Notes under the pieces: generated by a model
The model's input: the letters and a program-made list of their open reading frames with translations, nothing else
Database searches by the model: none
Told to the model about the DNA's origin: nothing
Shown here: positions 1 to 64,000 of the stretch, in pieces
Layout: each line of letters starts with the position of its first letter
How positions within the stretch are numbered: position 1 is the stretch's first letter
Position numbers and translations under genes: made by a program
Assembly (NCBI GenBank): GCA_026419775.2
Contig: JAOPGA020000496.1
Coordinates: 117,096 to 181,095, forward strand
DNA length: 64,000 bases
From: Acrasis kona
Lineage: Eukaryota > Heterolobosea > Eutetramitea > Acrasida > Acrasidae
Direction: 5' to 3'

Positions 1-657
1 CACGAACAAACTAGTGGCAACAAGTATTTGGAACTTGTGTTTAATCACTATTCGCTTCAACAAAATAAAAGAGTGCTTTGTGCATTCCAATCCAGTTTAC
101 AATATAAATCAACAATAGAGGTATCACAAATAGGATCCAATTTCCGCATGAATGGTGCTCTACTCTATAACGATGCGCCCAAGTGTGAAATATCCTTCAA
201 CGTGCCTTCGTCTGTAGTAGCCAGCCCCAATACATATTTGATGCAAAACTTTTATACATCTGTATCTCAAAGTAACTTTTTGTTTAACGAATCGACTATC
301 ACTTCTGGATCGAGGTCTCATACAAGAACAAGAACGCTACAAGATTCAAGAATGATTTCTTCTACTTCTCCCACTTCCTTGAACATTACGTTGGTAACCA
401 TCTATATGGTACAATCGATTAGCAATCATACACAACTCTCTTTGAGCACTAATGATGCACCACAAGCGAACTCTGTTGCAATCATCATTGTCATAGCGGC
501 AACAGTGCCCATTATATCGTTATTTTTTGTTGTGTTTGTGATCTTGGTGGTAGTTGCATATGTTCGTAGAAAAAAGAAGATGATGAAGGTTGCAAATCAG
601 ACGATCAATATAGATGATGCGTATTTAGGCGATGGATTCATTGGTTCATCTTACTAA
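1..657 (+). CDS. C-terminal part of a single-pass membrane protein (5' end outside window)
   Basis: The reading frame is open from the first base, so the start lies upstream. The visible 218 residues are a Ser/Thr/Asn-rich, probably extracellular stretch, then one strongly hydrophobic helix (about bases 475-565, Ile/Val/Phe rich), a positive stop-transfer cluster (RRKKKMMK) and a short acidic tail ending in SSY. This fits a type I surface protein with a small cytoplasmic tail. I recognise no domain in the visible part, so function is unknown. The only ATG codons are internal, which supports a truncation by the window edge. An A-rich AATAAT/AATAAA-like stretch follows the stop at about 670. 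Confidence 0.7.
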   Translation, partial: HEQTSGNKYLELVFNHYSLQQNKRVLCAFQSSLQYKSTIEVSQIGSNFRMNGALLYNDAPKCEISFNVPSSVVASPNTYLMQNFYTSVSQSNFLFNESTITSGSRSHTRTRTLQDSRMISSTSPTSLNITLVTIYMVQSISNHTQLSLSTNDAPQANSVAIIIVIAATVPIISLFFVVFVILVVVAYVRRKKKMMKVANQTINIDDAYLGDGFIGSSY

Positions 658-917
658 AGATAGGACCTAAATAATAAAAATATTTGTTCAAATTCTGGTA
701 GCCCCTCTAAATCTTACTATTATGGTGTTGTTTCGTCCATCAAGTTACAATGCATAACAATAACAAAACTGGATGAAATATAGCAACAAAAACCTTTCGT
801 TCAATTTGGTGGGGCTCTGCGCGAATACTGCGTAGAATTAAGCTCGTTACAATGTCCGCAGACTGTGCACAAAACAAATTAACTTTTCGTTTCATGAAAT
901 CGTAAAAGAAATCAACA

Positions 918-1601
918 ATGACACTTAAACTATGGTGGGGATCAGGATCTCCTTACTCTTGGAGGATACAGTTGTTCTTGCACGAGAAGAATATTGAGTT
1001 TGAGTCCAAACAAGTACAGTTCTCTAAAAAGGAGACCAGAACAGATGAGTTTTTGAAGATGAACCCAAGAGGAAAGATTCCAGTTCTTCAAGACGGTGAC
1101 ATAATAATGTATGAATCCATGGCGATCATTGCGTACTTGGAGGAGAAGTACGGACCACTTGGTCCATCCATCAAAAACCCCAATGAACGAGCTAAAGTCC
1201 TTACCAGAACCTACGAGGCGGAGAACTACCTGCTCGTCCAAGGATATGATTTTTTACGTTACATCTACGGCTTTAAGCAGGACAAGGAGGCTGCAATCAA
1301 AAACTACGACGCACTCATTGAGGAAATGTCTAAATGGGAGAAGTACCTAGAGACAGCAAAATTCTTCGCAGGAGAAGATCTAACTCTTGTAGACTGTTTA
1401 GTAGTACCATTTTTGTACGCCGCCGAGAGGTCAGGATTTGACTACAAAGCTCACGGGTTCTCTAAAATATCCCAATATGTTGAGGAAAATCGTAATAGAT
1501 CTTCTTTTGTAGCAAGCAGCCCACCCCACTACAAGGAAACCCCCGGTACCAATAAGGTTGCTGACTTTGTACAAGAACTCAAGAAAGAGAGACAACAGTA
1601 A
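918..1601 (+). CDS. Glutathione S-transferase family protein
   Basis: A 227-residue intronless protein of normal GST length. The N-terminal thioredoxin-like half (about 1-80) begins LKLWWGSGSPYSWR, where the Ser/Tyr near residue 10-13 would activate glutathione. It has the cis-proline motif GKIPVLQDGD and the glutathione-binding YESMAIIAYLEEKYG. The helical C-terminal half carries the usual capping motif around EDLTLVDCLVVPFL. Family members join glutathione to electrophiles or reduce them in the cytosol; the substrate cannot be read from sequence. The ATG at 918 is first in frame and follows an A-rich leader (ATCAACAATG). The class is uncertain because the overall look is of the soluble generic type. 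There is no signal peptide. Confidence 0.9.
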   Translation: MTLKLWWGSGSPYSWRIQLFLHEKNIEFESKQVQFSKKETRTDEFLKMNPRGKIPVLQDGDIIMYESMAIIAYLEEKYGPLGPSIKNPNERAKVLTRTYEAENYLLVQGYDFLRYIYGFKQDKEAAIKNYDALIEEMSKWEKYLETAKFFAGEDLTLVDCLVVPFLYAAERSGFDYKAHGFSKISQYVEENRNRSSFVASSPPHYKETPGTNKVADFVQELKKERQQ

Positions 1602-1922
1602 AACTTTATAAAAAAATGTGAAAATTTATTTAGTTTAGTGTTAATTTAATGTTAGTTTCAAATAAGCAATAGTTTGTCTCATCAATGCTATTCATAGACT
1701 TCTGGTCTCTAGTCAGTGGTGATGGCATCAATCCTGCCTTATTAGGTCAAATGTGAGTGTATTTTGACGTCAAAATCTATGGACAAATGACATAAAATAA
1801 TAAAGCTTCATTCTATGCTGCTTGCAACTTTATTGTCGCGCTTGTTAATTACAAATTCTTGTTAAATGTGTTGTTCTCTTCCACTGATAACATATCTCCT
1901 GAAGCGGACTTTGTAATTCCTC

Positions 1923-2087
1923 TCATCGCTTTGGAAAAAAGGATGCTGACAATGGGCGGTCTGTAATTTCCACAACGTGGAGCTCTTCCCAACTCTTATC
2001 TACATTTCCAAATGACGCAACCCTCTTCATACTTCCATTGTTAGGTTGCTTCTTGACGATGGTCTTCTCAATTATATCAAGCAGCAT
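1923..2087 (-). CDS. Small ORF, 54 aa, possible microprotein gene
   Basis: An ATG at 2087 opens a 54-codon frame. The product is basic, Ser/Lys rich and ends PLSASFFPKR; I know no family for it. It is kept because a TATAAATAA sequence lies about 40 bp upstream on the same strand (2126-2134), the same spacing as for the secreted-protein gene at 51.2 kb, and an AATAAA-type signal lies about 90 bp past the stop (near 1830). It could be a chance ORF; no conserved motif supports it. Confidence 0.35.
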   Translation of the reverse strand: MLLDIIEKTIVKKQPNNGSMKRVASFGNVDKSWEELHVVEITDRPLSASFFPKR

Positions 2088-2332
2088 AGGTTGAGTGTAT
2101 AATTTCAAAGTTGTCTGTTACGCTTTATTTATAGTTATGCATGAGAGAAATAACAGGCTGGAATTTGTGAATGGAATATAATTTCTGTTTATATGATCTC
2201 AAGATTTGTAATTTGTGGCAGTTTCCGTCCTTTTCGAATATGGTGGGATAGTCCCTAATCATCAAGTCTTAATATGTGTTCCTAAACGTCAAATGTCATA
2301 GTGGCAATTGCTGTATCAAAATCGTGTCAACA

Positions 2333-3936
2333 ATGAAGTATCCCTTCAAGAGCAACAGCAAAGTCGATATTGATGAACTATATGTTCAGCAGCATGGTGC
2401 CACTTTTCCTCCAATTGATGTTTATGAGCCAGTATTTGGACGATCTTTGAGTCACGTAATGTCGGCTGAGAGTACATTTTATAGTGACGGAGCCAAGATA
2501 CCAACTATATTAAGGCAGTGCGTAGAGTCTTTGTACCGAAGCAGTAAGTATTACTGCTAAAATTTTTGTTATTAATACTCTCCAAGCGTGGAAGTTTGGA
2601 TTAGGCTTGTATACCGATGGAATTTTCAGAGAGAGCGGTAACAACCTAAAAATTCAATTATACAAAGAGCTTTGTGACAAAAGTACGTTTCTTCGAATTA
2701 GATTAAAACTAATTTAAATAGGACAGCTGACGACTATTTCTTTAAACAACTCAATTGACAACCCTTTTACTATATCAAACGCACATAATGTAGCAAGTCT
2801 TCTAAAACAATACCTTAGAGAACTGCCTGAGCCTATCATGGGATTTGGAGCCTACGACCCTGTCGTTAACTATTTTGAGGAACTCCACAGATCAGCATTC
2901 GAACACTATTGCCATAAAAGTGATTAAAGAACTAATGAGGAGCGATCTTAGTCCAGAGAATGTAGCAGTCGTTAATATTGTTCTTTTGCTACTGTACGAG
3001 TGTTCTAGAGTGAACGAAAAAATGTCGCCTGCCAACCTTGGTATCAATTTTCGGCCAATGCTTTTTCAGGGAGCCCCCAAAGCAATTAACCAAAAGAGAA
3101 TCTTCTGATCCTGCCACAAAAATGAGAGAGGCTGTTGTCACAAACACCGCTGTGCAGCTCATGATTGAGAATTACCATACATTGTTCACTGGTGAAGAGC
3201 CATATCTTTTCAAAGTCTACTATCCTTACTACGGCGATTTAAGGTGTAGTCTTCCGATTGATGAAAATGAAGAAGAGATTGAAGTCTTGAACGGTTAGTA
3301 ATTATTTTCGACAAATACTCAACTTTAATAGAGTCATATCAGTTGGAATTTGAGTTTGAGTTCGAAAAATTACGTACTATTTCAAGTTTACCTCCATACA
3401 CAAGAATGTACTGCGACCTTGAGTCCGATTTCGAACTTCCGTTGGATAATGATGAAATCACGGAGTTTGAATTGGACCACGGCTCCGAATCAAACGTTTT
3501 ATCCTCTCAAGATGTTGACGTGATTGTGGATGACGTTCTCTCTGATACCAGTCAGTCAAGTTTACAAACCAAAGAACTAGATCTACCGGTTGTATCGCCA
3601 AAGCCACATCGGATAAGGTCGAGCGTTGTGTTCAATAAGCTGAGTCATGTGACTAACACTAGGATTTTCACACCATCCGTAGAATGTGTAAACAGCACAA
3701 TGAATGAGTTCAACAATTTAATCCAAGAGTTTGAAGATCCAGTCATGAAGGATCGGTTAGAAGCTATATATGCCAAAGTGTTCCACTCCATATACTCAGT
3801 ATCCGAGGTTGAGGATTTACCTGTAATCACTCCGTACGCGGTACTTTTGAAAGACTCCAATAAAGAAGTAGAGCATTTAAGGACCCAAGCAGGAGCGGTT
3901 AAGGGCGTGCTTCAAGAATTAATTTCCGAATGGTAG
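2333..3936 (+). CDS. RhoGAP-domain protein, four exons, with two apparent +1 frame breaks
   Basis: Exons are 2333-2543, 2587-2682, 2722-3293 and 3332-3936, with introns of 43, 39 and 38 bp and continuous frame at each junction. The RhoGAP domain covers about residues 60-260. It has the arginine-finger motif GIFRESG (bases about 2627-2650), VASLLKQYLRELPEP, and a C-terminal helix resembling KMSPANLGINF. RhoGAPs speed GTP hydrolysis by Rho-type GTPases and so act on actin. The acidic C-terminal exon (EFEFEFEK at its start, then serine-rich) is not a domain I know. Exon 3 does not stay in one frame: the protein continues only if one base is skipped near the TTTT at 2873-2876 and another at the TTTTT of 3062-3066. 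Both are homopolymers, so assembly error is likely; a decaying gene is the alternative. Confidence 0.7.
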
Positions 3937-4044
3937 ATGGGATTGTGTAATATTAAACATTACTTGTTTGTTTCGTAGTGTTCGTAAGAAAAACTTTCAT
4001 TTAGTCGGGTGTACTTTACAAAACCCTCAAACTTTAAATACAAG

Positions 4045-5124
4045 ATGGATCAATCGTTAACCATGGAGTACAAGAGACTTGGAAACACAGGGCTGAAAGT
4101 TTCAAGATTTTGTCTTGGGATGATGTCATATGGATCTTCAAAATGGGCAGAATGGGTTTGTTTGGCGCTGTCATAAGCAATAATGTAATTTTAGGTGTTA
4201 AATGAAAAACAAGCATTACCCCTCATTAAAAAGGCATGGGAGATCGGGATCAACTTTTTTGATACTGCAGATGTATACTCAAATGGAGAATCTGAGAGAA
4301 TTTTAGGGCGTGCCATCAAGTCGCTTGAAATTCCTCGAGATCAAATTGTTATTGCAACAAAACTTAATTTCCAGGTAGCAGACAATTTATCAACAAACAC
4401 ACTTAGAAAACCTGGCAAACCATCTCCATCTACTGTCAACTCAAAAGGTCTAAGCAGGAAGCACATCTTCGAGGCCTGTGATGCGAGTTTGCAGAGACTT
4501 CAAACAGACTATATTGATTTGTATCAAATTCACCGATGGGACAATGACACACCAATCGAAGAAACAATGGAGGCACTTAACGATCTTGTAAGGAGTGGAA
4601 AAGTCCGATACATTGGTGCATCTTCCATGCATGCTTGGCAGTTTGCAAAGGCTCAGCACGTTGCCGAAAAAAATGGATGGGCAAAGTTCTCTTCCATGCA
4701 AAACCTGTACAACCTAATATACCGAGAGGAAGAGCGTGAAATGATACCCTTGTGTAAAGACCAGGGTGTCGGAATTATACCGTGGAGCCCGTTGGCAAGG
4801 GGGCTACTGAGCGGTAAGCAGGATGCATCCGTCAGAACAAGAAGCGATCCTAACATTAAAATGTGGTTTGGCAAGACGAAAGATGTTGATGACGTAATCA
4901 TTGATGTTTTACGCGACATTGCAGAGAAAAGAAATGCATCATGCGCTGTGGTTGCACTTTCTTGGCTTTTAAGCAAAGAAGCAGTCACTTCGCCGATTGT
5001 TGGGGTGAACAAGGAGCAGTACTTTGATGATATGCTGAGCGCCATTTCGATCAAGTTAACGGAGGACGAAGTTAAACGGTTAGAAGAAAATTATGTACCC
5101 AAGAGGGTTGTTGGTCATCAATAA
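4045..5124 (+). CDS. Aldo/keto reductase
   Basis: Two exons, 4045-4155 and 4195-5124, split by a 39-bp intron (GTTTGT...TTTTAG), encode 346 residues. The protein begins with the family strand YKRLGNTGLKVSRFCLG. It shows the active-site tetrad of the superfamily: Asp and Tyr in FFDTADVYSNGESE, Lys in VIATKL and His in YQIHRWD. The C-terminal NADP(H) site follows after IPWSPLARGLL. This is the AKR branch related to Kv-beta and fungal/plant aryl-alcohol type reductases, which reduce aldehydes or ketones with NADPH in the cytosol. The natural substrate cannot be inferred. The ATG at 4045 is chosen because it is first; a second in-frame ATG seven codons on gives a nearly identical protein. Confidence 0.9.
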
Positions 5125-5268
5125 AGTTTTCATTACAATCATACGCTCCATTTAAACTGCAAGTTGACAAGTCAACTCTATTCTCAATTCTTTGTTTACC
5201 AGGCTGGTCTTGTCTCCATCAAACCCATCGTATTGATAAAATAAACGAAAGGCAATAGCTGTGATACA

Positions 5269-7021
5269 ATGTCGGAATTACCTCTCCACCCAGATTTACC
5301 CAAGAGAAAGCCCCCAGCTTTGGGATTACAGCCTCTAATAACACCTCTGCGCTCAAAAAGAGGCGTCGGCACTGGTAGTGGAAAGCCCAAATTAAAAGGA
5401 ATGCTACCTCTCCAAGTAAATGTTCCTGATAAAAAAGCGCATGATCCGAAAGACTTTGAAATGTATTCACTACTTTTATCTTAACATGTGCTCACACCAT
5501 GACAGAACAGACAGTGGGACTTTTTCGTTCGGTAACCTTAAAATTGGAACGTATGGACTTCGATCTGGATCCGAATTAGAAGAGGAGGCGAGTCAACAAC
5601 GATTGGCCATGCTCAGAGCCCAATCGGCAAGTTCCGCCAACTCATCGGCCAACTCTCCCGACCCCCGCAGCAGCTTCGAGGACGCCGACGACGACACCGA
5701 AGACGACGTGACGCCAGAGTCGAGCGGAGCAGATACCTCGTACAATAGAGGAGCGCCGGTCAAAAAGAGCACTTTAAATCAATACCCACCACAACAGCAA
5801 TTACTACAACAACAACAACAATTACAACAACAAATCCATCCACTACATCAAACACAGCAGCAGCAACAGGTTCCTCTCCACGCAAGAGGTCCATCCGCAC
5901 AAGTTCCTCCGAAACTAGTTTTAAACAATATGAAACCAACGAGCGGACCCACCGGCACGGACAAGGACCTCTCGAGCCAGTACCAACAGGTGGAGGAAAA
6001 GTTCAAACAGCTCACCACCTCGGGCAAGAAGACATCCACCAGCACCGACGTGGCACAGGGCAACGTTTCTCCTCCAAAATCAGACAAGCCGAGCGAAATA
6101 TTCTACGACGATTTGGAGATTCTAAAACGAAGCAAGCTGGGATCCGGCGCCACTGCCAACGTGATACGCGTGACTCACATTCACGACAGAAAACCATATG
6201 CGTTGAAGATCGTTCCTCTCTACCAGGGCGACATCCAGCCCAGACAAATCATTTCCGAGATTCAAAGCTTGTACGAGAGCATGACCTGTCCCTACATTGT
6301 AAGATTCTACGAGGCATTCCACAGGGAGGGAAGCATTCGCATATTGTTGGAGTATATGGACTGTGGAAGTTTGGACGACGTGTACAGGGTTGCGGGCAAG
6401 ATTCCCGAGGTGGTGCTGAGCGAGATTACTTATCAAATTCTACAGGGTCTTGCCTATCTCGAGACCAGAAAGATTGTACACAGGGACATCAAGCCTGCCA
6501 ACGTGCTGTTGAACAAGGACGGTCAGGCCAAGATTAGTGATTTTGGAATGAGCAAGCAGCTCACCGCTTCGTTGCAGGCCTTCAAAACGTTCCAGGGCAC
6601 TTTCATGTACATGAGTCCGGAGCGCTTGAAGGGAGAGGAGCATAGTTTCGACAGCGACATTTGGAGTTTGGGCGTCAGTATTGCCGAGTGTGCGATAGGT
6701 AGGTTTCCTTTCGACTTGGAGCAGTTCAACGTGTGGAACGTATTAAAGTGCATCACCGACAATGGACTCAACATTCAGCCAAGAGAGTGTAGTCCAGAGC
6801 TGCTCATATTCGTTCGCGCCTGCACCATCGTGGATCCGGTCAAGAGGCCCAACGCTGCTACATTGTTAAAATATGATTTCATCACCAAGCACAATCAAAC
6901 ACACGATAAATCTGCCACCAAGCAGTGGATTCAAACCGTTTTCCTTCCAGAGCGAAAGAGGAGACAGAATTTGAAGAGAAGTCAAAAATTGGCAGGAGAG
7001 GGAGCAGATCGAAGGCGTTAA
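5269..7021 (+). CDS. MAP kinase kinase (STE7/MEK type) with polyglutamine-rich N-terminus
   Basis: Exons 5269-5462 and 5506-7021 (43-bp intron) encode 569 residues. The N-terminal 260 residues are low complexity: Ser/Asp-rich, then a Gln-rich stretch (bases about 5790-5870) built from CAA/CAG. The kinase domain spans about 265-525: glycine loop LGSGATANV, lysine in ALKIV, catalytic HRDIKPANVLL, DFG in ISDFGMSKQL, and the MEK signature MYMSPERL. The activation loop has a Ser-x5-Thr spacing (SLQAFKT), as in plant-type MKKs, rather than the animal Ser-x3-Ser/Thr. Family members phosphorylate MAP kinases on Thr and Tyr. The second exon is richer in G+C than its surroundings. The gene converges with the CFAP46-like gene, with 59 bp between stops. 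Confidence 0.9.
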
Positions 7022-7080
7022 GAGAGCTTGTGCTTTGTTTAAACATTTGTGTAATAAATTTTGATATTTTATTCAATCGA

Positions 7081-10000
7081 TTAGGCTATTCCGTACACGA
7101 TGGGATTGTAATAGGCCACGATGGTGGTGTTGTCGTGACTGCCTGGTGGTCTCGATCGGCGAACGGCCGTGATGCTCTTGCCTACAAAAGTAGTCACGCT
7201 GCCATTTGGTTGTGTAGTTTTGTTGGTTGGTGGTTTCTTGGACAGGGATGATGGACTTTTTAGACTGGCAGAGCTCAGACTGTTTTGATTGGGAGGATTC
7301 GTGATGCGCTGCGTGATGAGTTCGGACATGATGATTGCGCACAGGTCCAGATTCTTTATGGAATCGGAGGGAACGAATAAATTTGTAACGATGGTTTGAG
7401 TGCCAAGCATGGACGCTATGGCAGCGAGTCTCCAAGATCCATGAATATTGCACAGTGTTTCATAATCTAGCGAAAGTCCCTCCACCTGCTCATCTTCCAC
7501 CTTTTGAGCAGATGCAGGCGTCTTTACGTCGTCATTCTGAAGAATCTCTGAAAAGGCCACGGTGGATGCACGTCGAGTAGTGGTCGTGTTGTGATGTGTC
7601 TTTGCGCTAGGTCTATGATTGGGTGCACCTCTATCCATCACAATTGCCAATTCCAAATTCTTCAAATTCAAATTACTAAAATGACTAGCATCATGCATAA
7701 TATGCTCCAATAAGGTATCGAATCCATGATAATAAAAACATGTCGAATCTTGAATCAGTTTTTGAATTTCATAAATGTTCGGTATTTTCGATGCAACATC
7801 CTTACCTCCCCATTTAATACCTTGCCACGTGGACGAAACACTCGCCATATCTCTTTCGAATTTTTCAGTCAATAGCTTGTAATCCTCTCCAAATGGATCC
7901 ACGATGTATCTGATTTGTTCCCAATCCACGCCACATGGTAGCATTGATAATGCCGAAGGAGCGTTGTTCGCATCGATAGCGTCCTTGTTCGCCACAGCAG
8001 ATGCATTCGCTTTATTCTTATCATTCTTCGCAGCAGGCACAACGGGTGCTGATGATTTGGATTTTGAAATCGAAGACGATACCGATATGGATGAAGAAGA
8101 CCTACTCAGTCGATGAATCAAAAAGGCAACTGAAAAGTCTCTACTGATGGAATTGAACCTTTGTATTCCATTGTCATCGCAATATGAATCTAAGCACACT
8201 TCGATGGGTAAATCCATGAGCAATTCATCATTGGTCACAACGATGATTCTCTTGTTGGTTATCTTCTTCAAATCCACGATGAATCCATCTAGTATGGGCT
8301 GTAGTAATTGTTGTACTTGTACGCACAGATCCAAATATCTCGTATCGCGGTTGATCATCTTTCCTTGATTCTTTCTTCCCGTCTGATCATACAAGTGTAA
8401 TCCATCCACATTCCACTTTTTAATCAAATCATGAATTTTGATTAGCAAATCATAATCGAATCGAATGGCTTCGTATTTGGATTCCTTGGTGATTTTGGGT
8501 TCTAATGACTCTGAATCAGCCACGCGTGTTGAACCACCCGCTGGAGTGGACGATCGTGCTCTGGATGGAGTGGTGCTGCCGCTGGATGAACTTTCGTTAA
8601 AGCTCTTATAAATCAATGCACAGTGCATTACTTCTTTGGAGCTATTCATCACCAAGTGATGTTTGTAATCGTTAGTCATGGATAGAGATGGTTGGATGAT
8701 GAGCACTGCCACATCATCCGGTATCATGTTGGTGCAGTGATCCATGAGTGGGTCGCTATAGGATGATGTGATGGGATGATAGATGCTATTGTACATGAGA
8801 GAATGATTCAATAGATTATTATGAACTTGTTGTTGTAGTTCGCTTCTAGATTGATGATGATTGAGTTGATTACGAAGGAAATGAATCAACACAGAGTCGT
8901 TGCTCTCTGGTGATGTACATGTAGTCATGATGTGTTCCATGGAATGAGCACATGATATGCTCTGCATGGCCATCAAGTATTTACACGCCAATTCTGGTTG
9001 ATTCGAATACAGAGAACACATTTCAGAGTAAGCTACTTGTAATAACTTGAATGTGTTTGAATCTGGATTGGTACCATCATTCAACATGACCTTGCACAAA
9101 TCGATACAAGATTGAAGGTTGTTTTTGATTTGCTCACTTAGATTGGTCGCTGATGGATTGCTAAATCTCTTAAATCTCATTGCTTGTCCCATCAAGCAAT
9201 AAGCAGTCGCCTTGATGAGCCTATCTGATGATGTATTGAGCGCACCAGTGAACATGGTGAGTGCATCGTCGTCTCTCATTGTGCTCGATAATTGGCTAGT
9301 CGTAGCAGTGGATTCTAATGGAGTACTAGTCATGCTCATTAACAAATTCATTGCCACTCTTGTTTCTTGTTCTGATTTACCCTCCATAACTGGGAATATC
9401 ACTTTTGATTTTCTATCCAATTCATCTGCTTCTTTCCTTCTTATGAACAATTCATGTTCTACTTCGGCAATTAACAACCCTACTCTACCATTGAGTATTT
9501 GAGCATTGGCATACAAGTGAGACACTGGATGAGATTCGATTACTTGATGAGTGGATGGCGGCGTTAATTCGTTAATCAGTGATTGTAGACATCTCTTTGA
9601 AGTCAACGATACATTAAACACCAACTCTAATTCGTTTTGTAATTCACGTAAACAATCATCGGTTCCATTTTGTTTATTGAGGTTAATTGATTTGAATAGC
9701 GCGTGAGCATATTCATGACAAATCCTTCCATATAACAATGAGCTCTGTGCATTGCATTGATCCAGTGTTTCAATCACCATGCGATACAAATCGATTCCAT
9801 TCACATGCAACATGATTGTGCTTTGAATGAACGAAGGTTTGATTTGATGACAAGTGATATTGGCAATTTGTGATCGTAATAGACATAATTCCATCGACAT
9901 GTTATTCACTGCATTTTCGCACAGTGCAGAGAATTTAGAGAGGGAGTCTCTGATTAGGTTGATCAATTGATCCAACCAATGATCTTGTTCTCTACTATAG

Positions 10001-13000
10001 GATGCATTATTGATCATTTGTAACATGTAAGTAATGCAGTGAATAATGGTGGTCCTGTAGAATTGCAGAGTATCGCTCTTATCAATGGATAATGGCACAT
10101 CTGACAGAGATACTTGTGATATTGATTTACAAGAATAATGAACTGCTTTATCTGGTTTGCCCTGTAGATAAAACATATGTGCCATGAGAGAGTAGCACCT
10201 AGCAGTTGATTTCCAATCATTGGATGCTTTGCTATCCAACAGAGCCATTTGTACCAGTGATCGAATTTCAGTGATGGAGGATGATCCATCGGGCAAATGA
10301 CCATATAGCATCACCTCAGATGCTTGTATCCAAGTCATTCGAAGAGGAATACGAACGGGATCAATTACATCCCTTTTATAACGACTCAACGACTGCTCAA
10401 ACGTTTGTAATTGAGTAGTATTTGCAGCGCTCTTTTTTCTTTTATTCATGATGGCTGTTGGAGATGTATTATTGGATGGCGGAACAAAATTAGACGTGAA
10501 TGAATCAGTCATATCGCGTAACATTTCGTGCTCTTCTAACACCAATCTCCTCACGTGATCCTTGATGGTCACTTGATGATGAATAGAGTTACCAACATCA
10601 CCAAAAAGTCCAAGGCGAGCATAAAGAGATTTCTTCTTCATGGCTGCCAAATCACACAAATCTCCATCATCTATAATGATATCCTGACATAGCAAATCTC
10701 TCATGATGGTCAATGGAATACACTGTAAGTAATAACCCTCCTCTTGTAATCGATCATATAAGTGATCGAGATAATAAAGAGTTCGACAGGGTTCTTCTAT
10801 ACTCGCTGCATTAATGGTTCTCTCCTTCATCAAAGTAACCATATAAGAAGAATCATCAGGATTACACTTTTTACAATACTCCGATAAAATCAAATCGTAC
10901 CAATGACTATTAGAATCATCGATTTGATCCTGCGACGGTGTATTTTGTAAATAATTCTTTATGCATTTGGTAAAAGTTTTTGAAAGTGATTGATTGTCTT
11001 TGGACCATGTATCCCTCATATTTTTTGGTACTTCATATCGAATCCAATCTTCTATACTATTGGGTATTTGTATATTTACAGATTTACCAGCGTGAATGTT
11101 ATCCTTCTTTTTTGGTTTTTGCTCAATTGATTGATCGTTAATGATGAGATCAGAGAGAGCATTTAAAATTGAGAAATTCTTTTCAATGGATTTGGTCATT
11201 TGAATAGATGTTAGTATCATTCTAGTAAAGTAGAATTGAGCGGTCAAACAACAATCAATGCTTTGGCTCTTATTGACGGTCATCATGCTCAATAATACAT
11301 AACAACAACACATTTGATCCAATTGACGAATGGATAGTGGACCCACAATATCAATTGGTTGATTTTGATCATCTGATTGTGATGAATCCTTTTTTGATTT
11401 TGATAACTTTGAAAAGACGCTCTTTTTACTCGATAAAACGCTTCCTGCTTTCTTTGTCGTTGTGGCACCTGACTTGATGCTCACTCTCGATGACATGTTT
11501 CTCTTTAATTTGGCACTTTTAGTCGATGAAGATATGCTGGATGATTGATGCACTTCTTCGCTTGTGGAATTATCGTCTAGTTCGTTAAGAATGTCGATGG
11601 CCTCCATGAGTATATCCACTGCTTCTCCCTTGGCATCTGCCTCTGATGAACGAAGCCATATTGCATATTCGCACATGTAAGGTATTTTGAGAGACGGATT
11701 CGAATCTAGTATGGAAATGGCTTGTTTGAATGCTTCTCTCTTTTCGTTTGCATTCTCTGAGCACTTTGCCAACATGCACCACACTTTTGCTCTTGTTTCT
11801 GGATTGTAGCCATTCAATCTGCTCATGATTGATTGGGATAGGACTTGACCAGATAAGCTTCTGAATTCAATATCGACTGGCCATAGTGATTTGTGACATT
11901 GAACTGGGAGTTGAGATAATGCCCTCTTGATGACATCTAGTCCCTTTCCAAACTGCGAAAACTCTCTTAAACAAGTCAACATGTAATTGTATAATTGCTC
12001 TAAAACGGAGGCATCGTTGGGCTGTAGAGTAGTGGTTTGATCAGATGTGGCGTCCTTTACAATAGTCGTATAAGTATTCAACAACAAGTCTAATGGAGAC
12101 ATGATTTGATTGTAATAGAATTTCTTTGCAACGCTTGTGGATGCAGTTTGCATTAATGGTTGAGCGACAATCTTGAATTCTCTTAATGCCAACACACACA
12201 AACCCTCTGTGAGCGGCACTTTGGAACTCGATTCGATGGCATCCACGAATTTCATCAAAGATCGCCTTCTTAAAGCGATTTGTGTTCTTTGATTCTGACC
12301 AGTAGGATTAAGTAGATTAGCAATGGACCTGCCACAATAAATCTGAACGATGGTCAACCACCTCCATCTCTTTTCCGTCATTTTCGAAACATCGTTCTTT
12401 ACGATTTGCTCGATTCGATTACACAATGATATACATTGTTTGTATTGAGCCAATTCAAATGAAGTCTTTGATAGATTGGCAGTCATGTCGATTGTAATGG
12501 CTGACATACAACCATTGTTGTACAAATCAATCGTATCCGATAATACTTTAATCTTCTCATCGACATTCATGTTTGGAGAGTTTAATATCTCTATATTGGT
12601 ACATACTCTCTCCATATCTTCACCTGTTATGTAAGATAATGATGTTTGTTTGGATGACATTTGTAGTAGGCGAGAAGTCACCACTCGAAGGTAGATAATT
12701 GCTCTTGATTTATAAACACTATGTCTCTGACCATCTTCCATCGATTCTTCTTCTTCGCTCGTGTTATTTTCTTTTTGCTTGGCATTAGTTGTTGGTTGTT
12801 TTGTTTTTTTACTCGCGGCATTGTTGTTATTATTGTTGTCCTGATTAATGCACAGAATTGAAATAGCCTTTTCACATGCTTGTAGGGCTTGCTCTAACAA
12901 TTGACGATCGTCGCTTGTGGGCGGTGCTTGATTGATTTTATCAGCAGCGACTGATTTTATTTTTCTCTTATTACCTGTTGGATCGGTTGTTGGTGTGCCG

Positions 13001-15762
13001 ACGACCGAAGTGGAAGATTGAGAGGATTCTCCTCTTATAATTCTAGAAATATCGTCATCTAATAGATGATCATACTCTACGCCTTTGTTCTCCAAATCAC
13101 TCAACAGTAGCACTAATTCATTATGCTCTTCGTTTGCATGATCAGCACTATTCAAAACAGTATTGTTCATGAATCTTTTACGCACTAGGACATAACGCTG
13201 CAATAAACTACAAACGTATGCATAAGTAATGCGTAACAGAGCAAGTTCAAAATTCACGATTGAAGCCTCCTCTAATGACAATTCAGCAGTGTTATTCTGC
13301 TCATTAGTAATGTTAAGAGACACCTGTACAATGGCTTCGAAACAAGTCTTTAGAGCCAATGCATAGGGTGCATATTTCTTGTCATCTTGGAAGATATTCA
13401 AAAAGTAATTCCATATGTAGATACATCCATTCATGACGATCCAGTCTTGTTTACAAACGAGTCCTATTCTGATGCCTTCTTGTAGATGAACCAAAACTCT
13501 GCTCTGTGCATCTAACGAAGCGTCGTTTACGATAATGTTATCGGTGCCCTGCGCATCGACGTCCACGATGCTAGTGTCCCATAAATTACATCCTTCTTGT
13601 TCTTGTAATTCTACAATAAAACTCTCGGCCAATATATATTTACAAGTGGCCATGAGAGCGTATAATTCTTTATCTTTGATAATATCTGCTTGCGTTTGGT
13701 TGTTGTATTGATTCCATTCTTGTTGCAAATTAGGTTCTACTTTTCTTATGATTTCCACAATCTTACTAGATTGCCACGCTGCTTTCATCATATCTGCCCA
13801 TAGTTCGATTCTACGTCTATTGGTTGACCTTGAGATTACTCTTGGAGTGGAATCTCCATCCAGATTTAAATTTAAGAGCGCAATTGCTCTTTGTAGCATC
13901 GAACTACGAAGAGTGGCATCTTTTGATTCCTTTGCTTGTTCGACGAATAAGAAGGCCTCTTCTTCGTTACAGGAGGGTAATCTAGTCGAGGATACTTTTA
14001 ACTCCAAGTCATTCCTTAGTGGATTTAATAAGCGATCCATGGGTCTATCTATTCCATACTTTTCTCTTTCTGTATCGTCGGCCATGTAATCAAGCTTAAG
14101 AGCTTTCTCACACTGATTGAAACTTTTTGTTAACATGTCTTCGTGCTTGTCGCACAGTGCCAATTCTAAATGAATTGAGACGCGAAGTTCATTTAGGTTT
14201 GAATCAATGTGAGTTAGGAAGGATGAAGCAATTTGTAGTGATTTGTTAATGTGTTTGCGGAGGTTGCTTTGGAGTAATGGAAGGCACATATTCCATAGTA
14301 ATCCACATCCATCTCCGATCATTGAACCCAAAAGTTCCTTTGCAAATCGTTCATTGTCGTGGTCTTTTTCGTCGAATAATCTCTTTGCACTATCAATCGC
14401 TCGTTCTAATACCCTTATTGCTTTCATTCTTGTCGATAGCATGTCCTTGTTATATTTGAGATTATCCTTGGGGTCATGTTGTTGATTCATGATGAGTTGA
14501 CTTTTAATATATTCAGATAGGATTCTGGGTGGCAGTGATTGAGCCAATAAGCAAACGTCCATGCATGGTTTCGCAACATCCTCAATTAAAACTTTGTAAA
14601 TTGAACACAGGAGGCCGAGTTGACCAAATAAATAAAAAACATCTTCAGAATACTTTGCTCTTTTTGAAGCAAATAAATCATTGTTCTTCTCTTCAGATGG
14701 TGTATCGGACCGCTTATCCACCCTACTACTCGGTTTTCCCTTTTGCTTGGCAGGTTGTTTCGCTGTTGCTGTGGTGGTGTTCGACTGCTTGGCAACAGTA
14801 TCATTCTCTAATGTAGTCAACAATGTGTAGCACTCCTTGAGATCTTTTTTCAGTTGTTCCATTCCTCTAGTGATTCCGCTCTTGACGAGTTGAATTATTG
14901 TTACACATTTTTGATAGACAGTTCCCGTAGCAGGACCACTACCCTGTACTTTTTTCAATCCTCTTCTGCCAACATGTATTTGGGCCCTGAATACATGATC
15001 TTGAATAGATTTGTGATCGAAATTAGGTTCCTTTTTCATGGACTGTTGAATAAGGTCATTGCATGCATTTAATAATTTGATCGCGCTGTCGGTCTGCTCT
15101 GCTTCATCATAGCAGATTGCTAAATTTACATTCAAGCAAACTCTCCATCTGTGGTCATCGTCGTTTACATCCTGTAGCGCTTGAATCATTGATGGCATAG
15201 TATTTAATAAACGTTTCCTTCTATTGTCGTGATTTAAAAGTCGAGAAATATTCCAATAGTGTATACTCGCCTCGTGAACTAAGAATGAAAATCTGTTCTT
15301 GTGTTGTAGTGCAATGTTCATTGCTTTAATAATACATTGGAGTGCATCGTTTACCGAATCAATTAATTCCTCATCCCGTAAGTGTTTGGATCTATGATGA
15401 ATCAAGTTTGCTTTACAAAATTGTGCTCTAATGTAATGCTCAGTAGTAGACTCAGGATATGTTTCCAAAAAATAGTCGAGACATTGTTGAGATGTAGTGT
15501 TATCCCCGCATTTGAAAGCTGTCTCTGCACAATACAAAAAAATCTCATCTGGTAATGTTGACTGCTGCTGTTGTGCGTACAAACCTATGCACGTCTTTTC
15601 TTTTTTGTTTTCCAATATGGTATTAAATGCAGTCGCTATCAACGATTTGATATAACTTTCTTTGTGCTCATCATCATTGAATCGCATTACATGCTTATTT
15701 GATATTATAAGTGAAGCTTGGGACAACGTCCTCAGAACAAATGACTCTACTACTGAGGACAT
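7081..15762 (-). CDS. CFAP46: CFAP46-like central-pair (C1d) flagellar protein
   Basis: A single uninterrupted frame of 2893 residues begins with ATG at 15762. Most of the protein is alpha-helical with TPR-like repeats and several acidic or Ser/Lys-rich linkers. The C-terminal 600 residues match what I know of CFAP46: a strand resembling RIIVVTNDELLMDLPIEV, then SRDFSVAFLIHRL, then IRYIVDPFGED, a WQGIKWGGK segment and CFYYHGFDTLLEHI. CFAP46 is a scaffold of the C1d projection on the axoneme central pair and is needed for normal flagellar beating. The length is close to animal and algal homologues (about 2700-2800). A separase-like reading of the caspase-fold-like C-terminus was considered; the order of motifs fits CFAP46 better. 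The lack of introns over 8.7 kb stands out next to its spliced neighbours. Confidence 0.8.
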   Translation of the reverse strand: MSSVVESFVLRTLSQASLIISNKHVMRFNDDEHKESYIKSLIATAFNTILENKKEKTCIGLYAQQQQSTLPDEIFLYCAETAFKCGDNTTSQQCLDYFLETYPESTTEHYIRAQFCKANLIHHRSKHLRDEELIDSVNDALQCIIKAMNIALQHKNRFSFLVHEASIHYWNISRLLNHDNRRKRLLNTMPSMIQALQDVNDDDHRWRVCLNVNLAICYDEAEQTDSAIKLLNACNDLIQQSMKKEPNFDHKSIQDHVFRAQIHVGRRGLKKVQGSGPATGTVYQKCVTIIQLVKSGITRGMEQLKKDLKECYTLLTTLENDTVAKQSNTTTATAKQPAKQKGKPSSRVDKRSDTPSEEKNNDLFASKRAKYSEDVFYLFGQLGLLCSIYKVLIEDVAKPCMDVCLLAQSLPPRILSEYIKSQLIMNQQHDPKDNLKYNKDMLSTRMKAIRVLERAIDSAKRLFDEKDHDNERFAKELLGSMIGDGCGLLWNMCLPLLQSNLRKHINKSLQIASSFLTHIDSNLNELRVSIHLELALCDKHEDMLTKSFNQCEKALKLDYMADDTEREKYGIDRPMDRLLNPLRNDLELKVSSTRLPSCNEEEAFLFVEQAKESKDATLRSSMLQRAIALLNLNLDGDSTPRVISRSTNRRRIELWADMMKAAWQSSKIVEIIRKVEPNLQQEWNQYNNQTQADIIKDKELYALMATCKYILAESFIVELQEQEGCNLWDTSIVDVDAQGTDNIIVNDASLDAQSRVLVHLQEGIRIGLVCKQDWIVMNGCIYIWNYFLNIFQDDKKYAPYALALKTCFEAIVQVSLNITNEQNNTAELSLEEASIVNFELALLRITYAYVCSLLQRYVLVRKRFMNNTVLNSADHANEEHNELVLLLSDLENKGVEYDHLLDDDISRIIRGESSQSSTSVVGTPTTDPTGNKRKIKSVAADKINQAPPTSDDRQLLEQALQACEKAISILCINQDNNNNNNAASKKTKQPTTNAKQKENNTSEEEESMEDGQRHSVYKSRAIIYLRVVTSRLLQMSSKQTSLSYITGEDMERVCTNIEILNSPNMNVDEKIKVLSDTIDLYNNGCMSAITIDMTANLSKTSFELAQYKQCISLCNRIEQIVKNDVSKMTEKRWRWLTIVQIYCGRSIANLLNPTGQNQRTQIALRRRSLMKFVDAIESSSKVPLTEGLCVLALREFKIVAQPLMQTASTSVAKKFYYNQIMSPLDLLLNTYTTIVKDATSDQTTTLQPNDASVLEQLYNYMLTCLREFSQFGKGLDVIKRALSQLPVQCHKSLWPVDIEFRSLSGQVLSQSIMSRLNGYNPETRAKVWCMLAKCSENANEKREAFKQAISILDSNPSLKIPYMCEYAIWLRSSEADAKGEAVDILMEAIDILNELDDNSTSEEVHQSSSISSSTKSAKLKRNMSSRVSIKSGATTTKKAGSVLSSKKSVFSKLSKSKKDSSQSDDQNQPIDIVGPLSIRQLDQMCCCYVLLSMMTVNKSQSIDCCLTAQFYFTRMILTSIQMTKSIEKNFSILNALSDLIINDQSIEQKPKKKDNIHAGKSVNIQIPNSIEDWIRYEVPKNMRDTWSKDNQSLSKTFTKCIKNYLQNTPSQDQIDDSNSHWYDLILSEYCKKCNPDDSSYMVTLMKERTINAASIEEPCRTLYYLDHLYDRLQEEGYYLQCIPLTIMRDLLCQDIIIDDGDLCDLAAMKKKSLYARLGLFGDVGNSIHHQVTIKDHVRRLVLEEHEMLRDMTDSFTSNFVPPSNNTSPTAIMNKRKKSAANTTQLQTFEQSLSRYKRDVIDPVRIPLRMTWIQASEVMLYGHLPDGSSSITEIRSLVQMALLDSKASNDWKSTARCYSLMAHMFYLQGKPDKAVHYSCKSISQVSLSDVPLSIDKSDTLQFYRTTIIHCITYMLQMINNASYSREQDHWLDQLINLIRDSLSKFSALCENAVNNMSMELCLLRSQIANITCHQIKPSFIQSTIMLHVNGIDLYRMVIETLDQCNAQSSLLYGRICHEYAHALFKSINLNKQNGTDDCLRELQNELELVFNVSLTSKRCLQSLINELTPPSTHQVIESHPVSHLYANAQILNGRVGLLIAEVEHELFIRRKEADELDRKSKVIFPVMEGKSEQETRVAMNLLMSMTSTPLESTATTSQLSSTMRDDDALTMFTGALNTSSDRLIKATAYCLMGQAMRFKRFSNPSATNLSEQIKNNLQSCIDLCKVMLNDGTNPDSNTFKLLQVAYSEMCSLYSNQPELACKYLMAMQSISCAHSMEHIMTTCTSPESNDSVLIHFLRNQLNHHQSRSELQQQVHNNLLNHSLMYNSIYHPITSSYSDPLMDHCTNMIPDDVAVLIIQPSLSMTNDYKHHLVMNSSKEVMHCALIYKSFNESSSSGSTTPSRARSSTPAGGSTRVADSESLEPKITKESKYEAIRFDYDLLIKIHDLIKKWNVDGLHLYDQTGRKNQGKMINRDTRYLDLCVQVQQLLQPILDGFIVDLKKITNKRIIVVTNDELLMDLPIEVCLDSYCDDNGIQRFNSISRDFSVAFLIHRLSRSSSSISVSSSISKSKSSAPVVPAAKNDKNKANASAVANKDAIDANNAPSALSMLPCGVDWEQIRYIVDPFGEDYKLLTEKFERDMASVSSTWQGIKWGGKDVASKIPNIYEIQKLIQDSTCFYYHGFDTLLEHIMHDASHFSNLNLKNLELAIVMDRGAPNHRPSAKTHHNTTTTRRASTVAFSEILQNDDVKTPASAQKVEDEQVEGLSLDYETLCNIHGSWRLAAIASMLGTQTIVTNLFVPSDSIKNLDLCAIIMSELITQRITNPPNQNSLSSASLKSPSSLSKKPPTNKTTQPNGSVTTFVGKSITAVRRSRPPGSHDNTTIVAYYNPIVYGIA

Positions 15763-16402
15763 TCAGGAACTGGTTGTGTTTTGGTTGACAACCACCGGAG
15801 GGAAAACTAACAAGGCAACAAAACATCATACATGCAAGTCAAAGTGTTTATTTCAATTTTGGAAGGTACAATATGTGGACCAATTTAAGAGATTGGCATT
15901 TGTTGTTAACTGTCTCAAAACAAATAACATACACCAAACTACCACAAAATAATCATTTGCTTAGTGATCACCAGAACAAGCCCGTTTGTTTTTTTATTAA
16001 ATGTTAAATAGAAGATCTGATGAATAATACATCAATGTGCCCAATGCAACCCAACGTATGACACAATATCGTTTTGAATGAAAATGTCCAAAACAACATC
16101 AACTCCACAACCGGTTGGTGCAACTGGGCATCCACTGTTTGTTGTTCTTGGCAGTAATTTTCCACGTCTAACAAGAGCGAGTGGCTAAAAAGATATTATA
16201 CATGTTGAGACAGTTACCATCTTAATGATAATTCCATGTCGATCTGCGTCTGTTATCCTTGGGAGGAAAGAAATCCATCTTCTAGAAGTTATTTTAACGG
16301 TAATGATGATCCTAAAAATAGTCTTTTGTAAGATGATTAACGTAAATTTATTTACAGTCTCCTATTGTTATATAAATGTCTCCGACATCTAAAAGCGTGA
16401 AT
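15763..16402. other. 640-bp stretch with unresolved coding signal on both strands
   Basis: No single gene model can be fixed here. On the minus strand, an open segment ends at a TGA near 16036 and is interrupted by a good-looking 33-bp intron (GTAACT...TTTTTAG, about 16182-16214). A second GTAAAT...TTTTTAG intron lies upstream, but joining across it makes a stop. On the plus strand, an ATG at 16078 gives a frame that can be spliced twice and ends after about 70 codons. Only one strand is likely to be used. The first about 270 bases (15763-16030) show nothing beyond the upstream region of the large gene. Confidence 0.3.
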
Positions 16403-16698
16403 TTACTGCCTTGGCTGCACGGTTGTGGTAACAGATGTGGTTTGGACAGTATTCAAGTTTGAAGTTCTCAATGGCTTCTCATTGTTTAAAGTAGAGCCGG
16501 GTGCCTTCTTTTGATAGTTTAGAGGATGCTTCTGCTTCCAAAGTTTATCTGATATTGGAGACAGTGTGGCGTTAGGTGAGTTTCCTTGAAAGCGTCTAAA
16601 AGTTGTTAATCAACAATTCATTATCCCACTTACCCAATGTTGGTTGGAACTTTGAGAAGGCTATGTGGTAGTACTTTCGGTCTCGCAATGGGATCCAT
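16403..16698 (-). CDS. Small two-exon gene, 85-aa basic protein
   Basis: ATG at 16698 opens exon 1 (16634-16698). A canonical 38-bp intron (GTAAGT...TTTTAG, 16596-16633) leads in frame to exon 2 (16403-16595). The protein is hydrophilic and basic, with no signal peptide or membrane helix. It has a Pro/Lys-rich start (MDPIARPKVLPHSLLK) and a Thr/Val/Gln-rich end, and I do not recognise it. A polyadenylation-like AATAAA lies about 50 bp after the stop (near 16350). An alternative 44-bp intron (GTTACC...CTTTTAG) would replace the last residues with a short MSETFI tail. Short basic proteins of this style include ciliary microtubule-inner proteins, but nothing here proves that. Confidence 0.55.
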
Positions 16699-17132
16699 CT
16701 ATTTTATTTGTAAATATTTGTCTGTGACAAACCAGATATCTGATTTATCAGTACCCAACATCTATTATTAACATCGCCCTATTTCCATCAACCGACTTCA
16801 AGTTTGGTCATTGAGATAATAAAATTGGTGGTTGACGCAAAAAATGGTAAGTCAATCTTACAAACCAACAACTGTCAAAAAGAACCAAAAAGACCTGTGA
16901 GGAGCTGACCGTTTGATGGGTTTTAAAAACTTTGTAAGCCAAATAACGGAAAATGGATGACGATGATACCCCGCAGCATTAGAAAACAGAGAAAACATTA
17001 AATATATAACATTATAAAGCACATCAATGATTACAAATCACTCCAGTGGTGATATCTTTTTATTTGTACAACGCTTTGTGAGAATGTGACGCATCTTGCT
17101 TGTTTAACTATTCAAGTAAAACTGAACATTTG
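16699..17132. other. Intergenic stretch, nothing recognised
   Basis: Stops are frequent in all frames. I see no RNA gene, repeat or convincing spliced ORF. It separates the upstream side of the 85-aa gene from the 3' end of the next minus-strand gene, so it probably holds the promoter of the former and the terminator of the latter. Confidence 0.4.
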
Positions 17133-17879
17133 TTATTTTCGCTTTGTGAATTCTTCAACGCTTTGCAGTGTTTTTAGATTTACATCACACTTTGAATCTA
17201 AATGTCCATCATCAGGATTAAATACAACGATTCCCATTTCAACATCAGGTACCGAGATAAAGCTTAAGTCGCGACTGTACTCTCTCGCTTGATCACAACC
17301 TTCAGTGGTTACAAAAAGTAAAACAATTCTGGGATACTTTTTTTTATGCTGATTCAATTTTACACTCTTTACTTCGTCGGTTAATCTTGATGATGCATAT
17401 GAAATAACGAATCCAATGTTTCCTTTTGGGTTTGCTGTTTGAGGAACCAAAACTGCATTCTTTTGGAAAAGTTTTGTGATGTCATGCGCAACATCCTCTT
17501 TCGACAATGACAATGGAATTTTAGAGTAAGATACTTCGAATGATGGCAGGGTAACGTTTTTAATGATTTTTTTGGGTGGCGGCGCATCTTTAACATATGG
17601 ACGGTTTTGTTGTATAATCATTAACGGTGAGCATTCTGAGGTGCGGCACTGCACATATAATAAAGTAATATAGGCAGAGTATATCACGCTACCAATAGTA
17701 ATTAATAATAGCTTTGCGTTCCAACTGTTGTTTGTTGTGGTTAGGGATTCGGTTGTTGGTTTTAATTGTCTTATTTCCTTTATTTCAGGCGATTTGTATT
17801 TCGGCTCAGGTTTTTTTATTGATACTGTTGGCGCAGCATGTTTTGTTGTTTGTTCGTCTGTTCGTTCTGTTTCGTTCAT
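17133..17879 (-). CDS. Type II single-pass membrane protein of unknown function
   Basis: The product is 248 residues, intronless, with ATG at 17879. A hydrophilic, Thr/Lys-rich N-terminus of about 50 residues precedes one signal-anchor helix (AKLLLITIGSVIYSAYITLL). The luminal or extracellular part of about 175 residues has two cysteines just after the membrane and two more later (EGCDQA, SKCDV). The C-terminal region alternates hydrophobic strands (NIGFVISYA, RIVLLFVTTEGC, MGIVVFNPDD) with helices, suggesting an alpha/beta fold. The topology resembles Golgi or ER resident proteins, but no enzyme motif such as DXD is visible, so no function is assigned. Confidence 0.65.
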   Translation of the reverse strand: MNETERTDEQTTKHAAPTVSIKKPEPKYKSPEIKEIRQLKPTTESLTTTNNSWNAKLLLITIGSVIYSAYITLLYVQCRTSECSPLMIIQQNRPYVKDAPPPKKIIKNVTLPSFEVSYSKIPLSLSKEDVAHDITKLFQKNAVLVPQTANPKGNIGFVISYASSRLTDEVKSVKLNQHKKKYPRIVLLFVTTEGCDQAREYSRDLSFISVPDVEMGIVVFNPDDGHLDSKCDVNLKTLQSVEEFTKRK

Positions 17880-18108
17880 ATTCTTAATGTGGCCATTTGT
17901 TGTAAGATTACAATATGATATCTACCTATGATCAAAATTATAGTCTTATTAGAATCATATAAAAATCGGTGCAGCAATGGATGAGGGTTCTTGTTAATCA
18001 GTAACAAAAAACCTGAGTGTTAGAGTGAATGATTTTTATATATCTTGTCCAACTCGTTTTTATTACACAATTCATTATAAAGAATTTGATACTTAAATGA
18101 CATCTTTA

Positions 18109-20958
18109 TTATGCAGAATTCATGTTTTGTTCAAAACCAAATGAAGCTCCTTTCGTGACTCTTAGATATACTTCTTCAAGTGTTGTCTGAGACATTGTCC
18201 AATCTCTGATAATGCCAGATTCAACCCTACTCTCAACTAATTGAATAACAGGTATTAACTGGTCCATATTTTTGTTAAGGAAATTGAACATTAAACTTCC
18301 AGCGTTCTCACTCACCAAGGAGGATCCTTCCACAGATAAAATTTCGCTCTTGACTTGTTGTAACTTCTGAACGCTCTCAGGTTTGATGTAAACTGTCGTC
18401 ACACCATCGACTTCATGGTCAAAAGTTTCGAATGGAACCATCACCTGTAAGTTATAACCACCACCAAATTGATTCTTGAGAGATAATGCATTACCAACCA
18501 CCTTCACCTCACCAAACGCCATAATGGCAATCTTGTCGCTCAACTTTTCTGCTTCCTCCATAGAGTGAGTTGTTAACAGGACCAATTTATTTTTCTTCTC
18601 ACGATGGATCAAGTCCCAAATCAATCTTCTGGATTTTGGATCCAATCCGGTGGTGGGTTCGTCCATCATCAATATATCAGGATTACCCATCAAACTAATG
18701 GCAAGACTCAATCTTCTCTTCATACCTCCTGATAGCTCGTTAGCCTTCTTGTGACGAACATTGTATAGATTTACGTCACGAAGAATGGAGTAAACGTGTT
18801 CCATATCGTAGTGACCTTTTATAGCCATGTATAATAAACAGTGCTGTTGAATAGACAATTGATCATAAAGAACATCATGTTGCGGACACACGCCCAACAC
18901 TCTTCTAATCTTATCTCTATCGTAACGAATATCATGTCCAAGAATGAGAGCAGTTCCATTGGTTGGTTTGACCATTCCAATCAATGCTGACATTGTGGTG
19001 GTCTTACCCGCTCCATTGTGACCAAGAATAGACAAACAAGTTCCTCTTTCAGCAGTCAATGAAACGCTCTTCACAGCTTGGACTTGCTTACTATTGAATA
19101 ACCCAGAATTGAATGTCTTTGCAAGTTGCATAACCATCAATCGATCGTGATCTGCATCAGATTCGTCCACTGCTCTCATTACTTCTCTTCTAACGTTTGG
19201 ATCTATGGACTGATTCTGATTGATAAGCTCTGCAGATTGTCTCAGATTAATACGGTCATTAACAATTCCCTGTTCATCCTTTTTGGTGCGTATGCCCCAG
19301 TAGGATGGTTGGAACAAGAAAAAGGGAGAATGAGTAACTCCGTTACAAGCGGTCGGAAGAACATTATCGAGATAAAAGAACAATAGCGCATTAAATAAAA
19401 TATGTGGCAGCATCAACAACAAATTAACAATTGGGGCAGGTATGGGCCCATCAGCAAAGACCTTGTTAAAAAACATCTTGCTCCAGCCGAAATAAGATTC
19501 AGAACTCAAACAATCGGCCATTTGTATATGGATTGCAGAGAAGTGAAATATAGGAAAGAATGAAAGGATGATTCTCGTAGAATCGAGGGAATATAGAATC
19601 ATAAAAATGAAACTGTTATTTACAATTAGCAAGAAGATTAATTGTATTCCAACTAGAACAAATGATATCATCACTAAGTATAGTTATGGTAAATCATTCG
19701 TGTGTCGACTTACTTGATATTTTCACACCAGAGCACAAGGAAATGACAATGTAGCCTTGGGATAACAATACATTACCAACAACAAAGTAGGTCACCATAA
19801 GGATGGTCGGATTTGTATTAGAGAAGATTGGGATTTTGAGCGCACTCCCACTGGCCACTAGAATTAACACGGTAATAATCAACAGAATCTCTGCATGGAG
19901 AATCCACGACGAGTGATACAAATAACTCTTCATTCCATTCATGGACATGATGAACCTCAAGTTGTTTGATTTTTCAGCTTGCGCAGATGATTAGAATGTT
20001 TTGAATCTTTGTACTTACTGCACACGTTGAAGATGTGAACAGTCCAGAAGAAGGACAAGGCTATGAAGATGGACACGGTAGTGCCCATGGTGTAAATCGT
20101 ACTAGTAAGGAATTTTTCAAATATTGCAAAGCCATTTTCCTCTTTTAGAGTGGGTGCCTTTCTAGTTTGAGCCTGCATGTAATTCTGAGCCTTCCCACTG
20201 GCATTTAATTCAAGATGTACTATATATGGTTAAAATACGTTGCATTGTTGTGCTTACTAATTGCATTATCGATTGATTGCTGAATGTTTGGGATGTAGTT
20301 TGGAAATCTTCTGACTTGTAAAGTATCTTTTGCGTCATTGAAGTAAACGGAGTATTCAGTCGCTACTGCTGTGATGTTTTTGAACCCAATCACTAGACGT
20401 GAGCAAATTGTAAAGATTATGCCGTACCTGCTGTTGGCTCGCTGTAATGTTCTTTTATATATGCGTCTAATTCTTCCAAACTACCAACAGCTACAAAGTC
20501 ATCCTCTTTAAGGTCGTTTAGTTGTAACACTGTGGTGATGATGCTGTCAATGTAGGGATTTTTTCTGTCGTTGTTGTATACAATAGATTTACAACCTTTC
20601 AACTATTAGTATAAAAGACTGTGTGAATGGTTGTAAGTGAACTTACCGTACAACGTGGTATCTTTTCGACTAATTTTGCCGGTGGTGGACTTCTCACCTC
20701 TTCACTTCCACTAAGTATTTTCCCTACACTTTGCGACAAAACAGCAACGCCGACCTTGAGAACAACCAATAGCAATAGTGGTGCAAGCAAAATGACCAAT
20801 GTAGTCTTCCAATTAACTAAACTCAAAAGTATGTTCTTGTAGAATAGGGCAAAGAATTGACCAACATCCTTCCTTGCACTTTGGCGAAGTGAGTCATTTC
20901 GCCTTTGATTGTTTAACATGATTGTTTGTAACTTTCGCGTTGAGTTAGAACATTCCAT
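18109..20958 (-). CDS. ABCA-family half-size ABC transporter, six exons
   Basis: Exons (high to low) are 20958-20647, 20602-20428, 20392-20258, 20219-20019, 19977-19714 and 19673-18109. The five introns of 35-44 bp all keep frame, giving 883 residues. A first membrane helix lies near residue 50, followed by a luminal loop and a cluster of hydrophobic helices (about 250-460), as in A-type half-transporters. One nucleotide-binding domain follows: Walker A GHNGAGKTTT (about 577), signature LSGGMKRRLSLA, Walker B ILMMDEPTTGLDP and the switch histidine in LLTTHSMEEAEKLSD. ABCA proteins move lipids across membranes using ATP. The protein has only one TMD-NBD set and would need to dimerise. It is divergent from the asteroid-like gene, 214 bp away. 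Confidence 0.9.
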
Positions 20959-21172
20959 CTTGGTTTATATACCTCATCTTCTCCGAAATACTCCTTCAAT
21001 GAAGGTTCTATTATGACATATTTCAATTGAAGCTTTTTTAAATCAATGAGTAAAATTTTCATTTACATTTTCGGAAGATTGAAATCAATTAGTATTGAGG
21101 TCTGGAAATGAAGTCGGATTTTTGTGTTAACATCCTTGTGCAAACTGAAGTTTTACAATATTTAGTTCAAGT

Positions 21173-23488
21173 ATGGGTGTTGGTGGACTGGCCATAGTCG
21201 TGTCACAGGAAGGATTCAAACCACAAGAGATAAACTTGACTGATTTGGCTAAAAGAAGCAACAGGCCGGTCTCACTTGTTGTAGATATGAATAGCATCAT
21301 GTTCTCGCTATTCCTTAAAAGTGGATTTGATTCATACTCTGGTGGCGATTACGAACAACAACTTTTGTACCTAACACAGTTTCTTGAAAATGTCGAGAAA
21401 AGTGGTGTTCATTTAGTCCTAGTAATCGATGGTTGCACGCCAACCAAGAAAGAAAAAACTTACAAAGAACGGCGAGTGCGACAAGCAAAAGAATGTGCGA
21501 AGGTATTTTTTTTTAATAATATATGTTTCACTTTTAAATTAGGTTTTCGAGAAAGCTCAAATTTATCAAAAATACACTGCTACTACATTAAAGCCTTCAG
21601 AATTTTTTAAATACCTGTTCCTAATGGCAGCAAGACAATTTAAAAACATCACAATAATGTCTGCCCCTTTTGAAGCAGATCCATTGATGGCCAAAATAGC
21701 ACAGGAGAGGGTTGGTGGTCAGTTCAAACATATGGGTGTGGTAACTTCCGATTCTGATTTTATGATTTATGACTCTGCCGGATTGGTAGAGCCGAGTTGC
21801 TTCAAATCAATCAATTCCAATCCCCCTGAAACTATAATAAAAAGAGTTACACCAAAAATGGTAAGCAAAGCGCTCAATCTACCACATGTATCTGTAAGCG
21901 ACTTTTTGTGAACTTTCGTCTTATCCATTCCAAGATGCTACCACTTGTCGCTTGTCTATCCGGAAACGACTACTTCTCCAACCCAAGCGTATTCTACGTT
22001 AACATTGAAGCTAGAACAAAAGCACTTGAAGATCAAGTTCAAAGAAAAGAGCAACAAAATGGAAAAATAAACAAAAGAAAGAGAAGAGCAGAAAACTTTC
22101 CGGAGCCGAAAAACAAGAGGATAAAACTTGAAACTCCCATCACACCATCATTGGATTCAAACGAACCCGAAACAACATCCGAAGCGAAACAAACAATACC
22201 CGAAACAGATCAAACAAATCCCGTTGCAGAACACAAGAACAAAAAATATCAAAAACAAGAAAAGATGGATCGCAAAACAAAACTAAAGCTGGTGGCCAAT
22301 TTCGTTCGCGAATACTTTGAGACCAAAAACATCACGGTCGTTGGTACACAAGAAGCAAGAGACTTTTATAGTTCAATCTATAAATCAGAAGAGAAGGTCA
22401 ATGATCTCGTACATAACTTTGAGGAATACAATGTGGGAACGCTTCCTGACGATCACGATCACTTTGACTTTAAACATTTATTTAAAGATTACGTTCCGTT
22501 CAACCCATTTGGGTCCATCAAAGAGGAGGAAACGGCCTACGAGAAGAGAATGGACGATTTGTTGAAGCAATTTGCTGATCAAATGAAGATGTATGATTTA
22601 CATCATGAAGTTGTATTGCTAATGACTGCTCATTTAAATAAAATACAGGTCATGATGGATGACCAATTTGCACCATCTGATACAAATTTCATGTATGCTG
22701 AATTGAGAAAAAGATTTTATGTTTATTCATTCTTCCATGATGTCAATAACTCACGTGATGAGTTGACAATCACCGAACAATACGTGAGACGGACTCAATT
22801 CTGTCAAGATCAAATAACGGTGACCAGAAGCATGTTCAAGTCCATGTACGGATCTGAATATCCAAAGAATAAGCAATTAGACAAGAAAATAGAATTATTG
22901 AGAGTTTACAATGTGAGCAAGAGCAGTTATGATCAGCTGTGTGCTTTTCTAGAAGAAAAACTACCGAAGAAACACAATGTTAATTCTTTTGTAATTCTCA
23001 TTATCGTATTGAATTATATCTTTAGTTGTCACTCCATAGATGAACACTTTGCTCAGTGGGAGTATGAGTGCTTGATTGCTTCTTTTTGTTCCCCTGGAAA
23101 ATTACTCCCAGAGGGTAACCCTTTGACATGTCTTCTTGGTATTAAGCAGTATTGGCCCAGATCATTCGTAGCTCAAGAAGTTCAGGGTGTGTTTTTAGGT
23201 AGTAATCACTTGCAAATGGCATGTAGAATGGTTAATGGCTTGAAGATTTTTATGCAATACAACGGTTGGTTTGGTAATGCATTCGATTCAGAAGATATGG
23301 TTGGTAGTGTGTTGTTATTTAATGGTACAAAATTTGCCAAGATTTATAGAAAGGTATCACAACAAGCCAAGAGTAAAAATATCAAGAAGTTGAAAAGTGA
23401 TGAGACATACATTCGGTCAATATTGAAAAAAGCCCTTGAAATTGTTCGGGATGAATGCAAGGATTCTGAAGAAATACCACCAAAATAA
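21173..23488 (+). CDS. Asteroid-like protein with XPG/FEN1-type nuclease fold
   Basis: Exons 21173-21502, 21543-21887 and 21935-23488 (introns 40 and 47 bp) encode 742 residues. The start MGVGGLAIVVSQ and VVDMNSIMFSLF match the XPG N-region; LVLVIDGCTP follows. The internal region is marked by MSAPFEADPLMAKIA and MGVVTSDSDFMIYD, which carry acidic residues of the metal site, and by LPLVACLSGNDYF. This order is typical of the asteroid / PPAR-gamma coactivator group, whose members often lack full nuclease activity. A charged Lys/Glu linker (bases 22020-22280) and a long helical C-terminus follow. One 47-bp piece (22979-23025) looks exactly like an intron but must be translated to keep frame, giving an odd hydrophobic insert. 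Its biochemical role is unknown. Confidence 0.75.
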
Positions 23489-23623
23489 AATCAAAATATT
23501 GTACATGTAGTTGCAAGACGAGGGCAGTGGAACTCAAATAGAAGGATCGACGTCAATCATGAGCGGTGCACAAGTTCAAAAGTTCAATAAAACTTTATAA
23601 TTAGAAACCAAATTTTGATTTAT

Positions 23624-26600
23624 TCAACAAATTTCAATATCACACAGTTCTAGTTTATCATCTACCTTTTGTAACTCGCTCACGACCCAATCTCTTCTGT
23701 TTCTATATTCATTCTTAATAATACCAACAACAAACCCACCTGCACCCGCACCAATCATACAACTACCATGAGAGTACAGCTCTAACGCATCAAAAACATG
23801 CTTCATCTGATTTTGTGTCTCTGGCGACAAACACACATTCAATCTCTTCACCTCACTCAGCAATTCACCAATCAACTTGTACAGTGCTTCTTCCTCATCG
23901 TCATCAACTGGTTGTCCATCAGACAATCCATTAAAGCGATCAAACATTTGTTTAGTTACAATCTTCAGCTGAGCAAGTGCAGAAATTGTTTCCTCAACTC
24001 TAATCACATAATTCTCCACGACATTAGTGAGCACCATTTTCGCCATTCTTTGTTTACCAGTATAAATCACTATAAATCTGTTTCGTAAATCATGTTTTGG
24101 CTTTACCCTATCAATTCGATAATCATTTCCACCACTACTAACCAACGGTTGTGTTTGTATGAGTTTGATGCCACTAATGGCACCTCCTATCTGATCCTGC
24201 CAACCACCTCCCGTAGTAAGCATCTGCTCAATCGCCATCACTGCATCAAATTCCAAATTCACTTGAGCACAATCTTCTTCATTCAATAATGCTTTATCAT
24301 AATCCAAGTGATCATAAAAATCAATGTGATCGGATTTCAATAACAACTTGATCGCTTTCAAGCAAGCAAGAATCAATATGCTACTGGTACCCAATCCACT
24401 ACCATGTGGAACATCCGTAACCTCCGTAACAATCTCCAATCCTGATTTTAAATGTAAATGTACATTTTCCCAACAAATGTTTCTTTGATTCTTGATGATG
24501 CATAGCTTCGGGAACAATAAGAAACAAATCACAGCCTTATGAAGTGCAAAATCAGATCCGGGGTCATCATAGGTGAATAAATCGCTCGCTCTTATAACTT
24601 CCACCTGTGATGTGTTTGATCTTTCGATCATTTTGATTCGTATACATGGCTCTGGGATGTAACGTGCGTAGGCATTTACGGGATTTTTGTGATTGATTTT
24701 AATCGCCATGTTGAGCACCGTACCTCCCTCTACTAGACAATAAGGAGGTGTGTCGGTCCATCCACCTGCCAAGTTGATCCTGACGGGTAAGTTTACGTGC
24801 ACACATCGATCGTAGTTTTTATTCGATTCAAATGTGTAGGATAGTTGTTGATTGGTGAGTAAATCATAATTTAGAATTTCATGTGATGGATGATTAGAAG
24901 TACACGAGGAAATGTCTTGTTTGTCGATGAATGAGAGTAACATTAAATCTCTGAGCATGAGTTGAGATTTTAATTTGAAATTGATTTGTTGATGATGATT
25001 GGACGATTGGTAATCTAGACTACGAAGCATACGAACCTACAAATGTGAGGATTGGTGTGAAATGGACGCTTACTCTTTCTAATGCTGATTGTGAAAATGT
25101 GAATGATGATTTTTTAATGTGATGGTCGACTTGATTCATGAATGTGTCCAGATCAAACGCATCGTTCATCCATTTGGTGACGTTTATTTGTTTGATAAAT
25201 TGATCGGCACATTTAGCTGCAATCAACCGTGATGGTAATTTAATGTGCAAGTTATTGAGTAGATGATTATTATCTGCCAATTCAAGACACTGCTCGATGG
25301 ATAGTAACTGTGACGATGATTGTAAGCGATGGTTGTGATAAAGATGAAGAGCGTCCAAGAGACTACCGCTGGGTGTATCTGATGCGGAATATAATCTTGC
25401 GTTCCATAACGTTCTTTCGTTATCTTCTAAATGTGGCCACACTTGTGATGGTGTCAAATTAGTTTTCTTCATCCAATCCATCAGGGGTGCATTGAAAATG
25501 TTGATGTTTCTCCAATCACTCGATGGTTTGAAATCATCGTGAATACTAATCATGTGGGTGACGAATTTGAGTTTGCCATCAATGGATATTGATATAGTTT
25601 GCATGAACGTTCCTTCTTTAATGTGTAAAAGTTGAGTTAATTCTTCTACACTCGAATGCTGCAATAACTCATTGGTGTCCATTATAATGTTACTCAAGAT
25701 GCAAGAATCACCAATGTTGATCAAATCATGTGAGTCCACAATGATTGAATTATCAATCACAACATTTTTGGTATAATCTATAAAGAATTAGCGTACGTTA
25801 TGATGATTACTTACCATTCAGTAACACGAGAGATCTTAGACAATTCATTCCCATCTCATCGCCTTGTCGATGATTCACAACCGAAGAAGCACTTTTTGTA
25901 CCACGTAAATTAGCCAAGAATTCACTATCGCCCTTTGCACAAAAATGTTCAATATACTCTGGCATGGTTCCAATGTGATAAAACATACTTGGTACACATG
26001 CCAATACATGCATTGATGTACCGCGTAGTACATCAAAAAGTCCTTTGATGACTTTTGATTTTTGGTCATTCACAATTGTTGGTAGGTAATTGTCGTATGG
26101 ATCAGATCCAAGTGGTTGCAGAAAATGACCATAACAATCAATCTCAAAAGGAATGTCTAAATGATCCAGCGAAAACGAGATCAACTTTTTGGTCACATCA
26201 GGAAAGAAAAAGTAGGAACTATCAGTGAGTACCGTATCGGAATTAATGATGGCATTTTGCTCCTGCATTATCTTTTTTGATGGCTTATGAATGTATTTTT
26301 TACATTCGCAAAAGTCATTAGATGTCGCCAGTTCAGGTAGCACAAAAACACCATGCATTTGTCCAATCTCTATTGATGAAGGTTGTGCAAAGGCAACAAA
26401 CCCTTTGGGCACCATGCTTTTGACTACGAAATGTGAGTTTAAATTTTAATACCATTATTAAATACCCTTTTCTTCAACAAACTTGGTGTCGAAAAGTATA
26501 ATGTCGTCAGCACAAGTCACCATTACAACACCTTCTGCTTGTGCATTTTCTTGTACTGAAGACGACACACAGCAAAAGGATGCAAGTTTTAGTTCGAACA

Positions 26601-27071
26601 TTGACCAAAGTCTACCAGTGATATCACAGTATGGTATGGATGTGAATAATTTACCAGCCACCGCGTAGTGTGGTAGTCTTTTGGAGTGTCCGCCAGAAAA
26701 TATAAGTAATACTCTATCTGTCATTGTTAATTTGAGTTTGTTATGTGTTTACTTTTGTGCAAATCCTCCCCAAATCTCTCGTGGAGCACACGAAGAGCCA
26801 AAAGAGCACTACCACCAGGCCCATTCACTGGATGTTTTTCGTCGTGGTCATCGCTGATGACATCGTAGATGATCTCTCTGCCAGGCGCTGAGTACTTTGG
26901 TATTGATTTTTTTACATTTAAATGGAACAAGATTTGTTCTTTAAATGCTTTGCATTGGTTCTTGTTTCTTGCTGTAAGTATAATTATGTCCCAGGGAAAT
27001 GTACTATTGAGTAAACGCTCGTTGTACTCTTCTACAACATTTTGATAGAAGTCATCCAATCGTTTTGACAT
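23624..27071 (-). CDS. FKP: Bifunctional GDP-fucose pyrophosphorylase / L-fucokinase
   Basis: Exons are 27071-26753, 26717-26466, 26423-25815, 25777-25074 and 25036-23624; four introns of 35-42 bp, all in frame, give 1098 residues. The N-terminal half is the GDP-L-fucose pyrophosphorylase domain: GPGGSALLAL, IFSGGHSKRLPHYAVAGKLF and VAFAQPSSIEIGQMHGVFVL, as in animal FPGT. The C-terminal third is a GHMP kinase: LPVRINLAGGWTDTPPY, the ATP loop PHGSGLGTSSIL and a Gly-rich GAGAGGFV. Together they turn free L-fucose into fucose-1-phosphate and then GDP-fucose, the salvage route feeding fucosyltransferases. The domain order and length match plant FKP (about 1055 aa). A shared start region near 27071 is ATG (MSKRLDDF). 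Confidence 0.9.
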
Positions 27072-27760
27072 TGCTTGTGTTTGTAATCATCAATTTGATT
27101 GAGTTGATGAAATCCATAGTTGGACTTGTGGAGAGCTGACATACAAAACCGTAACCAAACCATTTCAACGCGCTGACCAAATATATGAACGCGTCAATTC
27201 CACTGATATATAGGCACCAAAAGACTCCTAAGTGAATGATTAGTTTTGAAGATGATAATGTATCACGGATAATCGAAAAGTTTAGACAAAACAACTTGAT
27301 TCGATTGTACACTCGGTAGCTAAATGAGAACTACATTAGATTTATTCAATAATTTTGCATTTATCGTATAGGAGGTTAGGTTAGACTATCACATCAATTC
27401 AATAATTTTAAGAAACTCCAACAGTAATTCTTACGTACTTGTACCAGCAGATCCGCCCATTGTGATCAATCACAAGAACAATAAAAGATATTTACAAAAT
27501 TCTCCTTCCAATTATAATCCGCTAAGTTTTTGATCCTGATTTTAACGCGTTGTGGTTATTGTGTCTGCTATTCACATTTGGTCGCCGTGACATGGACAGC
27601 TGAAGTTCTCTACTTCTATTACGCGGGTTATTTTTAATGTCCAATTTTGATGAAAAATAAACGCAGAATAAAAATAAAATCTATTTTTATTATATCTTTT
27701 GATATAAAAAAAGATCGCTAACCGAAGAGAAAAGCAACAAAAAACACAACAAACACAAAT
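27072..27760. other. Promoter-side intergenic region
   Basis: This lies between two divergent genes. No ORF of conviction is present. A minus-strand frame of 86 codons overlapping the fucose gene start has no coding character. On the minus strand a tiny ATG frame (MGGSAGTST, starting near 27462) is followed by a GTACGTAAG splice-like sequence but no acceptable second exon. The last about 130 bp are AT-rich and would be the promoter and A-rich leader of the highly codon-biased gene at 27761. Confidence 0.4.
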
Positions 27761-29089
27761 ATGCACCACAACAACGCAGTACCAGTCGCCCAGACCACCC
27801 AAACCACCGTCACCACCAAGACAACTGGTGTTCAACAACCAGTTGTTGCCGCCCCAGTCACCAACGTCATCCAAAAGGATGCTGTTGTCACCAACGTTGT
27901 AGACAAGGCAGTTCTAGGAAACATCATTGAAAAACAAAACGTCGAAGTTGTGCACAAGCCAGTTGTACAAGAGATCCACGAACAAAAGATCATCGAATTA
28001 GAAAAGCAAAACATTGTTAAGAACGTACACCAAGACACCGTCGTCCAACGCGCCACCGACCAAACTCGCTATGAAGAGGTTGGCAACAGAGACTTGGAGG
28101 CCGAGAGATTGAGACTTGCCCAATTAAACGTTGCACAAGCACCAGTCGTCACCCGTCAAGCCGGTCAAACACACGAGGTCCGTCAAGGAGAAGTCGTCGC
28201 CCAAGTCGTTCGTCAAGAACACATTGAGCACCACGTTCAACCAGTCATCACTGAGGTTCGTGAACAGAACATTGTCAAGGAAGTCCTACACCCAGTTGTA
28301 CGTAAGGTACACGAGGAGACCATCATCAGAGAAGTCGGTGGCTCAACCGTTCCAATCGTCCAACAACAAAACGTTAACGTCGTCGGTACCACCCAAGGTA
28401 TCAACGCCAACAACGACTTGTTCTTGAGCTGGGAGAGAAACATGTACGGTGCTTACCAAAAGGACACCACTAACTGGAACAGAGAGAAGTGGTTGTTGGC
28501 CAACCCACAACCAGTAGGCTACAAACCAACCGGTTTCTTCAACCAATACCCATCTTTCAGCCAATACCACACCACTGTCAACGGTGTACCACTTTCAGGC
28601 CTAAACCAAACTCACTTGGGATGGGAGAGAAGCATGTACAGCGACTACGAGAAACACGGATCAAGCTGGAACAGAGAGTCATACCTAAAGACCAACCCAC
28701 AACCCGCTGGTTACCAACCAACTGGTTTCTTGAACCAATACCCAGCTTTCGGCCAATTCCACCACACCAACGTTGTTGAAGGTGGTAAGCTACCAAAGAA
28801 GCCAACTGACTTGAGCAAGGTCGACGGACCCATCAACCCAGTCGCCGTTGTCAACCCATCAGAGAACCTAAGACATCAACCAACTGATGGAACAGTCGTC
28901 CCAACCACAACTCTAGGTGAGGCCCCAGCCCACACTCATGAAGTATTAAAGGGAGCTGCAGCTGGTGCCGCCATTGGTTCAGTTGTACCAGTTGTAGGAA
29001 CAGTTGTTGGAGGTGTCATTGGTGCCATCGGAGGTGCCATCGCCAAGCAGAAGCACATCAAGGAAGGAACACACGCCTTCAAGGAATAA
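27761..29089 (+). CDS. Repeat-rich protein with alveolin/fungal-allergen-like V-H-E repeats and a glycine-zipper tail
   Basis: A 442-residue intronless protein. Residues 35-200 are short degenerate repeats of the type (I/L)xKQNI-VxxVHxxVVxxVHExxI, with alternating Val and charged residues, like the repeats of alveolins and of fungal stress or 'allergen' proteins. Residues about 220-335 hold two copies of a 64-residue-spaced module (W-E-R-x-M-Y ... N-P-Q-P-x-G-Y-x-P-T-G-F). The C-terminus has a glycine zipper (GAAAGAAIGSVVPVVGTVVG) followed by a Lys-rich end. Codons strongly favour C-ending and G-ending choices (AAC, CCA, GTC, AAG), unlike its neighbours, suggesting high expression. It is probably a structural or membrane-skeleton protein; this is inference. 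Confidence 0.8.
   Translation: MHHNNAVPVAQTTQTTVTTKTTGVQQPVVAAPVTNVIQKDAVVTNVVDKAVLGNIIEKQNVEVVHKPVVQEIHEQKIIELEKQNIVKNVHQDTVVQRATDQTRYEEVGNRDLEAERLRLAQLNVAQAPVVTRQAGQTHEVRQGEVVAQVVRQEHIEHHVQPVITEVREQNIVKEVLHPVVRKVHEETIIREVGGSTVPIVQQQNVNVVGTTQGINANNDLFLSWERNMYGAYQKDTTNWNREKWLLANPQPVGYKPTGFFNQYPSFSQYHTTVNGVPLSGLNQTHLGWERSMYSDYEKHGSSWNRESYLKTNPQPAGYQPTGFLNQYPAFGQFHHTNVVEGGKLPKKPTDLSKVDGPINPVAVVNPSENLRHQPTDGTVVPTTTLGEAPAHTHEVLKGAAAGAAIGSVVPVVGTVVGGVIGAIGGAIAKQKHIKEGTHAFKE
28421..28768 (+). repeat. Internal duplication inside the repeat protein, two copies 192 bp apart
   Basis: The conserved codons begin at tryptophan 28430 and again at 28622, a period of 64 codons. Both copies share W-E-R-(N/S)-M-Y, S/N-W-N-R-E, N-P-Q-P and Y-x-P-T-G-F-x-N-Q-Y-P. 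Confidence 0.85.
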
Positions 29090-29404
29090 ATTTTATATGT
29101 AGTTTTTTAAATTATTTTTGTTTCATTGTGTATGTCGTACCTTCCTCTCTTCTTGATGCATACAAAAATTTTGAAATACAGTTGTACAAGATCAGTTAAC
29201 TCACACAGACATCAATACTGGTAAATTTGTTACACAAAATGCTCCGCAAAGACAAATTGTTGCTGCATACGCTGTAGTTGGGTGAAGAAAGTGGAATATG
29301 ACAAATTCCTGGCATGGATAATTATAGAGCAGTACTTTTAAATAATTTCAAATAAAGCTTTTCGTAGGATGCGATTTATAAAAAAAATAAATTTAATGTA
29401 ACAT
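29090..29404. other. Intergenic 315 bp with possible decayed coding fragment
   Basis: Near 29165-29285 (+) there is an open stretch of about 40 codons without ATG that reads like protein (GKFVTQNAPQRQIVAAYAVV). A second short open stretch sits in another frame to about 29340. I could not join them by splice sites. They may be a gene remnant or chance. Poly-A-like AATAAA motifs near both neighbouring stops mark the two convergent 3' ends. Confidence 0.3.
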
Positions 29405-32400
29405 TTAATTTATTTCGTCGTCCCATATGAACTGATTACATTTGCTGGCGTCATTTGAGTTTTTAGGACATTTCCAAAATTTCCTTCCTTCATTGGCACC
29501 TTGTTTACAAGTCAGCTGTAAGCAAACCAGACCACAGTGACACTTGGGTGGTCTATTGTCCACGTTGTTTCTCCCTCTCTTTCCATACGCGTTATTATCA
29601 TGATTATAGGCTGGTTGATTATTACGCTGTTGTTGTTGTTGTGGCTGTGGTCTATACTCGAGTTGAGGTCGTTGCTGAATTTGTGGTCGCTGTTGTGCTG
29701 GTGGTGGACTATTTCTTCGTTGTCTATTAATCTGCACGCCGCCGCCATTACCACCGCCCACTGCTTCCATACCACTCCTCTGAATCAATTGTGCCAAATC
29801 ACTTTGATCGCAGAACACACAAGTGATGCGCTCAGGACCCACACTCTGAGGTGCTTGTCCATGATCGAATAAAAATCGAAGTTTATAAACCTTTCCTCTA
29901 TTTCTACAAGTATTACATTGCAAATTAGTCATCGTAATCTCCTTGGAAGTAGGCAACCACACCGAATGTTTACAATTGGGATAAGACTTACACCCCACAT
30001 ACACTTTATTAGTATTCGTAGTTCGTAACGTCATCGGACCGTTCTTACAAACATCACACTTGTCGGCAACCACATCTTCTCTTCTCTTTGTGGCCATTGG
30101 ACAATTCGCACTACAATTAAAACACCTAAAACCATTCACATAAGATTCACCATCATCCTGTTGAGGTGGATTCTTGAAGCAATAAGGACAAGTGGTGTGC
30201 GTCTTGTTTGTTTTTGGATTAAATATTTCCATGATTTGAAATTGACACAGTGGACAAGTGTGTTGATGAGGACGCAAGTCACCAGTGCGCGGCACGATAT
30301 GCCTCTTATCGCACCGATCACAAACCAACACTCTGTTCGTATCGCCCTGTGATTTCAAATCCATCATTTGCCCACAAGCACCACACCTGCTAAACCTTGC
30401 CTGCACCAGTTGAGCAGGCTGGCCATCATCTCCGAACGGTCTGAAGAATTTGGCAACATAGTTATCCAATATATTTGCCTTTCTGCTGACCTGCAAAAAC
30501 ACATTCTTGTACATTTCCAGATTAGATCGTAGCACTGCATCACGAGTCATCTCTCCTCTGCTAATGCACATCATATCCGATTCCATCTTGGCTCTCAAAT
30601 TGGGTTTTGCCAAATCGTATCCGATGGCATCGTATCCCTGCACGAGAGCCAATCCCAAATCAGTTGGTTCCAACGTATTGTTGGGTTCCTTCTTGATAAT
30701 GTAGCCGCGATTGTGAATGGTATCAATGTGTTGTGCCATGGTGGCATCGGTTCCGATTTGATTCTTGTCCATGAGCGACACCAAATCGCCCTCGTTAAGC
30801 AGAGGAGGCGCATGTGTCTTGCCTTGTTTCATGAGCAAACTGGTGGGTTTGAATCTCTCGTTGTCCACGAATACTGGAATGTTCTTATCCGTCCAATATT
30901 CGTACTTGTACACGTCAAGGTAGTTCTTTTCGGAAATCATCAATCCTTTACAATTGAATTCTTCGTTGGCAATGTTGATGGTGATGTTTGTTTCGTGACC
31001 AAGTGCATCCTTGCTGCAACAGGCTAGAAAGTGACGCACGATGAGTTCGTAGAGCTCCGCTGTTTTTCTTTCCACATTTCCGTTCAGGGCCTTGATGGGA
31101 TGGATGGGAGGATGAGCCTTGTCGTCAGAATTACCTGCTCTTGGTCTAAAGTACATGGTGCCGTCCACGATGCTGCTCGCGTAATCTCCATAATCTTGAT
31201 TTTGAACGTGTTCGTTTGCTAATGCTTTCAATTCCTCGTCGCTCATGGTGAATTTGTTGGTTTCGGTGCGTGGGTAGGATATGAATCCTTGATTGTATAA
31301 TTCTTCTGCTTTTTGCATGGTTTCGATTGCCGAGATGCGTAATTTTCTGGTGGCCAACAGTTGAAGGTTTACGGTGTGTAGTGGTAGTGGTTTCCATTTC
31401 TTTTTTTCTTTTTTTTGAATTTTGGTAACTACTGCTTCTCCATCATCCACGCACATTTCGTAAAGGACTAGACATGAGAGACGATCGAACAATCTTCCTC
31501 TTTTCCATTGGAATTCAGCAGTGGCTTTGTCCTGTCATGATTAAAGCGTGACGATGTACAATTTCATCTTACCTTGATGTGGGTGCACTGAATGTTCCAA
31601 AAATCTTGTGGTTCGAAATTCTTGATGCGAAGGTATCGCTGGACTACGAATCCTAGTGTTGGAAATTGACAGGGTCCATACGAAATGGGTTTCTCGGGCA
31701 TGCCAGCAAACTTTTCTTTTAATCTCATGGTCTGCCACCTTGTGAAGGCTGCTCCGATCCGAAGATCAATCTCTTGTCTGGCCTCGACAGCTTCTGAGTC
31801 CCTTTCATTTGGTGCGACTAGCGTTTCCATTGCTCTTGTCTTTGAACGTTAGGTTATAAATCAACGTAATGTGCTTACTATCGCTCTTTGTGTAAATTCT
31901 GAAAATCTTGCCCTGAGAATGCTCCCATCGCCTATACGTAAACGTCTGTTGGACCTACAACAGACTTGAATGACCTCGAAAGCAATGTTTTCTCCTTCGC
32001 GATCACAATCGAGCCATAAGATTAATTTGTCACATCTTGAGGCCTCCGCAGCTAATGTCTCTTCGATTAGCTTTTTAGTCTGGTTTGTGTTATCATTTAA
32101 TTCAATATAGTATACCTACCCCACCAACTTCTTTTTTTACAGGTGTATTTAAATCAAATAACACTGAGGGATCACAATTCCTCCACCCTTTGTACGGTTC
32201 TTCAAAATCAAGTTCCATTATGTGACCAATGACAGATGTTACAGCCATCGTAACTTGTTGTCCATTAAGCCGAAAATTGAATTCATATATGCGATTGTAT
32301 TGTGACCTCCCTGCTCTCTAACCAAAATCATAAATAAATACATGTGTTAACGTACGCCTTGCGGGAGTTGGTTGTTGTTTAATATTGCTGCAATCTTTCT

Positions 32401-32439
32401 CGCTGCATCGGGTTTCTCTGCAACATTCAGAACCCTCAT
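29405..32439 (-). CDS. TOP3: DNA topoisomerase III (alpha type)
   Basis: Exons are 32439-32356, 32317-32120, 32079-31879, 31839-31573 and 31531-29405, with four introns of 38-41 bp, all in frame; 958 residues. The Toprim start is RVLNVAEKPDAARKIA. The metal-binding LILWLDCDREGENIAFEV is intact, as are FTRWQTMRL and the active-site tyrosine in GFISYPRTET. The C-terminus carries several Cys4 zinc modules (SRCGACGQMMD, HTCPLCQFQIM, DKCDVCKNG), a Gln/Arg-rich disordered linker and a final GRF-type zinc finger (KCHCGLVCLQLTCKQGANEG). Topoisomerase III-alpha passes single strands and, with a RecQ helicase and RMI1, dissolves double Holliday junctions in the nucleus; mitochondrial forms also exist. 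No clear targeting signal is seen. Confidence 0.93.
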
Positions 32440-32521
32440 TCAAGGTTTGTCTGGAACTTCTTTTAAAAAATTGTAAAGGCTGTTGACTAGCAAAATTTAT
32501 CCGTTTCGTATCTCACGATGC

Positions 32522-32578
32522 GTGTCAGGAACTCACAAAAAAAACGATGCTGTTGACATTGTTTCTGCTACTCGCTTA
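32522..32578 (+). pseudogene. Duplicated 57-bp start of the 35.7-kb receptor gene
   Basis: These 57 bases match 35704-35760 with one difference. They include the leader, the A8 run, the ATG and the first codons of the signal peptide (M-L-L-T-(L/S)-F-L-L-L-A). The copy stops exactly where a TAGGGCTCC sequence begins, which creates an immediate stop codon. It is a truncated gene fragment, not an expressed gene. Confidence 0.85.
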
Positions 32579-32690
32579 GGGCTCCTAACGAAACACTTTC
32601 GCCATTTTAAACGAAAATAATTTTCATTGAAAGTCACTATTGAAACGAAAGCGAAAGAAAGAACAATTGAAAGAAAGCCGAAAGTTATTG

Positions 32691-32843
32691 AAAGTAAATG
32701 ATGTCAGAAAGAGGCAAGCGGACTAGTACTCTAGGGAAGCAACATGTGACATTTAAAAACAAAACAGAACATACTTCACAAAGTAAATCATGACAGAGAG
32801 AGGCAAGCAGACTAGTACTCTAGGGAAGCAACCTGTGACTTTC
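32691..32843. repeat. Two direct repeats of about 64 bp, 89 bp apart
   Basis: Copies at 32691-32754 and 32780-32843 share AAAGTAAAT(G/C)ATG, GAGGCAAGC and ACTAGTACTCTAGGGAAGCA. They lie just beyond the 3' end of the hAT remnant on the opposite strand and may be part of that element's subterminal region. Each copy contains a plus-strand ATG followed by a short open frame (RGK-TSTLGKQ); no function is known. Confidence 0.8.
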
Positions 32844-32867
32844 AATATTCAAAAAATTTATCAACCT

Positions 32868-33379
32868 TTATTGAAGAATGTGTTTGTTCTTTTTCAACAC
32901 CATAAGCTTCTTGAGGGACTCAGGTGACAAACAATGTCTACGGAGTCCATGAATGTCCCGACCAGAGTTGAACAATCGTTCTACCGATACTGATGGAACC
33001 TTGTGTTCAATAATTGTAATGTCACTTTTATGATTTCCTGCATGGTGGCAGCTTGCTAGATTGTTTTGCAAGCCATGACTGCACAGCTAAGGGTGGCCTG
33101 CACCACAATTCTCACTTGGTCGTCGAATTAGTGTCCGAGAGGAGTCATATCTACTTGATCCAGGAGGTCACTGGACTTTGGAATTCTATCGCTGTCGTCT
33201 AGGACAAAAACTTGGAGTAGTTTCAGGCTTCTGTTCCAAGGAAATTCTGGCCTCTTATTTGATTCACTGACTGGGTTATGGTGGTTGTGATTTAAACGAA
33301 CCGAAGCTCTTGGGGTGAAGGTTGTGGCTGCTTCAGTTTCAGTGACTCTAGTTGAGGCTTTGGACTTGACCTTGGACAT
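32868..33379 (-). pseudogene. Remnant of a hAT-family DNA transposase
   Basis: The 3' part (33071-32868) encodes the hAT dimerisation signature: VPSVSVERLFNSGRDIH, then a CLSPESLKKLMVLKKNK-like helix, matching the family pattern of (P/S)SS-x-SER-x-FS-x-(A/G)G ... LSPE. Upstream, a separate 83-codon frame (33379-33128) is Thr/Lys/Asn-rich and may be the N-terminal side; a stop and a frame change separate the two. The DDE catalytic region is missing, so the element cannot move on its own. Flanking sequence on the 3' side includes a terminal-repeat-like TAGGGCTCCTAACGAAACAC at 32577-32596. Confidence 0.65.
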
Positions 33380-33768
33380 GCTGCTGTAGTTTGATTACTT
33401 TTGCTAGATGCTTTGGGATATAATTTGGCTCTTTTTTAACTTGTCCAACTTGGAACCCTCCCATTTTATCATTAAAAAATGAAGAAAAATCCATCTTGAG
33501 GTAGAACTATCGTCTTGGTCTAGGACTTATATCCTGGGTAATTTGGAAAGGTTTCTTTACTATGCCACGCCTTGCTTTGTTTCGTTTCTTATTTTCTTGT
33601 AGATTACAAAAATAACTATTATACTTATGACCAATCAAATAGATGTTGGTGCCTAAAATTGATCAACCAAGAGAAAAGAATTACTTGACTTGACCCTTGC
33701 AATTCAATTTTTCAAAAAAGTGTTAACTTGACTTTTTACCAGCAATAGATACAGACAGAACATAGGGG

Positions 33769-35104
33769 ATGAAGGAAGCCAAGTATGCACCATTAGCTGA
33801 CGAAGACTTGGATGATCTACAAGAAAAAATAAAGAAAGGACAAATTTTACGTCAGCTACACCCTAACTGTCAAGTGGTGGTTGTGTCTGATTTTCCGTCA
33901 GTGATTGGACGACAATGGGTAATGCCAATACGCGGTATTTGGCCTTTTAAATGTTTGCCGAATGTTACCCATGGGGCAGGTGAATATATCAGTTACAGTG
34001 AATGTAGCGTCAGTTCTTCAAAGAATCTGCAAAGTGAGCACAGCGAAGTTTTTTCAGACAAAATTGATATGGAGAAAAGTATCAAACAATGTATAAAACT
34101 TTTTTTTGAGCTGCTCGATAAACCAGACGAAGGAATGTTTAACATTATACAAATAGACAAATGCTACTACATAGTAATAGGAACATACGAGAAAACTGAT
34201 GGCCAAAAATGTCACACTGTTATTCCTATTCAGTCGAGGTATTCATTTCTTGGACTCTACGACGTAGAACTTTCGAATCAAGATGTAACCTTGAAAGACA
34301 TGCCGAGTACATTATACGCATCCGTAGATCAGTTGACCTATGTGAACCAACAACAAATAACACGCCATAAAGGTCGTCTACAATCACCAGATGTCAGAAG
34401 ACGTATAATGGAAATTATTAGAGAAGTAATAGGATTGAATTTCGATGACGAAGCTATTTCTGGAGTCATCGATAAACTGAGATCATTATACATACAACCC
34501 TCTGGAATAATTTCTACTCCAGAGAAAGTCTTGTTATCTAAAAGCATCCTCTGTAAACCTGAACACCGCTACAACGTTACTGTGGAAGAAGGTGAATCCG
34601 ACTACATTCTGTTACCGGGAAGTGTTCTAGCAAGGAAGCCCTATCAAACTTGCATGAAGTGGATAAGTAGAGCTAGGATTGAGTTACTTAATGAAGAATT
34701 TCTAGAACTAAACTCTGATAAGGACATGCCTGGATATAGAGTTGTTAAATCTATTGACTTCTCAAAGTTAACAAGATTTGGTATGACTGCGCCAAATCTG
34801 GCACAATTATCAAAGTTTGTCGCTGGCGAAACTGATGAAGGAGAAGTTGTCTGGATTAGAATGCGTAAGAACCAAAATAAAAGTGTTTAGTATTCATTCT
34901 CTGCAGTTGTTTATTAAGTTACAGAATGTTTTGCGACTAATAATTATTTCTTTATAATAGTTCTTACAATCACAAAAGTGCCTAGGTACCGTCCATCGTT
35001 TTACATTGGTATACATTCTTGTGATTGCCATTAGCGTCGGCATGTTAGGTACCTTCTACTCGAGTATTTTCCCTGCAACAACGTCGAAATTGTATGGGGA
35101 TTGA
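33769..35104 (+). CDS. Unknown protein with predicted C-terminal membrane anchor, two exons
   Basis: Exon 1 (33769-34884) encodes 372 residues and would end two codons later if unspliced. A 76-bp intron (GTTTAG...ATAATAG, 34885-34960) joins in frame to exon 2 (34961-35104), which adds a hydrophobic helix (FTLVYILVIAISVGMLGTFY) and a short tail; total 419 residues. The body is mixed alpha/beta, with HPNCQVVVVSDFPSVIGRQW near the N-terminus and a Cys/Tyr-rich central sheet (CYYIVIGTYE); I recognise no family. The topology suggests a tail-anchored protein facing the cytosol. The second exon is an inference from splice sites, frame and hydrophobicity; without it the protein is soluble and 373 residues long. 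Confidence 0.6.
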
Positions 35105-35164
35105 ATTGACTAGTCAAATGACTTCCATCATTATTCTTGAATCATCAGTTGCTAGACCACAACA

Positions 35165-35290
35165 ATGTTTTATTATATTGGACCTAATGGCTTGCTATGG
35201 TATGTTCTTACCTTGACTTTATTTTATGGATTAGTATTTGGTAGGAAGAACAAATCTGAAGGGGCATCATTGCTTATAGTAAATGATTAA
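35165..35290 (+). CDS. Candidate 41-aa single-pass membrane microprotein
   Basis: ATG at 35165 opens a 42-codon frame. It encodes a short N-terminus (MFYYIGPNG), one strong transmembrane helix (LLWYVLTLTLFYGLVFG), then a positive patch (RKNKSEG) and a short tail ending VND. The layout is that of small subunits of ER or mitochondrial membrane complexes. It lies only 60 bp after the preceding gene's last exon. No homologue is recognised, and chance cannot be excluded for so short a frame. Confidence 0.4.
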   Translation: MFYYIGPNGLLWYVLTLTLFYGLVFGRKNKSEGASLLIVND

Positions 35291-35422
35291 TCCTAAATAA
35301 TGATGGATTCATCTCCGCTTACACGACATTATGTTTTGAGTCTAGGAATGTGCATCGTCGCGGTGTGTTCGTCTGCGAATAAAAAATACATATGATTCTA
35401 AATGCGCGCTTATTGAGCATTT

Positions 35423-35494
35423 AGGGCTCGGAACAAATAATTATTTGTGACAAATTACTTGCAAATTATTTACAAATCATTCGTGCCGAGCCCT
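35423..35494. mobile_element. 72-bp hAT-like MITE (imperfect hairpin)
   Basis: The ends are inverted repeats: AGGGCTCGG at 35423 and CCGAGCCCT ending at 35494, with further imperfect pairing of the AT-rich interior. GGGCTCGGCA-type termini are usual for hAT elements. The flanks share CATTTA just outside both ends, consistent with an 8-bp target-site duplication that has drifted. Confidence 0.65.
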
Positions 35495-35703
35495 ACATTT
35501 AAATGTATTTTTGGTGGAGTTTTCCTCTTTATAACTTTGATTTACTTATAGCATTAAACTCCCTGATGCTTGTTAGACTCTTGTTTCTTCCTCTCTTTTC
35601 TGGTCTCTTCGGATTTTGAGCACAGGCGATGTTGACTCGATCGGGACATATATCTTTGATTTTTGCATCTGGCGAGTATTGTAAAACGACTTTGACATTT
35701 AGA

Positions 35704-35760
35704 GTGTCAGGAACTCACAAAAAAAACGATGCTGTTGACATCGTTTCTGCTACTCGCTTA
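35704..35760 (+). repeat. Functional copy of the duplicated 57-bp gene start
   Basis: This is identical to 32522-32578 except for one base (GACATC versus GACATT). Here it leads into the complete receptor gene, so this is taken as the parental copy. Confidence 0.85.
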
Positions 35761-38550
35761 TGTGAACATGATTGCGGCACAATTATCATGGAGTCCATGC
35801 TCAACGTACAGATTCGCTACCAAGGACACTTACAGGGATAGGGAACCTACATCTACTTCTTGCGCCACTGTTTATGTACCATATTACCATAATTTTATAA
35901 CGGACAAGTACTTGAATGTAAGTATGAAGAAGTACTCTGCATCGGAGTCTCTAGGAACTGTTATTTTAATTGGAGATACCATACCAGTAAGAATCTCACA
36001 TTCAGTATTTGACATTTCAAGCTTAATAGCGGAGCTGGAGTAGAAAGAGTCGCCACCAGATTATACAACACTCTTTCTGGTGTGTATGACATAATTGTTC
36101 CTGAATTTAGAGGCTCAATTTACAATTGCTCTGTATATTACAACTACGATGCAGTCGCTCAGGATTATTGTCAAAAAAGACACTTTGACGACTGGTCAAA
36201 TTCTGCCGCATTCTCAGTTGATCAAATTGCATTTGACATTGCTCACATCATCAAGTTAATAAAATCACAAAACAATCAAAATGTCACTTTGTTCGGCAGA
36301 GGCGTTGGCTCATATGTGTTACATCGTGTATTGCAACTAAATAACTCAATTGTTGATGCAGTCATTATGGATGGTGTTTGTGCAGGAAAATACTGCAATG
36401 CGTCTGATTGGGATGTTCAAAGAGATCAAATGGGAAAGAAAATCCTAAATCAACTATTCAGAGCCACTAATTCCACTTCCAAACACTTATTTTCTACATT
36501 CTCTTATGAGCCTGTTAGTACTTTTAAAACACTATTAAGCAGAGTCAAGGGAGGATTTGAAACTTGTGGTAGAACCATGAGCAGACATGATTTTCGAAGA
36601 AAATCAACTTTTATGTTATTTGATACTACATTACGTCCGTGGTTTCTTTCTGCATTATTCCATCTTACTAGATGCAACTATTGGGACTACTCAATAGGAT
36701 TCATAACATATAGAGGATCCATGGTTAATGATTACTTCAGGGACATCACCACCAAAGATATTTCATTCTTGAGTTCGAATGTTATTATATCTGAACTATA
36801 TAATGGTGCACCTGATGAAGAATCATTATTGTTTAGTCAAGAAATGCCTACTTATATGGAGGGATTGAAGAAACAAGGATGGAAGGCATATAATACTACG
36901 CTACGCAATGAAATTGCTGCGTTTAATAAACCAATGCTATTTTTGAATGGTGAGTATGACCCCATGTCAACAATCCAAAGTGCAACAGGATTTGCATCAC
37001 ATTTTAATCAATCAACATTGATTATTCTACCAGGAATGACGTCTGACACGTTCATGAAATCATATGTACGTGGTCAAAGTCAAACGTTTACTTGTGGAAT
37101 GGATATTGTTGCCCAGTTTATGAAATGTCCTACCTGCAATCTAAATAAAGCATGTATACAAAATATGGAGGGTTTGACATTCGACGGAGACGACATTACA
37201 AAAAGAGTACTTGGAGATCCATTTCTAGTGCGCACAGACTTGCCGCTCCTAACAATTGATATAATTAATTTAGTTATATACAGCATTCCAATACTTGTTC
37301 CAGTTATCATATGGATCCTCTTGTTTGTGTTTAGAAAAAATACACGTGTAAAATCAAGAGCTTATGGTCCGATTTTCGGGTTGGCATATGTGTTTTCAAA
37401 CTGTCTTTGTTTCTTGGTAATTGCAAACGCTTACACTTCAATCACAGGTATTTTATTTGGACAAATTGTTTATGATGTCTGTATTGCAATTGCAGCTACG
37501 GTGGTAGCCGCACAAACAATAAGATTTTATCTTTTAAGCACCATGTACAGTGTCATTACTTCCAACTCAAACTCTGCCAAGTTATTGAAATTTTTAACAA
37601 ACAAAATATTTTCATTAATTATTTTCATTGTGGTGGGTGTGTTCTGGTCTATATTTGGTTTGATTATCTTTGTCATCTCATTTTTTATTGACTTTAATGC
37701 TATTCAGGTGTTTGGCTCGCCAGTTATTGTTTTTAGTGTTTTGGTAATGATTGTTGCGTTATTGTTTTTCTTTTATGATTTTATTACCTTTTGTACAAGA
37801 ACAAATTGCAACTTGTCAAGTTATTTTACCTCTGATCCGCTGCTGTTTAGACTTGATAGCATTTTGATTTTACCAATCATTGTAACTGGTGTCACTAGCA
37901 ACATCATCTTCGCAACAATAAATACTTCATACACCGATCTGTATATTGCCTCAAATATTTTAAACGCTATATTCATGCTTTTGTTATGTTTGTTCTTGGG
38001 TGGTAATGTATCTATAGCTTGTATTGTTGACGCGGTAAGAGGCTCTAGTGAGAGATGGGTAAATTTTGAAGGTGATGATGTTACGCTGAAATTTTTACAT
38101 AGCGAGGTCGGGATGGCTGCACTATTAAAATATTCCGAGAAGGAATTTAGTTTGGAGAATGTGGTTGCTTATAGTGATATTAATAAAACTCTGAAGAGTA
38201 CCGACAGTAATTTAGATGCTGCTATCTTATCTGTACAGACAAAGTTCATGTTAAGAACAAGTGCCATGGAACTGAACGTTGCTCATGATGTTGCTCAGAG
38301 CTTCGATAACTTGATGAACAATCTTCCAAACTCGACGAGAGATGAAAAAAACAAAGTGTTATCAGATGTCCAGCAGGCAGTTCTCGTCAATATCAAGGAC
38401 ACTATGGATAGGTGAGTAAAATATTAGTTTAAAGGAAACTTACCTTATTATAGGTTTAAATTTACTCGCGAGTTCGAGGAGTGCGAACGCATTATGAACC
38501 TCAGTGAAGATGTAACCAAAGCCATGGATTTTGGAACCCTAAAAAATTGA
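35729..38550 (+). CDS. Secreted (inactive) alpha/beta-hydrolase ectodomain fused to 7 TM helices and an RGS domain
   Basis: Exons 35729-35986, 36022-38411 and 38454-38550 (introns 35 and 42 bp) encode 914 residues. A signal peptide (MLLTSFLLLAYVNMIAAQ) precedes an ectodomain of about 470 residues with the fold of S33/TAP-type hydrolases: DIIVPEFRG, the nucleophile elbow LFGRGVGSYVL (residues 176-186) and the acid strand FLNGEYDPMS (Asp399). The nucleophile position is Gly180 instead of Ser, and the expected His near 425 is replaced by MTSD. The domain is Cys-rich and N-glycosylation-rich, as for extracellular proteins. About seven hydrophobic helices follow (500-750). The cytosolic C-terminus (about 777-905) looks like an RGS domain: FLHSEVGMAALLKYSEKEFS-LENVVAYSD and the later VAHDVAQSFDNL helix. 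It is inferred to be a ligand-sensing receptor that accelerates G-alpha GTP hydrolysis. Confidence 0.75.
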
Positions 38551-38647
38551 GAATCAACATTGCTTCTGTAAAAAAACAATATTTCGTTTGCACAATGTGA
38601 AAAGTATTATAATGTTGAATAAAACTGTTGATATTTAACCCCGATAA

Positions 38648-39034
38648 ATGTCGTCAATATTTCTAAAGATTCCATCCTTCGAAGTTTGCATCGATTATTC
38701 TGATTGTAAAGTGTCAGTTGACGACCAAAATTTCACAAGCATGTTCAACCCTATTAAATCAGTGTACCATTTCTTAAAAAGACAACTTTGGGCAGAGCCA
38801 GCCGCAAGCAAAAACTATATATTCCTTGGAAATTTAATCGGAGCTTTCATATTCGCATTATCAGCAAAGAGACTTGGATTCATCCGTCTTTCAAACCTCA
38901 GTAATTCACAAGCTCAAGAAGTAAGGGAATCAATCCCACGTTTCCAACAAGAATATTACGGAGCGCTTAGCATGGCTATTCTTGAGGAATTAGGCAAAGA
39001 CGCAGCAATGGTGAATAAAATGTCAGGATATTAA
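38648..39034 (+). CDS. Small membrane protein, 128 aa, unknown
   Basis: An intronless frame from ATG 38648. The N-terminal 55 residues are hydrophilic with beta-like spacing. One membrane helix follows (YIFLGNLIGAFIFALSAKRL), then a polar C-terminal helix (about 85-128) ending KMSGY. The helix is preceded by Trp/Lys (KRQLWAEPAASK), which would sit at the membrane face. Short proteins like this are common among mitochondrial inner-membrane accessory subunits, but I see no diagnostic motif and no clear presequence. The stop lies 10 bp from the coiled-coil gene's stop, so the two genes are tightly convergent. Confidence 0.6.
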   Translation: MSSIFLKIPSFEVCIDYSDCKVSVDDQNFTSMFNPIKSVYHFLKRQLWAEPAASKNYIFLGNLIGAFIFALSAKRLGFIRLSNLSNSQAQEVRESIPRFQQEYYGALSMAILEELGKDAAMVNKMSGY

Positions 39035-39044
39035 TTTACATTGT

Positions 39045-42000
39045 TTATTTTGGAAGGGTTTTCATAATATCATCATATTCGGATTGGGTGAGATGAGTCA
39101 AAATAGTCATGGAAACACCAGGTTCAGATTCAATGATCAGATCGGAATCCATCCGTTCCACGCTACACTTTGTACTTTCAGTATTGACAGTTGAACTCGT
39201 TGTTGTTCTTCTGTAGGAATCCCTCATGGTATTCTGTAGGCTCGTCATATCACTTTTGGCTTTTTCCAATTCCATCTCCATCTCATTAATAATAATTTTT
39301 TGCTTCTTGATCTGCGTGTCTTTTGATTCCAGCTTTATCTCTAAATCCTTCACCTCCTTGGTTAATTTTTGGTTACTGTCTTCTACGATCTTTGTTTGTG
39401 CTGAAAATTGTGCGGTCAACCTGGCGCTCAATTCACTCCTCATGGCAACAATCTTGTTCTTGTATTGATTTGATGCGGCGTTATGGTTGTCCTTGATTTG
39501 TGATATCTCTGCCTCCATGCTTGCAATCCTTGTTTTCAAATCTTGAACCAATTGATCTTTTCTTTGTAATTCTGATTTTAACTTTTTGGTCTTGTCGTCG
39601 CTGTCCCTGCATTTTGATAAATCATTTTCTAATGTTTTGATCTTTTCTGCATCTTGTTCCTTTTCTGATTTGTACTGCGATGCTAATTTGTTCTTTCTAG
39701 AGGCTTCTTCTTGAGCAATGCGCAGGGATTCCTTCAACGTGGTGGCGGTGTTGACCAATTTATTCCATTCCTCGTTACTTTGTTGTGATTTGTTAGTCGA
39801 GTCTAAAAGTTGTGCCTTGAGACGATCTCGATGTTTAACCAACTCGGAGTGGTTCTTTTGTAACGTCGATAATTTCTCATTAGCCTCCGCTAACTTGACT
39901 TGTACTTGTTCTGCATGTGCCACCAGGGATTCCTTTTCTTTGGTGAGAGTGGATACTTTTTCTTTGGATGTGAACATTTTGTTTCGTAGTTGGGCCGTGC
40001 TAGATTGTTCTTCCTTGTATATTTGTTCGTGTGCAGATTTATATTCGTTGAAGCTGCTCTCTAATTTGAATAGATCGTCCGAGAGTCGTTGAATGGTTTC
40101 GTTGGCTTTGGATAGTTCCATCTCGCTCTTGTTTTTCGAAAAGATTAATTCTTCATTGATGGCCTTGTGTTCTTCTTCCCTTCGCTCTAAATCTTGTTTG
40201 ACGTCTTGGAGGTTATTGGATACCATTGCTTTGGTGTCCTTGTATTTCTTTAATGAATTGGATAATTTCTCCTTGTCTCTTTTTAATTTATCAATGGTGG
40301 CCTCGAAGGCAGGAACCTTTAATTCTAATTCCAACCGCAGGTCATCATTCTTTTCTCTTAGGGATGTGATCGCTGCCAATAGACGCTGACTGTTGAGTTG
40401 TTCTTGTTGGATTGTTTCTCTGTTCTTGTCTAGCATTTCTGTCTGTAGCACATTCTTCTTGTCCATGTCATGTTCGCTCTCCCTCAACGCTCTCCTTAAT
40501 TCTTCTACGAGGTTACAAGCTTTGGTTTTTTCGTCCTTTTGTGATTCTAATTGTTTGTTGAGATGTGATACTTCCTCTCTCATCGTGTCAAGTTCATGGT
40601 TGAGTTGATCGATCTTTACAATCAATTTTTCTTGATCTTGGTCCATGACTTGTTTGTACCTCGACTGAATTTCCTTCTCTTCATCTAAAACCTCCTTGCT
40701 ACGCGCTTTGATCTGTTTTAATTCTCTTTCTCTCATTTTGATTCTGTCCTCTAGAATGGCAACACTTCTTTTAGAATTCTCTACGATTGATTTTTGATTT
40801 TCTACTTCCTTTGATAAAAGTTGTTCTCTCTTTCGTAACGATTCTAATTCTTGATTTGTTTTTGATAATAATTCTTGATCATTTTTACGATTTTTTTCAA
40901 TGTTTTCTTGTTTGACTTGCTCGAACTTTGATTGTAATTCCAAAATCTTTTCTTCGTATTTCTTTTTATCCGACTGGAACTGAGATTTCATGCTTTCTAT
41001 TCTGGAGTGTTGTAATTCTGTAGCACTCTTGATTTCATTTTCCAAAGTGTTTCTAATTTCCTCTTGTATTTTCTTGTTCACATGCTCTTGTTGTTTTTCT
41101 AATTTTAATTTCCTTCTGTTTGCTGTTTCTAATGGATCGGAATCGGTCATGGTTGATTTGTTGATCTTTTCAAACGTTGCAAAGTAATCTACATCCTCAT
41201 TAGAAGGTGCGTTTCGTAATTGTCTTTCCGTGAGCAGCTGTCCTTGAACTTTATTTAATTCGGATTGTAAGGATAATAATTTGGAGTGACACTGAAAGAG
41301 AGGTAGTTGATCAATGTTTGGATCCTTGATCTCATTCGAAGATTTTTCTTGTTCGGAATGGGTGGCCCTCATCATTGTTAATCGTTGCTTTGCAGCAGAT
41401 AATTGTTGCATCAGTATGTTCTGGTTTAATTTGAGTGCGACAATCTCACGCAAGTGAATGTGGTCCTGATGATCTTTTGAATGGGACAATTCATTTAATT
41501 TCTGATCGACTTGGGACTCTAATTCTCTGTGCCATTTTTCAACTCTCGTGGAGAACTTCTTTTCGACTTGTTTGATTGCTTTTTGCATCTCTATGTTAAG
41601 GGATTGTACTTCTAGTTTTGCTATCGCAACTTCACTCTTGCTATTGTACAATTGCCTTTCCAAACTCATCAGTTGTTGATTTGTTTCCAATAATTGATCT
41701 GATAATAATTGTATTTGGTGCTTATAAAGTACGATCTGTGAATTGTAATTATTTTCTTGTCTCTCATTTCGACCTCTAAACCTAGATTCTACAGTTGATA
41801 ATTTGTGCTCCGAAAGTGTACAGGAATTTGATAATGTTTCAATGCTTGTTCTTTGTGAAGTAATGACACCCTCCAACAGAGATATTTCAAATTCCAATGT
41901 TTTGGTTCTGACTTGCTCCGAAACGTACTTTAGAGCGAACTGTTGACAATGTTTGAGAATGGGAATCATCCAAAGTTTGATTTCTTGAGAGGCCATCGAC

Positions 42001-43893
42001 CACGACTCTGAGGCAGCCGCATCAATTCTTAATAATAAAGTACTCATCATGTTCATCAACTCTTCGTATTCTTGTTTGAGTTCTTTTCTGACGCATTGTT
42101 CCTTGACGTTACGAAGTGCAGCTTGATGTGCTTGTCTTTCTATTTCTGTCGACTCCAGATGTCTGGATTGTTGGTTTTGTATTTGAAGAGTGAGACCTTT
42201 TGTGATTTCGCATTGTTCAAGGTATCGTTCGGTTTCTTTGGTCAACTGTCTGTTTAAACTTGCAATTGTGTCGTCCTTGGTGGAGAGTTGTTCCTTGATG
42301 GCACCAATCTCTTCTGATTGGACGTCACTCACCATGAGCTGTTCTTTGTACAATGATTCCAATTGAATGCGATGGTTTTGCTCTCTTCTTAAATGTTCTT
42401 TAGAAGACGAGAGTTGACTTTGAAGCGAATTAATTGCACGATCTAAACTCATATCCTGAGAGATTCGAGAATTTAGATTAAATGTTACATTTACTAGTTC
42501 TTGACGAACGTCCTTCTTTCCTTTGAGTGCATCTACAGTGTCTTTAAGGTGGTTGTAGCGAATTTGTAACTCATCGTTCTCGCTTTGGATTAGCTCCATT
42601 TTGGATTTGACGTCATCATCGACAGGATTCGTTGCGTTCTTTTTACTCGCTGTTGAAATCAGTAGTTTGTCTAACTTTTCTACATTTGTTCTTAGTGTGC
42701 GATTCTCCTGCTCTAATTTGTTTTTTGATAACATCAAATTTTCGATTTGTGCATTTTGTTCAAGAATGGTATCTCTGTATCCCTTGTCATCTTTATTTGA
42801 GTTTTTTGTTACAGTGCTGACGAGGAAACTTCCCTCTTGAACGCTATGTTGCATGGTTAGTTCTGAAATGCTCCTTCGTTGCTCCGATATGATTTCTTCG
42901 AGTGTATCTACTCGTGTACGAAGTTGTTCCTTTTCGAGAATGACATTTTCATTTTCCAAGATGTGTGTTGAAATGTATTTTTTAATCTCGGCATCTCTTT
43001 CACTGAGTTTTGCTTCAAGATCATCGATAATGTCATTCAATCGGTCACTATTTGTTTTTGTCTTTTCGATTAATTTTTTTTCGTGTGCAGTTTGTTTTTG
43101 GAATTTTCCTTCTACTTTCTTTAGTTGGTCTGTTAAGGCTTCAATACGTTCTTGTTGATCTCTATTTACAATTTCTAATCCTCTGACGTCCGATAAAAGC
43201 TCTTCCTCTCTCTTCCTAGATGCATTCTTGCAATGCGTTAGTTGTTCTTGAACTTCTTTAATTTCGTCTTCAAGAACATCTTTTTTTTGTATGGCATGTT
43301 CAGCTTCGTACAAGAGTTCCACACTCTTGAGTCTTTCTTGAATTTCTGCCGTTAATAATTGACTTTTACCAAGTTCGATTTGAAGTGCTTCGATTTGTGC
43401 ATCCCTATCCAGTAATATACCAAGGTATTGGCGCTTGGTTTCAGGACTAAATTATGTTATTAACTAATTCTTGTTTGCACTTACTCAATCTCGGAGTCCA
43501 TCTCACATGTGACAATGGTTTCAGCGGTAAAGTTTCGCGGGAGTGACGAAACCAACCAGTTATAAATAAAGTAGTCAACCCAAACAATGGTAACAAACAC
43601 AACAACATCACTTTCGTAACTATGAAATAGAGTGCGCTATTTAGTTTTGAATCTCTTCTCTTCGTTATTCTTTTAACGATATGTACTTGCACCTACATCC
43701 ACGCATACAGAGCAAGTTTGTTGGATTCAAATAAAAGAGGGTACGTACCGTTCCTTGTATCAACTCTAACATATAGACTACGTGGACTTTTATGGAAGTC
43801 TGCAAGAATCGGAGAAAGATTAAGTCCATATGTTTCACTTTGTTGCATCGCTATGGCTTTCAGATTATTATTCTTTAGTTCAGGATAAAACAT
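39045..43893 (-). CDS. Large coiled-coil protein, 1577 aa, with a folded N-terminal domain
   Basis: Exons are 43893-43697, 43619-43485 and 43446-39045. The 77-bp intron (GTAGGT...TTCATAG) and the 38-bp intron both keep frame. Residues 1-110 alternate hydrophobic strands (RSLYVRVDTRNGTYPLLF, DVVVFVTIVWVDYF), suggesting a beta-sandwich, possibly C2-like. From about residue 130 to 1500 the protein is near-continuous heptad coiled coil rich in Glu, Lys, Gln and Leu; a non-coiled tail follows. This is the style of centrosomal, ciliary or Golgi tether proteins. No family can be named because coiled coils are not diagnostic. A shorter model from ATG 43501 is possible, but the upstream exons read well and are in frame. 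Confidence 0.75.
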
Positions 43894-43996
43894 TTACACG
43901 ACAAAAAATAAACCTTTAATGTGATCTTAACAACATCAAAATCGTTAATTTATATTTTACCGGCATCACAAACTTTAAAGACGAAGTTTGGTTATT

Positions 43997-45493
43997 TTAG
44001 TCCATTTCAATATCCATCACATCAAGCTGCAACAATTGTGCATCAAAAGGCATGCCATCAGGGTTCAATAATGATGCCATTGAGGGAACAGTTCTTCCAA
44101 AATCACTGTGGACAAACTCCTTGACATACGCTCCGGCACTTGTTGTCAAATCAACAACCATATAGTGATCGTTAACTCTTTGAATAACATTAATGCAATG
44201 GACAATCTTCTCACGAATGGCAGCGCTTCTTCTATGTAGCACGCGCACTGGTGTGTTTTGTTTTATCACCAAATCCACAGTTCCGTTAAGTGCCTGTACT
44301 GCCTTATCTGTTATAAGGCCACTAGACCAAATTACCGCTCTGTATCTTTTGCGCTTCTCCGTAGCACCTGCATGCATCTCTTTGCTTCTGGTGTTATCGT
44401 GCCATAGTTTTAAAGTATGTACTTTTACAGATTCTCCTTGATTAATCTTATTCATCGCGTCGTCTAGTTGCTGCTGAGTAATGCTTAAACTCTTTTTTGG
44501 ATTCGTCATACAGAAAACAAAGGGACGACCTTTTCCTAACATTCTAACATCACGATCTTCTCTTCCTGCAGAATCAAATTTATGTGAATCACAGTCTACT
44601 AGAGGTAGAAGGTGCTCGCTAATGTGTTCCTCTACACTTGAAGAGGCGTTGGGGTCGCCTTCTTCCTCATCTTGTTCGCTTCTATTGTTCTTGATGAGCC
44701 ATGGACTTTGTGGGAGATCTCTTTCTAGTTTAATGTAGTTTCCAGAAATATAGATTGGTTCATGGACACCCTTCATTACACAAGTTGTTTCTATTTGTTG
44801 TTGAGCGTCTATTGAAGGCACTGGATATGATTTGAGTAAAGATTCTAAATTATCGTTTTTTAAGGCCTGTTCAATTTCCTTCATTCCTGTTGGCTTCCTG
44901 GTGCGCCTTCTTTTGCGTTCTGGTTCTTGTGTTTCTTCAGAGGAGCTGGTTTCTTTCAATTGAATGTCTAGACGCATTGTAGGGTTGTTACTTCGAAGAA
45001 CGTTAAATGGTTTAACAGTTTGATTTATAATGCTTTCGTTCTTTGATTGAACTTGCTTTTTAAGGATTGATAAGATTGTGCTTTTGATGGTCCTCTTGCG
45101 ATCAGTCTTGGTTTTAAAGGAAATACCCAGTTTTTGTTGAATGTGTAAATTTAAAATGTGGTCACGTAACAGCAGTTCCAATGGAAGGAGCAAAGCAATT
45201 CCAAACTCAGATGCTGTAAACTCGTAAAGAGATAATTCTTTGATCGCAAGTTCCGGAATTATTCTGAAAAGGTAGTCATCTCTGAAAATGTTATGACACA
45301 AGATACAACTCTTTGATATGGTCGATAGGTCAAATTCTGCATGTATCATATTGAACTTCTTCATATTTTCTATAATGCTCTCCTCCTTGGAGTCATACAG
45401 GGTTTGGTCAACACACTGGGACATATGTAGTACACATCTCACACAGCACCCTCTGGCGAAGGCTTCTTCAGCCACATTCCGTGTGTATGACAT
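43997..45493 (-). CDS. PUS10: tRNA pseudouridine synthase PUS10
   Basis: 498 residues, intronless. The N-terminal THUMP-like part has paired cysteines (RGCCVRCVLHM, SKSCILCHNIF), a zinc-binding feature of PUS10. The catalytic C-terminal half has EPIYISGNYIKLERDLPQSPW, the active-site aspartate region FDSAGREDRDVRMLGKGRPF and the closing motif YVKEFVHSDFGRTVPSMASLL. PUS10 makes pseudouridine at positions 54/55 of some tRNAs; in animals it also has a nuclear role. A basic, Ser/Glu-rich linker (bases about 44860-44950) separates the halves. It shares a 57-bp intergenic space with RAD54B on the other strand. Confidence 0.9.
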   Translation of the reverse strand: MSYTRNVAEEAFARGCCVRCVLHMSQCVDQTLYDSKEESIIENMKKFNMIHAEFDLSTISKSCILCHNIFRDDYLFRIIPELAIKELSLYEFTASEFGIALLLPLELLLRDHILNLHIQQKLGISFKTKTDRKRTIKSTILSILKKQVQSKNESIINQTVKPFNVLRSNNPTMRLDIQLKETSSSEETQEPERKRRRTRKPTGMKEIEQALKNDNLESLLKSYPVPSIDAQQQIETTCVMKGVHEPIYISGNYIKLERDLPQSPWLIKNNRSEQDEEEGDPNASSSVEEHISEHLLPLVDCDSHKFDSAGREDRDVRMLGKGRPFVFCMTNPKKSLSITQQQLDDAMNKINQGESVKVHTLKLWHDNTRSKEMHAGATEKRKRYRAVIWSSGLITDKAVQALNGTVDLVIKQNTPVRVLHRRSAAIREKIVHCINVIQRVNDHYMVVDLTTSAGAYVKEFVHSDFGRTVPSMASLLNPDGMPFDAQLLQLDVMDIEMD

Positions 45494-45550
45494 CCTGGTT
45501 GAAGTTGGGTTGACGCTGAATCAATTTCCAGCTTTGAATCGAACTAAACA
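45494..45550. promoter_or_regulatory. 57-bp divergent promoter between PUS10 and RAD54B
   Basis: The two start codons face away from each other with only 57 bp between them, so core promoters and both leaders must fit in this space or overlap the neighbouring coding region. No TATA element is visible. The function as a shared promoter is inferred from geometry alone. Confidence 0.5.
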
Positions 45551-48310
45551 ATGTCAAGTGCAACACGGAAGCCTTTCGTCTCACCTGTTGTGAATAAACC
45601 ATTCAAATCACCAGTAATAAAACCAAAAGGAACAACAAGCAAGGACGAAGAGAAGCTAAAAGAAAAGCCAAAAGAAACCAAAGATGCAACTTCAAGTACA
45701 ACAGAAACAACAAAAAAAGCATTTGTATCCCCAGCGGCTGCCAAGAATCCAACATTTAAACCTCCCACTACCAGTAAACCTGTGGCCAAGACAAAATCTG
45801 CTGCAAAAGAAGAGAAGGTCGAGGTAGAAGGAGAGCCATCAGAGTTTCTATCCATTTGGAACGTTATGTATGCCAAGAGATCAAACAAAAAGCATAAATC
45901 ATATGATGACGGCATACTGCTGGTGAAAGAAAAAAGGTACATTTTGCATGATACTAGTGGAAAAGTCGTCGTACAAAAGATTGTGTCGAAAACAATAGAC
46001 AATCTTAGAGAGGTAATGATTCAAGTACTTTAAAAAGACTCACAATTATAGGGTGATGTTGTTGAAATTGGTGCCAAGGAAGTAGAATTCATGTCAAAAA
46101 TTAAAGAGGAAGATTACATTAGTGGAAAAGTCTTTTTGCAGTTCCAAACACCAGTTGTGGCCACAAAAGCAAAACCGAAAGCATCAAAGATGACAGCAAC
46201 AAAATTCAAAGCACACGATCCTAACCAAGTAATCTCCGAAGTAGTCAGGGAGGAAACAAAAACAAAAGCACCAGATGGAACCATACTACTAAATCCTGGA
46301 CACTCTGATGATCTTCACGACGTTTACATTGATTACTTTTTGGCAAAATCCCTCCGTGATCATCAAGTAGAAGGAGTCAAGTTTATGTATCAATGTGTGA
46401 TGGGAGAGCGATCGTTCCAAGGAAGGGGCTGCCTATTAGCCGACGAAATGGGTTTAGGTAAAACTCTACAGAGCATTAGCATCATGTGGACACTTCTCAA
46501 CAGAGGTCCAAATGGACATCCCATTGCCAAAAAGTGCATCATTGTAACCAACTCATCCCTGGTCAACAATTGGAAGAATGAAGTGAAGAAGTGGTTGGGC
46601 ATGAGATTAACACCACTTGTGTGCGTGGCCAAGAGCGGTAAATTAACACCAACACAAACCCTAGCAGAGTTTAAATCGGGGTACCACAAATGTTTGATCA
46701 TCTCCTACGATCTATGCTCAAGATATTCGGAGGAACTCCAAGCGTGCAAGTGTGATTTATTGATTTGCGACGAGGCCCACAAATTAAAAAACAACAACAT
46801 TAAAATCTTTCAAGCCCTTAAAAACCTCAACACGCCACGCAGAATCGCATTGAGCGGAACTCCCATGCAAAATGATCTTGGAGAATTTTTTTGCATTGTT
46901 GATTTTATCAATCCTGGTTTATTAGGAGAAGCCAATACGTTCAAATCACTATTTACCGATCCCATCAACAAGAGCAGAGAACCAGACGCCAAGCCAGAAA
47001 CAAAAAGAACCGGTTTGGCCCGAAATCAAAAACTAAACGAATTAGTGAGCGAATTTGTGTTGAGACGCACACAAGAGTTACTAACCAAACATTTACCTCC
47101 CAAAACAGAAATGTTGGTATTTTGTAAATTGAATCAATTACAAGAAAAGTTGTATAAGCACTTTGTAAAGAGCAAATACATGTATCAATTGTTATCCAGT
47201 GGAGAAAAGAGCGGGAAAGGTAGACACGCATTGTCTTGCATTCAAAATTTGAAGAAATTGTTGACACATCCCGATATGATTTACAATGCATTGGTGAAAG
47301 ATGATACCGTCGACTCCGACGATGAGGAAGATGAGGATTACGATCGCAGAGAACGACTCAAAGAAACATGGGCTGGTGCATTGGAATTATTCCCTTCTGA
47401 TTACAATTCAAAAGTATTCGATTCGCATTTATCTGGCAAGATGCAATTGCTAGAAAAGATTCTACATGAAAGTCACAAGAAGGGAGATAAAGTAGTAGTG
47501 GTTAGTAATTTCACATCCATTTTGAATCAAATCGAAAGACTTTGTAAAAAATCAGATTTTGAATTTGTAAGATTGGACGGGTCTACGCCAAGCGATAAGA
47601 GAATGCCAATTGTAGATGCATTCAATTCTAATAAAAATAACGAATTTATCTTTTTACTGAGCAGCAAGGCAGGTGGCACTGGTTTGAATTTAATAGGTGC
47701 CAACCGGTTGATTCTATTTGATCCTGATTGGAATCCAAGTAACGATCATCAAGCCATGGCTCGTGTATGGAGAGATGGTCAAAAGAAGAGCGTGTTTATT
47801 TATCGATTCATGTGCACTGGTACAATCGAAGAAAAGATATTCCAACGCCAAATTGTAAAGACTGGCTTGAGTAAAACGGTTGTTGATGACAAGAGCATGA
47901 ATAAAGCTGCATTTAGTCGTGAAGAACTAAAAGCATTGTTTGGTTATAACGAAGAAACAAAATGTGATACTTTTGGTGACGAGGCCGATGATGTAAACGT
48001 TTATGAGTTGGTACGTGGCGTTGATGATGTACTGTCAAAAGCAGTTGTCGACAACAATTTGGTGTCGTTTGTAAAGATTAGTAATAGTAAAGAGGAGGAT
48101 GCTGCAATTTTAAAAAATAGTATCAACACAAATGATGCTGAAGAAGTTGTGGATGTGGATGGAGAGGAAGATAAAGAGATGAGTGATGATCAAGATGCGA
48201 AAAGTGATGGCGCTCAAAGCGAGGGAGAGGAGTATAGTTTTGAACAAGAGGAGACACCAAAAAAGAAGAGGAAGATTGAAGAAGCTTCCGACGATTCTGA
48301 TTCTGATTAA
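45551..48310 (+). CDS. RAD54B: RAD54B-like SNF2 DNA translocase
   Basis: Exons 45551-46012 and 46052-48310 (39-bp intron) give 906 residues. A Lys/Pro/Ser-rich N-terminus is followed by the RAD54B-type domain (SIWNVMYAKRSNKKHKSYDD). The SNF2 motor has motif I LADEMGLGKTLQSI, motif II LLICDEAHKLKN, motif III ALSGTPMQNDLGEFF, and in the second lobe SSKAGGTGLNLIGANRLIL and DPDWNPSNDHQAMARVWRDG. The C-terminus is strongly acidic and ends with a Lys-Lys-Lys-Arg-Lys nuclear signal. Family members move along duplex DNA with Rad51 during homologous recombination. The N-terminal domain is why RAD54B is chosen over RAD54. Confidence 0.9.
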
Positions 48311-48402
48311 ATCATAAATAAAGCTTACGATGTTCACTCCCGTTGTTTTTGTATTGATCCATTTTGTAAACTTTGTATTTCACAAAAAACACAATAAAAC
48401 AA

Positions 48403-49677
48403 ATGAGACATAGTCATCAAGCAAGTTCAAAGCAGTCAGGATCATCACGTCAAGTTAATTACTTTGTAGCTGCTGAAGCCAACACTATTAACCATGTGGT
48501 TCCATCACATCACAATCAGTCAAGTCCCTCAACACAAGACACGCACTCACAAAGCAGTCAAGTTGTTCACACTTGTGCTATTTGCCAAAGCGATATCAAG
48601 AATCCTTGTAACAACGACGGATGTGATCATACATTCTGTACTGAGTGTATTCATAACTGGAGTTTAACATCACCAACCTGTCCAGTGTGTCGCAAATCAT
48701 TCACACACACAACAACCAAAGGATGCCAGCCCGTAAAAATACCATTACCAAATCACAACCTACTGAGCACTAGTAATATCACACTTCACATTTCCCAAGT
48801 TGATGACACCATGAGAAGGATGGAGCTACGAGATCTAGTAACAGATATAATGGGAGGAAATTCTACAGGCGGTGAATATCACATTAGAACATTACTGGAA
48901 ATTGTAAGACTAGTTCCAAACCGCAAGCAATCAAACTATGATCAACTAGTTTCTCTAGCAGAAAAAGTCATTACAAACATGCAACTAGTACAACTCCTTG
49001 ATGAGCTTGAATGCTATTTGATTACAAAGATTCAACGCAAGATTTCAAGCATACCACTCACTCCATGTCAGCACTCAACAAGAATTGGTCGCATCGTACA
49101 AGTACTAGACACTTTTGAAAACGAAAACCAATGTGAAGTAATTGACATTAAGCGACGCCTAAGATCCATTTTAAACTTTCATCTGGAGTGCGAACATCAA
49201 TTAACTAACTGGACAGAAAAGATGTCACTTTCTGAAGAGCAGAGAACAGAAGCACTAGAGTTGATCATCCATCAGAACATGTTGAAGGACAGCTCACCTG
49301 CCATTCTACTATTGACCTACTACAACTACAAAAGATGCGATAAAGAATCAACTCCGCACCTACAGGATGAATTATTCTGCGATTTTGCACCAATCATCAC
49401 ACAACAATCACATGATCAATGCACCATAGTAATCAGAAATATTAAAGTTGGTTGCAACAACCTTGTGAGAGCTAGAAGACAAACAGAGTTGAGATTAAAT
49501 GTAATTGCTGATGTAATGCAAGCTATCCGCCAAGAAATCAAATACACCAAGTTGAAGTCTGAGATATACCATGGAGGAAGAAGTAGAAAAATTCCGAACA
49601 ATGAGCAACCAATTAGAAGAGAGATTGAGTTCAGACACATTCGTGTCAATCCTAATAATACATTTACTTCTGAATAA
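48403..49677 (+). CDS. RING-finger E3 ligase-like protein
   Basis: 424 residues, intronless; ATG at 48403 is the first in frame. A Ser/Gln/His-rich N-terminus of about 65 residues precedes a C3HC4 RING (residues about 67-110): CAIC, then C-D-H-T-F-C, CIHNW and CPVC. The RING resembles the TOPORS type. The rest (about 130-420) is alpha-helical without a named domain and rich in Leu, Arg and Gln; paired Cys/His are lacking there. By family rule the RING recruits an E2 enzyme for ubiquitin transfer; the substrate is unknown. Localisation cannot be inferred. Confidence 0.8.
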   Translation: MRHSHQASSKQSGSSRQVNYFVAAEANTINHVVPSHHNQSSPSTQDTHSQSSQVVHTCAICQSDIKNPCNNDGCDHTFCTECIHNWSLTSPTCPVCRKSFTHTTTKGCQPVKIPLPNHNLLSTSNITLHISQVDDTMRRMELRDLVTDIMGGNSTGGEYHIRTLLEIVRLVPNRKQSNYDQLVSLAEKVITNMQLVQLLDELECYLITKIQRKISSIPLTPCQHSTRIGRIVQVLDTFENENQCEVIDIKRRLRSILNFHLECEHQLTNWTEKMSLSEEQRTEALELIIHQNMLKDSSPAILLLTYYNYKRCDKESTPHLQDELFCDFAPIITQQSHDQCTIVIRNIKVGCNNLVRARRQTELRLNVIADVMQAIRQEIKYTKLKSEIYHGGRSRKIPNNEQPIRREIEFRHIRVNPNNTFTSE

Positions 49678-49792
49678 AGATTTTTTTTATCAACCATCTT
49701 ATTCTCCAATATTTCGCCGAAACTCGAACTCCGAATATTTTAAATTTGACGCCGAATGTTTTAAAGTTGACGATCAATAGTTCTGCAAAACC

Positions 49793-50197
49793 ATGAAGTT
49801 TGTTCTATACCTATTGCTGTTATGCGCAGCAGCATTGTGTGTTGAGAGAGGTCAGTTGCAACATATTGTTCTATTCAAATACAAGGAGACAACAACACAA
49901 GATCAAAAATTCAAGATGATGAAGGGTTTAGTGAACCTCAAAGATAGGTGCACCAAGCCAGACGGTAAAAAATATATCCTCGCAGCATCTGCAGGTCTAC
50001 AAAACAGTGGAGAGAAGTTTGATAAGGGTCTAGAGCAAGGATTTGTATTGACCTTCAGCAACTCATACGATAGAGACTACTTTGTGGGTTTAAACAAAAC
50101 TGCTCCTTATGATAGAGTCCACCAAGATTACATCAAGGAAGTATCCCAACTTGTGAGCGATGTTTTGGTATTTGACTTCAATGTCCTCCTAAATTAA
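49793..50197 (+). CDS. Secreted Dabb (stress-responsive A/B barrel) domain protein
   Basis: 134 residues with a clear signal peptide (MKFVLYLLLLCAAALCVERG). The mature part is one Dabb ferredoxin-like domain: the start strand QLQHIVLFKYKE, a helix with MMKGLVNLKDRC, the strand GLEQGFVLTFSNSYDRDYF and a C-terminal VHQDYIKEV. Dabb proteins form dimeric alpha/beta barrels and are often stress-induced; enzyme activity is not established for most. Secreted forms are less usual than cytosolic ones. No catalytic residue can be named. Confidence 0.8.
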   Translation: MKFVLYLLLLCAAALCVERGQLQHIVLFKYKETTTQDQKFKMMKGLVNLKDRCTKPDGKKYILAASAGLQNSGEKFDKGLEQGFVLTFSNSYDRDYFVGLNKTAPYDRVHQDYIKEVSQLVSDVLVFDFNVLLN

Positions 50198-50417
50198 AAT
50201 GTCATTACCAATTTCTTCTTGTTTTTGAGCTAATTGTTGTTTCTAACACTCTCACTTGTTCACTTTTTAAAACTAATTCACAGTGTGACAAGCACGAACG
50301 ACATAATAAAGTCAATTTGCTGATCAAGAACAATAAAACGAGCTAAATTGGATGTTCGATGTTGTCAACATCTAACGCAAGAAGAGGGATGCATAGTATG
50401 ACTAATTCAAAATTTGT

Positions 50418-51218
50418 TTATTGACCACGGGGTCTACAGTTACCACTCCTACGACAATTGAGATTAGAACGGGCCATATTACCTCCTGATTCAATTTGTG
50501 ACTCATTACCCTCTAACTCCTCCCCAGCAACCACTGACAAACTCAAACCGTAGGGATTAACCTCTCTTGAGTCGAACACTGCAGCATTATTGAGGGTTGA
50601 GCATGAAGCTGCAACTGAGCCAGCACATGTGCGAGCATATCCGATACTCAGATACAGCATTTCAATGTTGAGGTCTACTGCTTTTTGTAGTCCTGAGGTT
50701 AAATTGTATGTATTCTCGTTGTTTGAAATGGGATATTTGATGAAACCAAATCCTTGGATTCCAAGGATATCAGGTTCGTAGTATGGGCATGTACTGTCAT
50801 AAACTTCTTCAAATGGTCGCATGGTTGCAACGACATTGAACATTACATACTTGAGGTAGTCGGAATAGTCAACAAGTGGTGTCTTGGTTTGCCAATTAAT
50901 CATGACAAAGTTCGAGAACAACAGGTTGGCCGATTCAATTTTCTTGCCTCTGAGTGATGAGATGTTGTATGCAACTTCAATTGAGTAAACTGGGTCATTG
51001 GGATCGAAATAGTAATAGTAACCGGGCTTTGCTGTGTGGTTGGTGCTGCTGTGTTGTTGTCTACATTGGAAGCCATAGTAGGGGTATCCATTCTCAGGAG
51101 TGTTCATGAAGCTGTAGAACTCTCTGTCCTTGACGATGGGTAAGTTGAAGAGTTCTGCATTGCATACTGTATATACAGAGAAGACTGCTGCCACTGCTAG
51201 TAAGTACTTACTGATCAT
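50418..51218 (-). CDS. Secreted protein of unknown function, 266 aa
   Basis: ATG at 51218; the signal peptide is MISKYLLAVAAVFSVYTVCNA. The mature protein is Tyr/Asn-rich with several N-glycosylation sequons (NHT, NIS, NLT, NES) and six or more cysteines, including a C-terminal Asn/Arg/Cys-rich tail (NLNCRRSGNCRPRG). It is predicted all-beta. No family is recognised. It probably acts outside the cell or in the phagosome, but that is only from the signal peptide. A TATAAATAG element lies about 42 bp upstream of the start (51260-51270). Confidence 0.7.
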   Translation of the reverse strand: MISKYLLAVAAVFSVYTVCNAELFNLPIVKDREFYSFMNTPENGYPYYGFQCRQQHSSTNHTAKPGYYYYFDPNDPVYSIEVAYNISSLRGKKIESANLLFSNFVMINWQTKTPLVDYSDYLKYVMFNVVATMRPFEEVYDSTCPYYEPDILGIQGFGFIKYPISNNENTYNLTSGLQKAVDLNIEMLYLSIGYARTCAGSVAASCSTLNNAAVFDSREVNPYGLSLSVVAGEELEGNESQIESGGNMARSNLNCRRSGNCRPRGQ

Positions 51219-51833
51219 GTTTTTATTTGTTTTATGTCATATACTTCAAAACTCTGAACTATTTATATTGTTAGAGACTTGCCTTCTTTGTACATACCAG
51301 TTGGTCTAGTTCATACATGGTAAGCTGTTCTTTTCTGAAATAAACGCAATGGTACGTAACTTGTGGATTTCCTTATTTGTCAAGTGTCTTTATGAAATAA
51401 AATTACTGGTACTTTAGCTTTTCCTCGTTTTTATCATTCAATCAGTACACTTCAAAGTGAAACTGGTTCTAAATAAATTGTAAAAGAGAGAAAAACTAAA
51501 TACATTACACTATCCTCTTGGACGCCAAAAGTTTCAATACTGCTGTGATTGAACATCAAGCTTCAAGTATTTTTCTCACCACACCAACTCAACTGAGCTA
51601 GCTTCAGAATATGAGAGTATGTTATGCTCTATGTTATTTTTGAATATCATAAAGTATCCTGAATTATCAAACAATAAGTAATATTTTGGCCAGGCGCAGA
51701 ATTAAAGGCGAGTTGACAGAGTCCCTCTCTTTGCAAATTTTTGAAGTCGACGTGTCAAGAATGACACGTGACACTTTTTGATTTGAGAATAATTGATAAT
51801 TGGTGAGACTCACCACAATTCAAGAGACCCAAC
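51219..51833. other. 615-bp intergenic promoter region
   Basis: This divergent space holds a TATAAATAG box for the minus-strand secreted protein (51260-51270). I see no ORF, RNA gene or repeat in the rest. The last about 100 bp before 51834 contain GTCAAGAATGACACGTGACAC, a short imperfect palindrome around CACGTG (E-box-like). That could be a regulatory site for the villidin gene, but no factor can be named. Confidence 0.4.
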
Positions 51834-54800
51834 ATGAATCGACGAAGGACTGTTATGGGCAGACATAGCAAGTTCAGTGCTGTCCAAGGAAAGAAATGGG
51901 AGAGGAGCAAGGTACACGAAAATTTGAAAGTAGGGTCCGGTCACAAACTTTCATCAATCATTAAAACAAATGGTGATCTGTTTGCTATACCATATGAGGC
52001 CGCTGGAGGCGTCATGGCGTTTCATCAAGTTGATGAGTAAGTACCCAAGTTTACTACAATTTTAACCTTGAAGTTTCGTAAGATGGAGTCAAGACCCAAG
52101 CGCGAAGGAGTTTCCATCTCTAATTCGAGCACATCCTAAACCCATTTCCGATTTCGAATTTTGTCCACATGCTGACCACAATAGGATTCTCGCCACAACT
52201 TCGGCGGATGAAACTGTGAAACTATGGGACCTAGACTTGAACCAAAAAGAAAATTCAACACCAAAAATTGAACTAAGCCAAGAAGGGTCTCTTGGTATAC
52301 CGAACATTGTTAGGTTAGTTGATTGAATGGTATTTTTATTTACCTTTAGATTCCACCCTCTAGTGGCTAACATGTTGTATACTTGTCAGAGCAACATGAT
52401 TCATTTTTGGGATTATGAGCACGGAAAGAAATTGTTCTCATTTGAGCACATGAAAGGACAGGGGCAATGCATGAGCACTGATTTTATGATTAATTATCTG
52501 GACGGTTGTGGTGATGTCATGCTGACAGGTTCATCCGATAAAATGGCTCGCATCTGGGATATAAGATCAAATCAAAACAAGGTAAATTGATCATGAATTT
52601 ATATTAACTTACGACAAGGTGGCAGAAGTGGAGGCCCATGGAAGTTTGAAGCCATACACAATTCTTTCAGTCGGTCGCTCTTCTCAACTTTTGTTCTCTG
52701 TTGGTTTCTCAAAATCAGGATCAAGAGAGTACGCTTTATGGGACGTTAGGAAGGTGCAGGAAGAATTGCAAAGAGTAACAATTGATAATAGTGCCAGTGT
52801 CATGAATCCGTTTTATGACCAAGATACTCATTTGCTATATTTGGCTGGTAGAGGTGATGGAAACATTCGCTATTATGAAATTGATGATTCAAACACAAAG
52901 TTCTTGTATATAAGTGAGTATCAATCCGAACAACCACAAGCAGGTATTGCAATGATGCCAAAGACGAGCGTAGACGTCAACAAATTCGAATTATCCAGAT
53001 TCCTAAAACTTTGTCCAGACAACACAGCTCATCCCATCTCCTTCGGTGTAAGTCAAACATTATTTCCATCCTACAAAATCAAATTAGGTTCTTAGAAAAG
53101 ATAATATCGAAGGATACTTTCAAGAAGACATTTATCCTGATACCTGGAACTTGAAGACCACCATGTCCATTCAACAATTTAATTCAGGTCAACTCGCACC
53201 ACCAAAAAGAATATCTTTGAAACCAGAGGACAAAGTCAGCATATATGACGTACCAGTAGAACAAGGAGGAAAAGAGAGACCCGCACAGGACATCTCCATC
53301 CAAGCACTTCACTCTCCTTCGCTTGCTGTTTCACCGACCGCATTGGACGATTCCTTAACAATGGTCGACATTGGTCAATCCATCAGGAATGCTTCCGTTC
53401 AAAAATCAAAATCAGACGCCAACAATCAATGGTTATCGCTACTATACAAGTTTGGACTCATACTATGGTTATCAATCAAACTCATCGGCTACACGCTCCC
53501 CATCAAACTCTTCAGATTATTCATACCAAAAACAATCAAACCTCCACCTGTGAAAATACACGTAAAGGATGCAAATGATGTTGAATCCATTTCAAAAGTA
53601 GTAGAGTCACTACCACTCACCACAGTTCAAGTTGATCGCAAGACAGGAGAGGCCACCGTCTCAGAACATGCCAACAATTCAGCACAAGTAGATGCCTGTC
53701 GTGGCTTATCGGAGAAATTAATAATCAAACCACATGACTTTCAAAAGAAGCCACACGAAAGAGATGGAGCACTTCCAAGCGTACAAATTGATCCGATCGA
53801 CGTCAAGAAGGGAAGACAACCAATGCTAATGAGAGTCAAAGGAAGAAGAACCACCAGAGTGATTTGGATGCCATGTCGTTGGCAATCCCTCAATCAATAC
53901 GATTCATTCATTCTCGATCTCGGAAACAAGATCTTCCAATTCAACGGAGCGAACGTCAATCGTATGGCGGCCGCCAAAGCACTTGACGTATGCAGCACGA
54001 TCAAATTCAAGGAACGTGGAGGAGACGCACTAGTGTTACTTTTAGTACAAGGCAAGACCCCAGAGAGAAGCGAAGAATTAAAATTCTGCAATTTGTTCTG
54101 GAAGACGGTCGGATGCCAGGACGAAGCCGATTACTTATCCAAATTAGACGCCTCCATCGGAATGGAAATGACCGACGATGAGTTCCCAATCACAGTAGAT
54201 CGTGCACAATTCCTCTACAGAGTCAACTCGGAAGCATTGGAAAATTCGGTAAGAAATCAACAAGAGGACGAACAAGCCTTTTTGGATCGCGTCAAGTGTG
54301 ATTCGTTAGAGATGGTGAATTACCAACCAGATATTCAAAAACAACCCATCCAACCCAGTCACCACTCTCTCTTACCAAAGAATTGTTACTTGTTCGAATC
54401 GCTCTACAGTCACGAAGTATTCGTATGGACAGGCAAACACAGTTCGCTCCAAACAAGATCATGGGCACTCGTATTGGGCAGAGCACTCGCCAATTATCGA
54501 TCGTCGCTACACGGTGGTGAAAACGTTTGCTTCACTCGCATCATTGACTCTGGCGAAAACACAATCTTCAAACAAAAATTCAGCGATTACCCAGCTGAGA
54601 CCATGATCAACACTGGAGTGCAGGAGACCGTTGGTAACATTGCAGAAAAGAAGAAGCAAGAAAAAATCAACGTGAATTTGTTGTTCAAGGGATTGATCAA
54701 TTTGAAAAAGAAACAAGATTTGGAAATTTCATTTCAAGATGCGAGATTGGAGATTTTTAGAATCAAAGCCAACGAAAAGATTTCCATTCCCAAACAACAC

Positions 54801-55973
54801 ATGGTGTTCGATTCCAACGAGACGTACATTATTCAACACACATTTAATCGAATCAAGGGTGGCAAGGATTTGATCACATTGTATTTCTGGCAAGGAAGAG
54901 ATTGTGGTAATAAGGATAAGGGAACGGTCGCTCTTCAGACCATCGAAGTGAGTAAGGAATTCGACAAGAGTGGTCAACCAGAGAATTCGAACGGTTCCAT
55001 AGGAGCGGCAATGGTGGAGCATCAAGTGAGAGTTGAACAAGGAAAGGAGCCGGAAGATTTTTTGAATTTGTTTAAAAATCATTATGTCGTAAAAGATGGC
55101 GCCAATCAGTCGTCTGCTCGATTGTTTGATATTAGGGATGGTGTTGCTGTGGAGTGTCAGAGATCATATCTGGCCATCAATCAGTATGCTTGCTTTGCAT
55201 CTGATGATGGTGCTGTTGTAAAATTATGGTTTGGTAATAAAAGTTCGAATGAGGAGCGCCAATCGGCACGTCTCACTGTTGATAATATCTTGTGCAATAG
55301 ACAAATTCAACAAATTGATGATTTGTGTGATTTTGAATTCTTGTCCGGGACATCGAGTGATGTCTTTGAATTTACTTCCAGTCCTACCGATCCAAATCGT
55401 ACGGTTCGCTCCTATGTTGTGGATGATGCAACCGGTACGTTTACTGTTGATCAAGTACCCATGAGCCAAGAGCACTTGGAGAGCGAAAAGTGTTATTTGG
55501 TGGATGACACTGGTAGGTCGGATACCATGTTCTTATGGGTTGGTCATTTGTGTAATACCTTGTTGAAGAAATTTGCTCTCGAAACTTGTGTCGAATATTC
55601 TCTTGTGAGCAAGCCCAAACAACAACTTTGTGTATTTGAGCACAGAGAACCATGGAATTTCAAAATATTATTCCAGAGTTGGTCTGATGGCGGCAGTACG
55701 TCATCGAAACAGAGACGTAAAAAGTATACACAAAAGGATTTCGACGTCAAGACTGTAGACGTGCAGAGTCAATTAGATGAGTTCAAGACCAAGGAGTACA
55801 GCTACGAAATATTAAAGTCTGGAAGTCTTCCAGAGGGAGTCGATTCAACTCTGTTGGAGATTTATTTGAGTGACCAGGAGTTTGTCAAGGTGTTTGAAAT
55901 GGATAGACAAAAGTTTAACAAGTTGCCAAACTGGCAGAAGGTAAATCACAAGAAGAGAGTAGGTTTGTTCTGA
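51834..55973 (+). CDS. Villidin-like actin-binding protein: coronin propeller, gelsolin repeats, villin headpiece
   Basis: Exons 51834-52036, 52083-52313, 52350-52581, 52619-53047 and 53088-55973 (introns 36-46 bp) encode 1326 residues. Residues 1-370 form a coronin-type WD40 propeller (RHSKFSAVQGKKWER, TSADETVKLWDLD, GSSDKMARIWDIR, FQEDIYPDTWN). The middle has gelsolin-like repeats with the typical F-(V/I)-W-x-G pattern (EVFVWTGKHSS, TLYFWQGRDCG, MFLWVGHLC). The C-terminus (about 1269-1326) is a villin headpiece: LPEGVDSTLLEIYLSDQEF and LPNWQKVNHKKRVGLF. This architecture is known from Dictyostelium villidin. It should bind actin filaments at membranes or endosomes. A hydrophobic patch near 470 (WLSIKLIGYTLPIKLF) is unusual. 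Confidence 0.88.
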
Positions 55974-55994
55974 ATAAAATTTGTATTTGTTGAA

Positions 55995-57416
55995 TTAAGA
56001 TGAGTTTGCCACCACCACAACCGTATGACTTCGTCCTGACGCTGCCATCAAGACCTTGCATGAGCTTAGCCAGTTTTCTCTTATTTTTTCCAAGCTGTTG
56101 TAAATCTTTTTTCCTTTTGGACCCATAGCAAGTTGTCCAGACGTATTGTCACCTACTCCCAATATCTCGTGTGTAGCGGTTGCAATTACTATGCTTGACG
56201 AATGAGTGCATGCCACGCTCCTTACGGCCCTATCGGTAAAGTCATTTATTACCATGACAGGGACTAACACATCTTCGTTAGTTTCTTGAGCGAGCTGACC
56301 TCTATCATTTGCTCCAGCAACGTAAATCTCATTACTCTCAGTTATAAATATACTATGCGCAGAACCGCAAAACACTTCTTTGATTTTTTCACCCACTATA
56401 TCCACCTCCTCAAACTTGATTTGATTTTTTGAGTTGTTTATTCCTAGCTGACCCCGACTGTTCGATCCACAACTATAAGCAGCTTGCGTTATCGTTACTA
56501 TCACTGTGTAGTTACTTCCACACGATACACCGACAATGTCAGCATTGAAAGGAACGTACGCCAACTCCTTTACAAAAGGCAATTGAACCTTTATTTTATT
56601 CATACCAAGCTGTCCGTACTCATTTGAACCACATACGTAAATTTTATAATCATCAGACATGATAACAGTGTGATTCTCACCACAAGTTATCTTCTTAACG
56701 CTGACATTGGTATTTACTTTTGTAAATACGCTCCTGTTTTGGGTATCTCCAAGACCTAACTGACCCATTTCATTTTTACCTGTGCAATATAGATCGTTTT
56801 CTAGCAATAAAAATGTATGATATCCACCGCAGCTAAGCGCCGTGACTTTTTGTTGCTCTAGCTGGGGTAGCTCCACACATGCAAACGACTCCACAATTGG
56901 TACATCTAAATCATCTAGTTCAATTGAAGCGTTAGAGGTGATACCACATTGACCGTAATTATTATGACCAACAGTAAATACTTCATTTCTTTCTGTGACT
57001 AGAACTGAGTGATGCTCTCCACAAGCTACAAATCTAATTCTCCTGGCCAAATTCACTCTCGTAAATGATGTTTGGTTCTTCACTTTAAGGTCTTCACCTA
57101 TTTCTCCGTAAGTATTACTACCGCATACGTAAACTTCGCAGATTCTTCTCTTTGAATTGCTTCTACTTCTTTTATTGAAAGAATCGCGTGGAGTAAGGCT
57201 CAAGCTCTTTATCATGTCGTCCAAACCGTCTTCATCGTTAGAGGCCAGAGAGCTCTTTCTTGAATCTGTACTGGGGCTGTACTCGCCCTCACTAAACCTC
57301 CTCAAGCTGTTCTCTATGGCTTGCTTGCTCATCGACTCTGAAGAAGACGTTGGCGTTCCAGGCGTAGAGGAGGGAGTCCCAGGAGTGTTGCTCGGTGAGC
57401 TGGTCCCATTCCCCAT
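55995..57416 (-). CDS. RCC1-repeat protein with N-myristoylation signal
   Basis: 473 residues, intronless. The start MGNGTSS fits N-myristoylation (Gly2, Ser/Thr6). A Ser/Thr/Pro-rich segment of about 90 residues follows, including possible phosphosites. From about residue 95 there are roughly seven RCC1 blades, each with the V-x-x-(C/V)-G-x-N-x-(Y/R)-G-Q-(L/C)-G and CGxxHxx(V/F) motifs (CGSNEYGQLG, AGANDRGQLA, CGGYHTFLLLE). Seven blades form a propeller; members act as exchange factors or ubiquitin-ligase scaffolds. The lipid signal suggests membrane attachment rather than a nuclear role. The partner GTPase, if any, is unknown. It is convergent with the villidin gene, 21 bp apart. Confidence 0.85.
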   Translation of the reverse strand: MGNGTSSPSNTPGTPSSTPGTPTSSSESMSKQAIENSLRRFSEGEYSPSTDSRKSSLASNDEDGLDDMIKSLSLTPRDSFNKRSRSNSKRRICEVYVCGSNTYGEIGEDLKVKNQTSFTRVNLARRIRFVACGEHHSVLVTERNEVFTVGHNNYGQCGITSNASIELDDLDVPIVESFACVELPQLEQQKVTALSCGGYHTFLLLENDLYCTGKNEMGQLGLGDTQNRSVFTKVNTNVSVKKITCGENHTVIMSDDYKIYVCGSNEYGQLGMNKIKVQLPFVKELAYVPFNADIVGVSCGSNYTVIVTITQAAYSCGSNSRGQLGINNSKNQIKFEEVDIVGEKIKEVFCGSAHSIFITESNEIYVAGANDRGQLAQETNEDVLVPVMVINDFTDRAVRSVACTHSSSIVIATATHEILGVGDNTSGQLAMGPKGKKIYNSLEKIRENWLSSCKVLMAASGRSHTVVVVANSS

Positions 57417-57499
57417 ATTGAATAACTGAGACCGATTCTTGATTGTACAAAAAAGGATTAGTCACAATTCGATTACAACTTATTAAGTCGAATTTATTT

Positions 57500-58985
57500 T
57501 TACACCGAATTAAATTTAACATAGTCCGGCTGTTCACTCTGCTTGTACTCATTAATCAAATTGCAAACCACCTCTCTTGAGTCCTCAAATTCAGAAATAT
57601 CCACCGCCTTGTCAAACTTGTGTATGAAGCTCTTCTTCTTGAACATTGTGTTAAAATCATTCACCATCTGTTGGAACAAGTTGCTGACGGATGTGTGATT
57701 GGCCATCATGAGACCGTTGACGCGATTAGTTGTTTGGACGTAAGGCGAACGCTTGGCCAGTACGACTTGAATGGATGCTGGTCCCCAAGGAATGAACCGT
57801 GCAAGATTTCTCTTTCTAATCATGTGTAGTGACTTGTGAACTTGAGTGGGATCCACGTCTCCTTGTATAATGTTGAGAATAGAAATGTAACAACCTATTA
57901 AAGATTAGAATCACTCACAATCAGTCTTACCTTTCTTTGTGGGGCAGCTCACCATGATGTTCTTAGGTTGCAAAAGTCTTCTCATAACATCTAGCACGCT
58001 TGTCTTTTGTACGTTGAGTTGGTTTGCCTTGTCTATTGTTAATGGAGTGTATCCGGTCATCAAGAAGTGGCATTTAGGTGTAGGAACCAACGATGCTATC
58101 AAGCCCACTAAATCATTGTTCATGTATCCAGGGTAACGTAATGTTGTTGTTGTTGCCGCAATGACCTTAGCAATGAGAGAGTTGGTTTGTTCGATGGATG
58201 GGTTTTGTATGTGAAGCCTGTCAACGACTATTTGATTGAGTGCTGTGTTATCAAGTACAATGACTGCATCTGCGTTTAGCGTTAATCTTTTTAGTGTGAG
58301 CATGGAGTTGTAGGGTTGCACTGTAACATCACTTCCTTGTCCCGATGACTATAATGCATTAGTGTAAATAAAGTATAGAATTTACAGATGGAAACACTGA
58401 ATAGGTTGTCACTAGCTTTTTTGGGAATCTATCGTTAATCTTTTCTAGTAAATAACTTCCAACGCCGGAACCAGTACCTCCCGCAACTGAATGAAGAAGA
58501 ACAAATCCTTCAAGAGAGTCAGAATTATCAGCTTCTCTTTCTAGCACCTCCATTAATTCTTCATGAACCTTTTCATGTGTTAATTGAAAAAAACTTAATT
58601 TTTTTACCTGCTCTGCTTGTGTGTATCCTGAACCCCAGTTATTTCCTGCACCTCCACCCTCCTTACTGATGTAAATGTTTTCTTCATTGTACAACCTTCT
58701 ATAGGGCCCATTTCTTATACCATGTATAACACGCGGTTCCAAATCAATCAAAACAGCACGGGGTATGTAATGTTCGTCATCTGCTTGGTAAAAGAACACA
58801 TCTTTCCGATCACCTCCTTGTGTTGCGTAGTCCTCCAAAGCTCCTTCATTGTTTATTCCGTGTTCAAGTGTCAGTTGTTTCCAAAACTCCTGCCCGACTA
58901 ACAAATCATCAAATAACGCTTTCTATTGGTGCTTACCTTGATTACCACACTGTCCAGCCTGGATAGTTATGATTTCGCGCGGCAT
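57500..58985 (-). CDS. TUBG: Gamma-tubulin
   Basis: Exons 58985-58937, 58897-58386, 58348-57931 and 57894-57500 (introns 36-39 bp) give 457 residues, close to the usual 450-460. The start [18 protein letters not shown] is typical. Gamma-specific stretches include [39 protein letters not shown] and the GTP-binding signature [15 protein letters not shown]. The C-terminal half has [25 protein letters not shown] and [11 protein letters not shown]. Gamma-tubulin nucleates microtubules at the centrosome or basal body as part of the gamma-tubulin ring complex. A typical acidic C-terminal tail is lacking, as expected for this type. The first intron falls in the Gln-Val codon after GQCGN. Confidence 0.96.
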
Positions 58986-59269
58986 CCCTAGCTTGTTTGA
59001 CGAAATAAGTTGACTGGATTACAAATGTTTGAGATCTGAACATTCCACATCCACTTATACCCAACATTGCAAGGTCGACGTTTAGAAGCCCAATGCTCCT
59101 ATCATAATGCTACAATAATTGAAAAATATGTTCTGCAGGTAAAATATATAATTTTATTTGACACATTCAAGTACTTCTAACTACAAAGCAAAAGTCTGCG
59201 TCACCTTAATATAAAAAATAACCGACACACGATTTGACACGTTGTGTCTTTGTATGTTGTTCTGCTGGA

Positions 59270-60034
59270 TTATTCATAATAGTAGCTTGGGACTGGTATG
59301 GAATTGATGTCTACTGAATCTTTTACTGATTGGGCCCATTCATTGATTCTTGAGGGGTATTCTACATCTTTCCATTCATTTTCGCGTTCTATTTGTGCCT
59401 GTATCTCAGACTCCGGAATAACTCTAAAGTGTGGTGCAACTATACTCATAAGGGATGCAAATAAATCGAACTCAACGGTGGATAATCTCTTTTTGTACCT
59501 CTCGTTTATTTTATTTACTGTTTCCGGATGCATCCTGTTTAATGTTTGATTTTTTCGGACAACTTCCTTAAATTCTAACGCAACTACTTGATAGTTGAAG
59601 TCGATGTCGGGTTGCTGTGATAGTAAGGGACTACCAGTGATGGCATGTCGGAAAAACATTGTACACCAGTTGTTGATCTGAGTATTCCCTTTGTTTCTTT
59701 TTAACTTATTGAGCCAATTCCTTTTGATTTGATCAATGTTTTTGTACGGACGTGAGGTCTCAATTAAAACTCTTCTCACGTACATGATGGCTGGCTCAAT
59801 ATATAGAGCGAATATGCCTGAACCAAAGTGTTCTATTAGTTCTTTATGTGATCCACTATTGTTCGGTGCTTCGATTAACTTGCAAACCTCGTTGAAGAGT
59901 TTCACTCTATGCGCTTTAACTTGTTTCACTTCTAAGCCCAGCAGTTTTGAGTAAGTTTGCTTTGTGTATGGAACCCCTCCTATGCTCAGATTCTTCAAGT
60001 AGCAGAGGCTACATATTTCATCAACATCATCCAT
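59270..60034 (-). CDS. Unknown helical protein, 254 aa
   Basis: ATG at 60034 (MDDVDEICSLCYLKN) is the first real start; the frame is open a few codons upstream. The product is mostly helical and basic in the middle (RNWLNKLKRNKG) with a Trp/Glu-rich end (EIQAQIERENEWKDVEYPS, INEWAQSV). Two Cys near the start could bind metal, but there is no second pair. I know no family. The start codon is 37 bp from VPS13's start on the other strand. Confidence is moderate because the frame is long and evenly coding-like. Confidence 0.6.
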   Translation of the reverse strand: MDDVDEICSLCYLKNLSIGGVPYTKQTYSKLLGLEVKQVKAHRVKLFNEVCKLIEAPNNSGSHKELIEHFGSGIFALYIEPAIMYVRRVLIETSRPYKNIDQIKRNWLNKLKRNKGNTQINNWCTMFFRHAITGSPLLSQQPDIDFNYQVVALEFKEVVRKNQTLNRMHPETVNKINERYKKRLSTVEFDLFASLMSIVAPHFRVIPESEIQAQIERENEWKDVEYPSRINEWAQSVKDSVDINSIPVPSYYYE

Positions 60035-60071
60035 GTAATTCAATAAAAGTTGTAAGACCGGAAAATAAAAA
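60035..60071. promoter_or_regulatory. 37-bp divergent promoter between the unknown protein and VPS13
   Basis: Only 37 bp separate the two start codons. The strand facing VPS13 is A-rich (GGAAAATAAAAA before the ATG). The core promoter elements must overlap both coding regions; none was identified. Confidence 0.45.
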
Positions 60072-63000
60072 ATGTTCGAAGGTCTTGTGTCCAGTATTAT
60101 GGTGCGCCTTCTTGGCGATTACATAGAAGATATAGATAGTAAATCACTGGATATTGGGATATGGAAAGGGGCAGTTGAACTTAATAACCTCAGAATGAAG
60201 AGAACAGCGCTAGATATGTTTGATTTGCCATTTTGTGTAGTCCATGGATACGTGGGTAACATTACTGCCAATATTCCTTGGCGTAACTTGAGCTCTGCGA
60301 AAGTATCTGCTAAAGTATCTGATGTGTTTGTGGTGATTCAACCAAAAAAGAACGTTACGTACAATCAACAATTAGAGCAGGACAAAGAAATCTACATGAA
60401 GAGAAAGAGGGTCGATAATCATGAACATTTAAGACAATTGAAAAATACTGCTAAGAAAGCAGGAGGCATCTCTTCAAAAAAGGGAGAGAACTTTTTGACG
60501 AAACTTACTGAGACAATTATAAATAACCTGCAAGTTACGATCAGCAAAGTACACGTTCGCTATGAGGACGTAGGCGATTCAAAAACAGATCCTATCGTAT
60601 TCGGTGTCACAATGGACAGCCTTGAGTTGGAATCCACAGATTCTAATTGGCAAAAAACATTTATCAAAGTAAGATCAAGTTTTGCAGTCGTTCTCATTAT
60701 TAGGAAGTATCAAAAGTTTTTTATAAACTAGTCCGTCTACAAAGATTGTCCATATACATGAACATATCTGACGGATTTTCGTTCACTTCAATCAACTCGC
60801 ACGGTGCTTTTGTAGATCAAATGCTCAAGTTTTTATCAACAAAGTCCAAAAGAAGGTACATTTTAGAACCAGTAGATGGCGAAATGAAGGTTCGTACTTG
60901 TTCTTGCTTCAAATTAACTTTTAGATCACCGCACACTCGATGGGTGCAGACTCCGATTCTCCCTTATTTGAGGTTGATGTTACGTTCAGAAAGATTTTAT
61001 TGTCACTTGATAATGACCAATACAAAGGATTTTTGAACACGCTGGACTACATGACCAATTATCAAAAATATGAACGCTTCCGTGGCATAAGACCGCTTTG
61101 TTCATTTGATACCGTTCAGGATCGTGCAACGTGGTGGAGGTTCAGTATCATTGCCTTAAAGGCAGACTCTGATGGAAAAAGATTCACATGGGATCAAGTA
61201 TTAAGGAGAAAGAGACAGCGAGAGGCGTTCATCTCACTTTTCAAGAGAACTATTAAAGCGCCTTGGCTCAGACCCTTGAGTTCAGTAGAGCAAGAGCAAT
61301 TAAAGAAACTAGAAGACAAAGTCGACTATGAGTGCAACATTGTGTGGAGGGATCTGGCAAGAAATGAAGTAAAAAAGGAGAAGCAGGAGAGAGACGCAGT
61401 TCTTGCGAAAAAGATACCATCAGCACCAAATACACCACAAAAGCCATCCGCACCCAAAACCATTGGTCTCACTCCTCCAAAAAAGTAATCAATCATTAAT
61501 CAAAATTATTTAACAATATAGAGCGGAGAATTCAGTCAAGAGCTTTTTCAATCGTTTGATCAACAAGAAAGACCAACTTGATGTGGACACAAGTACTGAC
61601 TTTGATGACTTGACGAGCGATACAAGCACTAGCGGATTAACGGAAGAAGAACAGCAAGGCATTATAGAAGCTGCTGGGTTTGATGATGAGTCTTCCCTAG
61701 AAAGACATGAAGATAGTGTGATGCTACTGCTCAACGTCAAACTTGAAGGTGGTTGCATCAGCTTAATGGGAAACCTACGTTAGTGAACAAGATGATTTTT
61801 TTCTAACTTTTATAATAGAGAGACCCATCATAGAGGGTCGTTATGAAAACTTGTGCGCATCCGTAGAGTTAACTGAGGCGGCGAAGAGTGTCAAAGTCGA
61901 TCTTACTTTGGGCAATTTTTCTATTGAGGATGCATACAGCGAAGTCACAATGTTTAGACAAATACTTTGCCGCAGAAAATCACCTGATCAAACTCCATTG
62001 ATCTCTCTTAATTTGGAAGTGAACCCAGCCGATAAATTATCCGACCTGCGCGTCAAAGTTCGACTGGAGAGAACAGAATTATACTTTAACGCTCCATTGA
62101 TTCAGGTAAGTAACATGAACAAGCGAAATTAATGTTTTTAGAGAATCATTTCATTCTTCATCATACCGTCACAAGTTAATTTGACGTCATTGGAAAACGC
62201 AACCAAGCGTCAACTGAAACTTTCGTTAAAACAAGCCTCGAACAGACTGGCCTTGGAAATTGAGCAAAAGAAGAGAATAGACGTTGACGTATTTGCACTG
62301 GCACCCACCATATTCATTCCTGCAGATTATCGTGACGCTAATACCGACATGCTTGTGGTTGATCTTGGTGAACTTTCATTCAACAGTCTCGTCGACAATG
62401 AAAGAGATCAAAGAGTTAAAAACAACGAAAGTGCGCAAGATAAAGACTTTTATGATCAGTTCAAAGTGCAACTCAAGGACATTAAAATCAACCTAGATAA
62501 TCTCAAAAGTACTTGGCAGCAAGCGGCTGGCGAGAAAGTAGAAGTTGTAAGTGCAAGTCGACATGATTTTTCATTAACCATGACAGGGACTCGAAGAAGT
62601 TTTGGAGAGAGTAGACGTGACCCTAGACATTATGAAGAGGATCACAAATGATGGATTGGACGCAAACGTAGTGTTGGACGGTAACATTTCATCTGTCAAG
62701 CTCAACATCTCGCCCGCATTATTTGGTCGCATGACAGGCATGATCAACAACATTACCGAACTTGCCGAAAATCCAACCGGCAAGTCCCGTCGAATAAGAA
62801 TGGACGGTGATTTGGTATGCATCAAGGGACCCTTGAACGAACGCAACGAACACATTTTCAAAGAAAATCACAATTTACGTTGTCAACTCATCGAGAATGG
62901 AACTCTTGTTCTAGGCGATCTATCCACCAACAACATTATGGCACGCATCGACTGCGTCACCAACCACGTGGTGATCTTCGACTCTCATAAAATTCAATTA

Positions 63001-64000
63001 GGATCGAGCAGGGAACATTCATATCCAACTGCACCATTATCAAATTCACAATTTGGAATCGTGCTATTCGGAACGGCACATGATACCGAAATGATCTTTG
63101 ATGCTGGTGACGAGGCTAATTGTAGACATTGGTGCGAAGAATTACACAAGTGTTACATGGATGGAAAAAATGCATCGGTCGACCATGCAGCAGTGATCGT
63201 GGTGGACGAAACCACAGGGGCACAAGTATCGGGTTCGAAGAAAGTCAAGATTGATTTCAATTTGAAAGAATTGTGCGTGAACGCATCGGACAGAAAAGAT
63301 CAATCCATATTGTTGCTCACGTTGGAAACAGTAACAGCGGGCATACAAGTGGATCAATACGATGTGGCCATCGACATTCGTTTGAAGAATTTCTACATTC
63401 AAGATGTTGCCACCAAACAAAAGATTTTGACTAGTTCTGGAGATGTCGACATGGCACATTTCAAATTATCCGTCATCAACGATCGACGATCTCAACAATT
63501 TCACCTCGGTGGTGATCTGATCATGGGATTGAAATGTGCTGATCTGTACGCATTGGTGGAACCACAAATGATTGCCGACATTACCAAATTGAGCATCGAC
63601 ATGGCCATTCAAGCACAAAAACTAAGCAGCACCACTCCCTATCTACGATCAGAAAAGAGGATGAAGGAAGAACAGTTGTTCTCCCCCTCGTTCAATGCAG
63701 TGAGAAGAGCTCGACACGACATGATGCTCGACGCCACGTTGAATCGATTCACGATTGAATTGGGAAATGCCAGAAGGAAATTCATTTCGTTTGAAATGGC
63801 AAAAACACAAATCAAAGTGGCCACTAACAAGGTGGGCATATTCGTCGATGGAGAAGTTGGCGATTTGATTGCCAAACCTCATTTAAATTCCAGCACCGCG
63901 TGTGCTTATCCTGAGATTTTGGGATTATCCGATTCCGAATCTCATTCGTTGATCACATTCTCGTTCGAACAATCGTTCAAGATTGTACCTTATTGTAGCA
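60072..64000 (+). CDS. VPS13: VPS13 lipid-transfer protein, N-terminal part (3' end outside window)
   Basis: Seven exons so far: 60072-60668, 60704-60889, 60925-61484, 61522-61778, 61819-62105, 62142-62546 and 62587-64000. The introns of 35-40 bp all keep frame; 1235 residues are visible. The N-terminus is the chorein motif: MFEGLVSSIMVRLLGDYIED, VELNNLRMKRTALD and FCVVHGYVGNITANIPW. RPSFRGI-like and W-R-F-S-I strands follow, typical of the hydrophobic groove that moves lipids between membranes at contact sites. The last exon runs open to the window edge. VPS13 proteins usually exceed 3000 residues, so about 60% is missing. Acidic Ser/Asp-rich linker residues lie near 61590-61700. Confidence 0.9.

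Follow-up and report, generated by a model that had tools for sequence, protein, structure and literature searches.

The genome of Acrasis kona, an amoeba that forms fruiting bodies, encodes a family of proteins in which a signal peptide, an alpha/beta-hydrolase ectodomain, seven membrane helices (7TM) and an RGS domain follow one another from the N to the C terminus, and in which the hydrolase domain has lost its catalytic histidine. Because this architecture is conserved among paralogues and also in database proteins that do not come from A. kona loci, we regard a receptor as its best reading. Specifically, we propose, with a probability of roughly 0.55, a receptor-GAP in which a dead hydrolase pocket outside the cell would control GTPase acceleration inside it.

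Our starting point was a gene in the window, by which we mean the whole stretch of DNA that was analysed, 64,000 nucleotides of one A. kona contig. The coordinates that the first-pass annotation had proposed for this gene proved right, and its three exons give an open frame of 914 residues. Its features, in positions of the window, are as follows.

35729..38550, + strand: whole gene, a hydrolase-ectodomain 7TM-RGS protein of 914 aa
35729..35986, + strand: exon 1, residues 1-86, with the signal peptide (about MLLTSFLLLAYVNMIAA; cleavage point placed by eye) and the start of the ectodomain
35987..36021, + strand: intron 1, 35 nt, GT-AG, phase 0
36022..38411, + strand: exon 2, residues 87-882, with the remaining ectodomain, the 7TM part and most of the RGS domain in an uninterrupted frame
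38412..38453, + strand: intron 2, 42 nt, GT-AG, splitting codon 883
38454..38550, + strand: exon 3, the end of the RGS domain and the stop, present in the deposited protein too
35780..37233, + strand: ectodomain, alpha/beta-hydrolase (S33/TAP-like) fold by homology, with intron 1 inside
36301..36303, + strand: Gly180 at the nucleophile position (GRGVGS), which is Ser in 4 of 4 distinct related hydrolases
36958..36960, + strand: Asp399 at the catalytic-acid position, retained by all 13 distinct members
37042..37044, + strand: Ser427 where related hydrolases have their catalytic His, counted on the alignment
37240..38040, + strand: seven membrane helices, hydropathy peaks from near residues 504, 536, 563, 619, 652, 700 and 736
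38089..38520, + strand: RGS domain, residues about 776-905, with intron 2 inside

The frame of exon 2 comprises 800 open codons from stop to stop and covers the hydrolase, the 7TM part and most of the RGS domain; at the base composition of the window, an open frame of this length would arise by chance with a probability of about 1e-23. The hydropathy of the window protein shows a signal-peptide-like peak and seven hydrophobic peaks, in line with the signal peptide and about seven helices predicted earlier, and from these features the hydrolase part would be expected outside the cell and the RGS domain inside. The ectodomain, of about 470 residues, carries 12 cysteines and eight N-x-S/T sites. 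In the database, the gene is represented by "hypothetical protein AKO1_007922 [Acrasis kona]" (P0001, 550 aa), which is identical to the last 550 residues of our candidate. This deposited model corresponds to residues 365-914 only, with its start at Met365, so that most of the ectodomain is missing from it.

Such a late start would fit a reading in which the hydrolase and the 7TM-RGS parts are two genes and their union is an artefact of the gene model or a pseudogene. Against this, the 800-codon frame runs without interruption across both halves, the same fusion occurs in two database proteins (P0002 and P0004, described below), and intron 1 is conserved: eight of nine paralogue models (seven of eight without the near-copy L016) have it in phase 0 at one shared alignment column, the exception, L017, being one column off. 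Given the single frame, the conserved intron and the full-length relatives, we rejected the two-gene reading as highly improbable, and on the evidence of sequence the hydrolase and membrane parts belong to one gene. At the position of intron 2, no intron was found in the nine paralogue models. As for the surroundings of the gene, three of six scanned neighbouring frames had no Pfam match at E<=1e-5 and the other three correspond to a topoisomerase, Pus10 and an SNF2-like protein; no Rfam match at gathering scores was found in the window.

We searched the A. kona genome (37.35 Mb in 1021 contigs) with the window protein, which matched nine other loci of the same architecture (L010-L018). Their spliced local models are 878-926 residues long, those of L011 and L012 starting within the ectodomain. 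L016 is a near-copy of L015 and was dropped from the counts, leaving eight distinct paralogues and, with the window gene, nine A. kona genes. Outside the A. kona genome, four more database proteins were found, P0002 (934 aa), P0003 (810 aa), P0004 (933 aa) and P0005 (813 aa), of which P0003 and P0005 lack the N-terminus. They are 25-36% identical to the window protein, and P0002 reaches no more than 38% identity to the A. kona loci fetched. The nine A. kona genes and these four proteins make up the 13 distinct members counted below. Two relatives bear the database source name pimeloyl-ACP methyl ester carboxylesterase, which is misleading. Based on hydropathy only, and covering the window protein and the eight distinct paralogue models with P0002-P0005 left out, seven helices follow the ectodomain in seven of the eight paralogue models and six in L014, where the count runs across a doubtful join; L017 has one additional peak within the ectodomain. 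When the 7TM-RGS half of P0002 served as the query, only P0002 and P0003 came back and even the window protein was missed, which makes this search too insensitive to bear on Naegleria.

Taken alone, the window protein is only suggestive of its two domains, because its Pfam matches stay below cut-off (RGS at residues 777-879, E = 5.7e-4, 20.7 bits against a cut-off of 23.9; Abhydrolase_1, E = 0.003; TAP-like Abhydrolase_4, E = 0.015) and phmmer against the PDB returned nothing at E<=1. P0004 lies above the Pfam cut-offs (Abhydrolase_1 50.5 bits, RGS 30.6), P0003 narrowly so (Abhydrolase_1 26.0, Abhydrolase_4 22.2, RGS 24.8), and L012, a single unspliced A. kona frame, likewise (RGS 38.2, Abhydrolase_4 30.0, Abhydrolase_1 28.6). 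These three settle that predicted hydrolase and RGS domains occur in one protein. Among the 13 distinct members, the RGS model is over cut-off in six, reaches E<=1e-3 below cut-off in five (the window protein included) and is weaker in two (L010 and P0005). Abhydrolase models are over cut-off in four of the 13 (P0003, P0004, L010 and L012), in a scan that took several members without their first exons and called the fold by sequence profile. When a profile of the receptor ectodomains was compared with the intact A. kona hydrolases described below, hhalign gave a probability of 99.9 (E = 1.8e-32), which bears out the Cys-rich, hydrolase-like ectodomain of the first-pass annotation. The TAP-like model PF08386 found two loci only in the A. 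kona genome, L012 and L011, both of them receptors of the hydrolase-7TM-RGS family. NCBIfam models gave nothing over cut-off in the six proteins scanned.

For the C-terminal end, an RGS profile built from eight members matched 35 PDB sequences at E<=1e-3, the best being RGS10 (3.4e-8); two of these 35 chains bear no RGS name. All 13 members share the RGS columns EFSLEN, Asn838, Asn876, Asp879, Thr880 and Arg883 without variation, and we take these columns to cover the RGS residues that contact G-alpha. The RGS-like end predicted earlier is therefore real by homology: the match of the window protein itself is below cut-off, six of the 13 members are over it, and both the Pfam and the profile evidence place RGS similarity in the last 140 residues. 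Chance similarity to RGS or hydrolase domains is ruled out by the profile comparisons (Pfam over cut-off, the RGS profile against the PDB, and hhalign).

For the membrane part, the 7TM profile had no PDB match at E<=1, and transfer of a signal through the bundle therefore draws no support from it; the window protein matched no Pfam 7TM family at E<=1, and P0005 reached 18.2 bits against TMEM164, below the cut-off of 25. Within A. kona, L030 is a plain 7TM-RGS gene that has membrane-domain motifs in common with the receptors (DPLLFRLD...; hhalign 89%), and, because of these shared motifs, the receptors probably arose by the addition of a hydrolase domain to a 7TM-RGS core. L001, a multi-TM RGS protein, was considered as a relative of this core and rejected for want of a match in its membrane part.

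The ectodomain also has matches at six A. kona loci that carry no 7TM-RGS part (L020-L024 and L026). L021 is a near-copy of L020, which leaves four distinct intact hydrolases (L020, L022, L023 and L024); these keep the catalytic Ser, Asp and His together with QGGPG and GxSYGT, share the fold and most Cys positions with the receptors, and have no 7TM or RGS match. In L026, Ser and Asp are present and His is gone. In the alignment of the receptors, the catalytic His is absent from 13 of 13 distinct members and the GGPG motif, presumably the oxyanion loop, from all 11 that cover the region; the catalytic Asp is present in all 13. The nucleophile Ser is kept in seven of the 13 (P0003, P0004, L012, L013, L014, L015 and L017), and its position is Gly in five (the window protein, P0002, L010, L011 and L018) and Tyr in one (P0005, where the alignment is less certain). 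No compensating conserved His was found, His occurring in at most six of the 13 members at any ectodomain column.

The first-pass annotation had seen two catalytic residues lost in the window protein, and this is confirmed by Gly180 at the nucleophile position and Ser427 at the His position, with Asp399 kept. As a mark of the whole family, that claim holds for His and fails for Ser: judged from the alignment, the hallmark is that both His and the oxyanion loop are gone, and the change from Ser to Gly is variable, its carriers forming no single clade. Because Ser is kept in seven members, we argue for a probably inactive ectodomain solely from the missing His and oxyanion loop. In the PDB, a mixed profile of receptors and A. 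kona hydrolases weakly matched TAP-like hydrolases with solved structures, namely TnmK2 (8g5t, E = 9.3e-5), 8e18 (E = 1.1e-3), and Hip1 and carboxylesterase A (about 0.015); a hydrolase-only profile of three sequences (A7) had no match at E<=1e-3. These TAP-like hydrolases are named as enzymes, whereas the receptors lack His and the GGPG loop and often Ser.

To place these losses in order, we used a tree of the ectodomains. The receptors are separated from the intact hydrolases by a branch whose support is 100/97 when all rows are included and 100/100 once P0005 and L026, the long rows, are left out. The five Gly members were rejected as a single clade under the model (p-AU = 2.6e-73), and the test did not tell a grouping of the window protein with the eight other A. 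kona genes from one with the outside relatives (p-AU = 0.141). The simplest account is that His and the oxyanion loop would have been lost first and Ser repeatedly afterwards, the deep A. kona branches being weak and reversals possible.

Around the former active site, in windows that we chose ourselves and that make up 52 of 408 ectodomain columns, lie 18 of the 64 conserved columns (p = 3e-4) and 5 of the 15 conserved columns specific to the receptors (p = 0.03), an enrichment that is mild for the latter and due in part to a fold constraint common to the enzymes. In the nucleophile elbow, the receptor-specific residues include Arg179 and a Phe at 181, each in 11 of 13 members (the window protein has Val at 181), and Ser183, which all 13 share. 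This pattern would favour a retained binding site over decay.

Further context comes from the RGS and G-alpha genes of A. kona. In its genome, 150 RGS matches were scored among 202 candidates, and an exon-wise search gave 74 G-alpha matches, 48 of them over cut-off. Thirty of the 150 RGS loci were read, a non-random subset consisting mostly of long frames, and in five of these 30 at least six helices lie ahead of the RGS domain. When 18 of these frames, together with L052 and L065, were scanned for Pfam sensor domains, CHASE and RGS were both over cut-off in L002, L005, L048, L051, L053 and L063; CHASE4 was found in L059, MHYT in L054 and L064, and CHASE below cut-off in L065 and L067. No Pfam sensor domain was over cut-off in L001, L030, L052, L055, L056, L057, L060, L062 and L066. 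Judging from these frames, several types of sensor in A. kona appear to use RGS as their output, which would support the receptor-GAP reading. RGS, CHASE and AKO1_007922 did not appear in word searches of the main text of the A. kona genome paper (PMC11589745).

In the same phylum, Naegleria fowleri is reported to have 28 7TM-RGS proteins of the same core design, several with large ectodomains that contain EGF-like or lectin domains or GPS motifs (PMC9283941). According to that report, the isolated RGS domains of three of them act as GAPs on one or more G-alpha, a fourth was not assayable, and some G-alpha are self-activating (PMC9283941). The ectodomains described there are EGF-like repeats, lectin and GPS, which by description sets them apart from the Acrasis hydrolase type, and the word "hydrolase" is absent from the main text of the paper (PMC9283941). 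For N. gruberi, 229 RGS genes and over 30 G-alpha have been reported (PMC5784254).

We propose that a secreted S33/TAP-like serine-hydrolase domain may have been joined to a 7TM-RGS core, giving rise to a conserved receptor family, and that this domain probably lost catalysis early and kept its fold, most Cys positions and the nucleophile-elbow region. Because these were kept, the ectodomain would most likely bind a ligand without cleaving it, perhaps an ester- or peptide-like one as for its enzyme relatives, by analogy with GID1. Binding would then be passed via the 7TM bundle to the cytosolic RGS domain and alter the rate of GTP hydrolysis by G-alpha. Where G-alpha are self-activating, as has been proposed for plants (PMC3386157), the regulated step would be switching off and not on. 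Thus, of the receptor with a ligand-binding pseudoenzyme that the first-pass annotation had put forward, the architecture and its conservation in paralogues and outside proteins stand, and ligand binding is a part that we infer. More tentatively, and at somewhat less than even odds, the dead S33-hydrolase pocket could sense a soluble peptide- or ester-like signal and gate the RGS domain via the 7TM part, as one of several Acrasis classes that carry interchangeable sensors (hydrolase-7TM, CHASE, CHASE4 and MHYT) on RGS; signals would then be read largely by G-alpha deactivation and not by exchange-factor GPCRs.

A dead hydrolase fold is used for partner binding in neuroligin. Similarly, the ectodomain here could be an adhesion or partner-binding module for a protein on another cell or on the matrix, the RGS domain answering contact and not a soluble ligand. 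A. kona is an aggregative heterolobosean amoeba (PMC11589745), several N. fowleri 7TM-RGS proteins resemble adhesion GPCRs in their EGF-like, lectin and GPS features (PMC9283941), and the eight further distinct A. kona paralogues could mean diversified recognition. The conserved columns at the old active site, enriched in windows that we chose, and the presence of the family outside the A. kona genome weigh against an adhesion module, but both are still compatible with it, and we consider this reading rather unlikely.

The retention of Ser in seven members and of Asp in all 13 raises the question of whether the ectodomain, at least in the Ser members, is still an enzyme that uses another general base and couples hydrolysis to G-protein signalling, and the strigolactone receptor DAD2 is reported to hydrolyse its own ligand (PMC3531792). 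Such activity appears improbable given the absence of His from every distinct member, with no ectodomain column holding it in more than six, the oxyanion motif missing in 11 of 11, and Gly at the nucleophile position of the window protein. It could also be that the protein is a constitutive, 7TM-anchored GAP whose ectodomain serves folding or trafficking only and senses nothing; no result here shows ligand control, and membrane anchoring alone could raise GAP efficiency. We give little credence to this, as the mean conservation of the ectodomain (0.52) is no lower than that of the 7TM part (0.47) or the RGS domain (0.46) and the family has multiplied in A. kona.

The receptor-GAP that we prefer can be compared with known systems. 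The plant protein AtRGS1, in which a 7TM domain is reported to be joined to an RGS box (PMC12017998), is proposed to be a sugar-receptor GAP for a self-activating G-alpha (PMC3386157). The likeness is one of architecture, with seven membrane helices and then a C-terminal RGS domain in both; unlike AtRGS1, the window protein has a signal peptide and a hydrolase-fold ectodomain of about 470 aa before the 7TM part. The gibberellin receptor GID1, one of the hormone-sensitive-lipase relatives, belongs to a hydrolase family different from S33/TAP. Its alpha/beta-hydrolase fold has been turned into a receptor with loss of the catalytic His, its Ser and Asp contact the hormone, and its signal passes to DELLA proteins and the SCF complex instead of through a 7TM-RGS protein (PMC3531792). 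In the Acrasis family, unlike in GID1, Ser is often gone too. For the hydrolase-fold pseudoenzyme as sensor, which the first-pass annotation did not know as a combination, GID1 is a precedent, with the same loss of His in its description (PMC3531792).

No report of a hydrolase-7TM-RGS protein, or of a hydrolase ectodomain on a 7TM-RGS protein, was found in the open-access papers searched, and this receptor make-up has probably not been described before. The novelty that the first-pass annotation saw in the combination narrows to the hydrolase ectodomain on a 7TM-RGS protein: only the type of ectodomain is new, 7TM-RGS proteins with large ectodomains being already known in Heterolobosea from the N. 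fowleri report (PMC9283941).

The finding would add a pseudoenzyme sensor to the 7TM-RGS design, in a gene whose database model was shown to miss most of that very domain. With Ser members and Gly members in one family, the transition from enzyme to receptor becomes testable, and the nine distinct A. kona genes, together with their relatives, may provide a test bed for receptor-controlled G-protein deactivation.

Several other RGS loci of Acrasis kona also joined the RGS domain to a sensor domain. Among the frames scanned with Pfam, which came from 30 inspected loci that form a non-random subset of the 150 RGS matches, six (L002, L005, L048, L051, L053, and L063) carried CHASE and RGS in a single frame, each domain exceeding its Pfam cut-off, and the Pfam scan placed CHASE4 and RGS together in one frame at L059. 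The CHASE region was flanked by two hydrophobic peaks in L051, L053, and L063. In the inspected passages of open-access papers mentioning both the RGS domain and the CHASE domain, we found no report of a CHASE-RGS fusion. The inspected RGS loci accounted for 7 of the 33 CHASE matches found genome-wide in A. kona. At two further loci, L054 and L064, RGS was joined to an MHYT membrane sensor domain, both domains exceeding their Pfam cut-offs, and L064 additionally contained PAS, also over the cut-off.

The deposited A. kona model of the window protein, AKO1_007922, begins at Met365; missing from it are the signal peptide and the greater part of the ectodomain (window 35729-36855). The family members P0003 and P0004 share the hydrolase-7TM-RGS architecture, yet their source name is "pimeloyl-ACP methyl ester carboxylesterase". 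In the window, a neighboring frame appeared coiled-coil-like by eye, and a Pfam scan of this frame returned no match at E<=1e-5:

39045-43322, minus strand, 1425-aa frame

Within the assembly, a pair of receptor loci (L015/L016) and a pair of hydrolase loci (L020/L021) were each near-identical, with the partners on separate contigs; each pair probably consists of two alleles, or of two copies from a recent duplication, that the assembly did not collapse.

We also compared the cysteine pairs of the ectodomain. A CxxC pair at receptor residues 455 and 458, near the ectodomain end, was present in 12 of the 13 distinct receptors and in none of the four intact hydrolases. Another pair, at residues 206 and 211 of the window protein, was common to this protein, P0002-P0005, and the hydrolases, whereas each of the eight remaining distinct paralogues in A. 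kona had lost it.

An ectodomain-like relative lacking the 7TM-RGS part was found at one further locus, L026:

C226:126015-130166, minus strand, S33-like protein, gene model doubtful at the 5' end

In the catalytic-column alignment, and with this 5' uncertainty, its Ser and Asp were present and His was missing at the aligned position. With a hydrophobic peak at its C-terminal end, L026 may represent an independent single-pass pseudoenzyme.
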